Assembly (NCBI RefSeq): GCF_002162835.1
Contig: NZ_MAAX01000196.1
Location: 1 to 37,864, forward strand
DNA from: Nonlabens dokdonensis
GTDB taxonomy: Bacteria; Bacteroidota; Bacteroidia; Flavobacteriales; Flavobacteriaceae
DNA: 37,864 nt
Direction of reading: 5' to 3'
In this document: one piece after another, positions 1-37,864 of the stretch
How the letters are laid out: each line of letters starts with the position of its first letter
Position numbering within the stretch: position 1 is the stretch's first letter
Made by a program: the position numbers and the translations under genes
The notes under the pieces: model-generated
The model's input: the letters and a program-made list of their open reading frames with translations, nothing else
Database searches by the model: none
Told to the model about the DNA's origin: nothing

Positions 1-104
1 TTTGCAGTCGCAGTTTGCAGTCGCAGTTTGCAGTCGCAGTTTGCAGTCGCAGTTTGCAGTCGCAGTTTGCAGTCGCAGTTTGCAGTCGCAGTTTGCAGTC
101 GCAG
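1..104. repeat. 13-bp tandem repeat, eight copies
   Basis: The unit TTTGCAGTCGCAG is repeated eight times without a mismatch and is cut by the window edge, so the array may be longer. It lies downstream of the TonB receptor gene. The units have no unique spacers and no coding potential is evident. It is probably a variable-number tandem repeat; its function is unknown. Confidence 0.95.
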
Positions 105-125
105 TTTTTAGCAAAGCTAAAAACT
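103..125 (-). terminator. Hairpin downstream of the TonB receptor gene
   Basis: AGTTTTTAGC and GCTAAAAACT form a perfect 10-bp stem with a 3-nt loop, directly at the edge of the tandem repeat and 35 bp after the receptor stop codon. No T tract follows on the minus strand beyond the stem, so it is at best a weak terminator and may only be part of the repeat structure. Confidence 0.4.
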
Positions 126-159
126 ACAACTACTTTTTACTGAAAACTGAGACTGAGAA

Positions 160-2349
160 CTAGAAATTCAAAGTAACTCCAGCTAAGAAATTAATTCCAG
201 CTTGCGGATAAAATCCAGCTCCTTCTACTGTAGAAATAGTTCCCGGATTTGAAAAATCGTCGTCATATGTGAAGTAGTAACCATTAGAAACAAACTTCTG
301 ATCAAAGATGTTGTTTACCAGTCCAGTAAATACAACCGAATCAAATATGGAATTAGGTTTTATGGTGTAAACTAGGTTGATATCATTTAAGAAATAACTG
401 TCTAATTTTGAGGCATCTGCTTCTGTATTGCTCATAAACTGTTCTCCTACAAACTTGCTCAATAAAGAAATTTGAAAGTCTTTTACCGGTTGATAAACAA
501 TCGCATTTGCCGCAACAACATTAGGTGAGAAAGCAATATCTGTACTACCTAAGTTTTGTAAACCACCGTCAAATGATCTTATGGTTTCTTTATTCTTATT
601 ACTACTTAACGCTAGATTAGGCCGCAAAGTAAGTTGATTTGTCACAGGGATAATCGCTTCTAGCTCAATTCCTAATCGGTAACTCTCACCACTGTTAGTC
701 CTTATAGGAGCTCCTACATCATTGATCTCACCACTTAATACAAGTTGCTCGTTATAAAGCATTAAATACGTATTTGCATTAAAAGTAAAATTTCCATTTT
801 TATGACGCCATCCTAATTCAAAATCATTAAGCTGTTCTGGCTGTACGTTAGGATCACTTTCAAAATCATCTCTGTTAGGTTCTCTATTTGCACGTGCGTA
901 AGAAAAATACAGGTCGTTATTATCATTGTATTTATAGGTAACACCTGCTTTAGGGTTGAAGAACGTATAATTTTCATCGACTAGAAACTCTGTAAGATTT
1001 GAGTTGATACCAGAGGTTTCATAGTTAACATTTCTTAATTGCAAATCGCCATATAACTGGAAACGGTCATTCAATTTATAAGTTGCTTTTGAGAATACAG
1101 AAAAGTCGTTTTTCTTCCCATTTCCTTCATAGTAACGATCTCTTATATTACTCTGACTAGCATATCGTGCCCAAATAACTTCTCCAAAATGATCTCCATC
1201 ATAGTGACTTATAGAAGTTCCAAAGATTAAGTCTATCTCGTTGTTTTTATAATTAGCATTTGCGTTAAATACATAATAGTCGTTATCCAGCCATCTTCGG
1301 CGCACAAGATCTGTTGTGTTAACGGTTTGCCCATTAACTGTAAGCTCATCAAAACCATAAGTAGCAAAGTCATCATCCTCTCTAAACTGCTCAAAAAACC
1401 CACGTCCATAGGTATAGTTTAAACCTACATTAGTAGACCAGTTGTTGTTATAGCGCTCATTCCAGTGCAGTTGATAATGATCTTGACGGTAATCATCTAC
1501 CTCATTATCATAGAATTGCATGTTTCCATTTTCATCTGTAAACTGTCCTGCAGGATTGAAGGTTCTGTCTTCTCTAAGTGTCTCTGCGTCGATACCAAAC
1601 CATGACTGATAGGTCACGTTATTACCGCCAAAAGTAACTGCCTTAATAAGCGTGCTATCATCTACATAAGAACCTTGTAAAAAATAAGATTTTAAACTTG
1701 TAGAAGCTCTATCGATATAACCATCAGACTCAATATTAGACAGTCTACCAGCAATCTCAAAGTGATCATTCATGAGACCTGTTGAGAACTTTACGGTGTG
1801 TTTTCTACTGTTAAAACTACCGAAGGAATTCGAAATCTCACCACTAGCTTCTCTAGAAAAACCGTCTGTAAGAATGTTGATACTTGCACCAAAAGCACCA
1901 CTACCATTAGTACTAGTTCCTACACCTCGCTGTACTTGCAAGTTCTCTACAGAAGACGCAAAATCCCCTAGATTTACCCAAAAGGTTCCTAACGACTCTG
2001 CATCAGAATATGGGATACCATTGATAGTAACATTAGTAGATTGTGAGCTTACACCACGTATTCTCAATCCTGTGTAACCTATTCCTGCTCCAGCATCACT
2101 AGTAGTTACCACTGATGGTAAAAAATTAAGTAACAAAGGAATGTCTTGACCTAGATTACGTTTTGCAATCTCTTTCTTTGATAAATTAGTGTGTGTAATA
2201 GGTGATTTTGCGTCTACTCGCACGGCTTTAACCAGAACTTCCTCTAGTTTTTCTGCCTCTGTGGAGTCTTTGACTTGTGTGTTTTGCGCTGTTGCGAGAC
2301 TGACTGTTATTAATGCAGCTGCAATAAAAACGCGACGTAAATGTTTCAT
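160..2349 (-). CDS. TonB-dependent outer-membrane receptor, probably for thiamin or a precursor
   Basis: This is a 729-residue outer-membrane receptor. The start is set at the ATG giving MKHLRRVFIAAALITVSLATAQ, a good Sec signal peptide; an in-frame ATG 33 bp upstream would put charged residues before it. A TonB-box/plug region follows (about residues 35-165, with the typical plug segment LRIRGVSSQSTNVTINGIPY), then a long beta-barrel rich in aromatic and Asn/Asp residues ending in the C-terminal Phe of barrel proteins. There is no N-terminal carboxypeptidase-like domain and no SusD partner, which argues against a glycan system. The gene is preceded by a TPP riboswitch in the same orientation. 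Thiamin-regulated TonB receptors are known from comparative genomics of Bacteroidota, so thiamin or a related compound is the likely substrate; the protein family alone would only suggest an iron-type receptor. Confidence 0.88.
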   Translation of the reverse strand: MKHLRRVFIAAALITVSLATAQNTQVKDSTEAEKLEEVLVKAVRVDAKSPITHTNLSKKEIAKRNLGQDIPLLLNFLPSVVTTSDAGAGIGYTGLRIRGVSSQSTNVTINGIPYSDAESLGTFWVNLGDFASSVENLQVQRGVGTSTNGSGAFGASINILTDGFSREASGEISNSFGSFNSRKHTVKFSTGLMNDHFEIAGRLSNIESDGYIDRASTSLKSYFLQGSYVDDSTLIKAVTFGGNNVTYQSWFGIDAETLREDRTFNPAGQFTDENGNMQFYDNEVDDYRQDHYQLHWNERYNNNWSTNVGLNYTYGRGFFEQFREDDDFATYGFDELTVNGQTVNTTDLVRRRWLDNDYYVFNANANYKNNEIDLIFGTSISHYDGDHFGEVIWARYASQSNIRDRYYEGNGKKNDFSVFSKATYKLNDRFQLYGDLQLRNVNYETSGINSNLTEFLVDENYTFFNPKAGVTYKYNDNNDLYFSYARANREPNRDDFESDPNVQPEQLNDFELGWRHKNGNFTFNANTYLMLYNEQLVLSGEINDVGAPIRTNSGESYRLGIELEAIIPVTNQLTLRPNLALSSNKNKETIRSFDGGLQNLGSTDIAFSPNVVAANAIVYQPVKDFQISLLSKFVGEQFMSNTEADASKLDSYFLNDINLVYTIKPNSIFDSVVFTGLVNNIFDQKFVSNGYYFTYDDDFSNPGTISTVEGAGFYPQAGINFLAGVTLNF

Positions 2350-2446
2350 AAGAACTTTTTTAAGTTCAAATAAAAGGGGCATTTATTCGGTTTGGATTAA
2401 AATAAAATGTTTGAAGGATTCTCTTGAAATAGACTTTTAAGGTGCA

Positions 2447-2462
2447 CGCTTTCGCGAAAGCG
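2447..2462. repeat. 16-bp palindrome, copy 1 (intergenic)
   Basis: A perfect CGCTTTCGCGAAAGCG lies in the leader between the TPP aptamer and the receptor start codon. In RNA it would form an 8-bp hairpin and could take part in the riboswitch expression platform. Confidence 0.9.
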
Positions 2463-2488
2463 AGAACATAACACGCCGTATCTATCTA

Positions 2489-2590
2489 AATCTTTTCCCT
2501 TAGCGACATTACTCGCCCAGGTTCCTTGGGTATTATCTCAGCCATTTCAACAACACTATTCATGCGGTTAAAAAAGCACCCCTTGAGATT
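2489..2590 (-). promoter_or_regulatory. TPP (thiamin pyrophosphate) riboswitch aptamer
   Basis: Read on the minus strand, the segment carries the THI-box signature in order: AAGGGGTGC, then GGCTGAGAT, then ACCC, GAACCTG with GGG pairing to ACCC, then GTAATG and AAGGGAAA. The ends pair as P1 (AATCT at 2586-2590 with AGATT at 2489-2493). The aptamer is about 102 nt, with a long P3 region. About 140 nt separate it from the receptor start codon. TPP binding normally lowers expression, so the receptor should be made when thiamin is scarce. No classical terminator with a U tract is evident in the leader, so control may be translational. Confidence 0.93.
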
Positions 2591-2595
2591 GGCGG

Positions 2596-2603
2596 CAAAA
2601 GTA
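2596..2603 (-). promoter_or_regulatory. Predicted -7 promoter box upstream of the riboswitch
   Basis: TACTTTTG on the minus strand matches the Bacteroidota -7 consensus TAnnTTTG. The -33 position 19 nt upstream reads TTTT instead of TTTG. Transcription would start near 2589, exactly at the 5' end of the aptamer. Confidence 0.55.
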
Positions 2604-2663
2604 ATATGAAAATGTAAATAGAAAAATAAAATTGAAACGTTTTTCAAATTAAAATTAGACCTA

Positions 2664-5600
2664 TTAACGCTTCAGTGTAAAATGCCCATTATAAATAGCA
2701 CCATTACTACGCTCAACCCTAAACCAATAGTCGCTCGATGGTACAGGACTACCGTTAAAAGTTCCATCCCAGCCTGGTCCTTCTGGACTAATTTGTTTTA
2801 GTAACTTACCATAACGATCAAAAATATAAATCTTATTAGTAGGTTCTTGTTCTGAATTAAATAATTGCCAGAAATCATGAAATCCATCTCCATTAGGCGT
2901 GAAAAATCTTGGGTAAAACAACAAGTAAACATCCTGCTCTACAATCCCGCATCCGTTTTTATCGCGCACGTAAATTTGATAATCGCCCATAGGTAAATTG
3001 TCAAAACGGTTGCTGTCTTGATAGGTGACTCCATCGAGAGAATGCTCATAATCTCCAGATCCATCTACTTCTACAATAACGCTATTATTATCTTGACTCC
3101 AGTCTTCTATTTCAATATTTCTTATTATTGCAACAGTTGATTCTACTACAGTTATATCTTTAGTTTCTTCACAGATTAGTGCGCCATAATCATTTGAAAC
3201 GGTCACAAAATAATTACCAGGTGTGTCAACAATTATAGTTGAAGTGGTTTCTCCTGTAGACCATAAGTAATTGTCAAATCCAGTATCAGCTACTAATTCT
3301 ACTGTATCATTTTCACAAATAGCCCATTGATCTTGCATAAATAGCACTGGTTGTTCATAAACGTTAATACGAAATGAAGTCGTAGCATAACAGCTTCCAT
3401 TAGTTGCATTTTCTAGGCGTACAAATATCTCTTCATTAGTTGTTTGATTGGAATAACTGAAAGGTAACTCGTTGATTCCAATATCTGCATCTGACTGGCT
3501 TGTATAATAACTTATTATATTATCAGTAGCAGATTGACCGTTTAAAATCTCGCTTTCGCGAAAGCGAAGATCAAAAACTTCTGTACCATCATTAGAACTA
3601 TCGTCACATACATCTATATCGCTAGGTTGATTTGCGATAGGCAACCTAGAAACTCCTATATCAAAGGAAATACTCGTGTCGTTACAGCTGCTATTATTTC
3701 TATTTTCTATGCGCACAAACAACGTTTCTCTAGCTGATGTAGTGGTATAAAGAGTAGGTAAAGCACTGTTTCCAGAGTCAGCATCTGACTGATTGGAATG
3801 ATAAGTAACTATAAAATCTATTGCAGACTGACCGTTTAAAACTTGACTGTCATAATTAGATAAATCAAAAACATGTTCTCCATCTCTGGAACTGTCATCA
3901 CAAACAATATCGTTTGCAACTGAATTTGCTTCTGGTGTTAGGTTTACCACAAATTCAATCGTAGTTTGTGCAAAGCAAAACGAGTTAGAAGGATTAATTA
4001 CGGTAGCAGTTATGGTCTGACTACTCGTAATAAAAGGATTAGGTAATGGACTCGAGAGTGAAGCTCCATTTTCATCTTCGTAGGTTACAGTAACAGCAGT
4101 TTGAGAATCTAATAAAGTGGATTCTATCGTGCTGGTATCAAATGCAAAAATACCGTCATTATCAGTATCACAAACTTCAAATACAGGGATAGGATTAGCA
4201 ACAACGCCAGGTTCAACTATGATTTCAATTTGAGTCATTACTGTACAAACTCCATCTGGATCTAATGAACTGGCATTAGTCATTTCTACATCAATTGTTT
4301 GTGAAGCGGTTATCAAAGGATTAGGAAGCGGATTAGGCAATATATTTCCACTGCTATCTCTAAAAGTCAAGTCTACACCTGTTTGGCCTTGTAGTAATTG
4401 CGCATTAATATTTGAAGTATCAATGGATTCAACACCATCGTTATTTGCGTCGCACTGATCTATAATTATGGTATTAGCCGCAGTAGGGTTTTCTTCTACT
4501 ATCAAGTTTACATGATGACCTAAACCAACGCAGTCGTTAGAAGCATTGTCAACTCTTACAAAGATATCTTGTGAGTTGAGAGAACCTAAGTTTTGATAAG
4601 CAGAAATATTTGTAATAGGATTTGCTTCAGTGAGTGCATCACTTTCATTGCGATAGAAATTAACACCAATAGTCTGTCCAGCAGGAAATAGCGCCGCAAT
4701 GTCTGCTTGAGCATTTGTCAAATCAAAAGTAGCAACTCCATCATACAAATCAGCTCCATCATCACATTGATAAATAGTTCTTATGAAGGAAGAAGGTATT
4801 TGACTGGTACTCACATTTAGATCTATTTGGGCTGTTCTATAGCAGCCTTCTGTGTTTTCTACTCTAGCATAAATGATTTGTGAGCTCGAAGTCGTGTTTT
4901 GGTATGTTGTTAAATTAGTTATTGAGTTGGATGCATTTTCAGCGTCTAAAAAATTCTCGTAAAATGTGATCGTGTTTGTGTTGAGATTTGGGATAATCTC
5001 GTCAATGACCTGATTCAGGTTAAAAGTCGTTATCCCATCGGTATCATCATCACATTGATTTAGTTGAACTGTAGCGTTTATGGTAGGTAACTCTAAAACT
5101 TCTATATCAAAGCTCGTTGTTGCGACGCAAGTTGTTTGCAATCTATTTATCATTTGCACATAGATCGTTTCTGATCTATTGGTGTTTTGATATACAGCTG
5201 GATTAGAAATAGGCATTGTCAATAAGGCATCAGTAAAATATTCTAATTGAAAATCTGTGGAAGATTGCCCGTTGTAAATAGCTGATTCATTTGTGGTCAA
5301 ATCAAAAAGTATGCGACCATCTGAATCTGAGCCTACGGAATCGTTATCACATAATCTAATCGCAGGAATGCTCGTAGCAGGCATAGGCGATTCAAATATT
5401 TGAATATCAAATGAAGTCATGGCTTCGCATTCGTCATTTCCTATATTTATAACGCTAGCAATTATCGTTTGAGAACCAAAGGCAACATTATTAGCATACG
5501 CAGACGGATTTGAGATAGGAGAATCATTATTGTAATCTGTCAAGTTTTCAAAATAAACCACCTCAAAAGTAGTAGCAGACTGACCATTGAGAATTACTGA

Positions 5601-7043
5601 ATTTTGTTGTGTCAAATCGAAATTATGAAAGCCATCATTGTTGGGATCACAAATTTCTATGCTTTGAGGTGTTGATGCTGTAGGCTGTTCAAATATTTCT
5701 ACATCTATAGTTGAGAGTACCGATGAAGCCCCAGAACTAGCTATTGTGGTTGCGGTTACTGTATAAACACCTGCATTAGTGAATACATGATTGGGATTTA
5801 AAGCTGTTGAAGAATTAGATAAGCCCGAAGCAGGATCTCCAAAGTCCCATACGACAGAAGTGACAGGATTAATTAGATTAAAATTGGTCGCATCACCTAA
5901 ACAGGTGTTTTGGAATTGTATTTGTTCTAAGTCTAAAAAGCTTTGCACAAATGAAGGAAGTCCATCTCTACACCTTCTACCTCCTAAACTAATAGTTTGT
6001 GATCTATAATTACAACCTAATCCTACAATATTAGGATTTTCTATGACATTCAAATTAAATGCACTTCCTTGCGCCACATATATCTTACCGTCAGGTGCGA
6101 GCTGCATGCTAGCATATGGACGCCTAATGGTTGTTAACTCTACCCTAGACTGTATCATAGTAAGAGAAACATTTGATGACAAATCAAATTGATACACAGA
6201 ACTACCTATCCCAGAATAGTAAACAATATTACTATTAGGAGAAAACTCAGTGCCATACAAATCACGATTTAATGGACCTGTAATCATTAATATTGGGTTG
6301 CTAACTATACCAGTTGCCGCATCAAAATCGAATAACCAACCTTCTTGATCAATTATTGCATTAGTCATGGATAATTTAGTACCATCTGGTGATATTTTTA
6401 TCATGCCTAGAGCTTCTAATGGATTATTTGAAATAACTGGTCCTACAGATGAAATTACAGGTGTAGATGCAACCCCAAGATCAGTTACTAAATAACTTAA
6501 AAAGTTATTACTCCCGATATCGTGGGCAACAACCCAATAAGAGTTTTGATTTACATGACTTACCGAAGTTAATTTTTCCGTAGTTGGAGAACGAAGCAGT
6601 TGGTTTTTTAATGAAGTAACATTTCCTAATCCACCATCCAAAGTCATGTCTACTTCAGAATACCTAAAACCATCAGGACCTGATTCATCATCTACTGTAA
6701 AAACATAATAAATATTAGTATTATTAGGTTTAGGAACTACTATAGAGGATTGTGCACTACTAGAATCTCCTAAAAGTCCAGTACCATTAGGCATGGGAAA
6801 GTGATTCCTATTATATATGGTTGAACCATCTGTATAAAAAAGCAACGCACCGTTACTATCAGAAATAACGGCACAACCTTCATTAGTGTCCATCGCACTA
6901 TCCAAAAGCGGCACAGGACTACCAGAGCTAAAATCAAGACCTGCATTTACACCAAAATACCAGATATTAGCTTCACCTTGGGAAAAACAAAGCTGAGCAA
7001 ATAGAATAGATATTATTGTGATCTTTAATCTATTAACTTTCAT
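2664..7043 (-). CDS. Large secreted repeat protein with T9SS type B sorting domain
   Basis: This 1459-residue protein begins with a signal peptide (MKVNRLKITIISILFAQLCFSQ). Residues of about 25-370 look like a propeller-type domain. A PKD-like domain follows near 390-450 (motif VVWDFGDP). Then come eight tandem units of about 95-100 residues starting near 464, 566, 664, 760, 864, 958, 1047 and 1146; each opens with a CDxxxDG...FDL motif and most contain a NGQS-like turn. An Ig/PKD-like module lies at about 1240-1300. The C-terminus from about 1379 has FTPNGDGFHDFW and ends in a short basic tail, the gliding-motility-associated (CHU_C) type B sorting domain of the type IX secretion system. The protein is therefore probably exported across the outer membrane and attached or released at the surface. 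An adhesin or surface-structure role is inference. The eighth repeat unit contains one copy of the 16-bp palindrome. Confidence 0.9.
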   Translation of the reverse strand: MKVNRLKITIISILFAQLCFSQGEANIWYFGVNAGLDFSSGSPVPLLDSAMDTNEGCAVISDSNGALLFYTDGSTIYNRNHFPMPNGTGLLGDSSSAQSSIVVPKPNNTNIYYVFTVDDESGPDGFRYSEVDMTLDGGLGNVTSLKNQLLRSPTTEKLTSVSHVNQNSYWVVAHDIGSNNFLSYLVTDLGVASTPVISSVGPVISNNPLEALGMIKISPDGTKLSMTNAIIDQEGWLFDFDAATGIVSNPILMITGPLNRDLYGTEFSPNSNIVYYSGIGSSVYQFDLSSNVSLTMIQSRVELTTIRRPYASMQLAPDGKIYVAQGSAFNLNVIENPNIVGLGCNYRSQTISLGGRRCRDGLPSFVQSFLDLEQIQFQNTCLGDATNFNLINPVTSVVWDFGDPASGLSNSSTALNPNHVFTNAGVYTVTATTIASSGASSVLSTIDVEIFEQPTASTPQSIEICDPNNDGFHNFDLTQQNSVILNGQSATTFEVVYFENLTDYNNDSPISNPSAYANNVAFGSQTIIASVINIGNDECEAMTSFDIQIFESPMPATSIPAIRLCDNDSVGSDSDGRILFDLTTNESAIYNGQSSTDFQLEYFTDALLTMPISNPAVYQNTNRSETIYVQMINRLQTTCVATTSFDIEVLELPTINATVQLNQCDDDTDGITTFNLNQVIDEIIPNLNTNTITFYENFLDAENASNSITNLTTYQNTTSSSQIIYARVENTEGCYRTAQIDLNVSTSQIPSSFIRTIYQCDDGADLYDGVATFDLTNAQADIAALFPAGQTIGVNFYRNESDALTEANPITNISAYQNLGSLNSQDIFVRVDNASNDCVGLGHHVNLIVEENPTAANTIIIDQCDANNDGVESIDTSNINAQLLQGQTGVDLTFRDSSGNILPNPLPNPLITASQTIDVEMTNASSLDPDGVCTVMTQIEIIVEPGVVANPIPVFEVCDTDNDGIFAFDTSTIESTLLDSQTAVTVTYEDENGASLSSPLPNPFITSSQTITATVINPSNSFCFAQTTIEFVVNLTPEANSVANDIVCDDSSRDGEHVFDLSNYDSQVLNGQSAIDFIVTYHSNQSDADSGNSALPTLYTTTSARETLFVRIENRNNSSCNDTSISFDIGVSRLPIANQPSDIDVCDDSSNDGTEVFDLRFRESEILNGQSATDNIISYYTSQSDADIGINELPFSYSNQTTNEEIFVRLENATNGSCYATTSFRINVYEQPVLFMQDQWAICENDTVELVADTGFDNYLWSTGETTSTIIVDTPGNYFVTVSNDYGALICEETKDITVVESTVAIIRNIEIEDWSQDNNSVIVEVDGSGDYEHSLDGVTYQDSNRFDNLPMGDYQIYVRDKNGCGIVEQDVYLLFYPRFFTPNGDGFHDFWQLFNSEQEPTNKIYIFDRYGKLLKQISPEGPGWDGTFNGSPVPSSDYWFRVERSNGAIYNGHFTLKR
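3551..3566. repeat. 16-bp palindrome, copy 2 (inside a CDS)
   Basis: A perfect copy in the eighth repeat unit of the T9SS protein, read as LRFRESE. The neighbouring seventh unit has LSNYDSQ at the same place, with near-identical flanking DNA and equal length. Confidence 0.95.
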
Positions 7044-7080
7044 TCCTTAACTCTTATCTTTTAGTAGCTTGAATAGTTTT

Positions 7081-7284
7081 TTAGGACTTTGTTTGATTTA
7101 AAACAAAATCTTTGACTTCTTTTGTAGTATAAGTTTGCGCACCATCTTCCACTCTATCTCTTATATCACTAATATGATTTACATATTGTTCACTCGTAAG
7201 CGCCTCTCCTTTTGCAGAATAAGTTACAACATCATTAACTGAAATTGTTTCTTTGATTTTATCTACTTTAATTAAATTTTTCAA
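7081..7284 (-). CDS. Small hypothetical protein (67 aa)
   Basis: I do not recognise this small, soluble, charged protein. It has no signal peptide, membrane segment or cysteine. The second half looks helical (SEQYVNHISDIRDRVEDGAQ). It starts 10 bp after the stop codon of the M28 peptidase gene and ends 37 bp before the T9SS protein gene, all on the minus strand, so it is probably co-transcribed with the peptidase. Coding status rests on ATG start, operon-like spacing and protein-like composition. An antitoxin-like role would fit the size, but no toxin gene is adjacent. Confidence 0.6.
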   Translation of the reverse strand: MKNLIKVDKIKETISVNDVVTYSAKGEALTSEQYVNHISDIRDRVEDGAQTYTTKEVKDFVLNQTKS

Positions 7285-7294
7285 GACTCAAAAC

Positions 7295-8536
7295 CTAAAA
7301 CTCAATCTCTTTCTCCACCATTTTGCCATCACGATCTACGGTAACTTTAGTTGTATCACCATTATCAAATGTAGCGAGTGTTCTCATGTAGCTCATCATA
7401 TCAACAATGGTACTATCACCCAATTTCACAACAACATCGCCTTTCATCAATCCTGCTTTTTGGGCTGGTTTTTCTTCGCTCACTCCATCGATGCGCATTC
7501 CTTTTCCTGTAAATAAGTAATCTGGCACGACTCCTAGACCTACTTTAAAACGTGGTACTTCTTCGCTTTCGTTTTTAGTTTTTCTAAAGGCTAGTTTTCC
7601 AGCGTTATCAAACTCTGCAGTGATTCTTAAGATATAATCAGAGATTTTTTGCATCCCATCATAGTTCAACTTCTCTGCATCATCGCCAGGTTTGTGGTAA
7701 TCTTCATGTTGCCCAGTGAAGAAATGTAAAACTGGTATATCATTTAAATAAAATGATGTGTGATCACTTGGACCAACGCCGCTTTCGTTTAAAGCCAACT
7801 CAAAATCTTTATTCACAGCATTTACAATTTGAGTCCATCTGGTAGAAGTTCCTGTTCCATAAATGGCAAGCTTATTCTCTTCATTTAGCCTGCCTACCAT
7901 GTCCATGTTGATCATATAAGTAATAGAATCTAAAGCGATCGTAGGGTTTTTAGTAAAATAATTAGACCCTAACAACCCCATTTCTTCACCAGAAAACGCC
8001 ATGAATAGATAGTTATTCCCTTTCTTATCGCTGGTCTTCAATTCGTAAGCTAGGTCTAGCATAACCGCAACACCACTCGCATTATCATCTGCTCCGTTAT
8101 GAACGGCTTCTCCTTCACGATGTAGAGAACCTTCACCACCCATTCCTAAGTGATCATAGTGCGCACCTATTACAACTGTTTGTGCAGCGCCATTATCAAT
8201 ATAACCTAGAACGTTAGTTCCTGTAAGAAAACCATTGCCTTTCTCGTCTGTAAAAGCTGCTTCTTGATGTGGATCGCTGGAAGGTTTAAAAGAAAAAGTC
8301 TGGAAATAAGTCCCTTCATTTCCTTTAGGTTCTAGACCTGATTCCTTCATGCGCTTTGCAATATAATCTGCTGCTTGTAATTCATAAGAAGTACCAGTCT
8401 CACGACCTTGCAAGTCGTCTGATGCTAGATAAACCACATCGGCTTTCATGTTACCTTCTACAGGTTCTAAAGATTTCACTTCTGTCTTGCAAGAGACTAA
8501 TAAACAAATGGCTATAAAAAGTGTCGCGATTCTCAT
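7295..8536 (-). CDS. M28 family zinc aminopeptidase lipoprotein with PDZ domain
   Basis: This 413-residue peptidase starts with a lipoprotein signal (MRIATLFIAICLLVSC, lipobox LVSC). The M28 di-zinc ligands appear in order: GAHYDHLG (about residue 125), NGADDNASG (about 148), SGEEMGLLGS (about 184), NMDMVGRL (about 211) and DYHKPGD (about 280). A PDZ domain occupies about 325-413 (GLGVVPDYLFTGKGMRIDGV and KAGLMKGDVVVKLGD). It probably removes N-terminal residues from peptides at the cell envelope, with the PDZ domain guiding substrates. It is transcribed divergently from the TolB-like gene, with only 36 bp between the start codons. Confidence 0.93.
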   Translation of the reverse strand: MRIATLFIAICLLVSCKTEVKSLEPVEGNMKADVVYLASDDLQGRETGTSYELQAADYIAKRMKESGLEPKGNEGTYFQTFSFKPSSDPHQEAAFTDEKGNGFLTGTNVLGYIDNGAAQTVVIGAHYDHLGMGGEGSLHREGEAVHNGADDNASGVAVMLDLAYELKTSDKKGNNYLFMAFSGEEMGLLGSNYFTKNPTIALDSITYMINMDMVGRLNEENKLAIYGTGTSTRWTQIVNAVNKDFELALNESGVGPSDHTSFYLNDIPVLHFFTGQHEDYHKPGDDAEKLNYDGMQKISDYILRITAEFDNAGKLAFRKTKNESEEVPRFKVGLGVVPDYLFTGKGMRIDGVSEEKPAQKAGLMKGDVVVKLGDSTIVDMMSYMRTLATFDNGDTTKVTVDRDGKMVEKEIEF

Positions 8537-8546
8537 ATCTACCTTG

Positions 8547-8564
8547 TAATTTTGCTCAAAATTA
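8547..8564. promoter_or_regulatory. Back-to-back -7 boxes of two divergent genes
   Basis: TAATTTTGctCAAAATTA is an inverted repeat in which each half matches TAnnTTTG: the plus-strand box (8547-8554) points to the TolB-like gene and the minus-strand box (8557-8564) to the M28 gene. Clear -33 boxes are not visible. Predicted leaders are only about 12-15 nt. The same palindrome could alternatively be an operator. Confidence 0.45.
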
Positions 8565-8572
8565 AATCATCC

Positions 8573-9682
8573 ATGAGAACGTTCCTATTTCTGATTACAA
8601 TAATCTGTTTTATAAGCTGTAAAGAAGCTTCAAAAGCTGAGAAAACTACCACTTCACAAATAGAAAACACAGCTCCTCAAAATGACAATCCATTGATCAT
8701 GGAAGGTGAAAAACACTTTAAGGATATCCAGCAGGTAACCTTTGGCGGTGATAATGCTGAGGCTTACTGGAGTTTTGATGATAAACAACTGGTATTTCAA
8801 AGTAACAACGCCGCTTGGGATGTAGAATGTGATCAAATGTTCTTGATGAATATTGGAGACAGCTTTCGCGAAAGCGTGCCTAAAATGGTCTCTACTGGCA
8901 AAGGAAGAACGACTTGTGCATATTTTTTACCAGATAACGAACATATCATTTACGCAAGTACGCACCTTGCGATGGATGATTGTCCAGAGACTCCATTGAA
9001 AGAAAATGGGAAATATGTATGGCCTATTTATGACAGCTATGACATTTTTGTAGCAGATCTTGATGGAAATATCACAGCTCAACTAACTGACGAAAAAGGT
9101 TATGATGCCGAGCCTACTGTTTCTCCGCAAGGTGATAAAATAGTCTTTACCAGTGACCGTAGTGGTGATCTAGAATTATACACTATGGATATAGATGGTA
9201 GTAATGTGAAGCAAATCACTTATGAATTAGGTTATGATGGTGGCGCTTTCTTCTCACCAGATGGAACGCAATTGATATTCCGCTCTTCACGTCCTAAAAC
9301 TGAAGAAGAAATCAAAGAATATAAAGACTTATTGAAAGTAGGACTGGTGCAGCCTACAGAGATGGAACTCTACATTTGTAATGCAGACGGATCTGATTTA
9401 CGCCAGTTGACTCAGCTAGGAAATGCAAACTGGTCACCTTTCTTTTTACCAGATGGGAATCGTGTATTATTCTCTTCTAACTTTGAAGCAGAGCGCGGTT
9501 TTCCTTTCAATCTATACATGATCAATACTGATGGAACTGGACTAGAACGAATCACTCACGGTGAGACTTTTGACGCATTTCCAGTATTTTCTAATAATGG
9601 CAAATACCTTGCTTTCTCTTCTAATCGTAATAACGGAGGTGGACGTGATACAAATCTTTTTATTGCAGAGTGGCAGGATTAA
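8573..9682 (+). CDS. TolB-like beta-propeller lipoprotein
   Basis: This is a 369-residue protein starting at the ATG of MRTFLFLITIICFISCKEAS, a lipoprotein signal with lipobox ISC; an upstream in-frame TTG would add seven residues ahead of the signal and was not used. The rest contains repeated WD40-like PD40 blades, for example AEPTVSPQGDKIVFTSDR, GGAFFSPDGTQLIFRSSR, NWSPFFLPDGNRVLFSSN and AFPVFSNNGKYLAFSSNR, each followed by a segment such as LYTMDIDGSNVKQIT. This resembles the C-terminal propeller of TolB and related periplasmic propellers. A binding or scaffolding role in the envelope is likely; no catalytic domain is seen. The 16-bp palindrome at 8861 encodes SFRES in one blade. Confidence 0.88.
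   Translation: MRTFLFLITIICFISCKEASKAEKTTTSQIENTAPQNDNPLIMEGEKHFKDIQQVTFGGDNAEAYWSFDDKQLVFQSNNAAWDVECDQMFLMNIGDSFRESVPKMVSTGKGRTTCAYFLPDNEHIIYASTHLAMDDCPETPLKENGKYVWPIYDSYDIFVADLDGNITAQLTDEKGYDAEPTVSPQGDKIVFTSDRSGDLELYTMDIDGSNVKQITYELGYDGGAFFSPDGTQLIFRSSRPKTEEEIKEYKDLLKVGLVQPTEMELYICNADGSDLRQLTQLGNANWSPFFLPDGNRVLFSSNFEAERGFPFNLYMINTDGTGLERITHGETFDAFPVFSNNGKYLAFSSNRNNGGGRDTNLFIAEWQD
8861..8876. repeat. 16-bp palindrome, copy 3 (inside a CDS, 15 of 16 bp)
   Basis: AGCTTTCGCGAAAGCG with the first base changed; the 14-bp core is perfect. It is read in frame as SFRESV in the TolB-like protein. Confidence 0.9.
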
Positions 9683-9685
9683 TCT

Positions 9686-9725
9686 CATTCTCTAAGGGCA
9701 GACTTAAGTCTGCCCTTAGAGAATG
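9686..9725. repeat. 40-bp perfect palindrome, left hairpin of the transposase unit
   Basis: The two 20-bp halves 9686-9705 and 9706-9725 are exact reverse complements with no loop. It begins 3 bp after the stop codon of the TolB-like gene, so it may also stop that transcript. Its centre GGGCAGACTTAAGTCTGCCC is shared with the right hairpin. Confidence 0.92.
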
Positions 9726-9748
9726 AAATGTTTTCCTATCTTTAAGTT

Positions 9749-10156
9749 ATGTCACGTAACAACCTGCAACTCTACATACATCTTGTTTTTATCACAAAGC
9801 ATAGAGATTTTATGATTATGGAAAATGTGGAACTTAAACTCCATAAATTCCTAAGAGAGAAAATGGAAGAGCTTGAGATTATACCATTGATGATAAATGG
9901 CATGCCTGACCATTTACATATTCTACTAAAGATGCCTGCTAAAATTACAGTCTCCTACATCGCTCAACAATTAAAAGGAACTAGTTCTAGATTTATGAAT
10001 GAATTATCTGGAAATCAAGGAATTTTTGAGTGGTCTAGAGGTTATGGTGCTTTCACTGTCAGCAAAAAGGACGTAACTATGATTTCAAACTATATAAAAA
10101 ATCAGAAAGAACATCATAAGTCTGGTACGTTAAATCAAGACTTTGAACAGGTGTAG
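9749..10156 (+). CDS. tnpA: IS200-type Y1 (HUH) transposase
   Basis: This 135-residue protein is a compact single-strand transposase. The HUH metal-binding motif is HLH in MPDHLHILLK (about residues 53-62). The catalytic tyrosine is in SNYIKNQKEHH (about 112-122). LKGTSSRFM corresponds to the conserved KGxSSR segment of IS200 TnpA. The N-terminus YIHLVFITKHRD is typical of the family. Length fits IS200 TnpA more than the usually longer REP-associated transposases. The gene appears intact. It is the only gene between the two hairpins; no TnpB partner is present. Confidence 0.88.
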   Translation: MSRNNLQLYIHLVFITKHRDFMIMENVELKLHKFLREKMEELEIIPLMINGMPDHLHILLKMPAKITVSYIAQQLKGTSSRFMNELSGNQGIFEWSRGYGAFTVSKKDVTMISNYIKNQKEHHKSGTLNQDFEQV

Positions 10157-10157
10157 T

Positions 10158-10195
10158 TTTCCCGTAGGGCAGACTCAAGCCTGCCCTACGGGAAA
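10158..10195. repeat. Right hairpin of the transposase unit
   Basis: A 15-bp stem (10158-10172 with 10181-10195) encloses ACTCAAGC. The core GGGCAGACTCAAGCCTGCCC differs from the left hairpin by two changes, while the outer stem is unrelated (TTTCCCGTA against CATTCTCTAA). It sits between the transposase stop codon and the 3' end of metG and may terminate either transcript. Confidence 0.9.
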
Positions 10196-10201
10196 TCTTT
10201 T

Positions 10202-12274
10202 TTAAGCTATAGTCGCCCCATTCACAACCGCATCATCTGGATTTACAAAGACTAGTTTCCCTTCAGGATCTTCGGCAAGTAAAATCATTCCTTGAGATTC
10301 TACACCACGTAGTTTTCTAGGTGCTAGATTTGCAAGAACCGTTACTTTACGACCTATTAATTCTTCGGCAGTAAAATGTTGAGCGATTCCAGATACAATG
10401 GTTCTTTTATCAATTCCTGTATCTACGGTCATGACCATTAATTTGTCTGTTTTAGGCATTCTTTCTGCTGTTAGAATTTCTCCTACTCGCAAGTCCATTT
10501 TCATGAAATCGTCGTAATTAGTCTCGTCTTTTTGTGGCATAAGATTAGGTATTGTTGCCGCATTTGCAGCTTTAGTAGCTTCTAGTTTATCCAGTTGTGC
10601 TTGGATTTGCTCATCTTCAATTTTTGAAAATAGTAATTGTGATTTGTTGATTTTGTGTCCAGATGGAAGTAAAGCTTCTGAACTTGCAACGCGACTCCAA
10701 TTAGCAGATTCCGCATCGAGTGAGGAATAGTCAAGTATATTTTTCAATTTCTCAGAAGTATGTGGCAAGAAAGGCTCGCTTAAAATGGCTAGTGCTGTGG
10801 TTAATTGTAAACACACATACATGATATTTTGAACTTGCTCAGGATTTGTTTTTACCAGTTTCCAAGGTTCGAGACCTTCTTCTGCAATGTATTTATTTCC
10901 TATACTCGATAAAGCCATAAGGTCGTTTAAGCTTTCGCGAAAGCGGAATCGTTCCAAACTTGCTCCTATTTTATTAGGGAATGTTTTTATAAGCTCCAAA
11001 GTATCTATATCGCGCTGCTCCATGTTTTGTGGCTCTGGAACTATACCGTCGTAATACTTATTAGTAAGCACAATTACTCGGTTTACAAAGTTCCCTAGGT
11101 TTGCAACTAACTCATTATTATTTCTTGCTTGAAAGTCCTTCCAAGTAAAATTATTATCCTTAGTCTCTGGTGCGTTTGCCGTTAATACATAACGCAATAC
11201 ATCTTGCTGTCCAGGGAAATCTTCTAGATACTCATGTAACCACACGGCCCAGTTTCTAGAAGTAGAAATCTTATCGTCTTCTAGGTTTAAAAATTCGTTT
11301 GCAGGTACATTTTCTGGCAAAATATACTCACCTTGAGCTTTTAACATAGCAGGAAAAATAATACAGTGAAAAACAATGTTATCCTTTCCTATAAAGTGCA
11401 ATAACTTGGTATCATCCTTTTTCCAGTAATCTTCCCAGTTCTTGCCTTCTTTTGCAGCCCATTCTTTAGTCGCTGAGATATAACCAATAGGCGCATCAAA
11501 CCAAACGTATAGCACTTTACCATCGGCTCCATTTACTGGTACTGGAATTCCCCAATCAAGATCACGAGTCACCGCACGTGGATGCAAACCATCTGTAATC
11601 CAGCTTTTTACTTGTCCTAAAACATTAGTCTTCCAGTCTTTAGAATGGCCTTCTACGATCCACTCATTAAGCCAGTCGCTGTATTCATCTAGTGGCAGGA
11701 ACCAGTGTTTGGTTTCCTTTAATTCTGGTGTGTTGCCCGTAATAGCACTTTTAGGATCGATCAAATCTGTTCCATTGTGTGAAGTACCGCATTTCTCACA
11801 TTGATCTCCATAAGATTCTGGATTCCCGCATTTAGGACAGGTTCCTACCACAAAGCGATCTGCTAGAAACTGGTCTGCTTCTGGATCATATAACTGTTCC
11901 GTTACTTTTTCAACAAACTTGCCTTTGTTATATAAATCTGTGAAAAAGGCACTTGCCGTTTCATGATGCGTAGGTGCGCTTGTACGTCCATAATGGTTAA
12001 ATGAAATGCCAAACTCCTTGAAAGAGTCACCTATTATTTTATGATAGCGATCTACTAATTCTTGCGGAGTGATCCCTTCTTTTTTGGCTTTAATAGTGAT
12101 AGGTACACCATGTTCATCGCTACCACAAATAAATGCAACATCGCTACCTTTCATGCGCTGGTAGCGTGCAAAAATATCTGCAGGAACGTAAACACCTGCA
12201 AGATGACCTATGTGAACAGGTCCATTAGTATAAGGCAAAGCTGCCGTGATCGTAAATCGTTTTTGATCGCTCAT
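10202..12274 (-). CDS. metG: Methionyl-tRNA synthetase
   Basis: This 690-residue class I synthetase charges tRNA-Met. The HIGH motif is HIGH at residues 21-24 ([14 protein letters not shown]). A zinc knuckle CPKC...CEKCG lies at about 146-163. The KMSKS loop appears as KISTS near 335, a known tolerated variant. An anticodon-binding helical domain follows, and the C-terminus from about 585 is a Trbp111-type OB-fold ([10 protein letters not shown]...[22 protein letters not shown]) that aids tRNA binding and dimerisation. The length matches the two-domain bacterial form. One 16-bp palindrome encodes RFRES in the helical domain, apparently tolerated. Confidence 0.97.
10930..10945. repeat. 16-bp palindrome, copy 4 (inside metG, 15 of 16 bp)
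   Basis: AGCTTTCGCGAAAGCG; the 14-bp core is perfect. It is read on the minus strand as FRFRESLN in the helical anticodon-binding region. Confidence 0.9.
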
Positions 12275-12293
12275 GTAATTCTTTTGAAAGCTG

Positions 12294-12301
12294 CAAATTT
12301 A
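12294..12301 (-). promoter_or_regulatory. Predicted -7 box of metG
   Basis: TAAATTTG on the minus strand matches TAnnTTTG 20 bp before the metG start codon, giving a leader of roughly 12 nt. The -33 position is not a clear match. Confidence 0.5.
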
Positions 12302-12359
12302 CGGTTTCTAGTTTACGTTTTAAGAGCTTTAGCTATAGGTTCACCTTAAATTTTTGTTC

Positions 12360-12375
12360 CGCTTTCGCGAAAGCG
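12360..12375. repeat. 16-bp palindrome, copy 5 (intergenic)
   Basis: A perfect copy between the DUF1501 stop codon and the metG promoter, both on the minus strand. It starts 15 bp past the DUF1501 stop and could act as a weak terminator hairpin, but no T tract follows. Confidence 0.92.
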
Positions 12376-12389
12376 ATATCACAAATACT

Positions 12390-13994
12390 TTAGTAGATCA
12401 TAAACTGACTGCTGTATTGTTTTCCTGCACTTTCTATTTTATAGATGTACTGACCAGTATGCATTCTAGTTCTCAACTGCGCTTTAATATCTAGATCGTG
12501 ACTGCCAGGCATAAAGTATTGATTTGCTAAAAGTCCTATCTCCTGCCCTAACAAATTATATATGCGGATGTCAAGTTTACGACCACTTGATAGTTCTAAA
12601 TGAAGATAAGCAGCATTTAATTTATTTACCACAAAATGCGTAAAATCCTGTTGAGCAAAATCCTCTATTCCAGCGGTAGTACAATTGAACCCTAAAGGAA
12701 TGTTGCTGGAACTGCGATTGAGCATCGCTTGATCTACCAGATGGGATGGAATACACAACCATTCTTTCATGACAGTAGAATACACATCTCTAAAGTCAGT
12801 ACTAAAAATCATATTTCCATTGGCATCTAGATTAGTTAAACTAGGATGCGAGCCTATAAAACCATTGCCATTTAATCCACCACCGAAAAGCATCATAGGT
12901 GCTGCAGCGCCATGATCGGTGCCGTTAGAACCGTTTTCTTCTACTCGTCTACCAAATTCTGAGATGGTCATACAAAGCACTTCATCCTGATTACCGTAAG
13001 CAGCTAGATCATCATAGAAAGCATCTATAGATTCTGATAGTTTTTGCATTCGGTCTGCATGAGTACCTGCTTGATTTGCATGAGTATCAAATCCATCTAG
13101 GGTTACCATATACACTTTAGTCCCTAGTTGTCCCTTAATTAGTCGTGCTACTATAGAAAACTGCTCTGCTATAGAATGGTTACCGTAGGTTGCTTGAGTA
13201 GTACTGGCTTGATATGCATTGTTAATCACACCGGCATATTGAAATGTATTGTTAGTTGTAGATCTTAAAAAACTGAGTTGATCTCCATAAGTACATGGTG
13301 GTACCGCGGTAGCGTCATGTTGCCAACCGTTTTGAGCTAGGTTATAAAGCTGTTGTGGATCTGCAACAGAGAATGCGTAGTTCGTTTGTGTTCCTTCAAA
13401 AGCCAGATTTCCTAAACTTCCTATTTGTATCGCTGGTGGAATTACCGGCGGACTAAGTAAAAAATTAGGATATTCATTTTCAAAAAAACGGCCCATCCAT
13501 CCAGTTTCTTCAATAGTGGTAGGTTCTGTACTCGCCCAAATATCGCTAGATCTAAAATGAGATAAATCTTGACCTTGATAACCTACTCCATGAATAACTT
13601 TCATTTCTCCATTTCCCCATCGTGACTGTAAACTGCTCATAAAAGAGGGCAACCCAAAATCTGGGCTCAAACTGTATAAAGAGTTTTGTGGTAAGGCAAT
13701 CGTAGCTCTATTTGAAGCATACGTTCCATAATCGTAAACTGGTACAATAGTATTTAAACCATCGTTTCCTCCTTTAAGTCGTACTAGAACTAACACGCGA
13801 TCATTAACACTTGCAGCAAGTGCTGCAGTAATAGGAGAAGTCATCGCACTAGATATTTGAGAACCTCCTAAAGTAAAGGCTCCTGCACCAGCTATTCCTA
13901 ATGCTTGTAAAAAGGTTCTTCTGCTCCACGCTTCATGTTCTTCATGATGTTCTTGAGAGTTAGGGTCTTGAAATTTATTGGATTTTGAACACAT
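12390..13994 (-). CDS. DUF1501 family protein with Tat signal and T9SS sorting domain
   Basis: This 534-residue protein belongs to the DUF1501 family (sulfatase-like fold, function not established). The N-terminus has a twin-arginine motif SRRTFLQALGIAGAGAF (about residues 24-40), so export as a folded protein is likely. Family hallmarks include VLVRLKGGNDGLNTIVP, LSHFRSSDIW and VTLDGFDTHANQAGTH. The last 80 residues (LDIRIYNLLGQEIGLL...MHTGQYIYKIESAGKQYSSQFMIY) form a T9SS type A sorting domain. The gene starts 7 bp after the DUF1800 gene, the usual partner. Together they suggest a secreted enzyme or structure; no substrate can be named. Confidence 0.92.
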   Translation of the reverse strand: MCSKSNKFQDPNSQEHHEEHEAWSRRTFLQALGIAGAGAFTLGGSQISSAMTSPITAALAASVNDRVLVLVRLKGGNDGLNTIVPVYDYGTYASNRATIALPQNSLYSLSPDFGLPSFMSSLQSRWGNGEMKVIHGVGYQGQDLSHFRSSDIWASTEPTTIEETGWMGRFFENEYPNFLLSPPVIPPAIQIGSLGNLAFEGTQTNYAFSVADPQQLYNLAQNGWQHDATAVPPCTYGDQLSFLRSTTNNTFQYAGVINNAYQASTTQATYGNHSIAEQFSIVARLIKGQLGTKVYMVTLDGFDTHANQAGTHADRMQKLSESIDAFYDDLAAYGNQDEVLCMTISEFGRRVEENGSNGTDHGAAAPMMLFGGGLNGNGFIGSHPSLTNLDANGNMIFSTDFRDVYSTVMKEWLCIPSHLVDQAMLNRSSSNIPLGFNCTTAGIEDFAQQDFTHFVVNKLNAAYLHLELSSGRKLDIRIYNLLGQEIGLLANQYFMPGSHDLDIKAQLRTRMHTGQYIYKIESAGKQYSSQFMIY

Positions 13995-14001
13995 GATGCG
14001 A

Positions 14002-15453
14002 TTATTTAAGTTGGAATTCTGGCATTCTAAAAATATGTTGTAACAATAAGACTACCTGATAATTAACAGAACTCCAGTTCAAATCCCATTGCATATTATC
14101 ATAATAATTTTGCGGCACATCACCTTTAAAAACAGTGGTTGCAAGATCGTAGTCTGTTGTGGTGTGAAGCGTTTGAGGTACAAACCTATTCACAATATCT
14201 CTAGCGATTATGGCAGGATCATTAAGCGAGGCCGATGAATCAAGAGCTATATTTCTAAACAGGTTTTGATCTATATTCCACATGGTCCACATAATATATT
14301 CAAGACCTTGCCATCTTCCCGTTATCGTACTGCTATTAATCCAGTCGCGATCGCCTTGCCATCCTGCTACATCAATAGGGTTAAAGTATTGCTGACCCAA
14401 TAAAGAAGCCACATAAAGCAAAGTGTAATAATTCCCTTGAGGAAAGCTAAAATTTGACTCTTTGATAAATAGACACAAACAGTCTATAGGATCTTTAATA
14501 ATAGTCCCAATTGCAGCAGCATCAAAAAAATGCTGGCTCTTAAAGAGCTGTTTGAGAACTGGAAGTAATTCCCAATTGGAATTTCTAAGAGTAAGTGCTA
14601 ATTGATCTGTTATTGCTGGCGTAGGTAATTCTGGACTTACAAATGCTCGATAAATCTTCTTAATTATAAAGTCAGATATCTCATTAGGACGTGATGCAAA
14701 TAAATGGTCGATTAAGGAATCGTGATTGTAATTTGCAGTACTTCCAAAGATCGTTTTATTTGTATTATCAAACGTAATATTTTGAAAGTTAATAGGTGCG
14801 CCAGCCTCAGTAAAGCTATTGTAACCTGTCAATGCCCTAGCTGTTTCTACTATGTCGGTTTGAGTATAATTATTATTTTGTCCTAAAGTGAATAATTCTA
14901 GCAACTCCCGTGCATAGTTTTCATTAGGACTAAAACGATTATTGAGTACTCCATTAAGGTAAACCAGCATGGACTCGTTTTTACCTATTTCTTTTACTAA
15001 GGTTTTAAAGTTCCCTAAAGCATGAGTCTGCAATAAATTGTAATATTGATACATCCAGCTAGGTGCCGCATAGTCTTCAAGCCTGGTAACAAAATGATTG
15101 TGCCAGAACAGCGTCATTCTAGCTCTTAAATTCAAATTAAAAGTGTCATCAATTACCTGACTGCCCCATTCTTCTATTTGCGGCTGGCGATCCTGAGCAA
15201 AATTTCCATAATCACTATCACTCCAGTTTGCCCAAAATGGTGCAGGCGTCACACTATAATTTGCTGCTGTATTGATATAATTTTCAATAAAAATATCAGG
15301 CGATTGATTCAAGGCGTTATTTTCTTGTGTAACATCTAGGCCATAACCTAACCTACGTAGCACGTGCCGCACTTTAACGATGTCCCATGGATTTGAAGGA
15401 ACATCAGTATAAGGTGTTAATGAAGCGGTATTGCAATTTATAAGGGCTTCCAT
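14002..15453 (-). CDS. DUF1800 family protein
   Basis: This 483-residue protein matches the DUF1800 family: HVLRRLGYG near residue 31, ARMTLFWHNHFVTR near 110, NENYARELLELFTLG near 178 and IIKKIYRAFVSPE near 264. The biochemical role of the family is unknown. The start gives no evident signal peptide, unlike its partner, so export may depend on the DUF1501 protein or an alternative route. It is the first gene of a two-gene operon with DUF1501, separated by 7 bp. Confidence 0.9.
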   Translation of the reverse strand: MEALINCNTASLTPYTDVPSNPWDIVKVRHVLRRLGYGLDVTQENNALNQSPDIFIENYINTAANYSVTPAPFWANWSDSDYGNFAQDRQPQIEEWGSQVIDDTFNLNLRARMTLFWHNHFVTRLEDYAAPSWMYQYYNLLQTHALGNFKTLVKEIGKNESMLVYLNGVLNNRFSPNENYARELLELFTLGQNNNYTQTDIVETARALTGYNSFTEAGAPINFQNITFDNTNKTIFGSTANYNHDSLIDHLFASRPNEISDFIIKKIYRAFVSPELPTPAITDQLALTLRNSNWELLPVLKQLFKSQHFFDAAAIGTIIKDPIDCLCLFIKESNFSFPQGNYYTLLYVASLLGQQYFNPIDVAGWQGDRDWINSSTITGRWQGLEYIMWTMWNIDQNLFRNIALDSSASLNDPAIIARDIVNRFVPQTLHTTTDYDLATTVFKGDVPQNYYDNMQWDLNWSSVNYQVVLLLQHIFRMPEFQLK

Positions 15454-15492
15454 AATTATTCTAGTTACGTGAGAGGATTGTATAAGAGATAA

Positions 15493-15509
15493 AATACTAA
15501 CTTAGTATT
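15493..15509. promoter_or_regulatory. 17-bp inverted repeat between divergent genes
   Basis: AATACTAA-C-TTAGTATT is a perfect inverted repeat in the 108-bp gap between the DUF1800 gene and the LD-carboxypeptidase gene. A further AGTATTTT follows at 15519-15526. It could be an operator for either side; no exact TAnnTTTG box is present in the gap. Confidence 0.4.
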
Positions 15510-15561
15510 CTGACTAAAAGTATTTTAAAAAGTTTAATTACAGACTTTAAACACAACTATA

Positions 15562-16464
15562 TTGAATTATTTACCTATTTCTCACCTCAGCAAAGGCAAG
15601 CACGTTAGGATTATTTGTACCGCAAGAAGCGCTCAAAAAAGCGATCTTTTGCCAGCTGCTCAACTACTGGAATCTTGGGGATTAGAGGTTAGTTTTGGTA
15701 GTACTATCGGTAAAGTAGAGCATCAATTTGGCGGGACGAAAAAGGAACGTCTAGCAGATTTACAACAAGCGATTGATGATAAAGATGTACATGCTATATG
15801 GATCGCAAGAGGTGGATATGGAACCGTGCAGTTGATCGATGAAGTTTATTTTTCCGCTTTCGCGAAAGCGGAACCTAAAACCATCATAGGTTACTCAGAT
15901 ATCACCTTATTGCATGGCAAACTACAATCAGAAGGCTTTTCTAGTATTCATAGCTTCATGCCGCTGGAATTAAAGAACAAGCCGAGTACGAGTATAGAAA
16001 GCCTGAGAAAAGCACTATTTGGAGAACAATTAACAGTTACTATTCCCAACACCTTTGCTTTAAAAAGCCCAGAATTGAAAGCGCCGATCGTAGGCGGTAA
16101 TTTATCCATATTGTATAGCTTACTAGGCAGCAACTCTTTTCCCGAAATTAAAGGTCAGGTATTATTTATAGAAGATATCGACGAATATGTGTATCACATA
16201 GAACGAATGATGTACTCGCTCAAAAGAGCTGGTAAGCTCAACAATTTAAAAGCATTACTCGTGGGCGGAATGACAGATATGAATGATCATGAAACGCCAT
16301 TCGGTAAAAATGCAGTAGAGATCATACAATCACTTACTGCCGAGTATGATTATCCAGTTATTTTCAATTTCCCTGCTGGTCACATAGAAGATCATAGAAC
16401 GATGATTTTAGGAAAAGAAATACATATTGACATTAATAATCATCAAATTATTTTCACTCAATAA
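15562..16464 (+). CDS. LD-carboxypeptidase (peptidase family S66)
   Basis: This 300-residue enzyme probably trims the terminal D-alanine from cytoplasmic murein tetrapeptides during wall recycling (LdcA type). The catalytic triad is visible: Ser112 in GYSDIT, Glu204 in FIEDIDEYVYHIERM and His274 in FPAGHIEDH. The start is a TTG; it places the N-terminal strand segment (KGKHVRIICTA) at the usual distance, and no better upstream start exists in frame. It overlaps the next gene, yraN, by one base (TAATG). The palindrome at 15855 encodes SAFAKAE. Confidence 0.92.
   Translation: MNYLPISHLSKGKHVRIICTARSAQKSDLLPAAQLLESWGLEVSFGSTIGKVEHQFGGTKKERLADLQQAIDDKDVHAIWIARGGYGTVQLIDEVYFSAFAKAEPKTIIGYSDITLLHGKLQSEGFSSIHSFMPLELKNKPSTSIESLRKALFGEQLTVTIPNTFALKSPELKAPIVGGNLSILYSLLGSNSFPEIKGQVLFIEDIDEYVYHIERMMYSLKRAGKLNNLKALLVGGMTDMNDHETPFGKNAVEIIQSLTAEYDYPVIFNFPAGHIEDHRTMILGKEIHIDINNHQIIFTQ
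15855..15870. repeat. 16-bp palindrome, copy 6 (inside a CDS)
   Basis: A perfect copy read as SAFAKAEP in the LD-carboxypeptidase, a different reading frame from the RFRES copies. Confidence 0.95.
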
Positions 16465-16826
16465 TGGCAGAACATAACGACTTAGGAAACGCTGGTGAAG
16501 AGATGGCGACCGCTCATTTACTGAAAAATGGTTATGATATTTTGGTACGTAATTATGTGTTTCAAAAAGGAGAAATAGATATTATAGCCCGCAAAGCAAA
16601 TACTGTTGTTATCGTAGAGGTAAAAACCAGATCTACTCCAGATTTTGGAAATCCACAGGATTTTTTAAAGAGAGGACAAATTCAACGACTGGTCGCCACA
16701 GCAAATCATTTTATAGAAAACTATACCGAAGAAGATCTAGAAGTACGCTTTGATATTATTGCTATAATTAAAAATAAAGCAGGTACAAAACTAGAGCATA
16801 TTGAAGATGCTTTTTATCATTTTTGA
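16464..16826 (+). CDS. yraN: YraN family protein (UPF0102), nuclease-like fold
   Basis: This 120-residue protein has the UPF0102 pattern: LGNAGEEMATAHLLKNGY at the N-terminus, RNYVFQKGEIDIIARK and VVIVEVKTRS, which together form a PD-(D/E)XK nuclease-like core (E-I-D ... E-V-K). Its function is not firmly established. It starts on the last base of the LD-carboxypeptidase stop codon, so translation is probably coupled. A strong terminator follows 14 bp after its stop codon. Confidence 0.93.
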   Translation: MAEHNDLGNAGEEMATAHLLKNGYDILVRNYVFQKGEIDIIARKANTVVIVEVKTRSTPDFGNPQDFLKRGQIQRLVATANHFIENYTEEDLEVRFDIIAIIKNKAGTKLEHIEDAFYHF

Positions 16827-16839
16827 TCTCTTCCAATGC

Positions 16840-16873
16840 AAAAAAGCACCTCATTTCTGAGGTGCTTTTTTTA
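16840..16873. terminator. Bidirectional intrinsic terminator
   Basis: A 14-bp stem (AAAAAAGCACCTCA with TGAGGTGCTTTTTT) and a TTTC loop, with T runs on both strands, sits between the convergent yraN and infB genes and can end both transcripts. Confidence 0.95.
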
Positions 16874-16891
16874 TATATCGATGTGATCTTC

Positions 16892-19756
16892 TTATTTCAA
16901 GGTTTTCTTTACCTCTACTTCTCTAAATGATTCTAGAATATCACCTTCTTGTAAATCATTGAAGTTTTTCACTTGCATACCACATTCATAACCCTTAGAT
17001 ACTTCTTTAACGTCGTCTTTGAAACGTTTTAAAGCAACTAGTTCTCCAGTATGGATTACAATACCATCACGTATCAATCTGATTCCGCCATTTCTGTAAA
17101 CCTTACCGTCTGTTACCATACAACCTGCAATGGTTCCTACTTTAGAGATCTTGAATGTTTGTCTTACTTCAGCGTTACCGGTAATCTCTTCCTTAAACTC
17201 TGGAGATAACATTCCTTCCATTGCATCTTTAAGATCGTTGATCGCATCATAAATAATTGAATATGTTCTGATATCGACTTCTTCTCTATCTGCTACGGTT
17301 CTTGCATTTCCTTGAGGACGTACATTAAATCCGATAATGATCGCATCTGACGCAGTCGCAAGTAGAACATCACTTTCAGTAATAGCACCTACACCTTTGT
17401 GTATAATGTTAACCTGAATTTCTTCAGTAGATAATTTCTGGAAAGAATCTGTTAATGCTTCAACAGAACCATCCACATCTCCTTTAAGAATCAAGTTCAA
17501 CTCTTGGAAGTTACCTAAAGCAATACGTCGCCCAATATCTTCTAATGAAAGTGTTTTTTGAGTTCTTACAGATTGCTCACGTTGTAATTGAGTACGTCTT
17601 GCTGCAATTGATTTTGCCTCACGCTCGTCTTCAAATACATTGAACTTGTCACCAGCTTGTGGTGCTCCATCCAGACCTAAAATAGATACTGGGGTCGCTG
17701 GACCTGCCTCTTGAACGTCTTTTCCACGCTCATCTTGCATCGCTTTAATTTTACCATGTCTAGGACCGGCAAGCACGTAATCACCTACTCTTAATGTACC
17801 TGCCTGAACAAGTATTGTTGATACATATCCACGACCTTTATCAAGGAATGCTTCTACAACAGTACCAGTAGCTGGTTTATTAGGGTTAGCTTTAAGATCA
17901 AGTAATTCTGCTTCAAGAAGTACTTTTTCTAATAATTCTTTTACACCAGTTCCTACTTTTGCAGAAATGTCATGAGACTGTATTTTACCACCCCAATCTT
18001 CTACTAAAAGATTCATTTGCGCTAAACCTTCTTTTACTTTTTCAGGATTAGCATCTGGTTTATCTATTTTATTGATTGCAAAAACAATAGGTACTCCTGC
18101 TGCTTGAGCGTGGGATATGGCTTCTTTGGTCTGAGGCATTATATCATCATCTGCCGCAGCTACAATAATAGCGATATCTGTCACCTGAGCTCCACGTGCA
18201 CGCATGGCAGTAAAAGCTTCGTGACCAGGTGTATCTAAGAATGCGATCTTCTGACCGTTATCCAATTGCACCCCATAAGCACCAATGTGCTGAGTAATTC
18301 CACCACTTTCTCCTGCGATAACATTCTCTTTTCTAATATAATCTAAAAGGGATGTTTTACCGTGATCTACGTGACCCATTACTGTCACAATAGGAGCGCG
18401 AGTAACTAAATCTTCTTCTTTATCTTCAACCTCTGCAATGCTTTCTTCAATATCTGCATTTACAAATTCTACTTCGTAACCAAATTCATCTGCAACTATA
18501 GACATTGTCTCTGCATCCAGTCTTTGGTTCATCGTTACCATCATCCCTAAGGACATACAAGCACCGATCACCTTGTTCACAGGAACATCCATCATGGTAG
18601 ACAAGTCACTTACTGTTACAAATTCAGTAACCTGTAATGATTTATCTTCCGCTTCTGCTTGCTCTGCAGCATCTACTTTTTCACGGTGTCTATCACGTTT
18701 TTGACGTCTGTTCTTTGCTCCTTTGTTAGAAGATTTTCCTTGCAGTTTTTCAAGAGTTTCTCTAACCTGCTTTTGAATTTCTTCATCTGTAGGTTCTTCC
18801 TTAACAATATTCTTACGTCCAGTGTTTGGTCCACCGCGTCTATTTTTATTGTTACCGCTATTTCTATTATTGCCACCTGGTCCAGATGCACCTGGTTTAG
18901 AAATACGTTTTCTTTTTCCTCTATTAGAGTCGGCTGTCTTTTTCTTAGGCTTAGCAAACTGAGAAAGATCTATTTTCTTTCCTGTTACTTTAAGTCCACC
19001 TAACTTTTTGTATTCGGTCTTAATCACTTCAGATTCTTGACCATCTGCACCAGTGGCAGTTTCTTTAGTTTCCTTTTCCTTCTCTTCAGCAGGTTGGGCT
19101 TTTGCTACTGGCTTTTCTTCAACCTTTGCAGATTCCTTAGTAACCTCAGTCTTTTTTTCCGGAGCCTTTGGAGCTTCTTTCTTTGCCTCAGGCTTAGGTT
19201 TTGGTTTAGACTTTTTCTTAGGAGTAAGATCTATTTTACCTTTAACGGTTGTACCTATAACCTTAGGTCTATTAGAAACTTGTTCCACTTCCTTAGACGC
19301 TTCCTCTGTCTTATTTGAAGGGGTTTTAGTTTCAGGCTCTTTCTCTACCTCTTTCTTAGTAGGTTCCTGAACCTTTTCAGTGGGCTTTGAAGCTTCGTCT
19401 GATTTTGCACCAGCATTGAGATCTACTTTACCGACTTGTTTAGGTCCTTCAAGAGAAGCCTTAGCCTTGATAACCTCTTGCCTTTTTTGTTTTTCCTCTA
19501 GTTCTTTTTCTCGCTGCAATCGCAATTCTTCTTGTTCTTTGCGACGTTCAGCACCTACTTCCTTTGAGGCAACTTTTTTGCTTTTATCAGTTTGAAACTC
19601 ATCAGCAAGTGCTTGATAGACGCTTCCGTCTATTTTTGTGGTAGGTCGAGCCTCTATCTCAATTCCTTTAGAATTAAGATACTCCACAGCACGGTCAAGA
19701 GAAATATTGAATTCTCTTAAAACTTTGTTGAGTCTCATGTTTTTTACTTCAGCCAT
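16892..19756 (-). CDS. infB: Translation initiation factor IF-2
   Basis: This 954-residue GTPase delivers fMet-tRNA to the 30S subunit. The N-terminal IF2_N motif ([22 protein letters not shown]) is followed by a long Lys/Glu/Pro-rich linker to about residue 380. The G domain has GHVDHGKTS (about 462), DTPGHEAF and NKIDKPDAN. Domains II to IV follow and end at [10 protein letters not shown]. Last gene of the rimP-nusA-infB operon, 32 bp after nusA. Confidence 0.98.
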
Positions 19757-19788
19757 AAAATGGTTACGAATTGACTTTAATTTCTAAT

Positions 19789-21021
19789 CTAATCTTCAAA
19801 TTCTGCTCTTAGGATTCTTACAATATCTAACACTGTTTCCTCCTCAAGATCTGTACGTTTAATTAAGTCAGCAACGTCTTGCTCTAGAACACTTTTGGCA
19901 GTGTCCAGTCCTATTTTACTCAATTCTTCAATAACCCATCCATCGATCACATCAGTAAATTCAGTTAATTCTACATCTTCTTCTCCACCTTCTCTAATAA
20001 CATCAATATCATAACCGGTAAGCTTACCTGCAAGTCTAATGTTGTGACCTCTTCTACCTATCGCTTTAGAAACTTCTTCTGGATTGAGTCGTACCTCAGC
20101 CTTTTTAGTTTCTTCATTTAAAGTGATCGCCACAATTTTTGCTGGACTAAGCGCTCTAGCAATGTAAAGCTGAGTATTTGTTGTAAAGTTAATTACATCT
20201 ATATTCTCATTTCCTAATTCACGCACTATTCCATGAATACGAGAACCTTTAACACCTACACAAGCACCTACAGGATCAATTCTATCGTCGTAACTATCTA
20301 CAGCTACTTTAGCCTTTTCACCTGGCTCTCTAACAACTGCTTTTACCTGAATAACCCCATCAAAAACTTCTGGAATCTCTTGTTCAAAAAGCTTTTCTAA
20401 AAACTTAGGTGATGTTCTAGAAAGTATGATGTTAGGTTTATTACCTCTCAACTCTACACTTTCAATTACACCTCTAACATTCTCCCCTTTTCTAAAAAAG
20501 TCAGATGGAATTTGTCTATCCTTAGGCATGATGATTTCATTACCGTCATCATCTAATAGAATAATTGCTCTATGTCTAATATGATGAACTTCTGCGCTAT
20601 ACAACTCGCCTTCAAGCTCTTTAAACTGCTTGAAAATGTTTGTATTATCATGCTCGTGAATCTTTGCAATTAGATTTTGTCTTAATGCCAAAATAGCACG
20701 ACGTCCTAACTGTATAAGCTTCACCTCTTCGGCAACATCTTCACCTACCTCGTAATCAGGCTCTATTTTTTGAGCTTCAGAAAGCGATATTTCAGAGTTA
20801 TCATCTTCAACTTCATCATCTGCAACAACAACCCTATTACGCCATATCTCTAAATCTCCCTTATCTGGATTAATAATGATATCAAAGTTATCGTCTTCAC
20901 CATACTTTCTCTTTAAAGCGGCTCTGAAAACATCCTCTAAGATCGCCATCAAAGTGACACGATCTATCATTTTATCATCTTTAAACTCAGAAAAAGACTC
21001 GATCAACGCGAGATTCTCCAT
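19789..21021 (-). CDS. nusA: Transcription termination/antitermination factor NusA
   Basis: This 410-residue protein binds RNA polymerase and modulates pausing, termination and antitermination. The N-terminal domain covers about residues 1-125 (FDIIINPDKGDLEIWR), followed by an S1 domain and two KH domains (VGACVGVKGSRIHGIVREL near 250 and AIGRRGHNIRLAGKLTGYDI near 318). The acidic repeats of enterobacterial NusA are absent, as is normal outside proteobacteria. It starts 8 bp after rimP. Confidence 0.97.
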   Translation of the reverse strand: MENLALIESFSEFKDDKMIDRVTLMAILEDVFRAALKRKYGEDDNFDIIINPDKGDLEIWRNRVVVADDEVEDDNSEISLSEAQKIEPDYEVGEDVAEEVKLIQLGRRAILALRQNLIAKIHEHDNTNIFKQFKELEGELYSAEVHHIRHRAIILLDDDGNEIIMPKDRQIPSDFFRKGENVRGVIESVELRGNKPNIILSRTSPKFLEKLFEQEIPEVFDGVIQVKAVVREPGEKAKVAVDSYDDRIDPVGACVGVKGSRIHGIVRELGNENIDVINFTTNTQLYIARALSPAKIVAITLNEETKKAEVRLNPEEVSKAIGRRGHNIRLAGKLTGYDIDVIREGGEEDVELTEFTDVIDGWVIEELSKIGLDTAKSVLEQDVADLIKRTDLEEETVLDIVRILRAEFED

Positions 21022-21029
21022 ACTACTTT

Positions 21030-21497
21030 TTAATTAAATTTTATAACAACTTTTGCTTGCTTAATATCCTTGTATTTAAACGACCACTCTTTTTGAACTG
21101 TCACTTTCCCTTTACCTATAGGTTTTGGTTCACGTGCTTTCCAAGTAATAGTACCGCCTTTATCATCAGCTGTTTTTAATAAACCTGTTTCTTTCCTCTT
21201 TTCTCTATCAATCACTTCGATATCTCTACCGATGTTTTTAATAAATTGACGAGAAGAACTCAAAGGAGCTGCAGCACCAGCACTCAGGACCTCGATAGAA
21301 AAATCATATTCCTCACGATCTAGATTGTGCTCAACAGCACGAGAAATCAACATACAATCAGACAGCTTCACACCATCATCTCCATCGATAACCACTTTTA
21401 TTTCATTACCGGGACTCATTTTAAAGTCTATAAGAAATAAATCTGGGCGCTCTTTAAAAGCTTCATTTAATAATTCCTCTACTCTCTCTTTCAACAT
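21030..21497 (-). CDS. rimP: Ribosome maturation factor RimP
   Basis: This 155-residue protein is needed for 30S maturation. The N-terminal alpha/beta domain shows GNEIKVVIDGDDGVKLSDCMLISRAVE and DFSIEVLSAGAAAPL, and the C-terminal SH3-like domain follows. First gene of the rimP-nusA-infB operon. Its start codon lies directly after a terminator-like hairpin with a U tract, so its expression may be attenuated. Confidence 0.96.
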   Translation of the reverse strand: MLKERVEELLNEAFKERPDLFLIDFKMSPGNEIKVVIDGDDGVKLSDCMLISRAVEHNLDREEYDFSIEVLSAGAAAPLSSSRQFIKNIGRDIEVIDREKRKETGLLKTADDKGGTITWKAREPKPIGKGKVTVQKEWSFKYKDIKQAKVVIKFN

Positions 21498-21503
21498 AGT
21501 TAT

Positions 21504-21528
21504 AAAAAGAGGGGACTTTTGTCCCCTC
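21504..21528 (-). terminator. Leader hairpin with U tract before rimP
   Basis: On the minus strand GAGGGGAC-AAAA-GTCCCCTC forms an 8-bp GC-rich stem with a 4-nt loop, directly followed by TTTTT and then, after 7 more bases, the rimP ATG. This has the form of an intrinsic terminator but lies in the leader of the operon, about 15 nt after the predicted start of transcription. It may be an attenuator or a 5' stabilising structure. Confidence 0.8.
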
Positions 21529-21548
21529 GCACTCGATTAAATACTTTG

Positions 21549-21579
21549 CAAATATAGTATTTTTTTAAGCATTTCCAAA
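21549..21579 (-). promoter_or_regulatory. Promoter of the rimP-nusA-infB operon
   Basis: The minus strand shows TTTG (21579-21576), exactly 19 bp, then TATATTTG (21556-21549), a perfect match to the Bacteroidota consensus TTTG-N19-TAnnTTTG. Transcription should begin near 21542, giving a leader of about 45 nt. Confidence 0.85.
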
Positions 21580-21643
21580 GGCTTAAAAAACAGAGTGCTA
21601 AAGTTTGTTTTTTTCGTATATTTAAAACATAAAACCAATCGTT

Positions 21644-22465
21644 ATGAAAAAAATAATCATCCCTACAGACTTCTCTATTCAAGCAGAAAATGCTCTCAGA
21701 GTTGCAGCAGATATAGCTAGAGAAAATAACGGAGAACTTTTTTTATTACACCAGTTAGACCTTCCATTACACCTGGCAAATAACGCTAGCTCTAATTTAC
21801 CAGAAGCTGTCTTTTTCATGAAACTCGCCAAAGAAAAGTTTGACAATCTAATGAAAGCAGATTTTCTTGAAGGCGTTACCATTCATGGAGATGTAGAAAC
21901 CGGAGCAGCTTTCAGCGGTATTATGGATACAGTCAAAAGACACGATGCAGACTTAATCGTAATGGGTAGCCATGGAGCAGATGGCATGAGAAATTTATTC
22001 ATAGGCTCCAATGCAGAGAAAGTAGTTCGCAATTCTGAGATACCTGTATTAGTAGTAAAAGATAGAAAAAATCGACTAGATGTCAATGACTTTGTATTTG
22101 CTACAGATTTAGACCCTAATTCCACAAGTGCGTTAAAAGAAGCAGACAAGTTTGCTAAAAATACAAATTGCAACCTTCACCTTCTTTATGTCAACACTCC
22201 GTCTAACTTTTTAAGCACAAGAGCTGCAGAAGCTAAAGTGAAGGATTACTTAAAAGATGTAAATGTAGAACCATCGGAATACGTAATTTACAACGACTCT
22301 TCAGTAGAAGAAGGTGTATTCAATTTCACAAAAGATGTAAAAGGAGATATTATAGGGATGGCCACTCACGGTCGCCGTGGATTATCTCATTTCTTTAACG
22401 GAAGCGTCAGTGAAGATGTAGTAAACCACTCCAGTTTACCAGTAATTACCTTCAGAATTAAATAG
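21644..22465 (+). CDS. Universal stress protein, two tandem Usp domains
   Basis: This 273-residue cytoplasmic protein has two UspA domains (about residues 1-145 and 150-273). The first opens with MKKIIIPTDFS and carries the ATP-binding loop GSHGADGMRNLFIGSNAEKV; the second has the related ATHGRRGLSHFFNGSVSEDV. Such proteins bind ATP and respond to stress or growth arrest. It is divergent from rimP, with about 145 bp between start codons. A 16-bp palindrome begins 6 bp after the stop codon. Confidence 0.94.
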   Translation: MKKIIIPTDFSIQAENALRVAADIARENNGELFLLHQLDLPLHLANNASSNLPEAVFFMKLAKEKFDNLMKADFLEGVTIHGDVETGAAFSGIMDTVKRHDADLIVMGSHGADGMRNLFIGSNAEKVVRNSEIPVLVVKDRKNRLDVNDFVFATDLDPNSTSALKEADKFAKNTNCNLHLLYVNTPSNFLSTRAAEAKVKDYLKDVNVEPSEYVIYNDSSVEEGVFNFTKDVKGDIIGMATHGRRGLSHFFNGSVSEDVVNHSSLPVITFRIK

Positions 22466-22470
22466 TTTTT

Positions 22471-22486
22471 CGCTTTCGCGAAAGCG
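22471..22486. repeat. 16-bp palindrome, copy 7 (intergenic)
   Basis: A perfect copy 6 bp downstream of the universal stress protein stop codon, preceded by TTTTT. It may serve as a 3'-end hairpin for that mRNA. Confidence 0.95.
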
Positions 22487-22499
22487 AAATAAAATCCAT

Positions 22500-22534
22500 A
22501 AAAAAGCCCTGAATCTGTTAAGAATCAGGGCTTT
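22500..22534 (-). terminator. Intrinsic terminator, minus strand, probably of an ancestral tRNA-Gln gene
   Basis: AAAGCCCTGA (22503-22512) pairs with TCAGGGCTTT (22525-22534), extended by further A/T pairs, and the minus strand continues with TTTTTT (22505-22500). The T tract shows it terminates minus-strand transcription. On that strand the only preceding feature is a tRNA 3'-end remnant, so it most likely belonged to that tRNA. Confidence 0.75.
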
Positions 22535-22535
22535 A

Positions 22536-22552
22536 TGTTGTCCCACAAGGAC
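22536..22552 (-). other. attachment site (attL) in a tRNA-Gln 3' end
   Basis: The minus strand reads GTCCTTGTGGGACAACA. This equals the 3' half of the T stem (CCTTG), the 3' acceptor strand (TGGGACA) and the discriminator A of the tRNA-Gln(UUG) I know from Bacteroidota, but upstream of it the tRNA sequence is lost. Such a 3'-end remnant next to a tyrosine recombinase gene is the usual mark of integration into a tRNA gene. The intact tRNA should lie at the far end of the element. Recognition of the tRNA is from memory. Confidence 0.65.
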
Positions 22553-22694
22553 AATTCTTATCTTAAACGATTGTCTTTCTAACTCATTAAAAAACAGTTA
22601 TAACTACCTTGTTTTAAATAACTTGTATAGGTATGAGCTAACTAATCTATTAAATTAATTAAAGTGAAATTAAGGTAATACAAGCCAATGTTCT

Positions 22695-22702
22695 TACATT
22701 TG
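22695..22702 (+). promoter_or_regulatory. Predicted -7 box of the integrase gene
   Basis: TACATTTG matches TAnnTTTG 17 bp before the integrase ATG. No clear -33 element is seen at 19-bp spacing. Confidence 0.5.
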
Positions 22703-22719
22703 TTCATACATTTTTAGTT

Positions 22720-24003
22720 ATGAAAGGCGTATTAAATTTTAAAGTTAGGGAGCTAGCTAGCGGTAAAGGTTCCATTTGTGTAACCTACAGTTTTGGTAGA
22801 GGAACAGAGGTTGTACTTTCAACTGGAAAACAAGTAAAATCAATTTCCAGCTGGAATGATAGAAAACAACGTGTTAAAAACGTTACTACCGAACCACACA
22901 CGCACTTGACCAACCAATTTTTGCATCAACTTTATTCGGATTTAGAAAATAATCTAACATTACTTGCAAATAAAAATCCAAAGTTTAGCAAAGAAAATGT
23001 AAAGGCCGTAATTAGAAAAACTTTAGGAAAACCTAAAAAAGAAGATATTGTAACTGCTACGTCAAATGAAATCACACCTAGCTTAAGAGAAACTTACGAG
23101 TGGTATATTAAATATTTTGAAAAAAACCCAACCACTACTACAAAGAAACCTTTATCACCAACAACGATAAAAACTTTTAAAAGCACAAAGAGAAAACTGT
23201 TTGAATATTTCGAAAAAACCAGAGAGCACAACTTTGAAGATATAGACATGAACTTTTATGAAGTTTTTGTAGAGTGGTTAAGAACTCAAAATTATTCAGA
23301 TAATTACATTGGAAACCATATCAAAAATCTTAAAACAGTGCTTAACTATGCGTTATCGAGAGGATACCACAATAATTTAGTATTTAAAAAGCCAGAGTTT
23401 GCAAAACCAAAGGAACAAGTTGATTCCATTTATCTGAATGAAGAAGAGCTTGAATCTCTCTACAAATTGAAATTAGAAAAACCTCAATCAATTAGCAGGG
23501 ATTTATTTTTAATAGGCGCCTATACAGGGTTAAGAGTTTCGGATTTCAACAATCTAAAAAAAGAGAATATCATCACAATTAATGACTCAAAGTTTATTCA
23601 AGTTGTTGCAAAAAAAACAAATCAACGCTTGACGATACCTTGTAATTCCAAAGTGATTAAAATCTTAGATAAATATGGAGGCAATCCTCCTCCTAAAAGA
23701 GCAGATCAACTGATAAATAAAGACCTTAAAAAAATTGGAGCCAAAGCAGAATTGAAAGAGGTGATTAAAATTAAAAAAACTGTTGGTGGCAAAAGTAAAG
23801 AAGTCCCTTATTTCAAATATGATCTTTTGAAGACCCACACAGCTAGAAAAAGTTTTTGCACCAATGCCTATAAAGCTGGTATGCAAACTTTCGACATTAT
23901 GAGTATAAGCGGTCACACAACAGAAAAACAGTTTTATGAATACATACGTGCTACCAATCAAGAAAAGGCTACTCGATTAGCTGGGCATGCTTTTTTTAAA
24001 TAG
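22720..24003 (+). CDS. int: Tyrosine recombinase / integrase
   Basis: This 427-residue site-specific recombinase has an N-terminal arm-binding region (about 1-90), a SAM-like core-binding domain (about 95-210) and a C-terminal catalytic domain. The catalytic residues are visible: Arg272 in GAYTGLRVSDF, His373 and Arg376 in HTARKSF, His399 in SGHTTEKQF and the nucleophile Tyr408 in YEYIR. The overall form is that of Bacteroidota ICE and genomic-island integrases. It lies 167 bp from the tRNA-Gln remnant and reads into the element, as expected for the enzyme that inserts and excises it. Confidence 0.95.
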   Translation: MKGVLNFKVRELASGKGSICVTYSFGRGTEVVLSTGKQVKSISSWNDRKQRVKNVTTEPHTHLTNQFLHQLYSDLENNLTLLANKNPKFSKENVKAVIRKTLGKPKKEDIVTATSNEITPSLRETYEWYIKYFEKNPTTTTKKPLSPTTIKTFKSTKRKLFEYFEKTREHNFEDIDMNFYEVFVEWLRTQNYSDNYIGNHIKNLKTVLNYALSRGYHNNLVFKKPEFAKPKEQVDSIYLNEEELESLYKLKLEKPQSISRDLFLIGAYTGLRVSDFNNLKKENIITINDSKFIQVVAKKTNQRLTIPCNSKVIKILDKYGGNPPPKRADQLINKDLKKIGAKAELKEVIKIKKTVGGKSKEVPYFKYDLLKTHTARKSFCTNAYKAGMQTFDIMSISGHTTEKQFYEYIRATNQEKATRLAGHAFFK

Positions 24004-24057
24004 GTAACAATCTTTTGATAATTAATGAACTAATATTTTTTTTTAAAATAGATAAGG

Positions 24058-25008
24058 ATGATTAATGACTTTAATGAAATAAAAGAGTTCAATACTTTCG
24101 CTTGCATTTTAAAAAACTGCGATTTTGATAACTTGGGATTTAACGAAAAAATTAAAACTTGTATTGCAAATAATATTTTTCAACTAACTGAAAAAGACGT
24201 CAAAATTGATGATTTAATTGGAATTACCTTTATTAATTGCCGTTACTTCAATGAAAAAGAAGATGAATTTAGTTTCTCTAGCAGCTTTGAAAGTAAATGC
24301 GGTATGTATAATTGTAATCCAAACCACAATTTCCTAATTGATATGAAAGAGTCATTTCTGGAATCCTTTTCACATGAATTTTCAGGTAGGAATGAAAAAC
24401 TGCTGATTGAGCTAGAGTTGGAAACTAGAAAAGGAAGAAAGAAATTGATCAAAAAAGAAATAAAGAAAACTATTCATTCAAAGTTCAAAAATCTTTTATG
24501 GGAATACAGCTATCATCAAAAGCAATTTTATTTATATGAACCAGAAGGAACAGCCTTTCTAATACGTGATAGTTACCATTTTATTGTAGAAGTCCTAACA
24601 TCTAATTCTTATTATCCTACAATAGTGCAAAAAGATAAAGTTATGGAGTATGCCGAAGAGGTATATAAGTTTAAAAAACTTCAATGGCTCATGTATCATC
24701 TAGAAACTATAAATGATTCACATTCTGATGAAATACAACCAAACATAAATATAGATCAAAAGGAAGATCATTTTACTCTTCTTCAAACTGCGTTAATTTT
24801 TAGAGAATTAGGTTTTTATGAGATAATTCAGGACAAGGGAATTAAAGCTCCGCTTAACTTCATAGCAAAACTTATAGGAAAGAATGCTTCAAGATATAGA
24901 GCTGCCAATGCTAAATTACCAAAAGTGGATAAAACAAACAGTGACTTATCAGATTCAGAAAAGCTCTCAGTTCAAGAGGTTTATGACATAATAAAAAAGA
25001 ACTCTTAA
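24058..25008 (+). CDS. Hypothetical protein of the element (316 aa)
   Basis: I do not recognise this protein with confidence. It has no signal peptide or membrane segment and is rich in Lys, Glu, Phe and Tyr. The central part (LLWEYSYHQKQFYLYEPEGT, near residue 140-160) and a C-terminal segment that may be an HTH-like module (about 240-290, TALIFRELGFYEII ... LIGKNASRYRAANA) are the most notable features. Its position after the integrase recalls RteC-like excision regulators of Bacteroidota elements, but this is a weak similarity judged by eye. It lies 54 bp after the integrase. Confidence 0.7.
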   Translation: MINDFNEIKEFNTFACILKNCDFDNLGFNEKIKTCIANNIFQLTEKDVKIDDLIGITFINCRYFNEKEDEFSFSSSFESKCGMYNCNPNHNFLIDMKESFLESFSHEFSGRNEKLLIELELETRKGRKKLIKKEIKKTIHSKFKNLLWEYSYHQKQFYLYEPEGTAFLIRDSYHFIVEVLTSNSYYPTIVQKDKVMEYAEEVYKFKKLQWLMYHLETINDSHSDEIQPNINIDQKEDHFTLLQTALIFRELGFYEIIQDKGIKAPLNFIAKLIGKNASRYRAANAKLPKVDKTNSDLSDSEKLSVQEVYDIIKKNS

Positions 25009-25010
25009 GA

Positions 25011-25036
25011 TTGTTGCATTGCATGTTGCGCAACAA
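25011..25036. promoter_or_regulatory. Inverted repeats upstream of the HTH gene (possible operator)
   Basis: TTGTTGC (25011-25017) and GCAACAA (25030-25036) are complementary, and TGTTGCGCAACA (25024-25035) is itself a perfect 12-bp palindrome. It begins 2 bp after the preceding stop codon and lies 54 bp before the HTH gene. An autoregulatory operator or excisionase-type site is possible. Confidence 0.4.
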
Positions 25037-25089
25037 CAGATCAAATAGATGCAAGTTGATATAAAATTGTGCAAACAAAACACAATATT

Positions 25090-25368
25090 ATGTCTAAAGA
25101 ATTTACAGTCCATGTATCCGATCCTCAAGCCAATAAAAAGCTGGATCAACTCTGCAAACAAGTGAAATCTATTGAGAAACGTTTGCCCAAACCAGAAACT
25201 AAGTATGTCGCTCGCAAACAGCTTTCTGAAATTTTAGATGTCTCAGTCGTCACACTTATAGATTGGGATAAAAAAGGAATTCTAAAACCTCTAAGAATCG
25301 GTAATAGAGTAAGATATCGTATGTCAGATATCGAATTGATATTAGAAGAAAGCACAAATAAGAAATAA
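25090..25368 (+). CDS. Small HTH protein (MerR/excisionase-like, HTH_17 type)
   Basis: This 92-residue protein starts at the ATG of MSKEFTVHVSD; an upstream GTG would add seven residues and is less likely. The C-terminal half is a winged helix-turn-helix of the HTH_17 type: YVARKQLSEILDVSVVTLID followed by WDKKGILKPLRIGNRVRYRM and SDIELIL. The N-terminal 40 residues form a short helical segment. Proteins like this are common in Bacteroidota mobile elements, acting as excisionases or as regulators of replication genes. It precedes the DUF3987 gene by 262 bp of repeat-rich DNA. Confidence 0.85.
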   Translation: MSKEFTVHVSDPQANKKLDQLCKQVKSIEKRLPKPETKYVARKQLSEILDVSVVTLIDWDKKGILKPLRIGNRVRYRMSDIELILEESTNKK

Positions 25369-25376
25369 GACTAAAT

Positions 25377-25518
25377 TGATAAGTAAGACCAAGATATCTA
25401 TACTTATCAGTGTCACATTCCTTACGTATCAAAACTTATTCTACAACTCAAATAATATTCAGTCAATGGTTCCAGCCACTGACTGAATACAGTCAACCAC
25501 TGGTTGTAACCAGTGGTT
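25377..25518. repeat. Three successive inverted repeats before the DUF3987 gene
   Basis: Hairpin A: TGATAAGTA (25377-25385) with TACTTATCA (25401-25409). Hairpin B: TTCAGTCA with TGACTGAA plus an inner TGG/CCA pair (25458-25487). Hairpin C: AACCACTGGTT-GT-AACCAGTGGTT (25495-25518). The 16-mer TCAACCACTGGTTGTA at 25493-25508 recurs identically at 28254-28269. The gap 25369-25630 has no other gene. An origin of replication, or an autoregulatory site for the flanking genes, is plausible. Confidence 0.75.
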
Positions 25519-25630
25519 TAGCACCTTAAATAATTCACTACAATCACTAACAGCACTGAAACAAAGATAGTGCAAACTCTTTAACTAGAGGTTGCATCAA
25601 CTGGTTTGATGTGCTATAAAATTTAAAAAC

Positions 25631-26935
25631 ATGTCAAAAAAAACCAAGAAAATATCGGAAGAACTTCATAAGGAATATAATAATTTAACAAACATATTTC
25701 CTATTGAGATATTTCCAGATGAAGTCAAAGAATACATTGAACAATCCACTAGAAACTTACGCTTTAATAAGGAGTTTCTTTGCTGTTCTACTTTATCAGC
25801 ACTATCTACAGCTTTTGGAAATACCTATCGATTACAAGTAAAAGAAGAATGGCATGAATCCCCTATGCTTTGGATCGTTTTAATAGGAAATGCAGGTGAC
25901 GCAAAATCTCATGTTATGAAGTTGCCTTACAGTACACTATTTAAACATGAAAAAGAAAATTATCTAAAGTATCAATTGCAACAAAAGGAATATGAATTGA
26001 GCACTACAGAAAGTGCAATTAAACCAATTTTTAAGGATATAATATTAAAAGATTTTACTTATGAAGCTCTTTGCAAGTCATTAGATCATAATCATAGAGG
26101 GTTATGTATGTTTCAAGATGAATTCACCTCTTTTCTTGGTGGTTTTACAAAATACTCAAATGAATCTCATGAGAGTAGCTACTTGACATTATTCAATGGA
26201 GATGGTATAAAAGCTAATCGAACGTCTAGTGAAATCAAAATGGTTTTTGATCCTTTTGCAAATTTACTTGCAGGTACTCAAAAAACAATGCTGAAAGCTT
26301 TTTTCAAACGAAATAGAAATACCACTGGTTTTCTAGAAAGATTTTTGTTCTGTTTTCCAGATAAAGTTTATCCAGTTACCTATAGTAATAATTTGAATGA
26401 CCCTATTATTATTCAAAATTTCGAATGCTTATTTGAAAGAATCATTGAACTATATGATGATAATTTATTTACGAAATTAAGTTATTCAACTGAAGCCTCT
26501 TCATATGCTCAATATTTATCAAAAAAACTTTACAAAACCAACCGACTTGGCGAAGATATATCAAGAGCATTGGGAGCAAAACTTAATATTTATCTACATA
26601 GATTCTCTTTGCTAATAGAGCTAATAGAATGTGTTTCAAAAGATCAAAAAATACGTTGTGTGAATGTTGATAGTGTAAAAAAGGCAGAGAAACTACTTGA
26701 CTATTTTTTACAAAATGCTATTAAAGTATTTGAAAACGCAGATAATCCTTTTGCTAATTTATCTAAAACTGACAAAGACTTATTTGATAGCTTACCTCAA
26801 AACTTTACCACAGCAATGTTCCTCGAAAAAGCAACAAACCTTGATATTCCAAAATCTACTGCAGAAAAAAAATTAAGAAGAAATCACGGTCTCTATATAA
26901 AAATAAGAAATGGTAATTACGAAAAATTCCAATAA
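25631..26935 (+). CDS. DUF3987-type ATPase of a mobile element
   Basis: This 434-residue protein looks like a RecA-fold P-loop ATPase of the DUF3987 type. A Walker A-like loop GNAGDAKSH is at residues 86-94, and a Walker B-like CMFQDEFTSFLGG has Asp163-Glu164. The C-terminus (about 370-434) looks like a winged-helix segment with TAMFLEKATNLDIPKSTAEKKLRRN. Members of the family are found with primases in Bacteroidota plasmids and islands and may act as helicase or helicase loader. The next gene encodes a zinc-finger/Toprim-like protein, which supports a replication role. Confidence 0.8.
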   Translation: MSKKTKKISEELHKEYNNLTNIFPIEIFPDEVKEYIEQSTRNLRFNKEFLCCSTLSALSTAFGNTYRLQVKEEWHESPMLWIVLIGNAGDAKSHVMKLPYSTLFKHEKENYLKYQLQQKEYELSTTESAIKPIFKDIILKDFTYEALCKSLDHNHRGLCMFQDEFTSFLGGFTKYSNESHESSYLTLFNGDGIKANRTSSEIKMVFDPFANLLAGTQKTMLKAFFKRNRNTTGFLERFLFCFPDKVYPVTYSNNLNDPIIIQNFECLFERIIELYDDNLFTKLSYSTEASSYAQYLSKKLYKTNRLGEDISRALGAKLNIYLHRFSLLIELIECVSKDQKIRCVNVDSVKKAEKLLDYFLQNAIKVFENADNPFANLSKTDKDLFDSLPQNFTTAMFLEKATNLDIPKSTAEKKLRRNHGLYIKIRNGNYEKFQ

Positions 26936-26943
26936 GTAAAGGC

Positions 26944-27159
26944 TTTTGGCGGTTATGGATTAATTACATGCAATTATCTATAGATCAACTACATTAAATC
27001 ATATCATAACCGCCCAAAAACTCCATAAACTTAAACTTCTTAAATGTAAATTTTTAAATATTTAATTAACTGACGGTTTAACGACGGTTTTGAATTTGAC
27101 AAAACTATTGTTTTCAGTCATTTAAAATCAAAACCGTCACAAACTCCATAAACCTCAAA
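26944..27159. repeat. Two diverged inverted-repeat units with a shared 3' box
   Basis: Unit 1: TTTTGGCGGTTATG (26944-26957) faces CATAACCGCCcAAAA (27005-27019), followed by AAACTCCATAAACTT. Unit 2: GACGGTTTTGA (27083-27093) faces TCAAAACCGTC (27128-27138), followed by AAACTCCATAAACCT. GACGGTTT also occurs once more at 27072-27079, and unit 2 encloses a smaller AAAAC-TATT-GTTTT hairpin. The two units share arm sequence and the AAACTCCATAAAC box, so they are diverged copies. They fill the 230-bp gap between two replication-type genes. Confidence 0.85.
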
Positions 27160-27165
27160 TTACAC

Positions 27166-28239
27166 ATGAAATATCGATACGCATTAAATTCTAGCAAAGG
27201 AAAGTTTACCTGCCCTAAATGCTCGCATAAAAACAGATTTTCTAGGTATTGGGATAAGGAGAAACAACAATTCATATCGACAGATGTGGGTAAATGCGAC
27301 CGACCAACCTGCGGTTACCATTTAACACCCAAAGATCATTTTCAAAACACAGGAGTAAATTTTACATCTCAATTTTCAAACAATTATATACCATTACCAC
27401 CTGCTCCAAAAGATTATTTAAACACATCGTTAATTTCTAAATACGCTAATAGCTACAGCAACAATAATTTTATAAGTTTTCTATGTAAAATCTTTGAAAA
27501 ACCAGTGGTTAAAAAAATCATATTAAGGTATTTACTAGGTTCAATAAACAAGCCTTGGAAGGATAGCATAATATTCTGGGAGATAGATAATAAAGGCATA
27601 TTGAGATATGGCAAAATAATGACATACCATTCCCACAATGGCAAACGAGTTAAAGAGCCTTATAATCATGTAGGTTCCTTTCACAAAGTTTATCATGGTA
27701 AAGACCGCAACTACAATTATGATCGTTGCTTGTTTGGTTTGCATTTAATTAATGAAGATTTTTCTAAACCAATTGCAATTGTTGAATCAGAGAAAACTGC
27801 GATTATAATGAGTGAAATTGATCCTAAATATATTTGGCTGGCATGTGGTAGTATTAACGGCATAAATGAACACATGTTCAATCCTATATCGCATCGTAAA
27901 ATTATCCTATTTCCAGACCTTTCTTTACCTAATGATAAAGGAAAAACTGCACTTGATTACTGGACTGAAAAGGCAAATAAACTCATTAAATTAGGATTTA
28001 AAATTACAGTCTCAACATTCTTATACGTACTTGCTGATCCTAAAGAGAAGGAAATCGGCTTTGATATTGCCGACTATTACATTAATGAACTGTTGGCTTC
28101 AAAACAAAAGTTCACTACTCAAGAAATACCTAAACGAGAGATCCTACTTACTAAAAAGGAGAAACAGTTAGCTGCTTTAATCTGTAAAAACGCAGCTGTG
28201 CAATCGCTAATCGATACTTTTCAACTAGAGATTGAATAG
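27166..28239 (+). CDS. Zinc-finger / Toprim-like protein (DUF6371-like, primase-related)
   Basis: This 357-residue protein starts with a zinc-ribbon: Cys16, Cys19, Cys44 and Cys49 (CPKCSHKNRF ... GKCDRPTCGYHL), like the DNA-binding finger of primases. The middle and C-terminal part has a Toprim-like layout: IAIVESEKTAIIMSE (the acidic strand, near residue 205), WLACGSINGINEHM and KIILFPDLSLPNDKGKTALD. The usual DxD is weak (PDLS), so catalytic activity is uncertain. It looks like the primase-related partner of the DUF3987 protein. The assignment to DUF6371 is from memory. Confidence 0.75.
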   Translation: MKYRYALNSSKGKFTCPKCSHKNRFSRYWDKEKQQFISTDVGKCDRPTCGYHLTPKDHFQNTGVNFTSQFSNNYIPLPPAPKDYLNTSLISKYANSYSNNNFISFLCKIFEKPVVKKIILRYLLGSINKPWKDSIIFWEIDNKGILRYGKIMTYHSHNGKRVKEPYNHVGSFHKVYHGKDRNYNYDRCLFGLHLINEDFSKPIAIVESEKTAIIMSEIDPKYIWLACGSINGINEHMFNPISHRKIILFPDLSLPNDKGKTALDYWTEKANKLIKLGFKITVSTFLYVLADPKEKEIGFDIADYYINELLASKQKFTTQEIPKREILLTKKEKQLAALICKNAAVQSLIDTFQLEIE

Positions 28240-28244
28240 GCATA

Positions 28245-28330
28245 TTGTTAGGCTCAACCACTGGTTGTATAAAAATAACAGGCTGTTGTAATGTAATATG
28301 ATAAATTATAACAGCCCATTAGTCTAACAA
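28245..28330. repeat. Nested inverted repeats resembling a three-way junction
   Basis: The outer arms TTGTTAG (28245-28251) and CTAACAA (28324-28330) enclose two hairpins: CAACCActGGTTG (28255-28267) and GGCTGTT (28281-28287) with AACAGCC (28310-28316). The first hairpin carries the 16-mer shared with 25493-25508. It may be origin DNA or a structured RNA in the 3' region of the Toprim-like gene. Confidence 0.7.
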
Positions 28331-28552
28331 TGTAACAGCTCATTGAAACCAATGATTATAATAGTTAACACACGTATTATAATGATTTACAGTGGTTGAA
28401 TATTGTCTTTAACATATTAAACCAGCGGTTACACCCGTTGGTTAATTTAACAACAAGGCAGTAACAAGGTATTGTTTGATTTACATTAGAACAGCTAAGT
28501 TAGAGACACCATTAACCTCAGGTTACTATTCTATGATAAACTATACTTATCT

Positions 28553-28568
28553 CGCTTTCGCGAAAGCG
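28553..28568. repeat. 16-bp palindrome, copy 8 (intergenic, inside the element)
   Basis: A perfect copy about 100 bp before the hsdM start codon. Confidence 0.95.
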
Positions 28569-28666
28569 GCATCAAGATCTTCTTAAGATAATTTCAAATC
28601 ACCGATAGGTTACCTGGTATTTATACTTATTTTTAACTTTCTTAAATATATAGATCACCTTACCAA

Positions 28667-30268
28667 ATGTCGGAAGAACAAAAAAAACTGCTCGAGAAAC
28701 AACTATGGGCAATTGCCAACTTGCTACGCGGCAAAATGGATGCAGACGATTACCGTAACTACATCTTAGGCTTTATTTTCTTTAAATACCTGTCTGAAAA
28801 GCTGCACCTTTATGCTAATAAAATTTTGGCACCAGATGACTTAACCTATGAACAGCTTGATGAAAAATCAGATCAAGGTAAACTGTACATTGAAGCGGTA
28901 AGAAAAGCATGTGTAAAAGAATTAGGATACTTTTTAAAACCTAGCGAGTTATTCACCTCCATTGCGCAAAAAGGAAATAACCTTTCTGAAATTGAAACCA
29001 ATGATAATGATGAAGCAACTCAGTTTTTTATAATTGAAGATCTAGAACGCATTCTTACTAACATCGAGCAAAGCACCATGGGAGAGGAGTCTGAAGATGA
29101 TTTTGTCAAATTATTTGAAGATCTAGACTTAACCTCTGGTAAATTAGGAAGAACAGTAAAAGCACAAAATGAAACTATTGCAAAAATCATCACGCATCTC
29201 GACAAAATTGATTTTAAACTAGAAGATAACGATAGTGATTTACTAGGGGATGCTTATGAATTCTTAATAGGTCAGTTTGCTGCCAGTGCTGGAAAAAAAG
29301 CAGGTGAATTTTACACACCTCAAGAGGTGTCTACTATACTAGCAAAAATTGTAACCACACGCAAAAAACGATTAAAATCAGTCTATGATCCTACTTGTGG
29401 TTCTGGTTCCCTCCTACTGCGAGTAGCAAAAGAGGTAGATGATGTAGGTATGTTTTACGGTCAGGAATTAAACCGTACAACCTATAACCTTGCTCGTATG
29501 AACATGATTTTGCACGATGTGAGCTATCGCGAGTTTGATATTAAACAAGAAGATACGTTAGAAGAACCACAGCATCTAGATATAGAATTAAGAGCCGAGG
29601 CGATAGTTGCGAATCCACCATTTTCGGCTAAGTGGAGTGCAGCAGGCATTTACAGTACAGACGATAGATTTAGCCAGTATGGTAAACTTGCACCCAAGAC
29701 TAAAGCAGATTTTGCCTTTGTACAACACATGATCCACCATCTAGATGAGAGTGGTATTATGGCAACCGTTTTACCACATGGTGTATTATTTAGAGGGAGT
29801 TCAGAAGCTCATATAAGACGTTATCTAATAGAAGATAGAAACTATATTGATGCTGTTATTGGTTTACCAGCAAATATCTTTTTTGGTACAGGTATTCCAA
29901 CCTGTATTTTAGTAATAAAAAAATGTAGAGAAGTTAACGAAGATGTATTGTTTATTGATGCTTCTAATCATTTTGAAAAACAAGGAAAAGACAATAAGCT
30001 ACTACCAGAGCACATCAATCAAATTGTAGATACTTATACCAATAGAACGGTAACAAATAAATACAGCCACAGAGCAACATTACAAGAAATTGCAGATAAC
30101 GATTACAACCTTAACATACCTCGTTATGTAGACACTTTTGAAGAAGAAGAGCCTATAGATATTACCGCTGTAGCGAAAGAAATACAAAACTTAGACCTAG
30201 ACATTGCAGCAACCGATAAACGTATTGCAACCTATTGTGCAGAACTAAATATTGAAACCCCTTTTTAA
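28667..30268 (+). CDS. hsdM: Type I restriction-modification DNA methyltransferase subunit (N6-adenine)
   Basis: This 533-residue subunit transfers methyl groups from AdoMet to adenine in the system's target. The N-terminal HsdM_N helical domain covers about residues 1-160 (KQLWAIANLLRGKMDADDYRNYILGFIFFKYLSEKL). The AdoMet site is DPTCGSGSLLL at 241-251 and the catalytic motif IV is NPPF at about 315. FYTPQEVSTILAKI and VLPHGVLFRG are further family motifs. It is followed at once by hsdS; the hsdM stop and hsdS ATG are 1 bp apart. Confidence 0.97.
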   Translation: MSEEQKKLLEKQLWAIANLLRGKMDADDYRNYILGFIFFKYLSEKLHLYANKILAPDDLTYEQLDEKSDQGKLYIEAVRKACVKELGYFLKPSELFTSIAQKGNNLSEIETNDNDEATQFFIIEDLERILTNIEQSTMGEESEDDFVKLFEDLDLTSGKLGRTVKAQNETIAKIITHLDKIDFKLEDNDSDLLGDAYEFLIGQFAASAGKKAGEFYTPQEVSTILAKIVTTRKKRLKSVYDPTCGSGSLLLRVAKEVDDVGMFYGQELNRTTYNLARMNMILHDVSYREFDIKQEDTLEEPQHLDIELRAEAIVANPPFSAKWSAAGIYSTDDRFSQYGKLAPKTKADFAFVQHMIHHLDESGIMATVLPHGVLFRGSSEAHIRRYLIEDRNYIDAVIGLPANIFFGTGIPTCILVIKKCREVNEDVLFIDASNHFEKQGKDNKLLPEHINQIVDTYTNRTVTNKYSHRATLQEIADNDYNLNIPRYVDTFEEEEPIDITAVAKEIQNLDLDIAATDKRIATYCAELNIETPF

Positions 30269-30269
30269 T

Positions 30270-31496
30270 ATGGAAAAGCAATTAATACCAATATTGAGGT
30301 TTCCAGATTTTCAAGGTAAATGGGAAAAAGTAATAATATCACAAATTGCTAATAAAATAACTGATGGTACACACGATACACCTAAACCAATAAAGGAAGG
30401 TATTCCCTTTTTAACAGCCATACACGTTAAAGATGGTAAAATAGATTTTGACAATTGTTATTATCTGTCAGAAGAAGAACATAATAAAATATTTAAAAGA
30501 TGTAATCCAGAATATGGTGATTTATTAATGGTCAATATTGGTGCTGGTACAGCTACATCTGCAATGGTAAATGTAAATTATGAATTTAGTTTAAAAAACG
30601 TTGCTTTAATAAAGCCTAATAAGACTAAAATATATCCAAGTTTTTTTGCTCAAGTTCAGAGAAAAAATAGTGATAGGTTAAGACATCAAATATCATCAGG
30701 TGGTGCACAGCCTTTTTTATCTTTGAAAGCTATAGGTAAGTTGAAGTTAAACATCCCATCCTTTCCAGAACAACAAAAAATAGCTTCATTTCTTTCTGAT
30801 ATTGATGATAAAATTACCAAATTAACCAAAAAGAAAACCCTTTTAGAGCAATATAAAAAAGGTATAATGCAAAAAATCTTTAATCAAGAATTAAGATTTA
30901 AAGATGATAATGGTAATGAGTTTCCTAAATGGTCAAAAAATAAAATAGGTAATGTTTTTAGTTCATTTAAAGGTAAAGGCATTCCGAAAGGAGATGTAAT
31001 AAGTGGTGGAGTTAACAAATGTGTTTTATATGGTGAACTATATACAACCTATAATGAAGTAATAAATAAAGTTGTAAGTTCAACAAACAGCGAAGATGGT
31101 TTAAAATCACAAAAAGGGGATTTATTAATACCTTCTTCTACTACTACCACAGGTATAGATTTAGCAAACGTAACAGCACTAAATTTTGATGATGTTTTAT
31201 TGGGTGGTGATATAATTGTGATGAGAGGTAAAAAAGAAATTAATAATATCTTTTATGCTTACTACTTATCAAACTACAAGAAACATCAAATAGCTTCAAG
31301 GGCACAAGGGATTACAATTGTACATATTTATTTCAATAGTATTAAGGATTTAGAGATAGATATTCCTGTAATTGAAGAACAAACGAAAGTAGCCAATTTT
31401 TTATCAGACATAGATGTAAAAATAGAAGCCTTAAATACAAAAATTGAAAATAGTAAAGCCTTTAAAAAAGGGCTATTGCAAAAGATGTTTGTTTAA
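30270..31496 (+). CDS. hsdS: Type I restriction-modification specificity subunit
   Basis: This 408-residue subunit sets the target sequence. The ATG of MEKQLIPILRFPDFQGKWEK is used; a TTG 18 bp upstream inside hsdM was not. Two target-recognition domains (about 15-170 and 215-375) are each followed by a conserved helix: FLSDIDDKITKLTKKKTLLE near residue 177 and FLSDIDVKIEALNTKIE near 380. Both helices end in a similar KGxxQKxF motif. This two-fold layout is typical and predicts a bipartite recognition site, which cannot be read from the sequence. The gene is intact. Confidence 0.95.
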   Translation: MEKQLIPILRFPDFQGKWEKVIISQIANKITDGTHDTPKPIKEGIPFLTAIHVKDGKIDFDNCYYLSEEEHNKIFKRCNPEYGDLLMVNIGAGTATSAMVNVNYEFSLKNVALIKPNKTKIYPSFFAQVQRKNSDRLRHQISSGGAQPFLSLKAIGKLKLNIPSFPEQQKIASFLSDIDDKITKLTKKKTLLEQYKKGIMQKIFNQELRFKDDNGNEFPKWSKNKIGNVFSSFKGKGIPKGDVISGGVNKCVLYGELYTTYNEVINKVVSSTNSEDGLKSQKGDLLIPSSTTTTGIDLANVTALNFDDVLLGGDIIVMRGKKEINNIFYAYYLSNYKKHQIASRAQGITIVHIYFNSIKDLEIDIPVIEEQTKVANFLSDIDVKIEALNTKIENSKAFKKGLLQKMFV

Positions 31497-31508
31497 ATAA
31501 ATAATAAT

Positions 31509-32078
31509 ATGGAACGTAGAAAAATTGTGGATTATGTGGTAATTAAAGCCAATGGATTTAACGATGATATCAATAAACTCATAAGTGATGAGATTAGATT
31601 TAGTAATCTTTTTAATGAACATTCTGAGAAAATTGAAGATTTAGAAAGGAAAACAATTCATTTACAAAAGAGTTTTGACGTATTTCAAGAACTACTAAAA
31701 TTAGAAGATGGAAAAGAGTATCCAGTATTAGAAACATCAACAGACATTGAATTTGCAGAAGACCACCCTTTAATGAATGTTAGTATTGTGGATCAAAAAA
31801 AAGTAGGTTTAATCAAACATGATGAGATTAATCAAATTATACTTAACATTAAAGAAGCTTTAGAAATTAGCAATAAATCGCTAAACTCTAATAAAAAAAC
31901 TAAATCGATGTATTTAAGAAAGATTAAAGAATCGAAAAACATAAGAACGTCCTTTGAAAAAAAGGTGTTAGACCTTTTAAATAATGGTTATGAGTTAGTT
32001 GGTGGCGCTCAAATAAAATATGAATCTGGTTTTCAAACTTTAATAAAATATGAAGGTAGCGATAAAGGATTAGATTAA
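31509..32078 (+). CDS. Unknown protein in the hsd operon, DUF1737-like C-terminus
   Basis: This 189-residue protein has no signal peptide or membrane segment. The N-terminal half is charged and partly coiled-coil (NEHSEKIEDLERKTIHLQKS, about residues 38-57), with another helical stretch near 115-150. The last 35 residues (LDLLNNGYELVGGAQIKYES followed by GFQTLIKY) resemble the small DUF1737 domain; this is a judgement by eye. It starts 12 bp after hsdS and is followed after 26 bp by another unknown gene, so it is probably co-expressed with the RM system. The function is unknown. Confidence 0.75.
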   Translation: MERRKIVDYVVIKANGFNDDINKLISDEIRFSNLFNEHSEKIEDLERKTIHLQKSFDVFQELLKLEDGKEYPVLETSTDIEFAEDHPLMNVSIVDQKKVGLIKHDEINQIILNIKEALEISNKSLNSNKKTKSMYLRKIKESKNIRTSFEKKVLDLLNNGYELVGGAQIKYESGFQTLIKYEGSDKGLD

Positions 32079-32104
32079 AACAATAGATACAACCAACTCG
32101 TACA

Positions 32105-32626
32105 ATGCAACAAAACAAGGCAAGTTTTATAAATTATGAAATATGGATACTAAGCATCATGGGTGCTTTTGGTAGGGCAAACGTCTATAAAGAGAATACA
32201 CCTGAAATTAAAAAAACATATTTCAAGAATAAACTGAAAGGCTATTTAGATGACATGATAAATTCTAATTATTTAAAACCTATTGCACATTTTCAGCATT
32301 TAGAGAATATCAATGAACTCATTCATTATTCAAAAATGTATGGAGAAGTTTTGCGTAATGACACGTTTAACTTTGGTGTGACACAAAAATTATTAAATTT
32401 ATATCTAAAGTATCATTGGTGTTTAGGTTTAATTCCAGCACCACCGCATTTTCCCGTAGATAGCATTATTCAAAAAAAACTAGGACTTAAAGTTGTACCA
32501 TGGACAAAGTTTGAAGATGATACAGAATATTTAAGAATTATAAGTCATTCTGAAACACTGTTAGAAAAATATGATTGTTCTAACATTGCAGAGCTTGAAT
32601 TAAAATTATTTAGTAGAAATATCTAA
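32105..32626 (+). CDS. Unknown protein in the hsd operon (173 aa)
   Basis: I cannot assign a known family. The protein is soluble and mostly helical by composition. The central block FGVTQKLLNLYLKYHWCLGL (about residues 90-109) with following PAPPHFPVDSIIQKKLGL and VPWTKFEDDTEYLRI looks conserved in style and recalls hypothetical proteins I have seen in restriction and defence loci. It lies between the DUF1737-like gene and the long non-coding gap before the Abi gene. A defence or accessory role is inference from position only. Confidence 0.75.
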   Translation: MQQNKASFINYEIWILSIMGAFGRANVYKENTPEIKKTYFKNKLKGYLDDMINSNYLKPIAHFQHLENINELIHYSKMYGEVLRNDTFNFGVTQKLLNLYLKYHWCLGLIPAPPHFPVDSIIQKKLGLKVVPWTKFEDDTEYLRIISHSETLLEKYDCSNIAELELKLFSRNI

Positions 32627-32876
32627 AAAAAAGGATTGAAACCAATAATTGAAAAATAGAACACAAACAAAATAACCATGTAACAGGCATGTAACTAAGT
32701 GAGCTCAAAAAATAGAGAATACTAGTAAAAGCAGTACATACAGATGTAGAAGTAATTTAACTAAACTAATAAACATCTATCATAAATAAGTAAAACAATA
32801 TGATAATTATAAGTTATAAGAGAAAGAAAAATGTTAAAGAATATGAAGAAACTTCACATATACCAACTACAAGTCA

Positions 32877-32884
32877 TATATTTG
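32877..32884 (+). promoter_or_regulatory. Predicted -7 box of a non-coding transcript before the Abi gene
   Basis: TATATTTG matches TAnnTTTG exactly and is identical to the -7 box of the rimP promoter. The -33 region has only TTCA one base off the ideal spacing. Transcription would begin near 32890, about 155 nt before the Abi start codon. Confidence 0.5.
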
Positions 32885-32889
32885 CCACA

Positions 32890-33026
32890 ACATTACACAC
32901 TACGCCACAGGTTCAAATCCATTTGAATACCAAATCTCAGGGTGTGTCTTTTGAAAAGAACGTACTAGTTACTAAAAATAATACACCTTCCTTGCCTCTC
33001 TACGATGCACACTTGGAAGGTTTTTT
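32890..33026 (+). ncRNA. Candidate structured non-coding RNA upstream of the Abi/HEPN gene
   Basis: The predicted transcript of about 137 nt contains nested complementary segments: ACACAC (32895-32900) with GTGTGT (32942-32947) enclosing GG-TTCAAAT-CC-ATTTGAA (32910-32927) with a closing CC at 32930-32931, and a 3' terminator hairpin. No convincing protein is encoded. Small RNAs next to AbiF-type HEPN toxins, acting as RNA antitoxins, have been described recently; the position and orientation fit that model. The RNA ends and fold are predictions by eye. Confidence 0.5.
32985..33026 (+). terminator. Intrinsic terminator just before the Abi gene
   Basis: ACCTTCC (32985-32991) pairs with GGAAGGT (33015-33021), with an inner TGC/GCA pair, followed by six Ts. 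It ends about 20 bp before the Abi ATG, so it would separate an upstream transcript from the Abi coding region. Confidence 0.65.
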
Positions 33027-33045
33027 CATTTCAAATATTTTTTAA

Positions 33046-33993
33046 ATGGCTAAAAAATCATACACTAAACAGCCATTAAGCTTTGAAGTTCAACTACAGT
33101 TATTAAAAGATCGACAATTAATCGTGAATAATGACATTAAAGCATTATCCTATTTAAGGGGTGTTAGTTATTACAGATTAAGCGCGTATTACTTGCCTTT
33201 TCAAGAAAAAAAAGATGTGTTTAATAAAGGCACTAACTTTCAAGAAATTATAGATATCTATTCTTTTGACAGACAACTTAGGTTACTAGTTTTTGATTGC
33301 ATAGAACGTTTAGAAATTGCCATAAGAACACAATTTATATATGCTATGTCTATGCATCATGACGATTCTCATTGGCAGGACAATAAAGCTCATTTTGTTA
33401 AACCTTATTATAATGGAGTTGGTAACCTTGTAGATCCTTATTCAGATTTACAGAATATTATTTCTAAAGCAAAAACAAATAGAAAACCAGAGGTTTTTAT
33501 AAAGCATTACATAGATACTTACAATAAACCATCAAATCCTCCATCGTGGATGTGTTTAGAATTACTTACAATAGGTCAACTATCACATATCTATCGAGGA
33601 TTAAGAAATAAAGCAGACAAGAAACGCATTGCTGATTTTTTTGATGTACACCCATCGGTATTTCAATCCTGGCTTCATTCTATAACCTATGTTAGAAATT
33701 TATGTGCACACCATTCTAGATTATGGAATAGAGATTTAGCTATTGAACCCAGTAGATTATTAAAACCTGTGGGACATTGGGTAGGCTCAGAATTTCAAAA
33801 CAATAAACGCGTTTTTTACTTCATTTGTGTTTTAAAATATCTATTACTAAGAGCAAATCCTGGCAATAGTTTAAAAGATAAATTAGAAACCTTATTTGAG
33901 AAATATCCTAACGTCCCCATAAAGTATATTGGAATCCCTTCTAATGGGCAAGGACAAATTTTAAATTGGAAGGAAGAAGCACTTTGGAAATAA
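33046..33993 (+). CDS. Abi_2 family (AbiD/AbiF-like) HEPN abortive-infection protein
   Basis: This 315-residue protein belongs to the Abi_2 family, whose members cause abortive infection against phages. N-terminal hallmarks are LSFEVQLQLLKDRQLIV and LSYLRGVSYYRLSAYYLPF. The middle has YSFDRQLRLLVFDCIERLEIAIRTQ. The key site is RNLCAHHSRLWNR: Arg217-x4-His222 is the R-x4-6-H motif of HEPN ribonucleases, so RNA cleavage is the probable toxic activity. The gene lies between hsdS and hsdR; hsdR starts 6 bp after its stop, so the two are probably co-transcribed. A 419-bp non-coding gap with a candidate RNA gene precedes it. Confidence 0.92.
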   Translation: MAKKSYTKQPLSFEVQLQLLKDRQLIVNNDIKALSYLRGVSYYRLSAYYLPFQEKKDVFNKGTNFQEIIDIYSFDRQLRLLVFDCIERLEIAIRTQFIYAMSMHHDDSHWQDNKAHFVKPYYNGVGNLVDPYSDLQNIISKAKTNRKPEVFIKHYIDTYNKPSNPPSWMCLELLTIGQLSHIYRGLRNKADKKRIADFFDVHPSVFQSWLHSITYVRNLCAHHSRLWNRDLAIEPSRLLKPVGHWVGSEFQNNKRVFYFICVLKYLLLRANPGNSLKDKLETLFEKYPNVPIKYIGIPSNGQGQILNWKEEALWK

Positions 33994-33999
33994 ATAACT

Positions 34000-36852
34000 A
34001 TGACTACCCAACCAGAACAAGTATTAGAAAATAATTTGATAAGTCAGCTAATAGGTTTAGGTCATCAACCTATTTCAATAAAGACAGAAAATGATTTATT
34101 AAGTAATCTAAAATCACAATTAGAAAAGCATAATAAAATAACATTTACAGCTTCGGAGTTTGATCGAATCGTCATACATCTTTCTAAAGGAAACATATTT
34201 GACAAAGCCAAAACACTACGCGATAAATACGTGCTTCAAAAAGATAATGGGGAAAAGGCCTATATCGAGTTTATCAATCAAGACTTCTGGTGTCAAAATC
34301 ATTTTCAAGTTACTAATCAAATAACCATAAATGGCAAAAGAGAAAATCGTTATGATGTAACTATATTGATAAATGGCTTGCCATTAGTTCAAATAGAATT
34401 AAAGCGTAGAGGTATTGAACTTAAAGAAGCCTTTAATCAAATACAGCGTTACCAAAAAGAATCGTTTGCATCTAACAATGCATTATTTAATTACGTTCAA
34501 ATATTTGTCATCAGTAATGGAGTAGACACTAAATACTATGCTAATAGCCCAAAACAAAGTTTCAAGCAGACATCTTTTTGGGGAAATGAGAAGAATAAAA
34601 AAATCACCCAACTAGAGCCATTTACAAACATCTTTTTAGAACCATGTCACATAGCAAAAATGATAACCAAGTATATCGTATTGCATGAAAGTGATAAAAT
34701 ATTAATGGTGTTAAGGCCCTATCAATTTTTTGCAGTAGAAGCGATAATAGATAGAGTAAAAAATAGCGATAAAAATGGTTATATCTGGCATACCACTGGA
34801 TCTGGTAAAACGCTTACTTCATTTAAAGCAAGTCAAATACTAACACACAATCCTAAAATTAAGAAAGTTGTATTTGTAGTGGATAGACAAGATCTAGACG
34901 ATCAAACTGTAAGAGAGTTTAGAGCCTTTGATAAAGATAGTATTGATGGTACAGAAAACACCAAAATGCTTATCAATCAATTTTTGGATAATAATAGGCC
35001 ATTGCTTGTTACCACTATTCAAAAATTAAACAGTGCTATTTCAAAAGCTAAGTTTAGAAAACAAATAGAAGCTCTCAAAGATGAAAAGGTTGTATTCATC
35101 TTTGACGAGTGTCATCGTTCCCAATTTGGTGACACACATAAACGTATCGTTAATTTCTTCACTAACCATCAGTTATTTGGGTTTACAGGGACACCTATAT
35201 TTGCAAAAAATGCACTATGTGTAAATAGCATCAAACAAACTACAGCAAACCTATTTCATGACTGCCTTCACCGTTATGTTATTACAGATGCTATTAGAGA
35301 TGAAAATGTTTTAAAGTTTTCTATTGAATATTATAATGTATTCAAGTCAAAAGAAGATTTCAATGATATCAAAGTAATAGACATTAATACACAAGAAGTT
35401 TATGAGAGTGACAATTACATAGAGGCAGTAGCTAACTACATCCTCGCTAATCACAACCGTAAAACACACCACAGGACTTTTACCGCAATGTTTTGCGTTA
35501 GTAGCGTTGACATACTAATAAAGTACTACGATCTTTTAAAAGCTAAGAAAGAAGCAGGTGTTCACAACTTAAAAATCGCTACGATATTTTCTTATGTGGC
35601 TAATCCAGATGATGCAGATGCAAATGGAGAGATTGTTGAGGAAGATTTTCCAGATTTAAATATTGCCGCAGAGTCTTCTGCGACTTACGAAACGATACCA
35701 CGCAAGGATAAGCTAGACCTCTACATTAATGATTTTAATGAACAATTTAAAACAAATCATTCTGCACGAGATGGAGTTACTTTTTTGAATTACAAAAAAG
35801 ATATTTCTAAACGAGTTAAAAATAAGCAGATTGACATTTTATTAGTGGTTAACATGTTCCTAACAGGATTTGATAGTAAATCTTTAAACACACTTTACGT
35901 AGATAAGAACTTGAACTACCATGGTTTAATTCAAGCCTACTCGCGTACTAACAGAATATTAAACGAGAAGAAGTCGCAAGGAAATATTTTAGCTTTCCGA
36001 AACTTAAAGGAAAATACAGATGATGCTATTGCTCTATTTTCAGACAAAAATGCAAAGGAAACTATTACCATAGATTCTTATGACATACAAGTTAAAAAGT
36101 TCAATAAAGCCTACAAAGAGTTAATGACCATTGCTCCGACTGTCGATAGTGTAAACGATTTAGAAGCTGAAGATGATGAGCTCGCTTTCGCGAAAGCGTT
36201 TAGAGAGATAATGCGTCTAAAAAATATTTTGTCCTCATTTGTAGAATTTACATTTGATGATGTTTATATGAAAGAACAGGAATTTGCTGACTATACGAGT
36301 AAATACTTAGATCTGTACGATAAAATTAAAACAAACAATCAAAAGGAATCTGTTTCAATTTTAAATGAAATTGATTTTGAATTGGAGCTTATACATCGCG
36401 ATGAAATTAATGTAGCTTACATCATGCGTTTATTAGCAAAACTTAAAGATGCTAAACCTAGAGATAAGGCTAAAGCTAAAAAGGAAATTATTGATTCTAT
36501 TGCTGGAGAATCTGAACTGAGAAGCAAACGTTTTCTAATTGAAAAATTTATTGAAAATAATCTACCAAAAATAAATGATAGCGGAAATGTAGAAGTTGAG
36601 TTTAAAGCTTACTGGCAAGCTGAAACCAAAAAAGCACTACAAGAACTAAGCAAATCAGAGCTACTGCAACCGGACAAGGTAGAATCTATTATAAACGATT
36701 ATATGTTTACTGGTAGAATGGCGACTGAAGACGAAGTGATAGAAGCATTAGAAAAACAACCTAGTGTTCTTCAAAGGGAAACCATTAGTGTAAGAATCAC
36801 AGAAAAAATTAAAGATTTTGTGAAAACGTTTATTAATGGGGTGGATGGATAA
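34000..36852 (+). CDS. hsdR: Type I restriction enzyme subunit R (nuclease and translocase)
   Basis: This 950-residue subunit cuts unmethylated DNA after ATP-driven translocation. The N-terminal PD-(D/E)XK nuclease has Asp119 (NRYDVTILING) and Glu133-Leu-Lys135 (VQIELKRRG). Helicase motif I is TGSGKT at 266-271, motif II DECH at 369-372, motif III GFTGTPIF, and motif VI is in QAYSRTNRI. The C-terminal helical region interacts with HsdM/HsdS in the family. All active-site motifs are present, so the RM system appears functional. A 16-bp palindrome at 36183 encodes LAFAKAF. The gene is convergent with the HNH gene, with 12 bp between their stop codons. Confidence 0.96.
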   Translation: MTTQPEQVLENNLISQLIGLGHQPISIKTENDLLSNLKSQLEKHNKITFTASEFDRIVIHLSKGNIFDKAKTLRDKYVLQKDNGEKAYIEFINQDFWCQNHFQVTNQITINGKRENRYDVTILINGLPLVQIELKRRGIELKEAFNQIQRYQKESFASNNALFNYVQIFVISNGVDTKYYANSPKQSFKQTSFWGNEKNKKITQLEPFTNIFLEPCHIAKMITKYIVLHESDKILMVLRPYQFFAVEAIIDRVKNSDKNGYIWHTTGSGKTLTSFKASQILTHNPKIKKVVFVVDRQDLDDQTVREFRAFDKDSIDGTENTKMLINQFLDNNRPLLVTTIQKLNSAISKAKFRKQIEALKDEKVVFIFDECHRSQFGDTHKRIVNFFTNHQLFGFTGTPIFAKNALCVNSIKQTTANLFHDCLHRYVITDAIRDENVLKFSIEYYNVFKSKEDFNDIKVIDINTQEVYESDNYIEAVANYILANHNRKTHHRTFTAMFCVSSVDILIKYYDLLKAKKEAGVHNLKIATIFSYVANPDDADANGEIVEEDFPDLNIAAESSATYETIPRKDKLDLYINDFNEQFKTNHSARDGVTFLNYKKDISKRVKNKQIDILLVVNMFLTGFDSKSLNTLYVDKNLNYHGLIQAYSRTNRILNEKKSQGNILAFRNLKENTDDAIALFSDKNAKETITIDSYDIQVKKFNKAYKELMTIAPTVDSVNDLEAEDDELAFAKAFREIMRLKNILSSFVEFTFDDVYMKEQEFADYTSKYLDLYDKIKTNNQKESVSILNEIDFELELIHRDEINVAYIMRLLAKLKDAKPRDKAKAKKEIIDSIAGESELRSKRFLIEKFIENNLPKINDSGNVEVEFKAYWQAETKKALQELSKSELLQPDKVESIINDYMFTGRMATEDEVIEALEKQPSVLQRETISVRITEKIKDFVKTFINGVDG
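36183..36198. repeat. 16-bp palindrome, copy 9 (inside hsdR)
   Basis: A perfect copy read as LAFAKAFRE in the C-terminal helical part of HsdR, within the integrated element. Confidence 0.95.
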
Positions 36853-36864
36853 AATAAATTGAAT

Positions 36865-37632
36865 CTAAACATTAAAACTAATACCATTACACTTGAAACA
36901 TTTACCGTTTTCAACGTGCGAAAACTGTTTTATTTTTCCTTTGCCGTGGCATTTACTGCAAATTCGCCTCAACCTGTAATCGATTCCATTAATATCATAG
37001 AATGGAATATCTGTAGTTTCATGCACAATGATATGACAAATGTTACAAAGACTAACATAATCCTCATCTGGTTGATTCCAAATATCTATTCCTTTACGAT
37101 AGCATTTGTGATGAACCTCTAAAGAATTAAGTTTTTTTTTATAGTTGTTTTCTTCCTCATATTTTCCAAACCAAATTCCTTCTGGGTCAATTTCTAAACC
37201 ATTATTTTTAGTAAGTAATTTAGCTAAAGTATTTTTGAGTCTTTGATCATTTTCTTCTGAGTGAAAAATATTTGGTTTTGTGTTGTTTAAGGTGGAGCCT
37301 TGAAATAGACTTTTGTTTTTCCTTATTTTTCGTTTATTAACGAATACTGCGTATTTAATATTTGAGGTTATTTCATTCAAATCTGTTTTACATAGAAATT
37401 TAAGTTTGCGATACTCAATTTCAACAACACTATTGTTAATTCCTTCTACTTGTAAAAAATTAAATCTAGTACTTAAAGGTAGATTTTCAGGATATTTGAT
37501 ATTCACCGTTTTCATATCAGAATTTTTCTGAATGCCACAACGTTGACAAGAGTTTTTATCTCTTCTAATAATCTCTTTTCTTTTTGACCTCCATTCTGGA
37601 GATTTAAGTAATTCTGAATATGACTTATTCAT
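36865..37632 (-). CDS. HNH endonuclease-like protein with split zinc site and C-terminal zinc ribbon
   Basis: This 255-residue protein begins with a typical HNH lead-in (SPEWRSKRKEIIRRDKNSCQRCG, Cys29 and Cys32). The HNH core appears only about 140 residues later: LEVHHKCYRKGIDIWNQPDE (His at about 172-173) and LCNICHIIVHE (about 193-203). The intervening 130 residues are an insertion with no recognised domain. After the HNH core a DnaJ-like zinc ribbon CSKCHGKGKI ... CFKCNG closes the protein. It probably cuts DNA; target unknown. It is convergent with hsdR and may be a further defence nuclease or part of the element. Confidence 0.82.
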   Translation of the reverse strand: MNKSYSELLKSPEWRSKRKEIIRRDKNSCQRCGIQKNSDMKTVNIKYPENLPLSTRFNFLQVEGINNSVVEIEYRKLKFLCKTDLNEITSNIKYAVFVNKRKIRKNKSLFQGSTLNNTKPNIFHSEENDQRLKNTLAKLLTKNNGLEIDPEGIWFGKYEEENNYKKKLNSLEVHHKCYRKGIDIWNQPDEDYVSLCNICHIIVHETTDIPFYDINGIDYRLRRICSKCHGKGKIKQFSHVENGKCFKCNGISFNV

Positions 37633-37864
37633 TTTGAAACGTATTAAACCTTAAAACTTTATTTCAGAAGATATTTTACTGATTATAGACTTTTTTAAGC
37701 GTGCACATTCAGTTCTACGGTGTTTGATACTGTGTAAATCTATTTAGAATAAATGCACTCTTCAAGATAACAAAGTACTATTATTAAATAATAATGAAAT
37801 CAAAATATGTTGAGACTGATCATGTGTGTAGATTTGACCCAAATTTCAGGACCAAATAAGTAGA
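37633..37864. other. Non-coding right edge of the window
   Basis: This 232-bp AT-rich stretch upstream of the HNH gene has no open frame of note, no copy of the tRNA-Gln remnant and no clear hairpin. The element continues past the edge. Confidence 0.5.

Follow-up and report, generated by a model that had tools for sequence, protein, structure and literature searches.

An AbiF-type HEPN gene with a candidate RNA antitoxin in a type I restriction-modification operon of Nonlabens dokdonensis, and solitary hairpins of the same RNA family in viral sequences

The window, by which we mean the whole stretch of 37,864 nucleotides of Nonlabens dokdonensis contig NZ_MAAX01000196.1 that was analysed, contains a type I restriction-modification (R-M) operon with a gene for an Abi_2 protein between hsdS and hsdR (Table 1). 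A preliminary description made from the letters alone had placed a toxin and its RNA inside an R-M operon, and the hsdM, hsdS and hsdR genes identified around abi agree with this. The gap of 419 bp (32627-33045) which it had described upstream of abi is present. Since hsdR begins 6 nt after abi, it lies downstream of the same terminator as abi; read from the map, a toxin gene and a restriction gene are found behind one common terminator. Two ORFs with no assigned function are located between hsdS and the RNA (31509-32078, 189 aa; 32105-32626, 173 aa), and in other loci this slot is occupied by different ORFs or by none. At the end of the 173-aa ORF there is a lone CRISPR-repeat-like stretch (32608-32642; CRISPR-DR7, 23 bits, gathering threshold 37).

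Table 1. Genes and RNA features of the R-M operon in the window.
Feature	Position	Strand	Basis and remarks
hsdM, type I R-M operon	28667..30268	+	PF02384, E 1.6e-107
hsdS, type I R-M operon	30252..31496	+	PF01420, E 1.5e-23
Promoter-like TATATTTG (TAnnTTTG)	32877..32884	+	Sequence; 18 nt 5' of the first hairpin base
5' hairpin of the RNA	32895..32947	+	Fold; located where other loci have their antitoxin hairpin, core remodelled
3' hairpin, abiF RNA core (RF03085-like); outer helix doubles as intrinsic terminator	32985..33021	+	Rfam, models R1 and R2, covariation
U tract of the terminator, six Ts, 5' of abi and hsdR	33021..33026	+	Sequence; ends 19 nt before the ATG at 33046
Abi_2 (AbiD/F-type) HEPN protein, 315 aa	33046..33993	+	PF07751, E 3.7e-57
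hsdR	34000..36852	+	PF12008, PF18766, PF04313

The Abi protein also matched PADLOC AbiD (E 7e-74) and PDB entry 8vz6_A (E 7.7e-45), the one solved relative found by sequence (E up to 0.001), all of which suits its earlier designation as an AbiF-type HEPN toxin. A domain search over all 315 residues returned Abi_2 alone and no ABC ATPase. The R-x4-H motif of HEPN proteins, previously read as R217-x4-H222, is indeed formed by R217 and H222, five residues apart; among 30 aligned Abi proteins R217 is invariant and H222 is present in 90% or more. These residues align with R210 and H215 of PbAbiF, which are given as the residues of its inactive variant (PMC12373285), and 8VZ6 is described as PbAbiF in an RNA-protein complex with its RNA (PMC12737573). 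Judged by its sequence, the product is an AbiD/F-type HEPN protein with both catalytic residues; RNase activity and toxicity as a dimer are known from papers for its relatives and are putative for the window protein. The genome to which the window belongs (93% complete) has one Abi_2 gene.

The promoter-like box is an exact copy of TAnnTTTG, which we take to be the Bacteroidota -7 box, and it stands where the preliminary description had reported it. Among homologous abi loci (see below), an exact box 17-20 nt 5' of the first hairpin base was observed in 27 of 55, the window included, versus 0.22% of shuffled leaders, while the others had one mismatch (7 loci) or two or three (21 loci). This count used 55 of 59 loci, L003, L004, L005 and L038 being left out because the start of the 5' hairpin was unclear; the hairpin start was set by hand for L006, L008, L009 and L050, taken from matches to model R2 for L018, L024, L025 and L029, and taken from a hairpin scan for all others. 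From the spacing, the RNA is expected to start near 32889, close to the approximate 32890 proposed before.

The complementary segments that had been noted in the gap resolve into two nested-arm hairpins (Table 1), and the terminator with six Ts, said to end about 20 bp before the ATG, ends 19 nt before it. The 3' hairpin, which ends 24 nt 5' of the ATG and directly upstream of the Abi_2 gene, has a stable fold (z -3.65; 1 of 200 shuffles equally good), and a T-rich stretch is found at the position of the U tract in seven class A homologues. The fold of the 5' hairpin is unremarkable (z -1.66; 14 of 200 shuffles as good), and so is that of the whole 151-nt leader (z -1.70; 13/200). The fold energy of the leader was rejected as sole evidence, because it does not set the leader apart. 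Against model R2, the 5' hairpin scored 12.3 bits (E 0.0058 in 501 bases), its outer helix alone matching, and its place is taken by other hairpins in L002, L006, L037 and L055.

At gathering thresholds no Rfam match was obtained anywhere in the window. Below the threshold of 37 bits, RF03085 (abiF RNA) aligned to 32986-33021 with 31 bits (E 0.0011 in 501 bases). Homologues of the same class scored on both sides of this threshold, with 44.6 bits for L003 and 42.3 for L005, and 36.3 for L037 and 27.1 for L006; L002, L004 and L055 did not reach it either, and RF03085 attained its own threshold in 5 of 20 chosen loci. A search with RF03085 over 39 related genomes gave no match anywhere, that of the window and 14 controls included, and is therefore uninformative. 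Two covariance models, R1 and R2, were also used. R1 scored 75.5 bits on the 3' hairpin, but the window is one of its training rows; R2, which was built without the window, gave 17.7 bits, with an E value of 2.4e-4 for a search of 501 bases and of 0.14 for one of 294 kb. The hairpin possesses the two helices (outer and inner), the conserved loop and the 3' bulge of abiF RNA, supported by covariation. Of the arrangement characteristic of type III toxin-antitoxin loci (repeated antitoxin motifs, terminator, toxin gene), the order is present, with one clear motif. The gap before the Abi gene holds an RNA gene of the abiF kind, and the locus is, on good evidence, a further member of the AbiF/abiF-RNA toxin-antitoxin group.

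Abi proteins 68-74% identical to that of the window were found in five named genomes, and further homologues came from searches of overlapping genome sets (395 from the phylum, 395 from the class, 296 from the window's order and 8 from one order). Upstream conservation and covariation, proposed as a check in the preliminary description, were both found: the 3' hairpin recurs 5' of Abi in seven loci (L002-L006, L037 and L055; Abi 37-74% identical), ending 15-31 nt 5' of the Abi match, and its stem shows compensatory changes. Five of the seven loci have the 15-base core without a mismatch, while L002 has it with two mismatches and L004 with three. The core pattern GCCTCTCNACGATGCACA occurs in 4 of the 395 genomes of the window's class, directly before Abi in three of the four, and the reversed pattern had no match in genomes of this class among the matches listed. 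Over eight loci GCCTCTC and GCACACT are invariant and the outer helix varies; the inner helix is constant within class A and differs between classes A and A'.

In the eight rows of class A, 80/80 cells are paired and 4/10 pairs have changed on both sides (8/500 shuffles), the count of further pair types being no higher than in shuffles (405/500). For classes A and A' together (11 loci), 110/110 cells are paired and 5/10 pairs have changed on both sides, a value as high in 21 of 5000 shuffles, and the count of further pair types is again ordinary (1928/5000 as high); these counts were made on a hand-laid layout from which L009 and L022 were left out, as their helix or bulge length differs, and alignment A4, in which two classes are out of register, was excluded. 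The related class B' gave 99.4% of 175 cells paired and 6/11 pairs, and none of 500 shuffles reached any of the five measures.

An R1 or R2 hairpin (E <=0.1) was located directly 5' of Abi in 53 of 59 loci; 24 of the 59 are training rows, and several are near-duplicates (e.g. L012-L015), which lowers the number of independent cases. In the six loci with no model match (L031, L040, L049, L053, L084 and L085) the hairpin scan revealed a hairpin with a T-rich tail. Loci L057-L061 (E above 1e-40) were left out of the set. L057, a split gene, has an R2 match, while the distant loci L058-L061 matched neither model, which indicates that pairing with this hairpin is not universal in Abi_2. Each model was run on 64 sources, R2 covering all 59 loci and R1 all except L012-L015, L017, L019, L020, L023-L030 and L032-L036. 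Three further R2 matches lie away from the Abi match (L032 826-872, L033 836-882 and, with E 0.05, L082 2958-3013). The contig of L012 carries an Abi gene on each strand, the two being preceded by hairpins of different classes at 2445-2492 (-) and 3607-3653 (+). Among plasmid records Pseudomonadaceae T75 alone contains a similar hairpin (E up to 1); it is 90% identical and lies 16 nt before an Abi match. On bacterial contig G514, a class A hairpin (L213, 1501-1518) is located 3' of an exact TAnnTTTG box and no Abi gene was found in the 927 nt 3' of it; it is a candidate for an orphan antitoxin or a piece of a prophage.

The constant part of the RNA is consequently its 3' hairpin, and the 5' hairpin is rightly placed with a core that is not conserved. 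The proposal in the preliminary description that the whole 137-nt RNA is the antitoxin is therefore supported in part, its 3' portion alone being conserved. One kind of 5' module is shared by L002, L006 and L055; that of L037 is of another kind and matches the hairpin of L053 and L056, and further kinds occur in the window, L003, L004 and L005. Two hairpins are also present in RCd22 of Clostridioides difficile (PMC12373285), so that a two-hairpin RNA is not in itself new.

An 81-codon frame (32800-33045), in phase with abi and ending just before its ATG, was considered as the gene of a protein antitoxin or leader peptide. Apart from its length, phase and stop just 5' of the ATG, this would be favoured by the frame homologous to it at the hairpin, which is open across the hairpin core in seven relatives. 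However, the 81-codon frame has no Pfam match and the frame in phase with abi contains stops in 7/7 homologous loci. The hairpin-homologous frame has 96, 48, 47, 4, 30, 50 and 15 open codons before the hairpin, lacks an upstream ATG, GTG or TTG in three of the seven loci, and has an end that wanders between 29 nt 5' and 52 nt 3' of the abi start. Its variable columns by codon position are 6/15, 4/16 and 6/16, with third positions not favoured, a pattern which fits selection on RNA and not on a peptide. No sign was seen of the purifying selection on this frame that had been named earlier as possible counter-evidence to an RNA. A peptide gene was rejected on the in-phase stops, missing starts, wandering end and codon-position pattern, and coding by this frame is regarded as extremely improbable.

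The order hsdS - abi - hsdR is also found in L002, L003, L004, L006, L037, L055 and L054, in part with extra ORFs between hsdS and abi. In L016 and L085 abi is immediately 5' of hsdR, and in L038 and L041 R-M genes flank abi on both sides in other gene orders. In total, type I R-M neighbours were identified in 12 of 59 loci, the window included, the stretches examined often being only 1.5 kb; no R-M genes were found beside abi in L005, whose Abi protein is 70% identical. The RNA of L004 and L037 is preceded by some 33 codons from the start of an hsdR gene, and a full hsdR lies 3' of abi, which looks as if an RNA-abi cassette had been inserted as one piece, with duplication. Embedding of Abi2/AbiF/AbiD genes in R-M operons was already tabulated in a review of HEPN proteins (PMC3710099), and the presence of AbiF inside such operons is accordingly not new.

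Like RF03085 members, the window has, immediately 5' of an Abi_2 gene, a hairpin of about 37 nt that combines an outer and a short inner helix with a conserved loop and a 3' bulge; it differs in its score below the gathering threshold, in a hairpin that is also a terminator, and in the second, divergent hairpin before it. Among studied systems, PbAbiF-AbiFr was reportedly described by Zilberzwige-Tal et al., Cell 2025. It is a Prevotellaceae AbiF HEPN dimer with its RNA (PDB 8VZ6; via PMC12373285, PMC12737573), in which binding between RNA and protein is stated to neutralise the toxin (via PMC12737573). The window unit differs from it in lying in an R-M operon and in its longer, two-hairpin leader. 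In RCd22-AbiFCd of C. difficile the RNA is reported to bind the toxin directly and so to neutralise it both in cis and in trans, and AbiFCd mutated at R/H was not toxic (PMC12373285). This system shares with the window a two-hairpin RNA of similar length with its own promoter, a terminator before the toxin gene and a HEPN toxin, whereas it belongs to a prophage lysis module and not to an R-M operon, both of its hairpins are abiF motifs, and its terminator is separate. By homology, the window RNA may act as an antitoxin and outnumber a toxin message whose synthesis depends on read-through. PrrC, of the EcoprrI type Ic R-M locus, is the studied R-M-linked HEPN nuclease (PMC2610378, PMC3710099). 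Like the gene in the window, prrC encodes a HEPN RNase and is linked to a type I R-M operon; PrrC, however, is kept in check by the R-M enzyme and contains an ABC ATPase part, whereas the window encodes a small Abi_2 protein together with an RNA.

The reading we prefer, with a probability of roughly 0.87, is that hsdS and hsdR enclose a self-contained toxin-antitoxin unit of AbiF type. Its parts, their conservation and covariation, the operon position and the families come directly from the present analysis. The promoter would drive a short RNA from about 32889, and the U tract would end most transcripts, so that the RNA would outnumber the toxin message. The 3' hairpin, in which loop and 3' bulge are largely fixed and the helix is variable, would bind the Abi_2 HEPN dimer and block the RNase site, and would also work in cis as terminator. 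Transcription, binding, neutralisation and toxicity are here put forward for the window unit on the example of the published relatives. Rare read-through would yield the toxin and, because hsdR starts 6 nt after abi, HsdR as well. A shortage of the RNA, for example when a phage stops host transcription, would then free the toxin and arrest the cell; this trigger and the coupling to hsdR are conjectural. Several observations weigh against a toxin-antitoxin unit: the 31 bits of the hairpin against the 37 of Rfam, the RNA's unconserved 5' half, the ordinary number of further pair types in class A, L005 with no R-M genes, L058-L061 with no model match, and the 28 of 55 loci in which the exact promoter box is missing.

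The same hairpin might instead be a cis element alone, a terminator or attenuator which keeps abi and hsdR low and has no antitoxin action in trans. The six Ts 3' of the hairpin, 19 nt before the ATG, are what such an element would have, and control by RCd22 is described as including premature termination (PMC12373285). A bare terminator, however, needs no fixed loop and bulge, and neither GCCTCTC nor GCACACT varies among eight loci; the same core is found in virus records where the Abi_2 gene was not found, and RCd22 is reported to act in trans (PMC12373285). We consider a role in cis alone decidedly improbable. It is also thinkable that the variable 5' module serves as a sensor or guide ahead of a constant handle, so that a phage transcript titrates the RNA or is targeted by it, as on the proposed path from AbiF to Cas13. 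Although the 5' modules do differ among close relatives while the 3' hairpin stays, the recognisable one, that of L037, matches antitoxin hairpins of other units (L053, L056), pointing to a second hairpin for toxin binding like that of RCd22, and the 5' half of the leader gave a single 21-nt match (E 0.4) against phage records. This possibility appears very improbable.

Also unlikely is a guard similar to PrrC, in which the R-M complex mainly holds the Abi RNase, a phage block of restriction frees it and the RNA is secondary. R-M linkage in 12 of 59 loci argues for it, comprising the hsdS-hsdR position in the window and seven others, the place before hsdR in two and flanking R-M genes in two; the HEPN review which lists Abi2/AbiF/AbiD in R-M operons proposes guarding of this sort (PMC3710099), and PrrC is kept silent by its R-M enzyme (PMC2610378). 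On the other hand, the Abi_2 domain was found alone, with no ABC ATPase of PrrC type, and 47 of the 59 loci (stretches often 1.5 kb), the 70% identical L005 among them, have no type I R-M neighbour. The window protein is therefore no PrrC; its way of working may still be similar. A mixed form, with the RNA as everyday antitoxin and the R-M enzyme as sensor, is possible and overlaps with the toxin-antitoxin unit preferred here.

What may be considered the surprising part lies outside the window, in solitary copies of the hairpin carried by viruses. When the leader was searched against phage records, Aeromonas phage PZL-Ah8 and Salicola phage CGphi29 matched at the hairpin, with 50.1 bits each for RF03085 and no annotated Abi gene in the surrounding 6 kb. 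In viral contigs the class A core was found in at least 120 stretches, the class A' core in 42 (full listing) and the class B core in one, which has an Abi gene 3' of it; the viral origin was called from IMG/VR, named records and PHROG matches. Ten large proteins from ten chosen contigs gave eight matches to PHROGs of named function (among them portal, tail fibre, ribonucleotide reductase and DNA polymerase), one to a PHROG with no named function and one no match. A profile search detected an Abi gene in 1 of 120 class A loci (among the matches listed) and 0 of 42 class A' loci. Pfam Abi_2 run over the whole viral records, many of which are fragments, likewise gave 1/120 (among the matches listed) and 0/42, and detected the domain in the positive controls phiC2, Listeria phage LMC and the record of L256. 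A viral-contig search with the Abi protein itself found no relative. None of eight named phages (PZL-Ah8, PT2, T7-Ah, PZL-Ah152, S-CREM1, S-SZBM1, Pasto and CGphi29) carries Abi_2, an absence that is firm for records deposited as complete alone, the CGphi29 record being titled genomic sequence. Seven of the eight pass the RF03085 threshold; Pasto scores 30.3 bits. The solitary viral hairpins, nearly all with no Abi_2, are L086 (3010-3046), L087 (2997-3033), L257-L262, L090-L209 and L214-L255.

Exact cores are present in 162 examined viral records (classes A and A', among the matches listed), mostly with an outer stem. Of the distinct class A flanks among the matches listed, 85/91 reached a stem score >=5, versus 4.0% of shuffled and 41.6% of exchanged flanks, the latter value being high because many flanks are alike. 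For class A' the figures were 30 of 40 distinct flanks, with 36 different 5' arms, versus 4.0% shuffled and 10.6% exchanged. The score was missed by 6/120 class A (among the matches listed) and 10/40 distinct class A' flanks, some of which may be chance occurrences. Going by their flanks, the virus-borne hairpins are real structures.

The class A' hairpin in L248 belongs to Acinetobacter phage Acj61. Four T7-like Aeromonas phages carry the hairpin between the connector and scaffold genes, 16-19 nt 3' of the GGG in CCCTGACTATAGGGATAAC, which resembles a T7 promoter. By eye, their relatives Mak and JELG-KS1 have another, plain hairpin in the connector-scaffold gap, indicating that the abiF hairpin is accessory at that place. 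In cyanophages S-CREM1 and S-SZBM1 it lies among tRNA genes, which were also found in 20 of 35 chosen class A viral contigs (among at least 120).

We lean towards the view that solitary phage abiF RNA hairpins are RNA-based anti-AbiF decoys, that is antitoxin mimics, and that the hairpin classes and two-module RNAs of the hosts are the other side of an arms race; the phage hairpin could instead serve message stability or termination alone. Two published cases, pseudo-ToxI (PMC3475682) and the RNA anti-CRISPRs or Racr (PMC10651486), are described as phage-borne RNA halves of a defence which disarm it. The likeness is a solitary phage copy of a defence RNA with no protein partner; the differences are that other defence systems are concerned and that inhibition was demonstrated there and is inferred for abiF RNA. 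An abiF sRNA of S-CREM1 is reported and termed probably functional in passages of PMC9964418 that do not mention AbiF as its target. A literature search found no proposal of virus-borne abiF RNA as an anti-AbiF decoy, most subscription papers lying outside its reach.

That an AbiF-RNA unit is part of a type I R-M operon, with the restriction gene behind the same terminator, predicts joint control of toxin and restriction. AbiF has been proposed as the ancestor of Cas13 (PMC12737573, PMC12373285), so the natural variety of its RNAs, and the ways in which it is countered, would bear on how an antitoxin could become a guide. If the virus hairpins are decoys, they would represent a widespread RNA counter-defence and natural inhibitors of AbiF-like HEPN RNases, and would point to phages meeting AbiF in nature.
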